Positions 1 to 44,697 of a stretch of 44,697 nt of DNA are shown piece by piece (position 1 is the stretch's first letter; each line of letters opens with the position of its first letter). The stretch lies in assembly GCA_947574085.1 (NCBI GenBank), contig CANPIH010000003.1, positions 1 to 44,697 on the forward strand, read 5' to 3'. The translations under genes and the position numbers were made by a program. The notes below the pieces were generated by a model. It had not been told where the DNA came from and made no database searches. It saw only the letters and a program-made list of their open reading frames with translations. Source of the stretch: an uncultured Mycoplasmatota bacterium (GTDB lineage: Bacteria; Bacillota_I; Bacilli_A; RF39; UBA660).

Positions 1-7
1 AATTAAT

Positions 8-34
8 AGAAAACCCATAGAAAAAATCTATGGG
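8..34 (-). terminator. Hairpin AAACCCATAG/CTATGGGTTT downstream of the minus-strand glycosyltransferase operon
   Basis: Perfect 10-bp inverted repeat (aaacccatag-aaaaaat-ctatgggttt) beyond the stop of the minus-strand gene; modest T-rich tail on the minus strand. Confidence 0.5.
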
Positions 35-78
35 TTTGTCTACATTCTGAAAAACAAAAATTATTGAGTTTTTGTTTT

Positions 79-1251
79 TTAATTTAATATTTTTGTAAAA
101 GTGTTCTCTATTATATCTTTTTGCTTTAAAGGTAGATATAATTTATTTGTAGTTTCAAAAGCAGCATTTCCAATATTTTTCCTTAAAGTTTCGTCAAAAT
201 ATAGTTTTTCAATAGCATTAAACCATTGTCCTTCTTCACAAAATATTCCGTTTTTATTATCCTCTATGAAAGATGTATATAAATCCGTTTTTGTTATACA
301 AGAAGGAACTTTTACTATGCCAGCTTCAAAAAATTTTAATTCGGATTTTGCTTGGTTAAAAGAATTATTTACCAATGGAATAATATTAACATCAACACTT
401 CCTATTTCGTATTGTAATTGTGGATAAGGAACTAATTCTTTAAAAATAACTCTACCTTGTTTTAAATAATCATTTAGTTTTCCTTCTAATGGCATAAATC
501 CAACAATTTTTAAATAAATATTTTCATATTTGTCTAGTAATTGAATAAGTTCATTTTCCACAGTATGAAAATCATGTTTATGAGAATATGAACCACTAAA
601 ATATCCAATTATAAACTTAGATTTATCTAAAGTTCTCTTTTTAAGAATTTCTTTAGACTCCGTAATTTGTTCATTATTTAGAAAATTAGGAATAACAAAA
701 GTAGGTTTATGAAAATCATTTGTTAAATTATTTTTTAAAAATTCTGTTGTTGTAATATAGAAATCACATTTTTTAGCTACCAATTCATATTGTGATGCGA
801 TAGAAAGATATAAAGGTATTGTTTCTTTCGTAAATCCTACCCCTATATGATTGATATAGTATGGAACATGATCAATTTTATATAGCAAGTCATCCATATC
901 ATATACAATAGGCTTGTTTTTTATTTTAGCTATATAAATTAAATTTTCTACTTCTATTGTCCAATTTGTTCTTTGAAAAACAATAATATTTATTTTATCT
1001 ATGTGTTGTATAATTTTTGGAATTTCACTACATAAAAAGTAAGAAATTTCAAAATCTTTACTAGTTTCTAATGCTTCTTTAAAGTTATAACAACGATATC
1101 TAAAAGTGGAATTATCAAACTCATTTTTTATATATATAATTTTTTTCTTTTTATTTTTTTCTACTAAAATTTTAAATCTTTCAGCGTAAGATAATACTTG
1201 TAAAGGCATTTGGAATTCTTTTTTACATTCAATTTTATACATCTTGATCAT
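79..1251 (-). CDS. Glycosyltransferase, GT-B (group 1/GT4-like)
   Basis: 390-aa ORF; C-terminal GT4-like motifs (IIGYFSGSYSHKHDF, VDVNIIPLVNNSFNQAKSELKFFEAGIVKVP). Confidence 0.75.
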   Translation of the reverse strand: MIKMYKIECKKEFQMPLQVLSYAERFKILVEKNKKKKIIYIKNEFDNSTFRYRCYNFKEALETSKDFEISYFLCSEIPKIIQHIDKINIIVFQRTNWTIEVENLIYIAKIKNKPIVYDMDDLLYKIDHVPYYINHIGVGFTKETIPLYLSIASQYELVAKKCDFYITTTEFLKNNLTNDFHKPTFVIPNFLNNEQITESKEILKKRTLDKSKFIIGYFSGSYSHKHDFHTVENELIQLLDKYENIYLKIVGFMPLEGKLNDYLKQGRVIFKELVPYPQLQYEIGSVDVNIIPLVNNSFNQAKSELKFFEAGIVKVPSCITKTDLYTSFIEDNKNGIFCEEGQWFNAIEKLYFDETLRKNIGNAAFETTNKLYLPLKQKDIIENTFTKILN

Positions 1252-2713
1252 CCTTTAAAAATTTATTCATATGTTTTATTGAATCTTTAAAGGCATTGTC
1301 CCAAGTTCCAATTGTATTTGCTTCATTATAATTTTTCTTTCTTTGCTCTAAATCTTTTGCTAATTTTGCTCCTTTTTCTAAGGCATCCAACATACTTTCT
1401 TTTTTTAATTCGGCGGTTATGATATTTTTAGAGTAAAAACTTAAATCTTGTTTGTTAGCGTATTGATTGGTAACGCATACCGCACCAGCAGTTGTAGAAT
1501 CTAGTGGAGGATAACTAGGATGCGGGGTATAAATCATGCTATAACATAAATCAATTGTAGATATAAAGCTACAATAATCATTCCAATCCATTATACCTAA
1601 ATCTTTAACTTCAACATCTGCGTCAAATGTAATACTTGGTACATTTTTGTCACCAGCTGTATAAACTATCCATTCTTTTGGATTTAATCTTCCAGTTAAA
1701 AAAGCTTCATTTAGATTTTCTAAACCAAAATAAAAAATATTTCTTTGATGAGAGGGTCTAGCGTAATAAAATAAATTATATTTCTCTTTTTGTGTAAAAC
1801 TTTTGTGACTTGGTTTTAATAAATCTTTTGAAAATACTGGTTCAAAATAAATACCATTTTTTTTAACATTTTCATACCCATTTTTTACTAAATAATCGTA
1901 AAGCAATTTAGAATTTACCAGCGGTATTAATCTTTTATCTGTTAAAGTATTGAAACAACGAAGATGGTAATCTCCATGATCATAAAAGAAAGTTTCTACT
2001 TCTTGCATAATATAAAAAATTTTTCCGGTTATTTCTGGAGTATTTAAAACAGCGTCTGCGTTTACCCACATAGTGCATAAAAAATGATCTTTATTAGATA
2101 TTTCTAAATGTTGATTTAAGTTTGTTGCAAAAAATTCTACATTCTCTGGTTTTTTTAATTTAAATAATTCTAAAAATTGATAAAAAATATTTTCTTCTGG
2201 ATTTTGAGCAATTATTCTTAAATCGTAATGATAAGTATTTACAAAATGGATTGCTAATATTAATGCTGTTGCTTTTCCACCAAAAAAACATCCTTTATCA
2301 AAACCATTAAAAATAATATTTAAGCGATTTTTTTCTCTTAAAATTGGAAAAGTTTTAAGAGGATTGCTTTCATTAAAATGTTTGCTTAATAGGTCAGAAA
2401 CCTTTTTTTTGAATTTTGTTTTTGGACCTACAATTTTTGGATCAAATTGCCCATATTTCATATAATGTAAGATTGGATTCATCTCAATTTTAAATGAATT
2501 ATTTGCACTTAAATAAAGATTATTATCAAATTCTGCACTAGGATTTCTATGTTCTTTCCATCCAAAATAATAATAATGATTGACTGGGATCATACCAGTA
2601 TTTAGTATTTCTGGATAATTAGAAATATAAAAATTCTCATCAAAATATCCACTATTTTTAATTATATTAATATTTTTAATATCATAAATTTTCTTTTTAA
2701 TTCTGTGTATCAT
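1235..2713 (-). CDS. WsaF-like (rhamnosyltransferase family) glycosyltransferase
   Basis: 492-aa ORF; motifs FNGFDKGCFFGGKATALILAIHF, YIMQEVETFFYDHGDYH, LFYYARPSHQRNIFYFGLENL are typical of WsaF-type GTs; 17-bp overlap with the next gene. Confidence 0.7.
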   Translation of the reverse strand: MIHRIKKKIYDIKNINIIKNSGYFDENFYISNYPEILNTGMIPVNHYYYFGWKEHRNPSAEFDNNLYLSANNSFKIEMNPILHYMKYGQFDPKIVGPKTKFKKKVSDLLSKHFNESNPLKTFPILREKNRLNIIFNGFDKGCFFGGKATALILAIHFVNTYHYDLRIIAQNPEENIFYQFLELFKLKKPENVEFFATNLNQHLEISNKDHFLCTMWVNADAVLNTPEITGKIFYIMQEVETFFYDHGDYHLRCFNTLTDKRLIPLVNSKLLYDYLVKNGYENVKKNGIYFEPVFSKDLLKPSHKSFTQKEKYNLFYYARPSHQRNIFYFGLENLNEAFLTGRLNPKEWIVYTAGDKNVPSITFDADVEVKDLGIMDWNDYCSFISTIDLCYSMIYTPHPSYPPLDSTTAGAVCVTNQYANKQDLSFYSKNIITAELKKESMLDALEKGAKLAKDLEQRKKNYNEANTIGTWDNAFKDSIKHMNKFLKDDQDV

Positions 2714-2746
2714 TTTAATTCACTCCACTTCGTATTTTACAAGTTA

Positions 2747-2775
2747 ATTATAGTATAGAAAAAATTATATAGCAA
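2747..2775 (-). promoter_or_regulatory. Sigma-A-like promoter TTGCTA-N17-TATAAT for the WsaF-like/GT operon
   Basis: Minus-strand TTGCTA (2770-2775), 17-bp spacer, TATAAT (2747-2752) upstream of the 2713 start. Confidence 0.6.
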
Positions 2776-2786
2776 GAAATTAAGTA

Positions 2787-3854
2787 CTATTTTTTTAATA
2801 ATATATTTTTAAAACTTCTTAAAGGTTTTGTAATTTTCCAACTCTTACTATTTAGCATTTCTTCCATAACTATACTTAAATCTTTTAATTGTTGTTGTGT
2901 TACCAATAATTGTTGATTTTTTTCCTCTTTCATGTCGCTAAGGTTTTTAATTTTCTTTTTTTGTTTTTCTAAATCTTTTTCATAGTTTTTTATAATTCTT
3001 TCTTGTTCTAAAATTTTTTCTAAAAAAGAATTACGTTCACTAATATTTTTTTCTATTTCATCATAAAAATGAAATTCCTTAAGTTTAATTTCCTTAGTAA
3101 GTTTCTCGTCTTTTGAAATTTCAAATATATATTGTAAAGTACATAATTCGTTGTCTTGATTTAGAATCTTGTAGAGATTTGGGTAAGAGTTAATGTAAGA
3201 AGGAATAACTTTTGTATTGTTAATTTTTACTATTTGTAAATTGGTTTTAAACTGTTCATTAATGTTTTTAATCATATCAATAAAAGAACTTTTTGTAAAA
3301 AAGCGAATGTGTGTATTATCCAAAAGACCCATTTTATTATAATTAAATTTGCGTTCGATTAAGTTTTTACTGATGTCCATATGTGCAATATTTGGAATAC
3401 TAATTAAAATTTTCCCATTTTTATTTAGTTTTTTTGAAAAATTATATAAGATTTGATAGGGTTCTTCTAAATGTTCTAAAATGTCTGCAAAAATTATGTA
3501 GTCGAATTTAAGATTGCTAGAAAAAAATTTTTGATAAATTTGTGAATTATAATTAGAAATGGAAAAGTTGAATATTTCTTTATAAACTTTTTTCATTTTT
3601 GCCATCGCAATGGCTTCTTTATCTATTTCAATTCCATAAATTTCACAATTTTTTTCTGCTTTTAAAAGCTCTCCAATGTAGCCTACTGAACATCCAACAT
3701 CTAAACATCGAGATTTTTCTTTAACCAAATTTGCAAGTAGAGCATGGCTGTCATTTTTATCATGTAAGTTTATTTTTATATTTTTATCATAATATTTGTT
3801 AGCTTTATTTGGAATTCCTAACAAGTTTTTTCTAGCATTTCCTAAATTATTCAT
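2787..3854 (-). CDS. Class I SAM-dependent methyltransferase with C-terminal coiled coil
   Basis: 355 aa; CLDVGCSVGYIGELLKAE motif I, DYIIFADILEHLEEPY, ISIPNIAHM; long Lys/Glu-rich coiled coil at the C-terminus. Confidence 0.75.
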   Translation of the reverse strand: MNNLGNARKNLLGIPNKANKYYDKNIKINLHDKNDSHALLANLVKEKSRCLDVGCSVGYIGELLKAEKNCEIYGIEIDKEAIAMAKMKKVYKEIFNFSISNYNSQIYQKFFSSNLKFDYIIFADILEHLEEPYQILYNFSKKLNKNGKILISIPNIAHMDISKNLIERKFNYNKMGLLDNTHIRFFTKSSFIDMIKNINEQFKTNLQIVKINNTKVIPSYINSYPNLYKILNQDNELCTLQYIFEISKDEKLTKEIKLKEFHFYDEIEKNISERNSFLEKILEQERIIKNYEKDLEKQKKKIKNLSDMKEEKNQQLLVTQQQLKDLSIVMEEMLNSKSWKITKPLRSFKNILLKK

Positions 3855-3927
3855 TTTAATTCTCCTTTATTTGTAATTATAATTTCTATTGTATCAAAAC
3901 TTCTATTTTTATAAAAGGATTTATTAA

Positions 3928-3957
3928 TTGACGAATAACTTAAGAAAATGATACATT
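3928..3957 (+). promoter_or_regulatory. Candidate promoter TTGACG-N18-TACATT for the 3966-6442 genes
   Basis: Close -35 match at 3928-3933 and a -10-like element at 3952-3957, directly upstream of the GTG/ATG start. Confidence 0.45.
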
Positions 3958-3965
3958 ATTAATAG

Positions 3966-4538
3966 GTGTTAAGAATGAAGTTAATAAAGTATGCAATTTA
4001 TATACTGGGATTTTGTTTTTTAATTGGTATATGTTTTCAGGATTTTAATCAAAGGGTTTTATTATCTAGTGCAAATAATTTAAAAACCGTTGATGTAATC
4101 AATGGTACTTTAATAAAGCAAGATTTTATAGTGGAACATAATAATATGGATGGTGTTGGAATTCATACTGCGACTGGTTCCCAATTAAAAATGGATGGCA
4201 TTTTGACTATGCAGTTAAATTTAAACGATAAACTTCTAATTGAAAAAGATGTGGAAATAAAAGATTTTTTTGACAATGTCTATTATTATATAGATATTCC
4301 TTTACAAACTAATTCAAAAGGGAAAAAGTATCAGTTGGTGATAAAAGGAAAACAAATTCCAGAAGAGGCTACTTTAAAACTATATGCAAATAAAGTGAGT
4401 GGAAATGATGTTATTCATATTGGTTATTATTATAAAGAAAAAGATTCTTCTCTAATTCTATATCTTGTTTTATATTTTTGGATGATAATGCTTATTGAGG
4501 TTCTTAATAAAAAGGATACTAAAGGAGTAAAAAAATAA
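3966..4538 (+). CDS. Small membrane-anchored protein with a predicted extracytoplasmic beta-rich domain (TM-domain-TM)
   Basis: 190 aa; N-terminal TM (YAIYILGFCFLIGICF), C-terminal TM (LILYLVLYFWMIMLIEVL); TAATG overlap with the DUF2142 gene. Alternative ATG at 3975. Confidence 0.6.
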   Translation: MLRMKLIKYAIYILGFCFLIGICFQDFNQRVLLSSANNLKTVDVINGTLIKQDFIVEHNNMDGVGIHTATGSQLKMDGILTMQLNLNDKLLIEKDVEIKDFFDNVYYYIDIPLQTNSKGKKYQLVIKGKQIPEEATLKLYANKVSGNDVIHIGYYYKEKDSSLILYLVLYFWMIMLIEVLNKKDTKGVKK

Positions 4539-6442
4539 TGAAAAGTATAAAAAACTTAAAAATGTATCAAAAAGTCTTACTACTTATTTGTTCCACTCTA
4601 ATAATCTCTTTTTTCAATTTTTATTATTATAATTATCAAGCATTGAAATTGCCAAAAGAAAAAATGAGATATAGTTTAGATTTAGAAAGTTTAGAGCAAG
4701 ATCATTTTAAATTCGAAAATAATACTTTAGTGAATAAAATGGAAACTGGCGAAATTAAGTTTAATCTGGATAATCAATATGTGAGATATATCATTGTTAA
4801 TTTTGAAAGTCCAATAAATCAATTTTCTGTATCTTTAGAAGCGGAGTCCACTAACCCTTTTGGAGTTGATAAAAATTATTCTACAACTCAAAAATGCTAT
4901 GGAGAATTAAAAACATGTGGATTTAATATAAACGCAAAAACACAAGAAATAGAAATGAAATTTAATGAAAATATACAAATAAAAAGTATTATTATAGACA
5001 ATAGCTTGTTTTTTAACTGGACAACATTTCTTTTTTGGATTGTATTCATTAATTTAATATTAATTGTATTAATGTTTTGTAATTTCTTTTTACAAAAAAT
5101 TCATTTTCTTGCTTTACTATTAAGTCTTGGTATGGGAAGTCTTTTTCTAGTTGCAACGCATGGTATGACTTCTAATACTTTTGATGGTCAAACGCACTTT
5201 ATTTTTTATAATGCTTTAAATACTGAAAAGACTGAAGCAGATCTACAATACGAACTAGACAATCATCATATTTCAGGTATTGTTGAATTTGGAGACCTAG
5301 ATACAAAAATAGAAAAAAAAGAATACACTCGTTTTATTAATGAACTGGCAAAGCATAAAATAAATAATGCAACCAAAAGTAGAAATTTATTACAATCTCA
5401 GCGAATTGTTTATTTTCCAATTGCTTTCGTTTTAAAAATTGCTTCTGGTATGCCAATTAGTTATTCTACTTGTATTTTACTTGCAAGAATTGCTCAATTG
5501 GTACTTTATTCTGTAATGACAATGTGGATTGTTAAATTTATGCCTAATTATAAACTATTAACCATTTATATTTGCTTATGTCCTCAAATGCTGTTCTTTG
5601 CTACGAATTTCAATTATGATCCAACGGTTGTGTCTTCTCTTCTGTTAGGATTTTCAATATTTGCTAATGAATATTCTAATAAAGAAAAGAAGATAAATAA
5701 AAAAAATATTGGTATAGCTATAGCTACAATAGTATTGGCATCTTTTGCTAAATTTGTGTACATATTGCTTTTATTTCTATTTTGCTTATTGCCAAAAGAA
5801 AAATTTTTTAATAAAAAGCAGAAAAATTTATTTATCTTAGTTATAATTGGAATAATTTTTTCATTAATAATAACAAAAGGATACATAATGTTAACAGCTA
5901 AAGCAGAATCTTCAACTATTTTGGCACTTGGAGAAATATCACCTTTTCAACAAATTCGATCTATTTTTCATCACCCTTTCTCTTTTATTCATTTATTTTA
6001 TAGCGAAGTGATTTTAAAAGGTTTTGCAATGATGTTTTCTCCTGAAACGTTTGGATGCTTGAGTTATTATGGAACGATGACGCTAGAATTAAGCTATTTG
6101 ATTTTTATTCTTATAATATTCTTGGCTTTTGTAACTGAAAAAAATCCAGTAAGCATTAAAAAAAGCAATAAAATAATAATGTTGTGTATATATTTTTTTA
6201 TAATTTGCTTAATTTGGGTAGGAATGTATTTATGCTGGACGCCAGTTGGAGCTAATCAAATTGATGGAGTACAGCCAAGATATTATATCCCACTTCTATT
6301 ACCAATTTTATATAGTTTTTCAACAAAAAACTTTTTTAATCATATTAATGAAAAGTATCTCCTTTCCGTTTTAACTATTTTATATATCTTTGCAAGTTGT
6401 ATATTTATTTTTAAACTCGTTATTTCTATTTATGGATTATAA
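4538..6442 (+). CDS. DUF2142-type polytopic membrane protein (putative GT-C fold)
   Basis: 634 aa, multiple TMs; motifs like CPQMLFFATNFNYDP and the C-terminal VQPRYYIPLLLPIL resemble DUF2142. Confidence 0.7.
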   Translation: MKSIKNLKMYQKVLLLICSTLIISFFNFYYYNYQALKLPKEKMRYSLDLESLEQDHFKFENNTLVNKMETGEIKFNLDNQYVRYIIVNFESPINQFSVSLEAESTNPFGVDKNYSTTQKCYGELKTCGFNINAKTQEIEMKFNENIQIKSIIIDNSLFFNWTTFLFWIVFINLILIVLMFCNFFLQKIHFLALLLSLGMGSLFLVATHGMTSNTFDGQTHFIFYNALNTEKTEADLQYELDNHHISGIVEFGDLDTKIEKKEYTRFINELAKHKINNATKSRNLLQSQRIVYFPIAFVLKIASGMPISYSTCILLARIAQLVLYSVMTMWIVKFMPNYKLLTIYICLCPQMLFFATNFNYDPTVVSSLLLGFSIFANEYSNKEKKINKKNIGIAIATIVLASFAKFVYILLLFLFCLLPKEKFFNKKQKNLFILVIIGIIFSLIITKGYIMLTAKAESSTILALGEISPFQQIRSIFHHPFSFIHLFYSEVILKGFAMMFSPETFGCLSYYGTMTLELSYLIFILIIFLAFVTEKNPVSIKKSNKIIMLCIYFFIICLIWVGMYLCWTPVGANQIDGVQPRYYIPLLLPILYSFSTKNFFNHINEKYLLSVLTILYIFASCIFIFKLVISIYGL

Positions 6443-6496
6443 TTAAAAAATAGTTTTCTAATAATTTTGATTAGTTGTTTATGTATTGCAAAAAAG

Positions 6497-6525
6497 TTTA
6501 CATAAGCACAATTGAATGTTATAAT
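6497..6525 (+). promoter_or_regulatory. Promoter TTTACA-N17-TATAAT
   Basis: TTTACA 6497-6502, 17-bp spacer, TATAAT 6520-6525; upstream of the GT2 gene. Confidence 0.65.
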
Positions 6526-6555
6526 ATTTTATTATAAATTTGTGTAAATGAAGTA

Positions 6556-7302
6556 GTGGTGTTTATGGGTGAAGATAAAGTTTTAATTGTTGTTCCAGCT
6601 TATAATGAGCAAGATAATATATTGAAAGTAATTAAAGAAATTAAAGAGGATTTACCAGATTATTTTAATTTAATGGTAATTAATGATTGCTCTACTGACA
6701 AGACAAAAGAAATATTAGAAAAAAATAAAATTCCACATTTAAATAATATATTTAATATGAAATACGCTATGTCAGTTCAAACGGGAATTAAATATGCAAA
6801 TATTAATAATTATGATTTTGTTATTTTAATGGATGCAGATGGACAACATATTGCAAAAGAAGCTTTAAAATTATATCAACAAATAAAAAAAAGTCATGAG
6901 GATATAATTATAGGTTCTAGATATTTAAAGGACTTTGGTTATCCATGCCCAAAATTAAGAAGATTAGGAACTAAAATATTTGAAATTTTGATAAATTTAT
7001 TATGTCATCAAAAGATTGTAGATCCTTTATCAGGATTTCAATGCATTAATAAAAAAGTTATACAAGAATACGCTAAAAAAAATGGCTATCCAGAATATCC
7101 AGATGCTAATTTAATTATATCAATGCTTTTTAAGGGGTTTAAAATAAAAGAAATTCCAGTAAAAATGAGAATTAGAGAAACGGGTATAAGTATGCATGCC
7201 GGTATTAAAGAACCTTTAAAATATATGATAAATATGATTTATACGATTTTGGTAATAGTTATCCAAAATATTGGAAAAAAGAAAATTAATTATTTAAAAT
7301 AA
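6556..7302 (+). CDS. GT2 glycosyltransferase, DPM-synthase-like (polyprenyl-phosphate glycosyltransferase)
   Basis: VVPAYNEQDNILKVIKEI, MDADGQH, DPLSGFQ; likely start ATG 6565. Confidence 0.8.
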   Translation: MVFMGEDKVLIVVPAYNEQDNILKVIKEIKEDLPDYFNLMVINDCSTDKTKEILEKNKIPHLNNIFNMKYAMSVQTGIKYANINNYDFVILMDADGQHIAKEALKLYQQIKKSHEDIIIGSRYLKDFGYPCPKLRRLGTKIFEILINLLCHQKIVDPLSGFQCINKKVIQEYAKKNGYPEYPDANLIISMLFKGFKIKEIPVKMRIRETGISMHAGIKEPLKYMINMIYTILVIVIQNIGKKKINYLK

Positions 7303-7320
7303 AATGAAAGTTGGAAATGT

Positions 7321-7647
7321 ATGAAAAAGATATATTTTATTGTATTAACGCTATTAATTGGGTTGTATATTATAAACGATGTAAGGAGAAACAGATTTTC
7401 AATTAAAGAAAGCATTTATTGGATATTCGGAGTAGGAATAATGCTTTTTTTAGCTGTTTTTCCACAATGCATCGATGGTATAGCTACTTTTTTAGGCATT
7501 TCCTATCCCCCTTCATTACTTTTTGTGATTTGTATTATTTTTTTAATACTTATCAATTTTCGCAATTCGAAAAAAATTGTTATTTTGCAAGAAGAGGTAA
7601 TCGAGCTTGAACAAAATATTACAATATTAAAGGGAAATAAAAAATGA
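7321..7647 (+). CDS. DUF2304 family small membrane protein
   Basis: 108 aa, three TMs, RRNRFSIKESIYWIFGVGIMLFLAVFPQCIDGIATFLGISYPPSLLF; C-terminal coiled coil; paralogous to 23322-23672. Confidence 0.75.
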   Translation: MKKIYFIVLTLLIGLYIINDVRRNRFSIKESIYWIFGVGIMLFLAVFPQCIDGIATFLGISYPPSLLFVICIIFLILINFRNSKKIVILQEEVIELEQNITILKGNKK

Positions 7648-8450
7648 AAAAAAATTTAAAACATACTTTTGTAATTTTGGCTTATAAAGAAAGTCCTTAT
7701 TTAGAATCCTGTATAAAATCTATATTAAATCAAACCATCAAAACCAACATTATTTTAGCCACTTCCACTTTTAATAATTTTATAAAAAAAATAGCTAAAA
7801 AATATGAATTAGAAGTTCAAATTAATAAAGAGGGTCAGGGAATAGCAGAGGATTTTAATTTTGCTTATGAATGTGCCAAAACAAATCTTGTAACGATAGC
7901 TCATCAAGATGATATTTATGAAAGTGATTACGTTGAAACTATAATTCATTATTATCAAAAATATCAAAATGCCACTATATTGTTTACGAATTATTATGAA
8001 ATAAGAGAAAATCAAAAAATAATTAATAGTCCAAGTAAAAAAGTAAAACAAATTTTACTGATTCCTTTGTACTTCAAAACTATTTGCTTTTTGAAAATGG
8101 TAAAAAGAAACTCGTTAAGATTTGGAAATGCTATTTGTTGTCCTACAGTAACTTTCAGTAAAAAGAATATAACAATCGATAAAATTTTTACTAGTAACTT
8201 TATTAGTAACATGGATTGGCTGGCTTGGGAACGTATTTCAAGACTTAAAGGAAGTTTTATTTATATTAATAAAATTTTAGTAGGTCATAGAATACATGAT
8301 GAAGCTACAACCAGTAAATTAATTCAAGCTGGAAAAAGAACTAGTGAAGATTACGAAATGTTTTTAAGATTCTGGCCTAAATGGATAGCAAAAATTATTA
8401 ATAAATTTTATAAGTTGAATGAAGCAACTTACAAAAAAAGTGAGTTTTAA
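7644..8450 (+). CDS. GT2 family glycosyltransferase
   Basis: FVILAYKESPYLESCIKSILNQT, LVTIAHQDDIYE; ATGA overlap with the upstream gene. Confidence 0.75.
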   Translation: MKKNLKHTFVILAYKESPYLESCIKSILNQTIKTNIILATSTFNNFIKKIAKKYELEVQINKEGQGIAEDFNFAYECAKTNLVTIAHQDDIYESDYVETIIHYYQKYQNATILFTNYYEIRENQKIINSPSKKVKQILLIPLYFKTICFLKMVKRNSLRFGNAICCPTVTFSKKNITIDKIFTSNFISNMDWLAWERISRLKGSFIYINKILVGHRIHDEATTSKLIQAGKRTSEDYEMFLRFWPKWIAKIINKFYKLNEATYKKSEF

Positions 8451-8520
8451 AGTTGCCTTTTTGTAGTTTTTCATTTTTAGTATATGTTTTTAAAAATATA
8501 AATTTAAAGTAGGTGAAATT

Positions 8521-9459
8521 TTGAATAAAATTGTATCTATAATTGTTCCTGTTTATAATGCAGAAAAGTACATTGATCGATGCTTACATAGCATTTTAAA
8601 TCAAAGCTATACAAATATAGAAATTGTCTTAATTAACGATGGTTCTAGCGATAATTCTTTAAAGATAATAAATGAATACGCCAAAAAATATAGCTTTATT
8701 AAAGTATATAGTCATGAAAACAAAGGTGTAGGATTTACTAGGAATTTTGGAATTCTACAAGCAAAAGGGGAATATATTGTTTTTGTTGATAGTGATGATT
8801 ATATTGATGAAAATTATGTGGAAATTTTATTAAATAGTGTTAAAAACTATGATGCTGTATTTAGTGGCTATAAAAGTATAACTGAAAATGGAGAAATTAT
8901 TTCTGTAAATGCTTTAGATCAATCGGAGTGGGCTAAATACAAATACACTGGAATATTAGGAAAAATATATAAAACAAAATATTTAATACAAAACAAAATA
9001 TTTTATCCAAATTATAAAGTAGGAGAAGATCTTTATTTTGCTTTATTGGTAATTAATAAAGGGGCAAAAATTTTAACAATAGATTATTGTGGATACAACT
9101 ATGTGCAAAATAGTAAATCTGTTACCAATTCTTTAATAGAAAAATATGATATGCTTCCTATGTTTCAAGATTTATATGAAAAAATACATCAAGATTTGGA
9201 AAATGATACCAAATTGTTTCATTTTTATATTAAAGCAATGCTTTATTCTATAATTTTACAAAAATCTATTTTAAGTTCTAAAGAAATGAATGAAATGTTT
9301 TTTAATACTATGAAATGGATTAAAAATTGCAAAAGAAAAATTGGGATTTTTAATTATAAATTAGAAAGTTTAAAAATAAGATTTTTTGTTAATTTATTTG
9401 TGTTTGGTTATTGTATAAAAATTAATAAAATATTATTTATTATTTTAAAACATTTATAG
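8521..9459 (+). CDS. GT2 family glycosyltransferase
   Basis: SIIVPVYNAEKYIDRCLHSILNQSYTNIEIVLINDGSSDNS, VDSDDYI. Confidence 0.85.
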   Translation: MNKIVSIIVPVYNAEKYIDRCLHSILNQSYTNIEIVLINDGSSDNSLKIINEYAKKYSFIKVYSHENKGVGFTRNFGILQAKGEYIVFVDSDDYIDENYVEILLNSVKNYDAVFSGYKSITENGEIISVNALDQSEWAKYKYTGILGKIYKTKYLIQNKIFYPNYKVGEDLYFALLVINKGAKILTIDYCGYNYVQNSKSVTNSLIEKYDMLPMFQDLYEKIHQDLENDTKLFHFYIKAMLYSIILQKSILSSKEMNEMFFNTMKWIKNCKRKIGIFNYKLESLKIRFFVNLFVFGYCIKINKILFIILKHL

Positions 9460-9472
9460 AAAGGTTTTTCAT

Positions 9473-10468
9473 ATGGAAAAAAATTTAGTTAGTGTAATTA
9501 TGTCTACAAAAGATACGGAAGAGAATATGCTCAAAGAGGCAATAAATAGCATTTTAAATCAAACTTATAAGAATATTGAATTTATTATTGTTTGTGATGG
9601 AAGCGAAGAAAATTATAATTATATAAAAAAGTTAAAAGACAAAAGAATAAAAATTATTAAAAATGTAAGTACTATTGGTTTGACAAAATCTTTAAATAAA
9701 GGTTTAAAGATTGCTAAGGGTAAATATATAGCACGAATGGATAGTGATGATATTTCTTCAAAAAATCGTCTAAAATGGCAAATAGAATATTTGGAAAAAC
9801 ATTTAAATGTCGATATATGTTCAGTTATTCCTAAAAATTTTGGATATTCACACAATTATTCGATTAATTTATTTCCTTCTTTTGATGGAAATAAAGCTCA
9901 ATTATTTTTATACAGTTGTCTTACACATGCTGCAGTTGTATTTCGTAAAAGTTTTCTTGATCAATTTCAAATTAAATATGATGAGAATTGTTTGCTGGCT
10001 CAAGATTATGAATTGTGGACAAGATGCGCAAAATTAACAAATATGAAAGTAATACAGAAAGTGGGCTATTACATACGTGTACATCATAAAAGAATTACCA
10101 CTACCAAAAAAGAAGAACAAACAAAAGTTGTAACAATGATTTATAAACGAAATTTACAAGAGCTTGGTATGAAGCCGACAGATAAAAATATAAATACAAT
10201 GTTCTTTTTGAGTGGGCGAGAAAATTTGAATGTAAATAGCAAAAATATTCTTGAATTTATTGAGGAAGCCATACTTAAAAATAAGGAAAAAGGTATTTAC
10301 GAATCTAAAAATTTTAGAAGAATTTTATACTTTAATTATGTATTTAGAATGTTTACATTAAAGAAACAATTGGTAAATATTAAATATATTTTTAAGTCTC
10401 ATATTATAAGTTTAACAATAAAATATATAATTACATTTAGCTTATTAAAGATGGGATTTTATAAGTAG
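9473..10468 (+). CDS. GT2 family glycosyltransferase
   Basis: VSVIMSTKDTEENMLKEAINSILNQTYKNIEFIIVCDGS, RMDSDDI. Confidence 0.85.
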   Translation: MEKNLVSVIMSTKDTEENMLKEAINSILNQTYKNIEFIIVCDGSEENYNYIKKLKDKRIKIIKNVSTIGLTKSLNKGLKIAKGKYIARMDSDDISSKNRLKWQIEYLEKHLNVDICSVIPKNFGYSHNYSINLFPSFDGNKAQLFLYSCLTHAAVVFRKSFLDQFQIKYDENCLLAQDYELWTRCAKLTNMKVIQKVGYYIRVHHKRITTTKKEEQTKVVTMIYKRNLQELGMKPTDKNINTMFFLSGRENLNVNSKNILEFIEEAILKNKEKGIYESKNFRRILYFNYVFRMFTLKKQLVNIKYIFKSHIISLTIKYIITFSLLKMGFYK

Positions 10469-10481
10469 GAGATGAAATCGT

Positions 10482-11357
10482 TTGAATAAAACTTTAGTTT
10501 TACAATTGGATTCAGATTATTTGTATTTTAAATATTTAAAATCAAAATATAAGTTAGAAGATTATTATTGTAAAAAATTTAAAAATTTTTTTTTTTATTT
10601 TTTAAAACTCTTAGATATTTTACATATAAGTATTTTTCTTTTTTTAGGAAATTGGAAAAAAGAAATAAAAAAATTTGATACTGTTGTTATTATACCCAAC
10701 AATTATAATTATGGTATTTCAAAATATATAAAGAGGAAAAATAAAAAGTGCAAAATTATTTGTTATTTTTTAAATGTAATTTGTGAAACAAATCAAAATG
10801 TTTTAAAAGATCAAAATATTGATGAATTTTGGACTTTTGATCAAAAAGATTCAGCAAAATACAAAATGAATTATTACCCTCAATTTTTTTCAAAAGAAGT
10901 AAAATTAGAAAAAAAGAAAATCTTATACGATACGATTTTTTTAGGAAGAGATAAAGGAAGAAAAAAAGATTTAGAAAAAATAGATAAAGTATTTAAAAAA
11001 ATGAATTTAAAGTCTAATATTATGATAATTAGCAATGAAAAAGAATACATTGAATACCAAGAATATTTAGATTTAATAAGCGAAAGCAAAACAATTTTAG
11101 AGATAGTAGACGCTAAACAGTCTGGAATGACTTTAAGATGTATGGAGTCAATATTTTTAAATAAGAAATTAATTACTAACGATAAAAAAATTAAGGATTA
11201 TGATTTTTATAATAAAAATAATATTTTTGTTATTGGTATAGACAATTATAAAGATTTAAAAAATTTTATAAACACAAAATATCAAAATATTGATAGATCC
11301 ATATTAAAAAAATACGAATATGGTTCTTGGTTAAATGCGTTAGTAAAAAAGAAATAA
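10482..11357 (+). CDS. Glycosyltransferase-like protein (GT-B-like, divergent)
   Basis: 291 aa; TIFLGRDKGRKKDLEKI and SGMTLRCMESIFLNKKLITND resemble C-terminal GT-B features; family not securely recognised. Confidence 0.5.
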   Translation: MNKTLVLQLDSDYLYFKYLKSKYKLEDYYCKKFKNFFFYFLKLLDILHISIFLFLGNWKKEIKKFDTVVIIPNNYNYGISKYIKRKNKKCKIICYFLNVICETNQNVLKDQNIDEFWTFDQKDSAKYKMNYYPQFFSKEVKLEKKKILYDTIFLGRDKGRKKDLEKIDKVFKKMNLKSNIMIISNEKEYIEYQEYLDLISESKTILEIVDAKQSGMTLRCMESIFLNKKLITNDKKIKDYDFYNKNNIFVIGIDNYKDLKNFINTKYQNIDRSILKKYEYGSWLNALVKKK

Positions 11358-11365
11358 TTTTTTAA

Positions 11366-12886
11366 GTGGAGATGAACCAATTGCGAAGTAAAAGAGCATT
11401 AAAAAATATTTTAATAACATTATTATTGCAGATTATTACGATATTCTGTGGTTTCATTGTACCTAAATTGATTATAAGCAATTATGGTTCAGAAATGAAT
11501 GGATTACTTTCTTCTATTACTCAATTTTTAGCTTATATTACTCTTTTAGAGGCTGGAGTAGGTCCAGTTGTAAAAGCTACATTGTATAAACCTATTTCTC
11601 AGAAAAATACAAAAGATATTATAAATATTTTAAAAACATCAGAAAATTTTTTTAAAAAAATTGCTTATATTTTTATAGTGTATATACTTCTTTTATGTTG
11701 CATATATCCCACCGTTATTAATGATAAGTTTGATGTGTTATTTACGATTTCATTAATTCTTATAATGTCACTTTCAACTTTAACAGAATATTATTTAGGA
11801 ATTACTTATAGAATTTTTTTAAGTTCTTTACAAGAAACTTATGTAATTTCTATTACGCAAATTCTTGTTACAATTTTTAATACTATTGGTATTGTTTTAT
11901 TCATTTTTTTAGGTTTGAATATTATTTGGGTAAAATTAATGACAGCTATAATTTTTATTATTAAACCTATTTTTTTAAGTTATTATGTTAAAAAAAAGTA
12001 TAAAATTCATTTTAGAGATGAAATAGGAAGTTATAAATTAGAGAAAAAATGGGATGGTTTAGCACAGCATGTGGCGAATATCATTTACGAAAATACAGAT
12101 ATAGTTATTTTAACATTATTTGCAACTTTGAATGATGTTTCCATATACGCAGTTTATATATTGGTTATAAAAGGTATAAAAAGTTTAATAGAAGCTCTAA
12201 CCTCTGGAATTGATTCTTCTTTTGGTGATATGATTGCAAGAAAAGAACAAGAAAACTTAAGCAATAGTTTTAAGATTTATGAATTTGTTTATTTAACTAT
12301 TATTACCATTATTTGCATAAGTACAATAGTCTTAATTGTTCCTTTTATCAAAGTGTACACAATGAATATTTCTGATGCCAATTATGTTCAACCTTTGTTT
12401 GGCTTGCTATTATCTATTGCTGGTTTTATTTATGAAATTCGCTTGCCTTACAGTTTGCTTACACAAGCAGCGGGGTGTTTTAAAGAAACAAGAAATGGAG
12501 CTTGGTTAGAAGCGATTATGAATGTTGCTATTTCCATGTTTTTAGTTTTTAAATTGGGACTTATTGGAGTTGCATTAGGCACAATCATCGCGGTTTTGTT
12601 TCGAACTATTGAATTTATGATTTATACCTCTAAATATATTTTAAATAGAAAAATAATGGATACTTTTAAATGGTTTGTGATTATAATCTTTGAAACTTTT
12701 GTAATTTATTTAGTTAATAATTTATTTTTTAGCCAGTTAACTTTTGTATCCTATGGAACATGGTTTGTCTATGCTCTCTTTATTTTTGTTTTAACCACAT
12801 TCTTTGTAGTGATAATAAATTATATGTGGAACCGAAATACAGTATATAATTTAAAGTATTTAATCAAAAAAGTTCTAAAAAAATAA
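11366..12886 (+). CDS. Wzx-type polysaccharide flippase (MOP superfamily)
   Basis: 506 aa, about 12-14 TMs; VPKLIISNYGSEMNGLLSSITQFLAYITLLEAGVGPVVKATLY. Confidence 0.8.
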   Translation: MEMNQLRSKRALKNILITLLLQIITIFCGFIVPKLIISNYGSEMNGLLSSITQFLAYITLLEAGVGPVVKATLYKPISQKNTKDIINILKTSENFFKKIAYIFIVYILLLCCIYPTVINDKFDVLFTISLILIMSLSTLTEYYLGITYRIFLSSLQETYVISITQILVTIFNTIGIVLFIFLGLNIIWVKLMTAIIFIIKPIFLSYYVKKKYKIHFRDEIGSYKLEKKWDGLAQHVANIIYENTDIVILTLFATLNDVSIYAVYILVIKGIKSLIEALTSGIDSSFGDMIARKEQENLSNSFKIYEFVYLTIITIICISTIVLIVPFIKVYTMNISDANYVQPLFGLLLSIAGFIYEIRLPYSLLTQAAGCFKETRNGAWLEAIMNVAISMFLVFKLGLIGVALGTIIAVLFRTIEFMIYTSKYILNRKIMDTFKWFVIIIFETFVIYLVNNLFFSQLTFVSYGTWFVYALFIFVLTTFFVVIINYMWNRNTVYNLKYLIKKVLKK

Positions 12887-12923
12887 ATATTATCAATTAT
12901 TGTAAGTAGTAATTTGGAATACA

Positions 12924-12952
12924 TTGAAACATCGTATTAGTTATGATAATAT
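12924..12952 (+). promoter_or_regulatory. Promoter TTGAAA-N17-TAATAT
   Basis: TTGAAA 12924-12929, 17-bp spacer, TAATAT 12947-12952, in the 157-bp intergenic gap before 13044. Confidence 0.55.
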
Positions 12953-13043
12953 GATAAAAAGAATATAGTTTGGTAATTTATATTGACAATAAAGAAATGA
13001 AGTTGACTTATTTAAATTATTTGTTCAGAAAGAAGAAAAAGCT

Positions 13044-13895
13044 ATGAAAAATGGAATCGTAATATTAAATTATAATGATAGCGAAAATACATCTTTGTTT
13101 TTAAAAAATATTAAAGATTTTAATATATTAGATTATATTGTTGTTGTGGACAACAAAAGTACAGATGATTCTTTGAAAAAACTTAAAGTTTATGAAAATA
13201 ATAAAATAAAAATAGTAGAAGCAAAAGCAAATAAAGGATACGCATCTGGAAATAATGTGGGGATAAAATATTTAATTGAAAATTTTGATATTGATAATAT
13301 TATTATATCAAATCCAGATATTGTAGTAAAAGAAGAAGATATTAAAATGTTAATACAAGATTTGAAAAATCAAAAAATTTCTGTTATAGCTCCTAATGTG
13401 AAAGAACCTTATGGAGTATCTCGTGGTTGGAAACTTCCTACATTTTTTTCAGAATTTCTTTCTAGTATTCCAATACTTAGACGATTTGAGCAAACTCTAC
13501 TATCTTATCGTAATGAAAACTATCAAAGTGATTTAACACAAGTGGATGTTGTCAAAGGCTGTTTTTTTATAATAAAAAAAGATGCTTTTGAAGATATTAA
13601 CTTTTTTGATGAAAATACTTTTCTTTATTATGAAGAAAACATAATGGCAAAAAAGTTACAAAATAAAGGCTATATTACTTGTGTAGATAATAGGGTAACT
13701 ATAATTCATGCTTTATCTCAAAGTGTTGATAAAAATATTAGAAAGTTAGAGAAATTCAAATATTTGAAAAGTAGCCAATATTATTATGAAAAGTCTATTA
13801 ATAAATTGAATATTTTTAAACTTATGATTTTAAAAGTATTGAATAGTATCTATTTCTTTGGCTTGAAAGTAGAAAAAATAATAATAAGAAGGTGA
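13044..13895 (+). CDS. GT2 rhamnosyltransferase-like glycosyltransferase (WbbL-type)
   Basis: GIVILNYNDSENTSLFLKNI, VDNKSTDDS, NKGYASGNNVGIKY, SNPDIVV, DEN.FLYYEE. Confidence 0.8.
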   Translation: MKNGIVILNYNDSENTSLFLKNIKDFNILDYIVVVDNKSTDDSLKKLKVYENNKIKIVEAKANKGYASGNNVGIKYLIENFDIDNIIISNPDIVVKEEDIKMLIQDLKNQKISVIAPNVKEPYGVSRGWKLPTFFSEFLSSIPILRRFEQTLLSYRNENYQSDLTQVDVVKGCFFIIKKDAFEDINFFDENTFLYYEENIMAKKLQNKGYITCVDNRVTIIHALSQSVDKNIRKLEKFKYLKSSQYYYEKSINKLNIFKLMILKVLNSIYFFGLKVEKIIIRR

Positions 13896-15055
13896 TATCT
13901 ATGAAAAATATTATTATTATAGGGGCAAGAGGATACAAATCGAACTATGGGGGTTGGGAGACATTTGTTACAAATTTAATTAAAAACTATTTGGATAAAG
14001 AAGTTAAGTTTCATATTCCAGAGCTTACAAACGACAAAAGGCAAAATAAAAAAATAATTGAAAAAGATGATGTATCATGTCTTCAAGTTTACTCTCCAAA
14101 ATGGGGATTTGTAACCATGTTTATCTACGCTATTTTAGCTTTAAAACGAATGAATCAATATATCAAGAAACAAAAACTTGAAAATGTAGTTTTATATATT
14201 TTAGGGTGTCGTATGGGACCATTTTATCCGTTTTTGATTCATTCTCTAAAAAAAAGAGGCGTTAAAGTTTATTTGAATCCTGATGGGTTAGAATGGATGC
14301 GAGATAAGTGGTCTTGGTGGATAAAAATCTGTTTTAAATTAAGCGAATATTGTATGATAAAACATAGTGATGTAGTTGTATGTGACTCTAAAGCAATTCA
14401 AAATTATGTAAATACTAAGTACAAAAAATTTAATAAGATTACATATTTTATTCCTTATGGGGCTTATTTAAATCAGAAAGAATGTAAAACGGATATTGTA
14501 AAAAAAATGTATAAAAAATATCAACTTGACGAAGACAACTATTATCTTCTTGTTGGCCGATTTGTTCCAGAAAATAATTATGAACTTATTATTAAAGAAT
14601 TTATGGCGTCATCTTCAAAAAAAGATTTGGTGATAATTTCAAACATAGAGAAAAATAAATTTTACAATTTACTAAAAGAAAAAACAAAATTTGACACTGA
14701 TAAGAGAATTAAATTTGTCGGAGCGGTTTACGATAAAGATTCACTTTATTATTTTAGAAAACATGCTTTTGCTTATATTCATGGGCATAGTGCTGGTGGA
14801 ACGAATCCTAGTCTTTTAGAATCTTTGGCTAGCACAAAATTAAATATTTTGTTTCATGCGATATATAATGTTGAAGTTGGACTTACTTCTTGTTTTTACT
14901 TTAGTAAAAAAGACCATGATTTAGTAAGAATCATTAAAAAAGTAGAAAATCTTGACACAATGGCTATCAAAAAGTATGAAAAATTAGCACATGAGCGAAT
15001 AAAAAATGAATATACTTGGACACTAATAGTAGACAAATACAAAAATATTTGGTAA
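13892..15055 (+). CDS. DUF1972-containing glycosyltransferase (rhamnosyltransferase RgpA/Cps2T-like)
   Basis: IIIIGARGYKSNYGGWETFVTNLI is the DUF1972 signature; HGHSAGGTNPSLLESLA C-terminal GT4 motif. Likely ATG at 13901. Confidence 0.85.
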   Translation: MISMKNIIIIGARGYKSNYGGWETFVTNLIKNYLDKEVKFHIPELTNDKRQNKKIIEKDDVSCLQVYSPKWGFVTMFIYAILALKRMNQYIKKQKLENVVLYILGCRMGPFYPFLIHSLKKRGVKVYLNPDGLEWMRDKWSWWIKICFKLSEYCMIKHSDVVVCDSKAIQNYVNTKYKKFNKITYFIPYGAYLNQKECKTDIVKKMYKKYQLDEDNYYLLVGRFVPENNYELIIKEFMASSSKKDLVIISNIEKNKFYNLLKEKTKFDTDKRIKFVGAVYDKDSLYYFRKHAFAYIHGHSAGGTNPSLLESLASTKLNILFHAIYNVEVGLTSCFYFSKKDHDLVRIIKKVENLDTMAIKKYEKLAHERIKNEYTWTLIVDKYKNIW

Positions 15056-15109
15056 AAAAGATAATTTAATGGTATTCTTATGTAATAAGAAAAAGAAGGT
15101 AGTGATAAA

Positions 15110-15841
15110 ATGAAGGAGAAAGCAATTGAATTGGAAAATGTAACAAAATCCTTTAAATTATTTTATGATAAACCAACCACTTTAAAGGAAAGACTTGTTT
15201 TTTGGAATAAGAAAAAAGCCGATGAGCGAGTGATTTTAAATGATATCTCTTTAGATATAAAAAAAGGAGAGACCGTTGCTTTAATAGGTGTTAATGGATG
15301 TGGGAAATCCACTCTTTTAAAAATGATGACTAAAATTATATATCCTACTAAGGGTAAAATTAAAACACATGGTAAGATTACTTCTTTATTAGAATTAGGA
15401 GCAGGATTTCATCCAGATTTTACAGGACGAGAAAATATCTATTTTAATGCTTCTATATTTGGACTTTCAGAGCGTGAAATTGATAATCGTTTGGATGACA
15501 TTATTGCTTTTTCAGAATTAGGAGAATTAATTGATAGTCCTGTCAGAACGTATTCTAGTGGACAATATATGCGACTTGCTTTTTCCATTGCTATTAATGT
15601 GGATGCTGAAATTCTTTTAATTGATGAAATATTAGCGGTAGGTGATCAACATTTTCAAGATAAGTGTTTTGGAAAACTAACTGAATTGAAAAAAGGTGAT
15701 ACTACCATTGTCATTGTAAGTCATGGTCTTGAATCTGTAAAAGATTTATGCAATCGTGGTATTTGGATACATAATGGAAAAATAAAAATGGATGGTAAAA
15801 TTAAGAATGTATTGGAAGCGTATGTAAAGGAGTGTAGATAA
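15110..15841 (+). CDS. Polysaccharide ABC exporter ATP-binding protein (Wzt/RgpD/TagH-like)
   Basis: Walker A GVNGCGKSTLLK, signature YSSGQYMRLAFS, Walker B ILLIDEILAVGD. Confidence 0.9.
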   Translation: MKEKAIELENVTKSFKLFYDKPTTLKERLVFWNKKKADERVILNDISLDIKKGETVALIGVNGCGKSTLLKMMTKIIYPTKGKIKTHGKITSLLELGAGFHPDFTGRENIYFNASIFGLSEREIDNRLDDIIAFSELGELIDSPVRTYSSGQYMRLAFSIAINVDAEILLIDEILAVGDQHFQDKCFGKLTELKKGDTTIVIVSHGLESVKDLCNRGIWIHNGKIKMDGKIKNVLEAYVKECR

Positions 15842-15843
15842 TT

Positions 15844-16623
15844 ATGAAAGAATTATTTAAAAATCTTTACAATTATCGTTTGCTTTTAAAAAGCAATGTA
15901 AAAAAAGATATTCGTGGAAAGTATAAAGCTTCATTCTTAGGAATTTTATGGACTTTTGTAAATCCATTGTTAACTACTTTAGTATACGCTATCGTTTTTC
16001 CTTTTATTTTAAAAAATACAGAACCACATTATGTAACATATTTAATTATAGGTATTTTACCTTGGACTTATTTTACAAACACAATTGTAATTGGAACTAA
16101 TGTTATTTTAGGCAATGCTGGCATTATAAAAAAAGTGTATTTTCCAAGAGAAATTTTACCTATATCAGCAAATACAAGTGGATTAATTAATTTTTTAGTT
16201 TCTTGTTTAATTATTTTTCTTTTTTTAATCTGTAGCGGAATTTGGTTTAGTCCTTATTTGTTATTCTTGCCTCTTATTATAATGATACAATATGTATTTC
16301 AACTAGGAATTATTTTGATAGCAAGTGCTGTTGAAGTTTATGTTCGAGATGCGGAGTATATCATTAATTTTTTAGTGAGCATGTTATTTTATTTAACGCC
16401 AATTCTTTATTCTGTTAAAATGTTTGAGGGAAGTCCTATAGCGAATTTAATTAAGTTAAATCCTATGGCGACGATTATTAATAGTTATCGTAATATTTTA
16501 TTTTATCAAACTATGCCAGAAATTAAAGCTTTGCTTATTACTTTTGGAGTAAGTTTATTATTGTTGTGGATAGGTTTTAAAATTTTTAACAAATTACAAA
16601 GAGGATTTGCTGAGGAGGTTTAA
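15844..16623 (+). CDS. Polysaccharide ABC exporter permease (Wzm/RgpC/TagG-like)
   Basis: RGKYKASFLGILWTFVNPLLTTLVYAIVF, AEYIINFLVSMLFYLTPILYS, LNPMATIINSYRN. Confidence 0.9.
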   Translation: MKELFKNLYNYRLLLKSNVKKDIRGKYKASFLGILWTFVNPLLTTLVYAIVFPFILKNTEPHYVTYLIIGILPWTYFTNTIVIGTNVILGNAGIIKKVYFPREILPISANTSGLINFLVSCLIIFLFLICSGIWFSPYLLFLPLIIMIQYVFQLGIILIASAVEVYVRDAEYIINFLVSMLFYLTPILYSVKMFEGSPIANLIKLNPMATIINSYRNILFYQTMPEIKALLITFGVSLLLLWIGFKIFNKLQRGFAEEV

Positions 16624-17470
16624 AATGGGTTTAAAAATTGCAGCAGTTGTAACCTTATTTTATCCAAATTCTACTCATTTCAAAAATATAAATAATTATT
16701 TGGAATCTGTAGACAAACTATATGTAATTGATAACACTCCCAAGAAAAATGTTAAAAAATTTTTACCTCAAAATAAGAAAATTGAATATTATTCTTATGA
16801 TAATTTAGGAGTGGCAAAGGCTTTGAATATTGCAGCAAAATTGGCTCAAAAAGAATACACTTGGTTACTAACAATGGATCAAGATACCGTTATTCAAAAA
16901 TCTGTAATTGAAGAAATGAAACAAATTATTAAGAAAAAAAATATGGATAATATTGGGATTGTTACCCCATGGCATAAAACAAAATTGCTAGTAGAAAAAC
17001 CAACAGAAGCTGTAGATTATCCTCAAGACGTTATGACTTCTGGAAATCTATTAAATTTAGTTATTTGGGAAAAAATAGGGGGATTTTTTGAAGATTTTTT
17101 TATTGACGGGATAGACATTGAATATGGACTACGCTTAAAAAAAAATGGTTATAAAATTATGCGTTTAAATTATTTAGAAATTGAACATGATTTAGGGAAT
17201 ATTTTTTATATAAAAGGGAAATTATGTACCAATCATAGTGGAATTCGAAGATATTATATGAATCGTAATTATCACTATATTTATGATATGTATAAAGATA
17301 CTGACTTAAATTTTTGCTTATTTTTAAAAAGTAACTACAAAACAATGCTTAAAGTTATTTTATTTGAAAAAAATAAATTTTCTAAAGTATATGGCTTTGT
17401 ACTAGGTTATCTACACTATAAAAAAGGTATTAAAGGAAAATTAGAAAAATTTTTAAATCAAAAGATGTAA
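16607..17470 (+). CDS. GT2 rhamnosyltransferase-like glycosyltransferase
   Basis: AVVTLFYPN, YDNLGVAKALNIAAKLA, LLTMDQDTVI; likely ATG 16625 overlapping the upstream gene only marginally. Confidence 0.8.
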   Translation: MLRRFKMGLKIAAVVTLFYPNSTHFKNINNYLESVDKLYVIDNTPKKNVKKFLPQNKKIEYYSYDNLGVAKALNIAAKLAQKEYTWLLTMDQDTVIQKSVIEEMKQIIKKKNMDNIGIVTPWHKTKLLVEKPTEAVDYPQDVMTSGNLLNLVIWEKIGGFFEDFFIDGIDIEYGLRLKKNGYKIMRLNYLEIEHDLGNIFYIKGKLCTNHSGIRRYYMNRNYHYIYDMYKDTDLNFCLFLKSNYKTMLKVILFEKNKFSKVYGFVLGYLHYKKGIKGKLEKFLNQKM

Positions 17471-17471
17471 T

Positions 17472-19178
17472 TTGAAGAAAAAAATGTTAAAATACAAAAA
17501 AGGAGCGAATAATATGCTTTTTACAAAAAAAAATATTCATCGATTAGGAGTATTTGTTTTTTTTGATAAAAATGGTATTGTAGATGATTATGTACTTTTT
17601 ATGCTTGAATCCTTAAAAAAAGCTGTACAAGATTTAATTATAGTTTCTAATTGTATGTTATCTGGTAATGAGAAAAAAAAATTATTTACTTTTACTGATA
17701 AAATAAAGATTAGACAAAATATTGGCTTAGACGCTGGAGCATTTAAAGAAGTTTATGACGACTATCAAAACTATTTTAGAGATTTTGATGAGCTTATACT
17801 TGTGAATGATACGTTTTATGGTCCTTTTGTACCTTTTAAAAAAATATGTGAAGTTATGGAGAAAAGGGATGTTGATTTTTGGGGGCTAACGGCAAATTAT
17901 AATAGTGTGGATGGATTTGGATATCTTCCCGATAATATGATTCATAGCCATATACAAACGTTTTTTATTGCTTTTCGTGGAAATGTTTTAAATAGTAAAG
18001 CCTTTCGTGAATATTGGGAAAATTACAACATAAAAAAAATGAAACGTTTTGATAATGTGGTGACAAAACATGAAATCGTATTTACACATTATTTAGAACA
18101 AGCTGGTTTTAAATGGGATGTATACACCAATTTAGAAAAATATCATAGTTCCAATTTAGAAGAAAATTTTAATGCATACGCTTATGCCTCTTTTGATTTG
18201 ATTCAAAATTGTAATTGTCCATTTATTAAAAGAAAAAACTTTGTATTTGATAAAAAAGATATTCTTTATTTGACTGATGGTGAAGAGAATAAAAAAAGTA
18301 TGGAATACATAGAAAAACATTTCTCTTACGATACAAATATGATTTGGAAAAATTTAATAAGACTTTATAATACAGAGGATTTATATTATGGTTTGAATTT
18401 AAATTTTATTGTTGAAGAACAAGAAAAAAGTAGTATTTTGTATGCTATTGTAATTTATTTAGAAGAAGAAAAGTACTTGCATTTCTTTATGCAATTTTTA
18501 AAAAATACACACATAAAAAATATTTTTGTTTTTGCAAGTAATTCCAAAGTGCAACGAAAGTTAGAAAACGAAAATATAAAGGTTACAGCAAAAAAAGATT
18601 TTGATTCTTCAAAATACCAATATATCGGTATCGTAAAAGATAAAGATTTAAAAAGACAAAAAATATTTTTGGTCTATGAACATTATTTTGCCCATTTTAT
18701 GTTGAACGCTTTAGAAAGCCAAAAATATATAAATGGTATTCTTAAAATCTTTGCAGAAAATTTTTATTTAGGAATGCTTTTGCTTCCAGAAAGCTTTCAT
18801 AGTGATTATTTTGGAGAAATTGCAGAAATGAGTAATAAAATACCATGCAATTACAACTCATGCTTTATTAAAAGTAATTTATTTGATTGGGAAATAATAG
18901 AAAAAGATTCTTTTGTATCGCATTATTTAGAAAAAGCAAAATACAAATACATTGTTGGAAAAATATATAATAAAAAAAGCATAGCAAAATATTTATTAAA
19001 TCAAGAATATATTATTAAAAAAACTTATGAAACTTTAGGAAATTGTAATGGGTATGTAAATCAATTTTCTGTTCTTTTATATCATTTAAAACATACAAAA
19101 AGGATTCAAATTCCAGGAAGGGGAATAATATTACGTTTGTATCGAAAGTTTCTAAAAATACGTTATAAATTTTTTTAA
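17472..19178 (+). CDS. RgpF-like rhamnan synthesis protein
   Basis: LGVFVFFDKNGIVDDYVLFMLESLKKAVQDLIIVSN, NIGLDAGAFKE, LILVNDTFYGPFVPFKKICEVMEKRDVDFWGLT are RgpF hallmarks; likely ATG 17514 with AAAGGAG SD. Confidence 0.9.
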   Translation: MKKKMLKYKKGANNMLFTKKNIHRLGVFVFFDKNGIVDDYVLFMLESLKKAVQDLIIVSNCMLSGNEKKKLFTFTDKIKIRQNIGLDAGAFKEVYDDYQNYFRDFDELILVNDTFYGPFVPFKKICEVMEKRDVDFWGLTANYNSVDGFGYLPDNMIHSHIQTFFIAFRGNVLNSKAFREYWENYNIKKMKRFDNVVTKHEIVFTHYLEQAGFKWDVYTNLEKYHSSNLEENFNAYAYASFDLIQNCNCPFIKRKNFVFDKKDILYLTDGEENKKSMEYIEKHFSYDTNMIWKNLIRLYNTEDLYYGLNLNFIVEEQEKSSILYAIVIYLEEEKYLHFFMQFLKNTHIKNIFVFASNSKVQRKLENENIKVTAKKDFDSSKYQYIGIVKDKDLKRQKIFLVYEHYFAHFMLNALESQKYINGILKIFAENFYLGMLLLPESFHSDYFGEIAEMSNKIPCNYNSCFIKSNLFDWEIIEKDSFVSHYLEKAKYKYIVGKIYNKKSIAKYLLNQEYIIKKTYETLGNCNGYVNQFSVLLYHLKHTKRIQIPGRGIILRLYRKFLKIRYKFF

Positions 19179-19203
19179 AAGTTTTTTTAATAAAAAAAAT
19201 TGT

Positions 19204-20205
19204 TTACTTTTTACTATTTTTTAAATTCCAAGCAAAACTATAAATTAATTTATAAAGTTTAAATTTATAGAGTAGATAACCGATAAGCAATTTACTGTCT
19301 AAATTTTTAAACTTTATTTTTTTTAATACTTGCTCTATTTGATTTGTTTTTAAATATTTTTTTATATTTTCTTTTCCACTTTTATAGTTTTTATTATTTA
19401 ATTCATTTAAAAGAATTCCTAAAAATTTACGAAGGTAAAATAAGCCAAGAAGATGCTCCCAATTCTTTATACCATTTTCTAAACAGATTTCTTTTAATGG
19501 TTCATAATATTTCAAATTTTCTTCAAAGTTAATAGGACAATAAATTAAATTTGTATCTGAAACATAGTAATAAAGTTTTTCATCTAAATAAAGGTATTTG
19601 TCAATTTTAGAAACGTAAGCAATATTAAATAGTAAATCTTCTCCGCTTTTTTTATTTGTATTAAATTGTAAATGATTTTCATCTATAATTTTTTTAAGGT
19701 AAATTTTATTCCAAGGAACGCTTCCAAGTTTATGAAGAAATTCTCCCTGAATATATTTTTGTATCCCATTTTTTTCAATAAAAGGTCCATTTTTATATCG
19801 CTTTGAAATTATATCTCCTACATATTTTTGACGGTCTATTATGTAAGCATTAAAGTAAAGAAGTTCAAAAGTTTCTTTTTGAAGAATAGGAATGATCTTT
19901 AAAAAAAATTTTTCATTGTACCAGTCATCACAATCTCCAAAAGTAATATATTTTCCTTTTGCATAAGAAATTCCAATATTTCTAGTATCACTAACTCCAC
20001 TATGTTTTTTGTCTATAGCTTTAATATTTTTATATTTTTTTTCGTATTCTTTTAAAATTTTAAATGTGTTGTCCTCAGAACCATCATTTACGAGAATTAA
20101 TTCATAATTTTTATAATTTTGGCAAAGTAAAGATTCAATTAATTTTTTTACTTTTTTTTCTCCATTGTATACAGGGCATATTATAGATAACAGTATATTT
20201 TTCAT
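19204..20205 (-). CDS. GT2 family glycosyltransferase
   Basis: LSIICPVYNGEKKVKKLIESLLCQNYKNYELILVNDGSEDNT, GDCDDWY. Confidence 0.85.
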   Translation of the reverse strand: MKNILLSIICPVYNGEKKVKKLIESLLCQNYKNYELILVNDGSEDNTFKILKEYEKKYKNIKAIDKKHSGVSDTRNIGISYAKGKYITFGDCDDWYNEKFFLKIIPILQKETFELLYFNAYIIDRQKYVGDIISKRYKNGPFIEKNGIQKYIQGEFLHKLGSVPWNKIYLKKIIDENHLQFNTNKKSGEDLLFNIAYVSKIDKYLYLDEKLYYYVSDTNLIYCPINFEENLKYYEPLKEICLENGIKNWEHLLGLFYLRKFLGILLNELNNKNYKSGKENIKKYLKTNQIEQVLKKIKFKNLDSKLLIGYLLYKFKLYKLIYSFAWNLKNSKK

Positions 20206-20263
20206 TCTTTTTTCTCCTTATCTCTTTTATTTTAACATAATGCTTTTTAAAAAGCACAATGTA

Positions 20264-20292
20264 TTGAATAACTTTTTAAAATAATATATAAT
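20264..20292 (+). promoter_or_regulatory. Promoter TTGAAT-N17-TATAAT
   Basis: TTGAAT 20264-20269, 17-bp spacer, TATAAT 20287-20292; a palindrome GCTTTTTAAAAAGC lies just upstream (20242-20255). Confidence 0.65.
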
Positions 20293-20318
20293 TTAGTTAG
20301 AGAAAAGGTATGAGTTAA

Positions 20319-22601
20319 ATGAAAATACAAACAAAAAGTAAAGAAATTATAAAGAAAATACAAACGATGTGGAATCAATTTTTAAATTTAAAATATATAA
20401 AAAAACTATTCTTATTTTTACCACATAATTTTTTTCTATTTTTATTATTTGTTTTAAGTTTTTATTTAATTCTTACTTTTGATTACAATCGTTCTATACC
20501 ACTTTATATGTTTCCAGAAGAAGCGGATGGCTATTTTGATGGAATTGTAGAAGAGTCTCTTACTTTTTCTTTACAAAATATTAAGAAAGAAAGGATTGAA
20601 GATAATGGCAAAAATCCAGACAGAATTTGTATTCGCTTTGCTACATTTGGTAAAAAAACCAATTCAAAATACAAATATATTGTATATAAAAATGAAGAAA
20701 ATCTTTATGATGAAACTTTTAACTCACGAATTTTAGAAGATAGTAAATATCATTGTTTTTATTTGCCTAATGCAACAAAGGAGAATATACATGAATATAA
20801 AATTGAATTTGCTCCTATAAAGACAAATGTAAAAAATATGATTACGTTGTTTAAAAATACTGAAACTGGAGAAGTTGATTTTAATCTTGCTTATGAACCA
20901 CCTATGATTTCTATAAAAACTATATTTCTGTTTGGCTTTTTTCTTATTTATTTTTTCGTAAATTATAAAATAAATAAGAAAGAAATAAAAATGGAAAAGT
21001 TTTGGCTGTATATAGCAATTTGCTTTATTTTACCAATTGCTATTATTAATCCCCCTTATGAAGTACCTGACGAACCAATTCATTTTTACAACTCTTATCG
21101 TTTGACTCAATACGATAAAAATAAAAATTTCTATGAAAATTTAGATAATGAATATATGATTATGCCTGAAAATATAGGATGTATTGGATATGTAAATATT
21201 CAAAAAAAAGATAAAGTTACCAATTTAAATGAAGTAGCAGAATGTTTTAAAAATTCTCCAAATATTGTTAAAAAAAGTAGTTACGTTTTTGTAGAAGCAA
21301 AGATAGGCTTTCTTGCTTCCGCTTTGGGTATTAAAATTGCTGATTTATTTACGAATTCACCAGGAATTATTTTCTATATGGGTAGAATTTTTGCCACTCT
21401 TTTTTCTATTTTTGTAATTTATAAATCGTTAAAAATTGCACCAAAACATAAAGAAATTTTGTTACTTGTTGCCACAATACCGATGTTTATTCAACAAATG
21501 TGTTCTTATTCTTATGATGGTACTTTAAATACTTTTAGTATTTTAGCAATGGCTATATTATTAAAATTAATATATGACAAAGATGCAAATTGGAGAATTT
21601 ATACATGGCTTTTACTTCTTTGTGGAGTTTTTATAGTTACCATTAAAATTCTTTACCTTCCTATTTTTCTGTTTTTACTTTTTGTTCCTAATGAAAGATT
21701 TTCTCGAAAAATAGATAAATACATTTATACGTTTGGAATTTTTGTAGGTTCTTATTTTCTTGGTAATCTGTGTAAATCTTTATTTATAAATGGAAATTTG
21801 GATACAATATTGTCGTCTCTATTTGCTTTTCTATCTTTAATTATTTGCTGGAATCTTATTTTAAATAAAAAGAGTAGCTGGATTAAAACACTGTCTATTT
21901 TAGGAATTAGTGTAGTAGGTGTAGCATTAACTAACGCAGTTTACTTAGTGCTTCCATTACTTTTACTACTCTTTGTTCCTCAAGATAAATTTAAGAAGAA
22001 ATGGCATAAATTTATTCTAATTGTTGCATTTTTGCTATTCATTATGATTTTAGGAAAATTAGCTGTGTTTTTAAATGAAATATCCTCCGTCGAAGGGACA
22101 ACGAACGCCGTAGGAAGTTCTAAAGCTGTTGTAAGAATTTTGGATTTAATTACACATCCTTTTAATTCTATTTTACTTGTTTTGCGTACATTCAAAATGA
22201 AAACAATTTTTTATTTACGTAGTTTAGTAGGATATTTTGGATGGTTCACATTTCATCTCAATGACTTGTATGTGATTGCTTATCTAGTATTCGCTTTCTA
22301 TGTATGGAGAAATACAGAATTTGTAAAAGTAAAATGGTTTGAAAAAATAATTTTGATTTTCGGTATTTTAGTGGGAATTTCAGGAGTCTTTTTGGCAATG
22401 TATGTATATTGGTCTGGACCAGAATTGTATTATATAGATGGAGTACAAGGTAGGTATTTTATTCCTTTTGTTGCACCAGTTCTCTTATTATTTTTGTCAT
22501 CTAAAAAGAAAAAAGGTTTCCATTTTGAAAAAAACGTTTATAATTTTATTAATATTATTTTATTAGAATATGTATCGTTGCTATTGTTATTCTATTATTA
22601 A
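20319..22601 (+). CDS. DUF2142 family membrane protein (putative GT-C fold)
   Basis: 760 aa; INPPYEVPDEPIHFYNSYRLTQ and SYDGTLN motifs, C-terminal VQGRYFIPFVAPVL. Confidence 0.85.
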   Translation: MKIQTKSKEIIKKIQTMWNQFLNLKYIKKLFLFLPHNFFLFLLFVLSFYLILTFDYNRSIPLYMFPEEADGYFDGIVEESLTFSLQNIKKERIEDNGKNPDRICIRFATFGKKTNSKYKYIVYKNEENLYDETFNSRILEDSKYHCFYLPNATKENIHEYKIEFAPIKTNVKNMITLFKNTETGEVDFNLAYEPPMISIKTIFLFGFFLIYFFVNYKINKKEIKMEKFWLYIAICFILPIAIINPPYEVPDEPIHFYNSYRLTQYDKNKNFYENLDNEYMIMPENIGCIGYVNIQKKDKVTNLNEVAECFKNSPNIVKKSSYVFVEAKIGFLASALGIKIADLFTNSPGIIFYMGRIFATLFSIFVIYKSLKIAPKHKEILLLVATIPMFIQQMCSYSYDGTLNTFSILAMAILLKLIYDKDANWRIYTWLLLLCGVFIVTIKILYLPIFLFLLFVPNERFSRKIDKYIYTFGIFVGSYFLGNLCKSLFINGNLDTILSSLFAFLSLIICWNLILNKKSSWIKTLSILGISVVGVALTNAVYLVLPLLLLLFVPQDKFKKKWHKFILIVAFLLFIMILGKLAVFLNEISSVEGTTNAVGSSKAVVRILDLITHPFNSILLVLRTFKMKTIFYLRSLVGYFGWFTFHLNDLYVIAYLVFAFYVWRNTEFVKVKWFEKIILIFGILVGISGVFLAMYVYWSGPELYYIDGVQGRYFIPFVAPVLLLFLSSKKKKGFHFEKNVYNFINIILLEYVSLLLLFYY

Positions 22602-22615
22602 GAGGTGAAAAGTAA

Positions 22616-23341
22616 ATGAAAAAGAAAAAAATTCTTTTAATTATTCCAGCGTATAATGAAGAAAAGAATATTTTAAAAACGTACAAAACGATTTTGGAAC
22701 ACAACAAAAAAAAGAAAAGCAATTATGATGTTATTGTAATTAATGATGGCAGTACTGATCATACTGAAGAAGTTCTAAAAGAACATAAAATACCACATAT
22801 TAAGCTTTTATCTAATCTTGGAATTGGAGGTGCTGTACAAACTGGTTACAAATATGCCTATCGAAATCATTACGATGTTGCTGTACAATACGATGGCGAT
22901 GGACAACATGATGTGAATTATGTTGATAGCTTGATAAAACCTATTGAAAAAAATGAAGTTGATATGGTAATAGGTTCTAGATTTTTAGATAAAAGTTCTA
23001 GTAAATTTCAGTCTTCTTTTGCTAGAAGAGGTGGAATTAAATTGATTTCGTGGCTAATTAAATTGAAAACAGGTGAAAAAATATTAGATACAACAAGCGG
23101 ATTTCGAGCAGTGGGCAAAAAAGGAATTGAAGCTTTTGCTAAAATTTATCCATCAGAATATCCAGAACCTATTTCAACAGTGTATGTTTTAGCCAAGAAT
23201 TATAAAATTAAAGAAATACCTGTAAGTATGAATGAACGATTGGAAGGGAAATCTTCTATCCATACTTGGAAAAGTGTATATTATATGTTTAACGTTTTAT
23301 TAACTATATTATTGATGAAAAGTGGTGATAAAAATGAATAA
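22616..23341 (+). CDS. GT2 glycosyltransferase, DPM-synthase-like
   Basis: LLIIPAYNEEKNILKTYKTI, VINDGSTDHTEEV, QYDGDGQHD, DTTSGFRAV. Confidence 0.85.
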   Translation: MKKKKILLIIPAYNEEKNILKTYKTILEHNKKKKSNYDVIVINDGSTDHTEEVLKEHKIPHIKLLSNLGIGGAVQTGYKYAYRNHYDVAVQYDGDGQHDVNYVDSLIKPIEKNEVDMVIGSRFLDKSSSKFQSSFARRGGIKLISWLIKLKTGEKILDTTSGFRAVGKKGIEAFAKIYPSEYPEPISTVYVLAKNYKIKEIPVSMNERLEGKSSIHTWKSVYYMFNVLLTILLMKSGDKNE

Positions 23342-23672
23342 CCATTTGCGATTTTTTTTAATTATTCTTTCCATTACGCTTGCTATTTTAATTTTGAGAC
23401 TTGTAGCTAAAAACAAATTACCTGTTAAATATTCTTTGTTTTGGCTTTTGTCGTCTTTTGCTGTTTTCTTAGTTGGGGTGATACCAAGTTTTATTGGTAT
23501 GTTCACTAAATTGATTGGCTTTGAAACTACTTCAAGTTTAATTGCTTGTGTTATTATTGGCTTACTTTTATTAATTACTTTAGTATTGACAATAATAGTT
23601 TCTGAGCAAAAAAGAAAACTTCTTTTGTTGGTACAAGAAGTTTCATTACTTAAAGAAAAAATAGAAAAGTAG
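23322..23672 (+). CDS. DUF2304 family small membrane protein
   Basis: 116 aa; KYSLFWLLSSFAVFLVGVIPSFIGMFTKLIGFETTSSLI; overlaps the upstream GT2 3' end. Confidence 0.8.
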   Translation: MVIKMNNHLRFFLIILSITLAILILRLVAKNKLPVKYSLFWLLSSFAVFLVGVIPSFIGMFTKLIGFETTSSLIACVIIGLLLLITLVLTIIVSEQKRKLLLLVQEVSLLKEKIEK

Positions 23673-23686
23673 TAGGTGGTTTTACT

Positions 23687-25567
23687 TTGAAAATTTCAAT
23701 TCTCACTGTCTGTTATAATTCCGATAAGACGATAAAAGATACTTTAGAGTCTGTTTTAAAACAAGAATATACAAATTACGAATATTTGATTGTAGATGGT
23801 AAAAGCCAAGATAACACTTTAAAGATAGTAAAAGAGTATGAAAAAAAATTTAATGGGAAATTAAAAATTATTAGTGAAAAGGATAAAGGGCTATATGATG
23901 CTATGAATAAAGGTATTGAAATGGCAACAGGTGAGATCATTGGCATTATTAATTCTGATGATATTCTAGCCCATGAAAAAGTTTTTCAAACGGTTATAGA
24001 AAATATAAAAAATGTGGATGGAGTGTATTCTAATTTATTAATGCTGGATGAAAAATTAGAAAAACCTTATCGTCTTTTCAAACCAAAAAAACTTTCTTTA
24101 AAATGGGGGTGGGCAATGCCACATCCAACTCTTTATTTAAAAAAAAGTATATATAAAAATTATGGAATGTTTGATTTACGTTATAAAGTAACTTCTGATT
24201 ATGATTTTATGTTAAGAATTATTCTGGCTGGTTGTAAATTTAAATACGTAGACGATTATTTTGTTTATATGCGTTCTGGTGGTGCAAGTACCAAAGGATT
24301 AAAAGGTTACATTTATAATTTTAAAGAAAGTTATAAAGCTTTAAAACACAATCGTGTTCGATTTTCTTTTCTTACCAATTGTAAAAGAACTGTGGAGAAT
24401 GTTTTATTACAACGTTTGAAGCTTTTTAATAAAAATGAAATTTCCAAAGCAAGACAAATAAAAAGAAACAACAAATATATTGAAATCAATTCTGTTTGTA
24501 ATGGTTCTACTGGAAAAATTATGGGTGATATAGCTAGAAAAGCAAAAAAAGAAGGATATGAAACACTATGTATTTATGCAAGAAGAAAAGGATATAAGGA
24601 TTTAAGATGTGTAAAAGTAGGTGGATTTTTTTCTTTTTGGTTTCATGTTATAATTGCTACTCTTTTTGATAAACAAGGACATGGATCGTATTTTAAAACA
24701 AAAAAAATAGTTCGCATTTTAAAAAAAGAAAAGCCAAGTATTATTCATTTGCATAACATTCATGGGTATTATTTAAATGAAAAAGTTTTATTTACTTACT
24801 TAAAAAAAGAATTTAATGGTAAACTTTTATGGACATTTCATGATTGTTATCCGTTTACAGGACATTGTCCATACTTTACAGCAGTCAGCTGTTTTAAGTG
24901 GCAAAAAGAATGTAAACATTGTCCAAATAAAAAAAGATATCCTATAAGTTGGGGATTAGACGCATCTAAAAGTAATTTTTATAACAAGAAAAAATTGTTT
25001 ATGGATCTTAAAAATTTAACTATTATAACTCCTTCAAATTGGTTAAATAAATTAGTAAAACAATCTTTTTTAGGTAGTTATCCAGTACTTACGATTCCTA
25101 ATACAATAGATACCCATATTTTTAAGCCAACATATGATCAAGGATTGCTAAAAAAATATAAAATTCCAGCTTCAAAAAAAATATTGTTGGGGGTTGCCAG
25201 TATTTGGGAAGAGCGAAAAGGACTTATGGACTTTTTAAAATTGTCTCAAAAAATAAGTGAACCATATTTAATTGTTTTAATTGGTTTAAGTAAAAAGCAA
25301 AAAAAACAAATAGAAAAATATTCAAATATTCTTGGCTTAGAAAGAACGGAAAATCAGATAGAACTTGCTAAGTTTTACACTCTAGCAACCTATTTTTTAA
25401 ATTTGACTTATGAAGACAATTATCCCACTGTAAATCTTGAGGCTATTGCTTGCGGTACAAAAGTAATTACCTATGATACTGGAGGATGTTCAGAACAAGT
25501 AAATAAAAAAAATGGCTATATTGTTCCAGTTGGTGATTTAAATAAAATCTTGGAAATATTAAAATAA
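23687..25567 (+). CDS. Bifunctional fusion: N-terminal GT2 + C-terminal GT4 (WcaC-like) glycosyltransferase
   Basis: N-half ISILTVCYNSDKTIKDTLESVLKQEYTNYEYLIVDGKSQDNT; C-half IEINSVCNGSTGKIMGDIA, LHNIHGYYLN, LLWTFHDCYPFTGHCPYF, TPSNWL, NTIDTHIF, PTVNLEAIACGTKVITYDTGG. Confidence 0.85.
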   Translation: MKISILTVCYNSDKTIKDTLESVLKQEYTNYEYLIVDGKSQDNTLKIVKEYEKKFNGKLKIISEKDKGLYDAMNKGIEMATGEIIGIINSDDILAHEKVFQTVIENIKNVDGVYSNLLMLDEKLEKPYRLFKPKKLSLKWGWAMPHPTLYLKKSIYKNYGMFDLRYKVTSDYDFMLRIILAGCKFKYVDDYFVYMRSGGASTKGLKGYIYNFKESYKALKHNRVRFSFLTNCKRTVENVLLQRLKLFNKNEISKARQIKRNNKYIEINSVCNGSTGKIMGDIARKAKKEGYETLCIYARRKGYKDLRCVKVGGFFSFWFHVIIATLFDKQGHGSYFKTKKIVRILKKEKPSIIHLHNIHGYYLNEKVLFTYLKKEFNGKLLWTFHDCYPFTGHCPYFTAVSCFKWQKECKHCPNKKRYPISWGLDASKSNFYNKKKLFMDLKNLTIITPSNWLNKLVKQSFLGSYPVLTIPNTIDTHIFKPTYDQGLLKKYKIPASKKILLGVASIWEERKGLMDFLKLSQKISEPYLIVLIGLSKKQKKQIEKYSNILGLERTENQIELAKFYTLATYFLNLTYEDNYPTVNLEAIACGTKVITYDTGGCSEQVNKKNGYIVPVGDLNKILEILK

Positions 25568-25577
25568 TAGAAAAGAG

Positions 25578-27104
25578 TTGAAGTATGTGAAAACAGAACG
25601 AATGCGTAATTCTGCCCTCAATGGTTTATCCAATTTGATAGTAAACTTAACAATTACTTTACTTTCTTTCATTGTTCGAACTATTTTTTTAAAAACTTTA
25701 GGAGAACAATGTTTGGGGTTGGATGGTTTGTACACTAATATTTTGTCCTTTTTATCTCTTGCGGAACTAGGCTTTTCTACTTCAATTTCTTTTTCTTTGT
25801 ATGAACCTCTTGCTAAAAAGAATAAAGAAAAAATAAGTGCATTAATGTCTTATTTTAAAAAAATATACAAAATTATAGCTTTTGCTATTTTTGGAGTTGG
25901 AATTTTTGTTTTGCCTTTTTTAAAATTTATGGTAAAAGATTACACTGTTTCGTACAATATATATTTTATTTTTATTCTTTATTTGTTAAATACTGTAAGT
26001 ACTTATTTTACAAGTTATTCCTCTATACTTTTAGAAGCGGATCAAAAAATTTATAAGCTAACAAAAATAAAATTAATCTTCAACTTAGTGACTTATGGTT
26101 TTCAATTATTTGTTTTGCTTTATAAAGATTTTGTTTGGTTTTTAATTATTCAGTTTAGTTTTCGCTTTTTAGAAAGAATTTTGACGCATCGTTATATCCA
26201 GATGGAATACAAAGATATTGATTTTAATAAAAAACAAGATTTAGAAAAAAAAGAAAAAGATAAAATAAAAACAAATATTAAAGGTATCCTTTTTCACCAA
26301 ATTGGAAATTATGCAGTTAATGGAACCGATAATATTTTAATCTCTTCGGTTGTGAATATTGCAACGACAGGAGTGTATTACAATTATGCTTCAATTGTTG
26401 CTATTTTAAGAAATTTGATAGGAAGTTTAATTTCTGCGACTACGTCTAGTTTTGGAAATTTAAATGTACTTGAAAAAAGTGATGTGAAAAAAAATGTTTT
26501 TCGCTTAATTAATTTTGTGTGTTTCTTATTGACAGGTGTTGTGTTTGTTGGTCTTTATTTTTGTATTAATCCTTTTATAACCTTGTGGCTTGGCAATAAA
26601 TATTTACTAAATACCCATTGTATACTTATTATTTGTATAAACTTTTATTTAAATGGGATGATGCTTCCAATTACTGCTGTTAAGAATTCATCTGGACTTT
26701 ATTACGTTGATCGTTATATACCTATTCTTCAAGCTATTATTAATTTGGTAGTATCCATATGGCTTGGTCTAAAGCTTGGTCTTATCGGTATTTTACTTGG
26801 AACAACTATTAGTTATTTATTAACTGTTTCTATAACAAAACCTATTATAATTTATAAATATGTTTTTCATGCAAATGCTTTTGAATATTTTGGATGTATG
26901 GTAAAACATATTTGTCTTATTGCAATTTCGATTCTTTTTAGTTCTTTTCTTTTCTTTTTTCTAACTATAAATAATACCTTATTACAATTTATTATAAATG
27001 GAATAATAGCTGTAACAATTTATTTAATATTATTTTTATTAGCGTATTTTAGAACATATGAATTTCAATATTTATACAAAATAATAAGAAAGAAGGAAAA
27101 ATAA
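25578..27104 (+). CDS. Wzx-type polysaccharide flippase (second copy in the locus)
   Basis: 508 aa polytopic; FIVRTIFLKTLGEQCLGLDGLYTNILSFLSLAELGFSTSISFSLYEPL. Confidence 0.85.
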   Translation: MKYVKTERMRNSALNGLSNLIVNLTITLLSFIVRTIFLKTLGEQCLGLDGLYTNILSFLSLAELGFSTSISFSLYEPLAKKNKEKISALMSYFKKIYKIIAFAIFGVGIFVLPFLKFMVKDYTVSYNIYFIFILYLLNTVSTYFTSYSSILLEADQKIYKLTKIKLIFNLVTYGFQLFVLLYKDFVWFLIIQFSFRFLERILTHRYIQMEYKDIDFNKKQDLEKKEKDKIKTNIKGILFHQIGNYAVNGTDNILISSVVNIATTGVYYNYASIVAILRNLIGSLISATTSSFGNLNVLEKSDVKKNVFRLINFVCFLLTGVVFVGLYFCINPFITLWLGNKYLLNTHCILIICINFYLNGMMLPITAVKNSSGLYYVDRYIPILQAIINLVVSIWLGLKLGLIGILLGTTISYLLTVSITKPIIIYKYVFHANAFEYFGCMVKHICLIAISILFSSFLFFFLTINNTLLQFIINGIIAVTIYLILFLLAYFRTYEFQYLYKIIRKKEK

Positions 27105-27105
27105 T

Positions 27106-28074
27106 ATGAATTTAATAACCATTTTAAAGAAAAGCTATAACCATATAAAAAAAGATATTGTTACTTATAAATATAATAAAAAACACTTTGGAGCAGAAAT
27201 TGCAAGCAATGTATTTAAAACTTCTTTTTTTTATTATCTATTGCCTTCCAAAAGAGAAATATTTGAAAAAGAGCAAAATGAAAGTATTTATAACTATTTA
27301 CGAGAAAAATATCATTATCTTATCGAGGAATATAATACGAAGGAAAAAAAATATCCGAAACAAAATAAAAAATATATTTGGGTATTTTGGTATCAAGGAG
27401 AAGAGAATGCACCAGTTATTGTCAAAAAATGTATAGAAAGTATTAAAAAAAATTCTCTGGATTATGAAGTAATTGTTTTAAATAAACAGAATATAAAAAA
27501 ATACATAGATATACCAGAAGTGATACTAAAAAAACTAGAAAATGGTATTATTACGTTAACCCATTTTTCTGATCTATTAAGAATGGGATTGCTTAGTAAA
27601 CAGGGTGGAATTTGGGTAGATGCGACTTGCTATATTACTTCAAATGTTTTTAAACGATTTGATGCTATGGAATTGAACAGTAATTGTAAAAATGAATACA
27701 AATGGTGTGCTTTTTTTATTGGTGGAAAGCCAAATATAGTTTTTTCTTTTTGTTATCAATTATTAATTGATTACAATAAAGAAGAGGATGGATTAATTGA
27801 ATATTTTTTAATCGATCATGTATTACGACTTTGTTATGGTGAAGTAATTGGATGTAAAAATCTTATAGACAAGATTAATATACAGAATAATCACATAAAT
27901 GAACTAGCTAGAAAATTTAATGATATTTCTGATACAAAAAAATACAAAATGTTACTAAACAATTCAGATTTTCATAAATTGACTTATAAGAAAAAATTTA
28001 AAACAAACAAAAAAAAGAAACTAACCAATTATGGTTATTTTATTCAAGAAAATGAACAAGATAAAATTAAATAA
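27106..28074 (+). CDS. Capsular polysaccharide synthesis glycosyltransferase (Caps_synth/Gly_transf_sug-like)
   Basis: YIWVFWYQGEENAPVIVKKCIESIKKNSLDYEVIVLNKQN, THFSDLLRMGLLSKQGGIWVDATCYIT. Confidence 0.8.
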   Translation: MNLITILKKSYNHIKKDIVTYKYNKKHFGAEIASNVFKTSFFYYLLPSKREIFEKEQNESIYNYLREKYHYLIEEYNTKEKKYPKQNKKYIWVFWYQGEENAPVIVKKCIESIKKNSLDYEVIVLNKQNIKKYIDIPEVILKKLENGIITLTHFSDLLRMGLLSKQGGIWVDATCYITSNVFKRFDAMELNSNCKNEYKWCAFFIGGKPNIVFSFCYQLLIDYNKEEDGLIEYFLIDHVLRLCYGEVIGCKNLIDKINIQNNHINELARKFNDISDTKKYKMLLNNSDFHKLTYKKKFKTNKKKKLTNYGYFIQENEQDKIK

Positions 28075-28182
28075 ATGTAGAATTACTGTAAGTAAGAAAA
28101 TTTTACAACGACTAACAAGTGTCTAGTATTATTTATTTAACAGCACCTTGATTTCAATTTCATACATTTTCCTTGTTTTAGG

Positions 28183-28212
28183 TTGCAGAAAAACTGTGTT
28201 CTATGATATGAT
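28183..28212 (+). promoter_or_regulatory. Candidate promoter TTGCAG-N18-TATGAT for the amino-sugar genes
   Basis: TTGCAG 28183-28188, TATGAT 28207-28212, in the 209-bp gap before 28284. Confidence 0.5.
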
Positions 28213-28283
28213 TTAAAAAAAGTAAAGAATTAAATTGTAAAAGTAAGCTTTTGATTTTTAAATGTAAAGGAGCAAAATAAAAG

Positions 28284-28721
28284 ATGTATAATAATGGATT
28301 ATTGAAATTTAGAAAAATAGGTTCTCCCTCCAATAAAGAATTTGGATATTTGACACCTGTAGAAACTATGGAAGAAATTCCTTTTGAAATAAAAAGAATT
28401 TATTATATTTATGGTGTAGGAGGAGACATAATTAGAGGAATGCATTCCCATAAACATTTGCATCAAGTTTTAATATGTGTAAAGGGAAGCGTGGATATAC
28501 GTTTAGAGAATTATTTTGGAGAGAAAAAATATACACTTAATGATCCTTCTATAGGTCTCTACATAGCTCCTGACAATTGGAGAGAAATGTCTAATTTTTC
28601 AGAAGATGCAGTATTACTTGTATTAGCTTCCTCTAAATACGATGTGGAAGACTACATAAGAGATTACGATGATTTTATTGATTATAGTAAGAAAAAATAT
28701 GAATATGGTGGTAAGAAATGA
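28284..28721 (+). CDS. FdtA/QdtA-type dTDP-4-dehydro-6-deoxyglucose 3,4-ketoisomerase (cupin, WxcM-like)
   Basis: [35 protein letters not shown]; typical cupin ketoisomerase motif HxHK. Confidence 0.8.
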
Positions 28722-29815
28722 AAAACATTCCTTTTGCAGATTTTGTACCTCTACATAATGAAATCAAAGAAGAAATTTATAAAGAATTTGAAAATATATT
28801 CAATAGTAGTTGGTTTATCAATGGGAAAAAAGTAGAAGAGTTTCAAAATAACTTTGCGAAGTATTGTAACGTAAATTATTGTGTTGGTTGTGGAAATGGA
28901 CTAGAAGCTATTGAACTTATATTAAGGGGTTACAACATAAAAGAAAAGGATGAAGTAATTGTCTGTACGCATACCTTCATAGCAAGTGTCTTGGCGATAT
29001 CAAAAGTTGGAGCTACCCCAGTATTCGTAGAACCCAATAAAGAAACCTATCTTATTGATGCAGAACAAATAGAAGAAAAAATAACCCAAAATACAAAAGC
29101 TATTATTGCTGTTCAGCTTTATGGACAAGCTTGTGATATGGATAAAATTAATGAGATCGCTAAAAAGTATGATTTAAAAGTAATAGAAGACGCTGCACAA
29201 GCACATGGTGCTTTATATAAAGGAAGAAAAGTAGGGTCTTTAGGAGATGCTGCAGCCTTTAGTTTTTATCCAGGAAAAAATTTAGGAGCTTTAGGGGATG
29301 CAGGTGCAGTGGTTACAAATGATGAAGAACTTGCAAGAAAAGTAAAAGAAATAGCTAACTATGGTTCAATAGAAAAGTATCATCATAATGTAAAGGGGAC
29401 GAATTCGAGATTGGACGAATTACAAGCCGGATTTTTAAATGTAAAATTAAAGTACCTAGACAAAACAAATGAATATAGAAAAAAAATAGCTAAGAGATAC
29501 TTAGAAGAAATTCATAATTCAAATATAATACTTCCGATAGTTGAAAAAAATAATGAACCCGTATGGCATTTATTTGTAATAAGAACAAAAAATAGAGAAG
29601 AGTTACAAAAGTATTTAGAAGAAAAAGGAATACATACCGTAATTCATTATCCAATCGCTATACATAAACAAAAAGCTTATGAAGAATACAACGAATTAAG
29701 TTGTCCTATTGCAGAAGAAATAGCAAGTACTTGTTTAAGTTTACCAATGTATTATAAAATGAATGAAGAAGATGTTGATTATATAATTGATACATTAAAT
29801 AATTATAAATTGTAA
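28718..29815 (+). CDS. DegT/DnrJ/EryC1 family PLP-dependent sugar aminotransferase (FdtB/QdtB-like)
   Basis: [69 protein letters not shown] overlap with the ketoisomerase gene. Confidence 0.9.
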
Positions 29816-29834
29816 TAGAAAAAGAGGAAGTAAA

Positions 29835-30782
29835 ATGAAAGATGTAATGTTAAGTGTAGTTATTGTTTCTTATAACCAAGAAGAGTATATAGCAGAAGCT
29901 ATAGAAAGTGTATTAAATCAAAAAACGAAATACAAATATGAAATTATTTTAGCGGATGATTGTTCTAAAGATAATACATTCAAAATACAAGAAGAATACG
30001 CTAAAAAATATCCAAAAATTATTAAATTATTAAAAAGAGAAAAAAATTTAGGAACAACCCAAAATGAGTTAGATGCTAGTCTTCAAAGTAGTGGAAAATA
30101 TATAACAAAATTAGATGGCGATGATTATTGGATTGATGAAGAAAAAATAGAAAAACAAATCCGTTTTTTAGAAGAGCATCCAGAATACAATGGAATTACT
30201 CATCCACAAGAAATTCGCAACATGAAAAACGAAACGATTGGAATTTTTCCTATTGGCTTAAAAGAAGGCGAAATAACCATTGAAGAATATTGTACTAATA
30301 AAAAAAGATACCCTTATACTTCTACCATTTATAGAAATTTTTATAAAAAACCAGAATGCGTTAAAGATATGAAATACTTGATGAGCTTACATCGTTTGAT
30401 TGAAGATGCCCAAGCGGCAGTCTATATATTAATACAAGGAAAATTAAAAGTTATTAATGATAAAATGGTGGCTTACAGAATGCGAAGTGAAGAAGGAGAA
30501 TCAAATTTTAATTCCAACCATAAAATAAATGAAATTCAAAAATCGTATATTCATATTTATACAAAAATGGAAGAATATTTTCAATACAAGTACAATTTTT
30601 ATAAAAAATATGAAAAATATGTTACGATAGGAATAGCGTATTCTTTATGTAAATTTAATTTTAAAGAAGCAAGTTCTTTTATGAAAATGTGTCCCCAAAA
30701 ATATAAAGCAAAAATTATTTTCTTAATGCCAATGAATTGCATTAAAATACTTTATAAAAAAATAGTAAAAAAACAAGCGTAA
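29835..30782 (+). CDS. GT2 family glycosyltransferase
   Basis: LSVVIVSYNQEEYIAEAIESVLNQKTKYKYEIILADDCSKDNT, LDGDDYW. Confidence 0.85.
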   Translation: MKDVMLSVVIVSYNQEEYIAEAIESVLNQKTKYKYEIILADDCSKDNTFKIQEEYAKKYPKIIKLLKREKNLGTTQNELDASLQSSGKYITKLDGDDYWIDEEKIEKQIRFLEEHPEYNGITHPQEIRNMKNETIGIFPIGLKEGEITIEEYCTNKKRYPYTSTIYRNFYKKPECVKDMKYLMSLHRLIEDAQAAVYILIQGKLKVINDKMVAYRMRSEEGESNFNSNHKINEIQKSYIHIYTKMEEYFQYKYNFYKKYEKYVTIGIAYSLCKFNFKEASSFMKMCPQKYKAKIIFLMPMNCIKILYKKIVKKQA

Positions 30783-30812
30783 CGTATAAAGAGCCAAATA
30801 GGAGAGTGAGTA

Positions 30813-31802
30813 ATGGAAAAAATAGATTTTATAATTACCTGGGTAGATGGTAATGATAAAGCTTGGCAAAAGGAAAAAAATAAATACAGTGGGAATCCCA
30901 ATGGGAATGGAGTTAACCGTTATCGTGATTGGGGAACATTAAAATATTGGTTTCGTGGAGTCGAAAAATTTGCTCCCTGGGTTCACAAAATTCATTTCGT
31001 TACGTGGGGGCATATTCCAGATTGGTTGGATCCAAATCATCCTAAAATTAATATTGTAAAACATGAAGACTTTATTCCAAAAGAAAATTTGCCTTTATTT
31101 AATATAAGAGCTATGGAATTACATTTTCATAAAATAAAAGGACTTGCAGAACAATTTGTTTTCTTTAATGATGATTTCTTTTTGACAAAACCAGTAAAGG
31201 AAACTGACTTTTTTAAAGATGGTAAACCAAAAGATTGTTTTATTGAAAACGCCTTAATGACAAATGGTTGTAATGATACTTATGCCAATTCTTTATTAAA
31301 CGATATGACAATTGTGAATAATATTTTTAATAAAAGAGAAGTCATGAAAAAAAACTTTTTTAAAATTTTTAATTATCGCAATGGATTAAAAAATTTAAGA
31401 ACTTTTCTTTTGCTTCCATGGCCATACTTTTCTGAACTATACAATCCTCATACTGCGGATGCTTTATTAAAAAGCACTTTAAAAGAAGTTTGGAAAAAAG
31501 AACCCAACTGGCTTATGGATGCGTCTAAAAATAGATTTCGTGATTACAACGATGTATCTAAATACGTTTTTCGCTATTATCAATTAATGAGTGGAAACTT
31601 TTCTCCAAGAAGTGTAAATTTTAGTCATTATTTTGAACTTACAAATAGAAATGATGCCATAATAAAAGCCATTAAAAAACAAAAATATCACATTATATGT
31701 ATGAACGATAGTACACCAGAAATTGATTTTAAAAAAGTACAAAAAGAAATTTTTAATGCTTTTGAAAGCATATTATCAGAAAAAAGTAGTTTTGAAAGAT
31801 AG
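30813..31802 (+). CDS. Stealth family capsular sugar-phosphotransferase
   Basis: IDFIITWVDGNDKAWQ (CR1), RYRDWGTLKYWFRGVEKFAPWVHKIHFVTWGHIPDWLD, FVFFNDDFFL. Confidence 0.9.
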   Translation: MEKIDFIITWVDGNDKAWQKEKNKYSGNPNGNGVNRYRDWGTLKYWFRGVEKFAPWVHKIHFVTWGHIPDWLDPNHPKINIVKHEDFIPKENLPLFNIRAMELHFHKIKGLAEQFVFFNDDFFLTKPVKETDFFKDGKPKDCFIENALMTNGCNDTYANSLLNDMTIVNNIFNKREVMKKNFFKIFNYRNGLKNLRTFLLLPWPYFSELYNPHTADALLKSTLKEVWKKEPNWLMDASKNRFRDYNDVSKYVFRYYQLMSGNFSPRSVNFSHYFELTNRNDAIIKAIKKQKYHIICMNDSTPEIDFKKVQKEIFNAFESILSEKSSFER

Positions 31803-31845
31803 AAAAAATTTACTTTTTTTTATTGCATTTTAGGAGGAAAAAAAT

Positions 31846-32709
31846 TTGGAAAAACGTTTTTATGAAATAAAAATGGCAAGTATTTATGGTATTTTAGGCA
31901 ATATTATTTTAGCCATTTTAAAAATTATAGTTGGAATTACAACTCATAGTCAAGCTATGCTTGCTGATTCCTATAATTCTTTAAGTGATGTATTTTCTTC
32001 CTTTATGACTTTTATTGGAAATAAAATTGCCAGTAAGCCAAGTGACGAGGATCATAATTTAGGTCATGGAAAAGCAGAATACATTTACTCTATGCTCATT
32101 AGTATAACAATGTTTTTGCTAGTATTCACGTCTTTTAAATCTTCTTTGTTTTCTCTAATTTATAAAGAATCTTTTTTATTTTCAAAGTGGTTAGTTATTG
32201 TTTGCTTTCTAACTATTTTTATTAAGTTTCTTTTGTATCTTTATACAAATGCACTTGCTAAAAAGTATAAAAATATTTTACTTTATGCTAATTCTAAGGA
32301 TCATCGAAACGATTGTATTATTACATTTGTCAATCTTTTCTCTTGCCTTTTATCTATTTATCATATTTATTTTATTGATGGCATTGCTGGCATTTTGATT
32401 TCTATTTGGATCCTGAATACGGCCATTCAAATTTTTAAAGAAAGCTATCATGTATTAATGGATAAATCTATGGATGAAAAAACAAGAAAAAAAGTCTACG
32501 AACTTATTAAAAGTTATGAAGAAATTCAAAAAATTAATCACTTTAATGCAACTCCTGTAGGATATAAATATCAAATTTCTTTAACTATTTTTGTAGATGG
32601 AAAATTAACCACTTTTGAAAGCCATGAAATTGCTAATCGTTTGGAAAAAGAAATAGTAGAAAAAATAGATGAAATTTATTTGGTTGTTATTCATGTGAAT
32701 CCTATTTAA
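31846..32709 (+). CDS. Cation diffusion facilitator (CDF) family transporter
   Basis: AMLADSYNSLSDVFSSFMTFIGNKIASKPSDEDHNLGHGKAEY, HRNDCIITFVNL. Confidence 0.9.
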   Translation: MEKRFYEIKMASIYGILGNIILAILKIIVGITTHSQAMLADSYNSLSDVFSSFMTFIGNKIASKPSDEDHNLGHGKAEYIYSMLISITMFLLVFTSFKSSLFSLIYKESFLFSKWLVIVCFLTIFIKFLLYLYTNALAKKYKNILLYANSKDHRNDCIITFVNLFSCLLSIYHIYFIDGIAGILISIWILNTAIQIFKESYHVLMDKSMDEKTRKKVYELIKSYEEIQKINHFNATPVGYKYQISLTIFVDGKLTTFESHEIANRLEKEIVEKIDEIYLVVIHVNPI

Positions 32710-32714
32710 ATAAG

Positions 32715-32749
32715 AAAAAAATCTAAAATTTTAAATTTTTAGATTTTTT
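32715..32749. terminator. Bidirectional intrinsic terminator between convergent genes
   Basis: AAAAAATCTAAAA/TTTTAGATTTTTT hairpin with A/T tracts on both sides. Confidence 0.7.
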
Positions 32750-33164
32750 ACTTACTTCTAGTATTATCTTCATATAATGGTGCTTCAAAGGCTTGTCGAA
32801 TTGCTTCTGCTTCTTTTTCTGAATACTCTTTTTTATAAAAAGGAATTTCTTGACCACTACTATTTATTTGTGAAATTTCTGTTAATTTACTTTCGTCATC
32901 TAAAGATAAATTTCTCTTTTCTCTATTTAAATTGCTAATAAATGCGTATTGACTAATTATCGTATCAAGTGAACTCTTAGTTTGAGAAATGGTAAGTTGT
33001 AATTTTTTAATCTCATCGTATATCTTTTTTTGCTCTAATTGGTTATTCGAGGTATTATTAAGACGGAAATACAATTCATGATGTTGAGCTAATTCAGTTT
33101 TAAAGTCTATAAGTGCTTTATTTAATTCATTAATTTTTGTAAATAGCATTTCTTCAATATCCAT
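32748..33164 (-). CDS. Hypothetical coiled-coil protein
   Basis: 138-aa ORF with SD AAGGAGAGATAAAAAATG on the minus strand; helical, charged. Confidence 0.6.
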   Translation of the reverse strand: MDIEEMLFTKINELNKALIDFKTELAQHHELYFRLNNTSNNQLEQKKIYDEIKKLQLTISQTKSSLDTIISQYAFISNLNREKRNLSLDDESKLTEISQINSSGQEIPFYKKEYSEKEAEAIRQAFEAPLYEDNTRSK

Positions 33165-33308
33165 TTTTTATCTCTCCTTACTATATCTATAGTATAAAAG
33201 AGAAATGATTATTTATTCAAGTAATTGTAAATAAGTTTTACATAACTTTACTACTTATATAAAAAGTAAATATGTTATAATAAAAATAATACAAGGAGTG
33301 AAGAAGAA

Positions 33309-36300
33309 ATGAAAAAAGTAATGGATGCCAATAAAATGTGTTCCAATATTGCTTACCTTTTTAGTGAAGTTGCCAGTATCTATCCTATTACGCCGTCAAG
33401 TCCAATGGCTTCTAATATTGATTATCTAAATCATACGGAAAAACGAAATTTATTTAATAGTAAAGTAGAACTAATGGAGATGCAGAGTGAAGCGGGAGCA
33501 GCAGGTGCTATGCATGGTGCGCTAATTACAGGCTCTTTAGCAACAACTTTTACAGCAAGTCAAGGATTATTACTCATGCTTCCTAATATGTACAAAATGG
33601 CAGGAGAAATGCTTCCTGGAGTAATACATGTAGCGAGTCGTACGATTGCTACACATGCTTTATCTATTTTTGGAGATCATAGCGATATTTATGCAACACG
33701 ACAAACCGGTTTTTGTATGTTAGCTTCTACCAATATTGAAGATGTACGAGTAAATACGGCTGTTGCCCATCTTTCAACGATTAAAGGCTCTTTACCTTTT
33801 CTTCATTTCTTTGATGGTTTTCGTACAAGTCATGAACTTCATTCTATAGAAGAGATAGATGATACCGAATTTTTAAAACTTATCGATTATGAAAAAATAA
33901 ACGAATTTAAAAAAAATATATTAAATATAGATCATACGATTCAAAAGGGAATGGCTTCTAATGAAGATATTTATTTTCAAACGGTAGAAGCAAGAAATCC
34001 CTATTACAATGAGATTCCTACTATTGTAAATAATTATATGAATCAAGTAAATCAAATTTGTGGTACAAATTTAAAACCATTTAATTATTATGGAAGTGAA
34101 GAAGCTGAATACGTAATCGTGGCAATGGGAAGTGTTGTAGATACAATTAAACTAGTAGTAGAAAAAGAAAATAAAAAGAGTGCGAAATTAGGGGTAATTG
34201 AAGTGCATTTGTATCGTCCTTTTAGTCAACAATACTTAAAAAATGTTTTACCAAAGTCTGTAAAAAGAATCGCCGTTTTGGATCGAACCAAAGAAGCAGG
34301 AAGTGTAGGAGAACCCTTGTACTTAGATGTATTATCTGCTTTAAAGAAAGAACCTATTGAAATTGTGGGTGGAAGATATGGTCTTTCTAGTAAAAATACA
34401 ACACCAAGTGCTATTTATAGTGTATTTCAAATGTTAGAAAAAGACTTAAAAGAAAATTTTACTATTGGAATAGAAGATGATGTTACTTATCTTAGTCTTG
34501 AAAAAAACGATTATACTTTAAATTTAGATGCTAAAGAAATCAAAATTTATGGTTTTGGTAGTGATGGTATGGTGAGTGCAAGTAAAGATATTTTAAGTCT
34601 AGCTTTAACCAAATTAGATAAATATGGAGATGGATACTTTGAATACGATTCGAAAAAAAGTGGTGGAGTTACTATTAGCAACTTACGTATTAAAAATACA
34701 GAGTTTTATTCTCCCTTTTATGTAACCAATCCAGATTTAGTTGTGGTAACCAAGGATGAGTATTTTAAAAAATTTGAAATGTTAACAGGCATGAAAGAAA
34801 ATGGAACCCTTCTTATTAACACGACCGATGTTTCTTTATTAAGAAAAAAAATAAGTAAAAAAGATAAACAATTTATAAAAGAAAAACATATTCGTGTTTT
34901 AGTTATTAACGCAAGTAAGTTGGCTGAAGAACACCACATTAAAGGAAAAATTAATAAAATTATGGAAGTCGTTATCTTAAAATTGATTGGAATTGATAAC
35001 TCTTTGCGTCTTGTTTTGGATACAATTGAAACTTTATTTAAAAACAAAGGGAAAGAAGTTATAGAAAACAATAAAAGAGCGATCCAAAATGCTTTATTAA
35101 ATGTAAATGAAATTACTTTGGGAGAAGAAGGATTAGAAGAAAAACCTATAAATAGTTTATTTGAGAAAATTGATAGAAGACTTGGAAATACAATTCCTGT
35201 AAGTGAATTAGAAAGTTTTAAAAATGGTACTTTTATGGGTGGAACTTCAAAATTTGAAAAACGGAAAATTTCTGATAAAGTTGCCAAGTGGATTCCAGAA
35301 AACTGTATAGAATGTGGTCGCTGTAGTTTTGTTTGTCCACATAGTGTAATTCGTTCTTTTAAAACAAAAGACAAAACGATTGGAAAACCTATGCTTGGAA
35401 GAGAAGAATACAACTACTTCGTAAGCGTTAGTGAAGCCGATTGTACAAGTTGTGGATTGTGTATTGCTATATGTCCAGGGCTTAAAGGAGAAAAAGCTTT
35501 AACTTTTGGGGAATATGATGAAGAAAAGCAAAAACAAAGTGACTACTATTTTACTTCTTATGAAAATCCTGAAAGTGATAAAAGCGATACGGTAAAAGAT
35601 TTAAGTTTTGTTAAACCTTATTTTGAATTTTCGGGAGCTTGTGCTGGTTGTGGAGAAACATCTTATATAAGAGTACTAACACAAATTGTAGGAAAAAAAT
35701 TAGTAATAGCTAATGCAACTGGTTGTTCAAGTATTTATGGTGGAAGTATGCCATCTACGCCTTATACAGTTCCTTGGGCAAATTCTTTATTTGAAGACAA
35801 TGCAGAATTTGCATTAGGGATGGTTCTTTCTTATAAACAAAAAAGAAAGCAAATAGAAAATATTATGAGAACTTCTTTAAATACTGTTGAAGGTACTATA
35901 AAAGAAAAATTTAATGAATGGTTAGAAAATCAAGAAGATTTTAAAGTTACTTATTCTTTAAAAAATGAATTAAAAAATTTACAAATTCCTAAAGATTTAA
36001 AAGATTTATTGGACTATATTCCAGCTCGTAGTGTATGGGCTATTGGTGGAGATGGTTGGGCTTATGATATTGGCTTTGGAGGAATTGATCATATTTTATC
36101 TAGTGAGGAGAAAGTAAAAATTTTAGTACTTGATACAGAAGTTTATTCCAATACGGGAGGGCAAATGTCCAAATCATCCAAAGTAGGCCAAGTAGCCGAG
36201 TTTGCCGATTTTGGAAAAAAGAGTGCCAAGAAAGATTTATTTAAAATAGCCATGTGTTATCCAAATTGCTATGTTGGAAGCATATGTTTAGGGGCTGATT

Positions 36301-36665
36301 TTACACAAACTATTAAAACTCTTAAAGAAGCTGAAGCACACGATGGTCCAGCAATAGTTATAGCGTATTGCCCTTGTGTGGAGCATGGAATAAAGGGTGG
36401 CCTTTCTTGTACAACAAAAGAACAATCTTTAGCGGTAGAAGTAGGTTACCAACTCTTAATGCGTTATCACCCAAAGGAAGAAAAATTGTATTTGGATAGT
36501 AAAGAACCAAATTTTGAACTTTATGAAACTTTTTTAGATAATGAAACTAGATACCATGCTTTGAAGATTAAAGATGAAAATTTAGCAAAAAAATTGGTAA
36601 ATGTTAATAAACGAAATGCAATAAAAAGATATTATTATTACAAAGAAAAAAGCACTAACAACTAA
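33309..36665 (+). CDS. nifJ: Pyruvate:ferredoxin (flavodoxin) oxidoreductase
   Basis: 1118 aa; YPITPSSPMA, GAAGAMHGALITGSLATTFTASQGLLLM, two 4Fe-4S motifs (CIECGRCSFVCP, CTSCGLCIAICP), GACAGCGET, TPP-binding GGDGWAYDIGFGGIDH. Confidence 0.95.
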   Translation: MKKVMDANKMCSNIAYLFSEVASIYPITPSSPMASNIDYLNHTEKRNLFNSKVELMEMQSEAGAAGAMHGALITGSLATTFTASQGLLLMLPNMYKMAGEMLPGVIHVASRTIATHALSIFGDHSDIYATRQTGFCMLASTNIEDVRVNTAVAHLSTIKGSLPFLHFFDGFRTSHELHSIEEIDDTEFLKLIDYEKINEFKKNILNIDHTIQKGMASNEDIYFQTVEARNPYYNEIPTIVNNYMNQVNQICGTNLKPFNYYGSEEAEYVIVAMGSVVDTIKLVVEKENKKSAKLGVIEVHLYRPFSQQYLKNVLPKSVKRIAVLDRTKEAGSVGEPLYLDVLSALKKEPIEIVGGRYGLSSKNTTPSAIYSVFQMLEKDLKENFTIGIEDDVTYLSLEKNDYTLNLDAKEIKIYGFGSDGMVSASKDILSLALTKLDKYGDGYFEYDSKKSGGVTISNLRIKNTEFYSPFYVTNPDLVVVTKDEYFKKFEMLTGMKENGTLLINTTDVSLLRKKISKKDKQFIKEKHIRVLVINASKLAEEHHIKGKINKIMEVVILKLIGIDNSLRLVLDTIETLFKNKGKEVIENNKRAIQNALLNVNEITLGEEGLEEKPINSLFEKIDRRLGNTIPVSELESFKNGTFMGGTSKFEKRKISDKVAKWIPENCIECGRCSFVCPHSVIRSFKTKDKTIGKPMLGREEYNYFVSVSEADCTSCGLCIAICPGLKGEKALTFGEYDEEKQKQSDYYFTSYENPESDKSDTVKDLSFVKPYFEFSGACAGCGETSYIRVLTQIVGKKLVIANATGCSSIYGGSMPSTPYTVPWANSLFEDNAEFALGMVLSYKQKRKQIENIMRTSLNTVEGTIKEKFNEWLENQEDFKVTYSLKNELKNLQIPKDLKDLLDYIPARSVWAIGGDGWAYDIGFGGIDHILSSEEKVKILVLDTEVYSNTGGQMSKSSKVGQVAEFADFGKKSAKKDLFKIAMCYPNCYVGSICLGADFTQTIKTLKEAEAHDGPAIVIAYCPCVEHGIKGGLSCTTKEQSLAVEVGYQLLMRYHPKEEKLYLDSKEPNFELYETFLDNETRYHALKIKDENLAKKLVNVNKRNAIKRYYYYKEKSTNN

Positions 36666-36786
36666 TTTGTTAATGCTTTTTAATTTCTCAATTTGAAGCT
36701 GCCCCCTGAAGACAGCTTCTAAAAGAATAAAAAGGGGTTGACTAGTGTGATACTAGCACCAATTCGCCTTCTCAAGTGAATTGGTG
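36646..36786 (-). ncRNA. Candidate free-standing small RNA 'sRNA-1' (about 141 nt)
   Basis: Minus-strand TTGACA-N17-TAGGAT promoter; predicted +1 coincides with the start of a 9-bp hairpin (CACCAATTC/GAATTGGTG); then CTAGT/ACTAG; then a perfect 7-bp stem GAAGCTG/CAGCTTC with an 11-nt loop TCTTCAGGGGG; ends at a U6 terminator. Confidence 0.55.
36647..36681. terminator. Bidirectional terminator at the nifJ 3' end / sRNA-1 3' end
   Basis: AAAAAGCACTAACAA-ctaat-TTGTTAATGCTTTTT; near-perfect 15-bp stem, with a G-U pair on the minus strand at the one mismatch. Confidence 0.65.
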
Positions 36787-36792
36787 ATTTAT

Positions 36793-36821
36793 ATCCTAAT
36801 TGAAAAGGTTCATTTTGTCAA
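36793..36821 (-). promoter_or_regulatory. sRNA-1 promoter TTGACA-N17-TAGGAT
   Basis: Minus strand: TTGACA (36816-36821), 17-bp spacer, TAGGAT (36793-36798). Confidence 0.55.
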
Positions 36822-37026
36822 CACTTTTTTGAAAGTTTTTAAAAGTTTTTTATTATTTGTTTTCTATTAGTAAAAATAATTTTATTAAATTTAAAATTTA
36901 AAGATAAAAAAATAATTTAAATACTTTTTAAATTAAATTTTTTATGAGAAACTTTTATAAAATAATTTTTAAAAACTATACATTTGTTCTCCTATCAGTT
37001 ATAATAAAGTATAAGGAGAAGTAGAG

Positions 37027-39009
37027 ATGGAATTAGATAGTATAAAAGGTGTGGGTGCTAAATCCATAGCCTTATTTAATAAATTAAATATTTACAATAT
37101 AGAAGATTTAATAACCTTTTATCCTTATCGTTACAATGTTTATAAACCAGTGGATTTAAAAATAGCTAACGATAATACGAATGTTACTATTAACGCAACC
37201 ATTGAAACGATGCCTAAACTTTCTTATATTAAAAAAAATTTTAATCGTTTATCTTTTAATGTAATAACAAATTCACTACTTGTTCATGTAACGATTTTTA
37301 ATCGTGCTTTTTTATATAAAAACCTAAATATAGGTAAAGAAATTATGTTGGTTGGAAAATACAATCAAAAAACGAATACTTTTCTAGCAAGTGAAATAAA
37401 ATTTGGTTTTGTAAAAGAGTTAAAAATAGAACCTGTTTACCATACAATAAAAGGGCTTAAAAATACTCAAATTCAAAAAGCAATTCAAGAAGTTCTTTCT
37501 AAAGAAGAAAAAATAGTTGATTATGTTCCAAAAGAATTTCAAGAGCAATATCTTTTTTCGACAAAAGAAAAATCTATAAATTTTGTGCATTTACCTAAAA
37601 GTATTAATGAAATAAAACAGGCTAAAGTTCGCCTTATATACGAAGAATTTTTTGTATTTATGTTAAAAATTAATTATTTAAAAAATAGAAGCAAAGAAGC
37701 TGTAGGGGTTGCAAAATCTTTTGATGAACAAAAAATAAAGAGTTTTATTAATGAGTTACCATTTTCTTTAACAAGCGATCAAGAAAATGCTGTTAAAGAG
37801 TGCTTAATGGATTTAAAAAGTGATAAAAAAATGAATCGTTTACTTTTAGGGGATGTTGGTAGCGGAAAAACAATTGTAGCTATTATTTCCATGTACGCTA
37901 CTTTTTTGAGTGGATATCAAAGTTCTTTAATGGCTCCCACAGAAATATTAGCTAGACAGCATTACGAAACTATTAAAAATTTAATGTTTCGATATGGAGC
38001 AAAGGTAGAGTTATTAGTTGGTAGTCAAAAGAAAACAGAGAGAAATCTTATTATAAACAAACTTTTAAGGGGAGAAATAGATATTTTAATTGGTACTCAT
38101 GCTTTATTAAATGATGAAGTGGTTTTTCAAAAATTAGGATTGGTTATTACTGATGAACAGCATCGCTTTGGAGTAAATCAAAGAGGAAATTTACAGAATA
38201 AAGGCATCGTTCCAGATATTATTTATATGAGTGCAACTCCTATTCCTAGAACGTATGCTTTAACAATTTATCAAGATATGGATGCTAGTATAATTAAAAT
38301 GAAACCAAGTGGAAGAAAGGAAGTTAAGACATTTGTTAAAAAAGAAAGTGAATTAAAAATTGTTTTAGTAAGCATTTTAGAAGAAATTAAAAAAGGGCGT
38401 CAAGTATATGTTGTTGCTCCCACTATTTTGGAAAATGAGGAAAGTAATTTGCATGATGTCAATCAATTAAAAGAAAATTTTGAAACAGCTTTTCAAAACA
38501 AAGTAGAAATAGAAGTGTTGCATGGAAAAATGAAAAATCATGATAAAGAAACAATAATGGATCGTTTTAAAAAAGGATTTACTAAAATTTTAATTTCAAC
38601 AACAGTTATTGAAGTTGGAGTTGATGTTCCAAATGCAACCATCATAGTTATTTTTAATGCTGATATGTTTGGACTTGCTACACTTCATCAATTGCGTGGA
38701 AGAGTAGGCAGAAATAATTTAGAATCGTATTGTTATTTAATAAGCAATTCAGATACTGAACGGTTAAAAGTATTAGAGAATAGTACTGATGGATTTTATA
38801 TTAGTGAACAAGACTTTTTAATGCGAAGAGGAGGAGATTTGTTTGGTACAAAACAAAGTGGAGATATGGTTTTTAAATTGGCAGATTTAAAAAGAGATTT
38901 TAAAATTTTATTGCAAGCCAAGATTGACAGTGAAAAGTTTTTAAATGATAATCCTGTTTTAGAAGAAAAATATCAAATGATTTTAAAAAGTGTAGTGCAT
39001 ATTGACTAA
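37027..39009 (+). CDS. recG: ATP-dependent DNA helicase RecG
   Basis: 660 aa; GVGAKSIALFNKL, LTSDQENAVKECLMDL, LLLGDVGSGKT, TDEQHRFGVNQR, YMSATPIPRT, LHQLRGRVGRN, QQDFLMRRGGDLFGTKQSG-type ending. Confidence 0.95.
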   Translation: MELDSIKGVGAKSIALFNKLNIYNIEDLITFYPYRYNVYKPVDLKIANDNTNVTINATIETMPKLSYIKKNFNRLSFNVITNSLLVHVTIFNRAFLYKNLNIGKEIMLVGKYNQKTNTFLASEIKFGFVKELKIEPVYHTIKGLKNTQIQKAIQEVLSKEEKIVDYVPKEFQEQYLFSTKEKSINFVHLPKSINEIKQAKVRLIYEEFFVFMLKINYLKNRSKEAVGVAKSFDEQKIKSFINELPFSLTSDQENAVKECLMDLKSDKKMNRLLLGDVGSGKTIVAIISMYATFLSGYQSSLMAPTEILARQHYETIKNLMFRYGAKVELLVGSQKKTERNLIINKLLRGEIDILIGTHALLNDEVVFQKLGLVITDEQHRFGVNQRGNLQNKGIVPDIIYMSATPIPRTYALTIYQDMDASIIKMKPSGRKEVKTFVKKESELKIVLVSILEEIKKGRQVYVVAPTILENEESNLHDVNQLKENFETAFQNKVEIEVLHGKMKNHDKETIMDRFKKGFTKILISTTVIEVGVDVPNATIIVIFNADMFGLATLHQLRGRVGRNNLESYCYLISNSDTERLKVLENSTDGFYISEQDFLMRRGGDLFGTKQSGDMVFKLADLKRDFKILLQAKIDSEKFLNDNPVLEEKYQMILKSVVHID

Positions 39010-39045
39010 TTTATTTTATAAAATATAATAAGAGAAGGAGGATTT

Positions 39046-39663
39046 ATGAATCGAATAGAAATTAAAGAAAAATCTAAAAAAATAACAAAAGAAAACTTTA
39101 AAAACATTTGGAAAGGATATTTAATCGTCTTAGGGATTTCTTTTTTGTGTAGTTTAGTAATTTCTATTTTCTTTGAGAAAGAAAGTATATTTTATTATAG
39201 TTTGTCTTTGCTTACTTCTTTTTTTACTTCAACATTAACAGCTGGATTTTATTTTTATATTTTAAAAATAGTAAGAAATAAAAATATAGTTAAAGAAGAT
39301 TTATTTAAATTTATAGGAAATGTTTTGCCTATAGTAACTATTTCATTATTAACAACTATCTTTGTATTTTTATTTAGCCTTTTATTTATAATACCAGGAA
39401 TTATTGTTGCACTTAGTTATGCTATGTCACTTTATATATATATTGATAATCCAAACAAAACTCCTATGGAATGTTTATCACAGAGCAAAATTATGATGAA
39501 TGGCTATAAAATGGATTATTTAGTTTTTTGCTTAAGCTTTTTGGGATGGATTTTGTTAGGACTTTTAACTTTTGGAATAGCTCTAATATGGGCAATACCT
39601 TATATAAATGTTGCTCAAGCTCTTTATTATGATGAATTAAAAAAAAGAAAAGAAAAAAATTAA
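39046..39663 (+). CDS. DUF975 family integral membrane protein
   Basis: 205 aa; FKNIWKGYLIVLGISFL, IPGIIVALSYAMSLYIYIDNPNKTPMECLSQSKIMMNGYKMDYLVFCLSFLGWILLG. Confidence 0.85.
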   Translation: MNRIEIKEKSKKITKENFKNIWKGYLIVLGISFLCSLVISIFFEKESIFYYSLSLLTSFFTSTLTAGFYFYILKIVRNKNIVKEDLFKFIGNVLPIVTISLLTTIFVFLFSLLFIIPGIIVALSYAMSLYIYIDNPNKTPMECLSQSKIMMNGYKMDYLVFCLSFLGWILLGLLTFGIALIWAIPYINVAQALYYDELKKRKEKN

Positions 39664-39681
39664 TAAATTAATACGAATTTA

Positions 39682-39710
39682 TTGACAAAGAAGAAAATTC
39701 ATTATATCAT
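39682..39710 (+). promoter_or_regulatory. sRNA-2 promoter TTGACA-N17-TATCAT
   Basis: TTGACA 39682-39687, 17-bp spacer, TATCAT 39705-39710, with no ORF within 270 bp downstream. Confidence 0.7.
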
Positions 39711-39716
39711 TTTAAT

Positions 39717-39828
39717 AGCATGATAAATATCATGCTAACCTTTCGAATCATTCTTACGATTTTATGTGAGAATGAATCAACCAAAACCCCCTGAAGAGGA
39801 CACGACTTAATGTGTCCTCACTTTTTTT
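39717..39828 (+). ncRNA. Candidate free-standing small RNA 'sRNA-2' (about 112 nt)
   Basis: Predicted +1 at 39717 is the first base of hairpin AGCATGA/TCATGCT; second 13-bp hairpin (39745-39757/39766-39778, one mismatch, one GU); single-stranded AACCAAAACCCCCTGAA; intrinsic terminator GAGGACAC/GTGTCCTC + T7. Confidence 0.7.
39796..39828 (+). terminator. Intrinsic terminator of sRNA-2
   Basis: Perfect 8-bp GC-rich stem GAGGACAC-gacttaat-GTGTCCTC followed by ACTTTTTTT. Confidence 0.85.
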
Positions 39829-39878
39829 GCCTAAAAATAAGGGAATTTCAAGGATTGGGAATTTATCAAAAGTGTTTT

Positions 39879-39900
39879 AGTCGACATTTAGTCGACATTT
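39879..39900. repeat. Tandem 11-bp repeat (AGTCGACATTT x2), possible recombinase arm-type sites
   Basis: Exact tandem copies at 39879-39889 and 39890-39900, at the transition into accessory DNA. Confidence 0.5.
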
Positions 39901-39999
39901 TGTGGAAATAACTATTCTAACTTCCTTAATTATTATTTAAGGTATAGTTAATGTATCACAAGAAGTGTATAATATAATTAAAGGAAAGGAAACTGGTAT

Positions 40000-40713
40000 A
40001 TGGATAGTATAGAGATGTTACAAAAGATAATAGATGAATCAGATAATATTGTGTTCTTTGGAGGAGCTGGTGTTTCTACTGAAAGTGGTATTAGAGATTT
40101 TCGAGGAGATAATGGTTTATATAAAGATAAGAATAATTATGAGCCAGAGTATCTATTAAGTTCAAAGTGCTTTCATAATGAACCTGAAGTTTTCTTTGAT
40201 TTTTATAAGAATAAGATGAATTGTTTGGATGCAGTACCTAATGTAACCCATTTGTATTTAAGTAAACTAGAGAAAATTGGGAAACTTAAAGCAATTGTTA
40301 CTCAGAATATAGATGGATTGCATCAAAAGGCTGGAAGTAGTAATGTTTTAGAAATACATGGAACTATTCGTAAGAACCATTGTATCGAATGCAGTAAGGA
40401 ATGTGATTCGGATTTTGTTTTTAATAGTAATGGGATACCTAAATGTGATTGTGGAGGTATAATTAAACCTGATGTTGTATTGTATGGTGATATGTTACCA
40501 GAGGCATTTTCGCTTGCACAAGATCATATAAGTAAAGCTGATACTTTAATTGTGGCTGGTACATCGTTGACAGTAGAGCCAGCAAGTAGTTTGGTTAGAT
40601 TATTTGGTGGTAAGAATTTGATTATTATAAACAAAGATAAAACGCCATATGATAGGTTTGCAACATTAGTAATTAATGACAATTTATCCAATGTATTTGG
40701 GAACCTACATTAA
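40000..40713 (+). CDS. cobB: NAD-dependent protein deacylase, sirtuin (CobB-type, class U/III-like)
   Basis: FFGGAGVSTESGIRDFRGDNGLY, TQNIDGLHQKAGS, EIHGTI, Zn-binding CIEC...CDCGG, VAGTSLTVEPAS. Confidence 0.9.
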   Translation: MDSIEMLQKIIDESDNIVFFGGAGVSTESGIRDFRGDNGLYKDKNNYEPEYLLSSKCFHNEPEVFFDFYKNKMNCLDAVPNVTHLYLSKLEKIGKLKAIVTQNIDGLHQKAGSSNVLEIHGTIRKNHCIECSKECDSDFVFNSNGIPKCDCGGIIKPDVVLYGDMLPEAFSLAQDHISKADTLIVAGTSLTVEPASSLVRLFGGKNLIIINKDKTPYDRFATLVINDNLSNVFGNLH

Positions 40714-40723
40714 TATAATGCTT

Positions 40724-40818
40724 AGAGTCTGCAACACCGAGAGCTATATGTTCTCTACAATTGATAGAAAGTTAGATTTTATAAGGGTTTAACCAATGTG
40801 TTAGACTCTTTTCTTTTG
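40724..40818 (+). ncRNA. Structured RNA / elaborate terminator downstream of cobB
   Basis: Closing stem AGAGTCT(gc)AACAC / GTGTTAGACTCT encloses about 60 nt including GAGA/TCTC hairpin, followed immediately by TTTTCTTTT; TATAAT at 40714-40719. Confidence 0.4.
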
Positions 40819-40825
40819 CTCAAGT

Positions 40826-40851
40826 GTATCAAAAACGTATCAAAAGTATCA
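40826..40851. repeat. Three GTATCA direct repeats
   Basis: GTATCA at 40826, 40837 and 40846 within tgtatcaaaaacgtatcaaaagtatcag. Confidence 0.5.
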
Positions 40852-41109
40852 GTTTTTTATGAAATGTAACAAGAATAATTGAAAGTTTAATTTTATTTCG
40901 TATATTATGATAGATGATTATATAATCATCGATATTTGCAGCACAGATTTTCAACTTAGATACGAGATTGTGCGGCTTCTGGGAAAGCATATTCAACCTC
41001 GTTAAACGCACTAAGAATAATAATACTAGTAGTAAAGATATTAATTATTCAAATTTAAATCTAAACTTTAATTTAAACATTTTAAAGAAAGATTTATTTT
41101 AACAGTAAG

Positions 41110-41290
41110 GTAATCTCAGGAGAATAGAAAGATTTTTTTACAGGTATATAGTAGAGATTACAAATTTAGTAACTACAGATACAAAGAGTATCTAGGTTAT
41201 ATGAGAAAAGATTTATTTTAGTAATTTGTTCTAAAGGTGGTTAAATTCTTTAATACTTGGGACGCTGGGTATTTGGATTACACCTTTAGA
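41110..41290. ncRNA. Candidate structured non-coding region upstream of the 41350 ORF
   Basis: Successive perfect inverted repeats: GTAATCTC (41110-41117)/GAGATTAC (41154-41161); AGATAC (41177-41182)/GTATCT (41188-41193); TCTAAAGGTG (41230-41239)/CACCTTTAGA (41281-41290) with inner AATAC/GTATT. Confidence 0.4.
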
Positions 41291-41349
41291 GAACGATTCA
41301 CAAAGTGGCTAGAAATGGCCAAATATTGTGTTTTTTGAAAGGAAGTTAT

Positions 41350-41772
41350 ATGGCGGTGCCGAAGAAATTGAAAAATTGGTTGATAAAGATACAAAATCCT
41401 TATACCAGATGCAAACTGGTTGTCTATGAGGATGGACGCTTCTATGTTGATGGTAGTGGTCCATTGATCGGATACTTAAAAGCTGGAGCCCTTAGAGAAA
41501 TAAAGAGCTTAATTAATGAGTTTTTGCCAACTATTAAGCAAAATGGATATCATGTTCAAGAAAAAGATGGATTCATAACCAAATTTTGGGATCATAGCAA
41601 CAAGAAACGAGATGATCTTAAGGTTAAAGGTTGGAAATATGAGTGTCATCTTTTAAGAATATTTTTCAACGTGAATAATTTTAGAAAATTTAAGGTCAGT
41701 ATGCCTGAATTTTATTCCATTATGTCTGATTTTTTAGAAACTAAGACTGTGGAGCGTTCAAATGAAAGATAA
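41350..41772 (+). CDS. Hypothetical protein (paralog of the downstream ORF)
   Basis: ORF 41305-41772; ATG at 41350 preceded by GAAAGGAAG is the likelier start; NWLIKIQNPYTRCKLVVYEDGRFYVDG. Confidence 0.6.
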   Translation: MAVPKKLKNWLIKIQNPYTRCKLVVYEDGRFYVDGSGPLIGYLKAGALREIKSLINEFLPTIKQNGYHVQEKDGFITKFWDHSNKKRDDLKVKGWKYECHLLRIFFNVNNFRKFKVSMPEFYSIMSDFLETKTVERSNER

Positions 41773-42208
41773 AACTTGGTTAATTATGCTTATTAAAGAG
41801 CAAACGGATGGAATTTATACTGTAACGATTACTGAAGATGGTTATGTTTTAGATAACAAGAAGAAAAAAGTAGTCGTTTTGAAGAAGTCAACTATGGAAG
41901 AACTTAATAAACTGATGATTGAGTATAAAAACCCTAATTTAAGTGATGATTTTGATTCAAAATTTATGGTGAAATTCAATGGTGATACTAATAAGTTCAC
42001 GAGTAATGATAAGGAACTCTATTCTAAAATCATTGATATAGTTTTTAAAGAAGATAATATTAAGCATCCACCTAAGTTGCTAGATTCTGCGATATCTTTA
42101 ATTGAAAGGTTGCGAGCAACTGGAGAGCTAGATGCAATGATTGAAGCAAATGGAATGGATGCAACAGTAGATGCATTACTTGCTATATGTCAGTTAGAAA
42201 ACGAATAA
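41762..42208 (+). CDS. Hypothetical protein (paralog of the upstream ORF)
   Basis: 148 aa; overlaps the upstream stop; TWLIMLIKEQTDGIYTVTITEDGYVLD aligns by eye with the 41350 product. Confidence 0.6.
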   Translation: MKDKTWLIMLIKEQTDGIYTVTITEDGYVLDNKKKKVVVLKKSTMEELNKLMIEYKNPNLSDDFDSKFMVKFNGDTNKFTSNDKELYSKIIDIVFKEDNIKHPPKLLDSAISLIERLRATGELDAMIEANGMDATVDALLAICQLENE

Positions 42209-42282
42209 TAGATTACCTTTTAACTATACAAACTAACTTTATTTGAAATAAATGATTAATAATTTATAACAATATTGACTTA

Positions 42283-42318
42283 TCCTTTGATATAGAGGTT
42301 AAATACAAAATCAAAGGA
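42283..42318. promoter_or_regulatory. 9-bp inverted repeat TCCTTTGAT/ATCAAAGGA overlapping promoter and SD of the 42328 ORF
   Basis: Perfect arms 42283-42291 and 42310-42318; 3' arm includes the AAAGGA Shine-Dalgarno; TTGACT at 42275-42280. Confidence 0.5.
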
Positions 42319-42327
42319 GTTAGAAAT

Positions 42328-42678
42328 ATGAAAGATAAAAAGATACAAAGATACAAAGATAAATTTGAAAATAAACCATTTCCACCACATAATTTCATTA
42401 CTAAAGAACTTATTAGACGTAAGTTTATTACTGATGATTCAGATTTTGATTTATATTTATGGGATGCAATATTTGAGGATTTACTTCAGAGATTTGAGTT
42501 TAAGGTTGTTCTGATTTGTACTGGTTACACTATATCCTGTATAAAGAGGAATCATTTTAAAGATGAAGAAAACAAACCTATTGAATGTTTGTATGCATAT
42601 TTTAGAGTTGCTCTACAGGCCAATATCGAGAAGTATCTTAGGCCACCTGTTTATATTGACTGGATGGATTATAACTAG
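42328..42678 (+). CDS. Hypothetical protein
   Basis: 116 aa, ATG with AAAGGAG SD at 42314-42320; no family recognised with confidence. Confidence 0.6.
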   Translation: MKDKKIQRYKDKFENKPFPPHNFITKELIRRKFITDDSDFDLYLWDAIFEDLLQRFEFKVVLICTGYTISCIKRNHFKDEENKPIECLYAYFRVALQANIEKYLRPPVYIDWMDYN

Positions 42679-43023
42679 CTATTTTATATATTAAGTTAGT
42701 GTTAAAGGATTTATTTATGATTAAATTATATGAAGAAATAACTACTAACTTAAGACAATTAAGTGAAGCGGATATTCAAGATCTGCTGAATTTTGTTCTT
42801 CTTTGCTATGGGTAGTCTATTGTTCTATCTGTATGATTAGGTGTCTTAGAAGTTGTTTTAGGGTTGTTTTTTACTTTTCAAAAAGTTACCCAAGTAGAAC
42901 CAAGGAACAATTTTTTTAATTCGATATTTCATATGGTTTTATGTAAATTTTTGATAATTGTAATAAAACCTATGTATTTTTTAGTTTTTAAGTTATAATG
43001 ACAACGATATGGAGGAATGAATT

Positions 43024-43350
43024 TTGTTTAGATTTGAAGATGGCGAAGATATAACACCAGAAGAACATGCTACAATTGTAGAACCATTTTTCGAAGTATG
43101 TACTGAACACCTAGAAAAGAAGATAGCACCAAGTTTTGTATGTTTTTTCATTGTAACTGGTTATAGGCGAAATGCACTATGGCAAGCACCTTTGGATATT
43201 TTTATCGGTTCAGCACTAGATATGTTAAATTTTGAGTGTAAGGATTATGCAACTCTTAAAGAAAAGGTTATTAAAATATTGTATAATAGGTATAAGTTAA
43301 GAGTAATAAACGAGGATCCTTTAGACTTTGAGGAAGTGAGGAAATTATGA
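43024..43350 (+). CDS. Small acidic hypothetical protein (tandem paralog 1)
   Basis: 108 aa, TTG start with GGAGGA SD; ATGA overlap with the next ORF; shares F/Y...GY...AL(W/F)...L pattern. Confidence 0.65.
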   Translation: MFRFEDGEDITPEEHATIVEPFFEVCTEHLEKKIAPSFVCFFIVTGYRRNALWQAPLDIFIGSALDMLNFECKDYATLKEKVIKILYNRYKLRVINEDPLDFEEVRKL

Positions 43351-43670
43351 TTCGATCTGATTTTGATATTAGCGAAGAAGATTATGACAAAATAAGTATA
43401 CCTTTTGGTAATGCACTTGATGAGTATTTAAGAGATAATTTTATTTATGATTGGATGGCTTTCTATGTTGCTAAGGGTTACCAGATGGATGCTTTATTTG
43501 AGGGAACCCTAAGTGGTGTTTTCAACGCCGCAATTGATAGTGTATGTGATATTAAATTTGGTTCTACTGAAGATATCGAGAGACTTAAAGCAATTTTGAA
43601 AGATAAGTACAACCTTTTATTAACAAGTGATACTCATTTAGAGATTGAAGAGATACCAACACGAAAATAG
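43347..43670 (+). CDS. Small acidic hypothetical protein (tandem paralog 2)
   Basis: 107 aa; DISEEDYDKISIPFGNALDEYL..., translationally coupled to paralog 1; about 22 D/E vs 11 K/R. Confidence 0.65.
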   Translation: MIRSDFDISEEDYDKISIPFGNALDEYLRDNFIYDWMAFYVAKGYQMDALFEGTLSGVFNAAIDSVCDIKFGSTEDIERLKAILKDKYNLLLTSDTHLEIEEIPTRK

Positions 43671-43710
43671 GATCAGTTATTGCAACTGGTCCTATTTATA
43701 TGTTATCAAT

Positions 43711-43989
43711 TTATTGTTTTTCTACATCTTCTGTTTCTTCAAAGAGTTTAGACAATGGTACGTTCAATGCCTTTGCAAATCCATAGGCAGTACCAATGCT
43801 ACATGTTTGATGTACTGATTTAGATTCAAGATTTTTTATGAAACTTAGAGCATATCTACTTTTTATGGAAAGTTGTTCTTGGGTAAGTCCAGCTTCTTTT
43901 CGATATTTCTTTAGGTTTCTTGCTAACAAAATGTATGCGTAGTTCTCATCGATTTTATCCATTTGTTCCACCTCATTTAATTTTATCAA
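43711..43989 (-). CDS. XRE-family helix-turn-helix transcriptional regulator
   Basis: LARNLKKYRKEAGLTQEQLSIKSRYALSFIKNLESKSVHQTCSIGTAYGFAKALNVPLSKLF. Confidence 0.85.
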   Translation of the reverse strand: MIKLNEVEQMDKIDENYAYILLARNLKKYRKEAGLTQEQLSIKSRYALSFIKNLESKSVHQTCSIGTAYGFAKALNVPLSKLFEETEDVEKQ

Positions 43990-44012
43990 TAAAAATTATT
44001 ATAAAAGGTCTA

Positions 44013-44040
44013 TTGTTCACATACTATTTTGTGATATAAT
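44013..44040 (+). promoter_or_regulatory. Promoter TTGTTC-N16-TATAAT with embedded TCACA-N8-TGTGA operator-like repeat
   Basis: TTGTTC 44013-44018, TATAAT 44035-44040; TCACA 44017-44021 and TGTGA 44030-44034 in the XRE/GIY-YIG divergent gap. Confidence 0.5.
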
Positions 44041-44063
44041 ATCCTTGATGAGGTGGTGTTTTT

Positions 44064-44697
44064 ATGAGTAAAATTTCTAATGGTGAGGGGTTTATCTATG
44101 TATATCCGTGTATAATGGGTGGTACAAAGAATCTTTGTAAGATAGGTGTAACTGACAATTTTAAGGAAAGGATGAGTCAGCATGTTCGCACTCCATATCA
44201 TGGTTTCAATTGCATGCTAAACTACCCTAGTTATAAACCTATTGCTACGGCTCTTCGAATAAAAAATATGGATATAGCTGATGAGTTAGTTAAAGATTAT
44301 TTTAAAGATTATCAATTGGCAGGAATCGAGGTATACAATATCAATTATAATGTTAGTATCCAAGAACTTTATAACCTTTTGTATGAACATAAACAATATG
44401 TGGAACTAATAGAAGATGGTGTTACTGATTATGGTTTTCTTGTATTAAAAGAAGAAGTTAAAGTTGATACAACTAAGCCAGTGTTTGAAGCTCTTAGAGA
44501 TAAAATTTTATCTAAGTACAATGATGAATTACCTGAGGAGTTGCTACTACTTTTGCGCGATGTAGAAGAATTTAAAACACATTGTTCATCACATTATGAA
44601 ACGGGAAATTTTGTCGAATTTTTTGATGGCTTAGTGTTAGATATTGGTGTTTGCAAAGCTAGTAGAGCTTTACTACTAAATAAGTTACAAGAATTAT
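44064..44697 (+). CDS. GIY-YIG/T5orf172 (MUG113-like) domain protein, truncated by window end
   Basis: Open frame from ATG 44064 to the window end with no stop: MSKISNGEGFIYVYPCIMGGTKNLCKIGVTDNFKERMSQHVRTPYHGF...; FIYVY...CKIGVTDNFKER fits the N-terminal GIY-YIG-type motif. Not in the supplied ORF track. Confidence 0.65.
   Translation, partial: MSKISNGEGFIYVYPCIMGGTKNLCKIGVTDNFKERMSQHVRTPYHGFNCMLNYPSYKPIATALRIKNMDIADELVKDYFKDYQLAGIEVYNINYNVSIQELYNLLYEHKQYVELIEDGVTDYGFLVLKEEVKVDTTKPVFEALRDKILSKYNDELPEELLLLLRDVEEFKTHCSSHYETGNFVEFFDGLVLDIGVCKASRALLLNKLQEL

What the first reader, a model, noticed from the sequence alone, without database searches (positions are those of the whole stretch)
39682..39828. 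Textbook stand-alone sRNA gene with consensus promoter and C-rich single-stranded seed
TTGACA-N17-TATCAT, +1 hairpin, 13-bp second hairpin, AACCAAAACCCCCUGAA linker, GC-rich terminator with T7, no ORF. C-rich unpaired segments are the known pairing determinants of Firmicutes sRNAs such as RsaE/RoxS and LhrC, which target Shine-Dalgarno regions; homology to them is not claimed.
Basis: partly seen in the sequence, partly recalled or inferred. Interest (0 to 1): 0.6.

Follow-up and report, generated by a model that had tools for sequence, protein, structure and literature searches.

The report
Conserved sRNA targeting toxin-like peptide genes
A small non-coding RNA gene found throughout a large group of uncultured Bacilli looks built to silence scattered genes for tiny membrane-active, toxin-like peptides, and its 3' end is also the spot where prophages and other mobile elements insert.

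Summary
In detail: 39682-39828 is a stand-alone small RNA gene with a near-consensus promoter, two hairpins, a C-rich single-stranded linker and an intrinsic terminator. It is not in Rfam. Comparison shows a real, new RNA family: 18 of 22 congeneric genomes, 159 of 243 family genomes (114 of 148 genera), usually one copy, 17 of 20 base pairs with compensatory change, and CAACCAAAACCCCCUGAA identical in all 45 aligned members. Genes downstream vary because the RNA's 3' end is an attachment site: convergent tyrosine integrases, tandem 11-bp repeats, and terminators shared across genera whose RNA bodies differ. It is therefore not a leader. Best function: exact complements of the linker elsewhere in these genomes adjoin very short hydrophobic ORFs resembling type I toxins far more than expected (15/43, versus 0/16 control sites and 0.5% of random positions), in 5'UTRs upstream of the Shine-Dalgarno or just past the stop. 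Mismatches inside the seed abolish the association (0/55). I infer a trans-acting, antitoxin-like silencer serving many dispersed genes. Toxicity and repression are untested, the window's own genome has no detected target, and three genomes have targets but no detected RNA.

The parts
39682..39710 (+). Promoter TTGACA-N17-TATCAT
   Evidence: TTGAC upstream in 43/45 and a -10 in 45/45 family members; aligned
39716..39737 (+). Hairpin 1 (TAGCATGATA / TATCATGCTA); invariant arms in the genus, compensated across the family; 3' arm could pair with a target start codon
39738..39744 (+). Linker 1 ACCUUUC, invariant in the genus, complementary to Shine-Dalgarno GAAAGG(U) of 5'UTR-type targets
39745..39778 (+). 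Hairpin 2, strongly covarying
39776..39795 (+). Invariant linker AUCAACCAAAACCCCCUGAA, the proposed seed; left boundary of integrative elements lies at or just 3' of it
   Evidence: CAACCAAAACCCCCTGAA in 45/45 aligned members; target analysis
39796..39828 (+). Intrinsic terminator; sequence is brought by the inserted element, structure always restored
39877..39898 (+). Tandem 11-bp repeat TTTAGTCGACA x2, inferred integrase arm-type sites of the inserted element
   Evidence: analogous repeats at a similar distance in 14 of 35 loci
39829..44697 (+). Element-borne DNA downstream (SIR2 gene 40000-40713, small unknown ORFs, HTH regulator, T5orf172 protein) to the contig end; far boundary not seen
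   Evidence: same terminator and SIR2 gene downstream of the RNA in G045, another genus
37027..39663 (+). Conserved upstream neighbours recG (37027-39009) and DUF975 gene (39046-39663)

Best explanation
The locus encodes a ~110-nt stand-alone sRNA of a new RNA family typical of one large family of uncultured Bacilli (taxon inferred from relatives' record titles). It works as a trans-acting, antitoxin-like antisense RNA: the invariant unpaired UCAACCAAAACCCCCUGAA pairs with AGGGGGUUUUGG(UUGA) in mRNAs of short hydrophobic, type I toxin-like peptides scattered in the genome, either in the 5'UTR just upstream of the Shine-Dalgarno (blocking translation initiation; in this genus ACCUUUC also covers the Shine-Dalgarno GAAAGG) or just after the stop codon (probably promoting decay). 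Shown by computation: the RNA gene, its conservation and structure, the excess of seed complements at such ORFs, the attachment-site role of the 3' end. Inferred: transcription, repression, peptide toxicity, and that one RNA serves many targets. The conserved 3' end is used as attB by prophages and other integrative elements that restore the terminator.
For: RNA family: 18/22 genus genomes, 159/243 family genomes and 114/148 genera, 17/20 pairs with double-sided changes, covariation score 0.328 vs 0.159 +/- 0.009 shuffled, seed in 45/45. Targets: 12-nt complements outside the RNA gene in the genus, ~18 vs 4 reversed-pattern controls. Short hydrophobic ORFs with a Shine-Dalgarno adjoin 15/43 seed-complement contexts, 0/16 control contexts, 0.5% of random positions. 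In a 1-mismatch scan, mismatches at seed positions 3-9 give 0/55, positions 1, 2 and 12 give 9/31, exact gives 4/4. Predicted duplexes with the genome's own RNA -36 to -61 kcal/mol, with two-site pairing over seed and Shine-Dalgarno in G010 and G014. Most 5'UTR-type sites lie 30-70 nt downstream of a consensus promoter. Attachment site: PF00589 integrases convergent on the RNA, prophage L208, terminators 96-100% identical where RNA bodies are 48-70% identical.
Against: No transcript or toxicity data. No target found in the window's own genome (86% complete). Exact-seed targets occur in a minority of genomes, so the near-universal seed is not fully explained. G118 (99% complete), G109 and G095 carry targets but no RNA was detected; in the same-genus cases G001 and G011 the DUF975 ortholog is missing too, so an assembly gap is likely there. 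The 3'-type loci have a predicted antisense RNA of their own, so the trans RNA may be redundant there. Targets were found by the seed, so pairing energies are circular; only the enrichment and the mismatch-position effect are independent, and neither is corrected for relatedness of the loci.
Confidence: 0.6

Rival explanations
1. A general regulatory sRNA of the RsaE/RoxS or csRNA kind that controls ordinary metabolic mRNAs through short (7-9 nt) pairing of its C-rich linker with Shine-Dalgarno regions; toxin-like genes are a secondary part of the regulon that evolved a strong site to exploit it.
For: The seed is invariant even in genomes without a detected toxin-like target; C-rich unpaired linker; single-copy core gene with conserved synteny.
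Against: Mismatched or partial sites did not concentrate at other genes in the contexts read; a 17-20-nt invariant linker is longer than such seeds need. No genome-wide Shine-Dalgarno target test could be run.
Confidence: 0.22
2. The RNA and the toxin-locus antisense RNAs are homologous by descent (a solitary type I antitoxin that lost its toxin); the shared linker reflects ancestry rather than present trans-regulation.
For: The strand opposite 3'-type toxin-like ORFs shows the same layout: -10 at a constant distance, hairpin 1, hairpin 2, then CCAAAACCCCCU; the RNA model gives weak hits there.
Against: Only the unpaired seed is shared, not the hairpin sequences; in those loci hairpin 2 plus a U-run looks like a terminator before the motif; the 5'UTR-type targets carry the motif without a consistently placed antisense promoter.
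Confidence: 0.1
3. The conserved feature is mainly a recombination site (attB) and its invariance is kept by integrative elements rather than by RNA function.
For: Integrases, arm-like repeats and swapped terminators at the 3' end.
Against: Promoter, hairpin 1 and covarying hairpin 2 lie outside any att core and are conserved with synteny; elements always restore a terminator.
Confidence: 0.04
4. A small protein or leader peptide gene (24-codon ATG frame).
For: The frame 39720-39794 is open in the window.
Against: No Shine-Dalgarno, start 3-4 nt from the predicted +1 inside a hairpin, no ATG frame open through the linker in 17 of 45 members, compensatory changes follow pairing and not codons.
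Confidence: 0.03

Closest known systems
Type I toxin-antitoxin systems with trans-pairing RNA antitoxins (IstR-1/tisB, OrzO/zorO)
   Same: sRNA complementary to the 5'UTR of mRNAs for short hydrophobic peptides, upstream of the start; several candidate mRNAs here show 5'/3' complementary ends.
   Different: Those antitoxins lie beside their toxin gene and act essentially on the cognate toxin (PMC3919570 abstract; PMC6563280 reports that in C. difficile mostly only cognate antitoxins work). Here one single-copy core gene, unlinked to the peptides, matches many divergent ones.
Firmicutes sRNAs with C-rich seeds (RsaE/RoxS, LhrC, csRNAs; from own knowledge)
   Same: Stand-alone gene, hairpins, unpaired C-rich segment, intrinsic terminator.
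   Different: No Rfam match; longer invariant linker; different target class; lineage-restricted.
tRNA/tmRNA 3' ends as attachment sites for tyrosine-integrase elements (own knowledge)
   Same: Elements insert at the gene's 3' end and carry sequence that restores it.
   Different: The target is an sRNA and its terminator; the restored part is a structurally equivalent, sequence-unrelated terminator rather than an identical gene end.

Membership tests
Type I toxin-antitoxin antitoxin RNA | RNA complementary to a toxin mRNA | tested here: met
   12-16+ nt complement in relatives; none found in the window's own genome
Type I toxin-antitoxin antitoxin RNA | Target encodes a small hydrophobic peptide | tested here: met
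   15/43 contexts vs 0/16 controls and 0.5% random
Type I toxin-antitoxin antitoxin RNA | Antitoxin gene overlaps or adjoins the toxin gene | tested here: not met
   RNA is in a conserved recG-DUF975 locus; peptide genes are on other contigs
Type I toxin-antitoxin antitoxin RNA | Peptide is toxic and the RNA neutralises it | not testable with these tools
   needs expression experiments
RsaE/RoxS, LhrC and other Rfam sRNA families | Match to the Rfam covariance model | tested here: not met
   no gathering-level match in the window; only chance-level matches at E<=10
Stand-alone bacterial sRNA | Own promoter, intrinsic terminator, conserved structure, no conserved coding frame | tested here: met
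Stand-alone bacterial sRNA | Detected transcript | not testable with these tools
   no RNA-seq available
Attachment site of tyrosine-integrase elements | Integrase next to the junction and exchange of flanking sequence between lineages | tested here: met
   PF00589, prophage L208, swapped terminators
Attachment site of tyrosine-integrase elements | attL/attR pair with a shared core, and an empty site | not tested
   the far end of an element was not recovered; contigs often break here

The most novel reading that the evidence does not exclude
One vertically inherited core sRNA acts as a shared antitoxin for many unlinked toxin-like peptide genes, so those genes guard the sRNA locus, which is an integration hotspot: an element that inserts there without rebuilding a working RNA 3' end would unleash the peptides and kill its host.
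Probability: 0.12. Interest if true: 0.88.

Novelty: new variant of a known kind. Interest (0 to 1): 0.68.

Why it matters
It adds an RNA family carried by over a hundred genera of uncultured Bacilli and gives it a testable job. A remote, single-copy RNA serving many toxin-like genes would break the one-locus, one-antitoxin rule of type I systems. It also gives a clear case of an sRNA gene 3' end as an integration hotspot in which elements swap in new terminators, which complicates assembly and annotation of these genomes.

Tried and rejected
Rfam at gathering and relaxed thresholds: nothing. Phage and plasmid blastn: no real match. Leader/attenuator reading: rejected, downstream genes differ between species. 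Coding reading: rejected. Some seed complements are coincidences: antisense to a RecU-like gene (L087, L092, L094), inside a proline-rich ORF (L086), in a formate-THF ligase-like gene of the own genome (L131), and L100, L107, L122, L123 are the RNA genes themselves. 16-mer scans of viral contigs gave chance coding matches apart from L208. Pfam and PADLOC gave no match for the G014 candidate target; my first guess of a PD-(D/E)XK nuclease is unconfirmed. No paper describing this RNA, or an sRNA gene 3' end used in this way, was found with the searches made.

Full report
OBSERVATION. The sequence is as described: TTGACA (39682-39687), 17-nt spacer, TATCAT (39705-39710), 11 of 12 consensus matches; hairpin 1 at 39716-39737; hairpin 2 at 39745-39778; unpaired AACCAAAACCCCCUGAA at 39779-39795; terminator stem 39796-39819 and T7 to 39828. 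The fold is far more stable than shuffles (z -9.0). Rfam gives no match at gathering level in the window and only chance-level matches in the region.

A REAL RNA FAMILY. The sequence is present in 18 of 22 genomes of the genus. Promoter and linker are nearly invariant there, hairpin 2 covaries and the terminator sequence is free. A covariance model found it in 159 of 243 genomes of the family, 114 of 148 genera, normally once per genome. On 45 aligned members 17 of 20 pairs have changes on both sides, with a covariation score of 0.328 against 0.159 shuffled and at most 0.062 for slid controls; this alignment was fitted to the structure, so it leans towards it, but the unfitted genus alignment also supports helix 2. 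CAACCAAAACCCCCUGAA is identical in 45/45, TTGAC upstream in 43/45, a stem plus T-run downstream in 41/43. In a class-wide sample it was essentially confined to the family; the one outside hit (G370, another family) is a genuine copy by eye, with promoter, both hairpins, ACCAAAACCCCCUGAAG and terminator. recG and the DUF975 gene lie upstream in most genus loci and the DUF975 gene also in a cross-genus relative, L024. Downstream genes differ, so it is not a leader. A 24-codon ATG frame exists but is not conserved.

THE 3' END IS AN INTEGRATION SITE. Beyond CUGAA the terminator and flank switch between unrelated versions, and identical versions recur in different genera: G009/G140 are identical over the first 46-55 nt while the RNA bodies are 70% and the upstream flank 53% identical; G004/G045 100% against 62%; G183/G098 98% against 48%. 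The window's terminator, an 11-bp tandem repeat and the SIR2 gene downstream belong to one such element, also found behind the RNA of G045 in another genus. Convergent integrases (PF00589) follow the RNA in G017, G018 and G003. A 16.9-kb IMG/VR prophage contig, L208, ends in the host RNA gene with its integrase facing it. Tandem ~11-bp repeats, which I read as integrase arm sites, follow in 14 of 35 loci. Many contigs end about 58 nt past the linker, as expected at a hotspot.

TARGETS. The complement AGGGGGTTTTGG occurs at ~18 non-RNA sites in the genus against 4 for the reversed pattern, and at ~27 such sites in 193 family genomes against 14-16 control sites. The contexts are the point: real sites repeatedly adjoin ORFs such as MNKKDLLIMVLLLIIILLIIFN, MKNTSFYKLVILLLFCIIIMLIILMYIK, MNKKCREDIFLLIVLILVLALLILIIKN and MKKDCQILFHYIIILLLLVIIIYLLNQQ. 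With a fixed rule (short ORF, Shine-Dalgarno, hydrophobic 14-residue stretch) 15 of 43 target contexts pass, 0 of 16 control contexts and 0.5% of random positions. A 1-mismatch scan of 38 genomes added targets in G006, G010, G021, G028, G033, G045 and G189 and gave an internal control: mismatches at positions 3-9 of the seed, 0 of 55 adjoin such an ORF; at positions 1, 2 and 12, 9 of 31; exact, 4 of 4.

TWO ARRANGEMENTS. In one, the site lies in the 5'UTR 26-58 nt before the start, upstream of the Shine-Dalgarno; most have a consensus promoter 30-70 nt further up, and several have complementary 5' and 3' mRNA ends. In this genus linker 1 (ACCUUUC) is also complementary to the GAAAG(G) of these Shine-Dalgarno regions, so the RNA reads as a collinear antisense of a target 5'UTR; duplexes with the cognate RNA reach -61 kcal/mol (G010). 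GAAAGG occurs upstream of only 3 of 34 window ORFs. In the other arrangement the site lies 11-26 nt after the stop, and the opposite strand has a promoter-like -10 at a fairly constant distance and two hairpins, the second with a U-run, i.e. a predicted cis antisense RNA of similar layout. G014 carries the 16-nt complement in the 5'UTR of three copies of a 276-aa protein without a Pfam or PADLOC match.

MECHANISM AND LIMITS. I favour a trans-acting antitoxin-like silencer (0.6). Not shown: transcription, repression, toxicity. The window's genome has no detected target. Most genomes with the RNA lack an exact-seed target, so a broader regulon remains possible (0.22). G118, G109 and G095 carry targets without a detected RNA; for the same-genus genomes without the RNA, G001, G002, G011 and G012, the neighbouring DUF975 ortholog is missing or truncated too, pointing to assembly gaps. 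Counts are not corrected for relatedness between loci.

KNOWN KINDS. It works like trans-pairing type I antitoxins but fails their defining linkage to the toxin gene; the literature I could read stresses cognate specificity (PMC6563280). It is not a member of RsaE/RoxS or any other Rfam family. I rate it a new variant of a known kind.

Noticed in passing
window 39829-44697: Downstream DNA is an integrated mobile element with a stand-alone SIR2 gene, small unknown ORFs, an HTH regulator and a T5orf172 protein; the same terminator and SIR2 gene follow the RNA in another genus (G045).
   Followed up: partly
L105 1542-2372, L093, L118, L120 (G014): Three copies of a 276-aa protein (MITEQKVLLKDEFAKK...) with near-identical 5'UTRs holding the 16-nt seed complement; no Pfam or PADLOC match.
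   Followed up: partly
L098, L083, L085, L121, L238, L111, L320: Short hydrophobic ORFs with a predicted convergent antisense RNA (promoter, two hairpins, U-run): candidate new type I toxin-antitoxin loci in uncultured Bacilli.
   Followed up: partly
L124/L127 (G109 C2): Tandem copies, 396 bp apart, of a gene for MNKKCREDIFLLIVLILVLALLILIIKN with the seed site in each 5'UTR.
   Followed up: no
L330 (G370 C5 about 1305-1373): A genuine copy of the RNA in a different family of the same class, suggesting rare transfer or an older origin.
   Followed up: partly
L095 (G016 C35 end): A second RNA 3' end with a different terminator in one genome, cut at the contig end: another element junction or strain mixture.
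   Followed up: no
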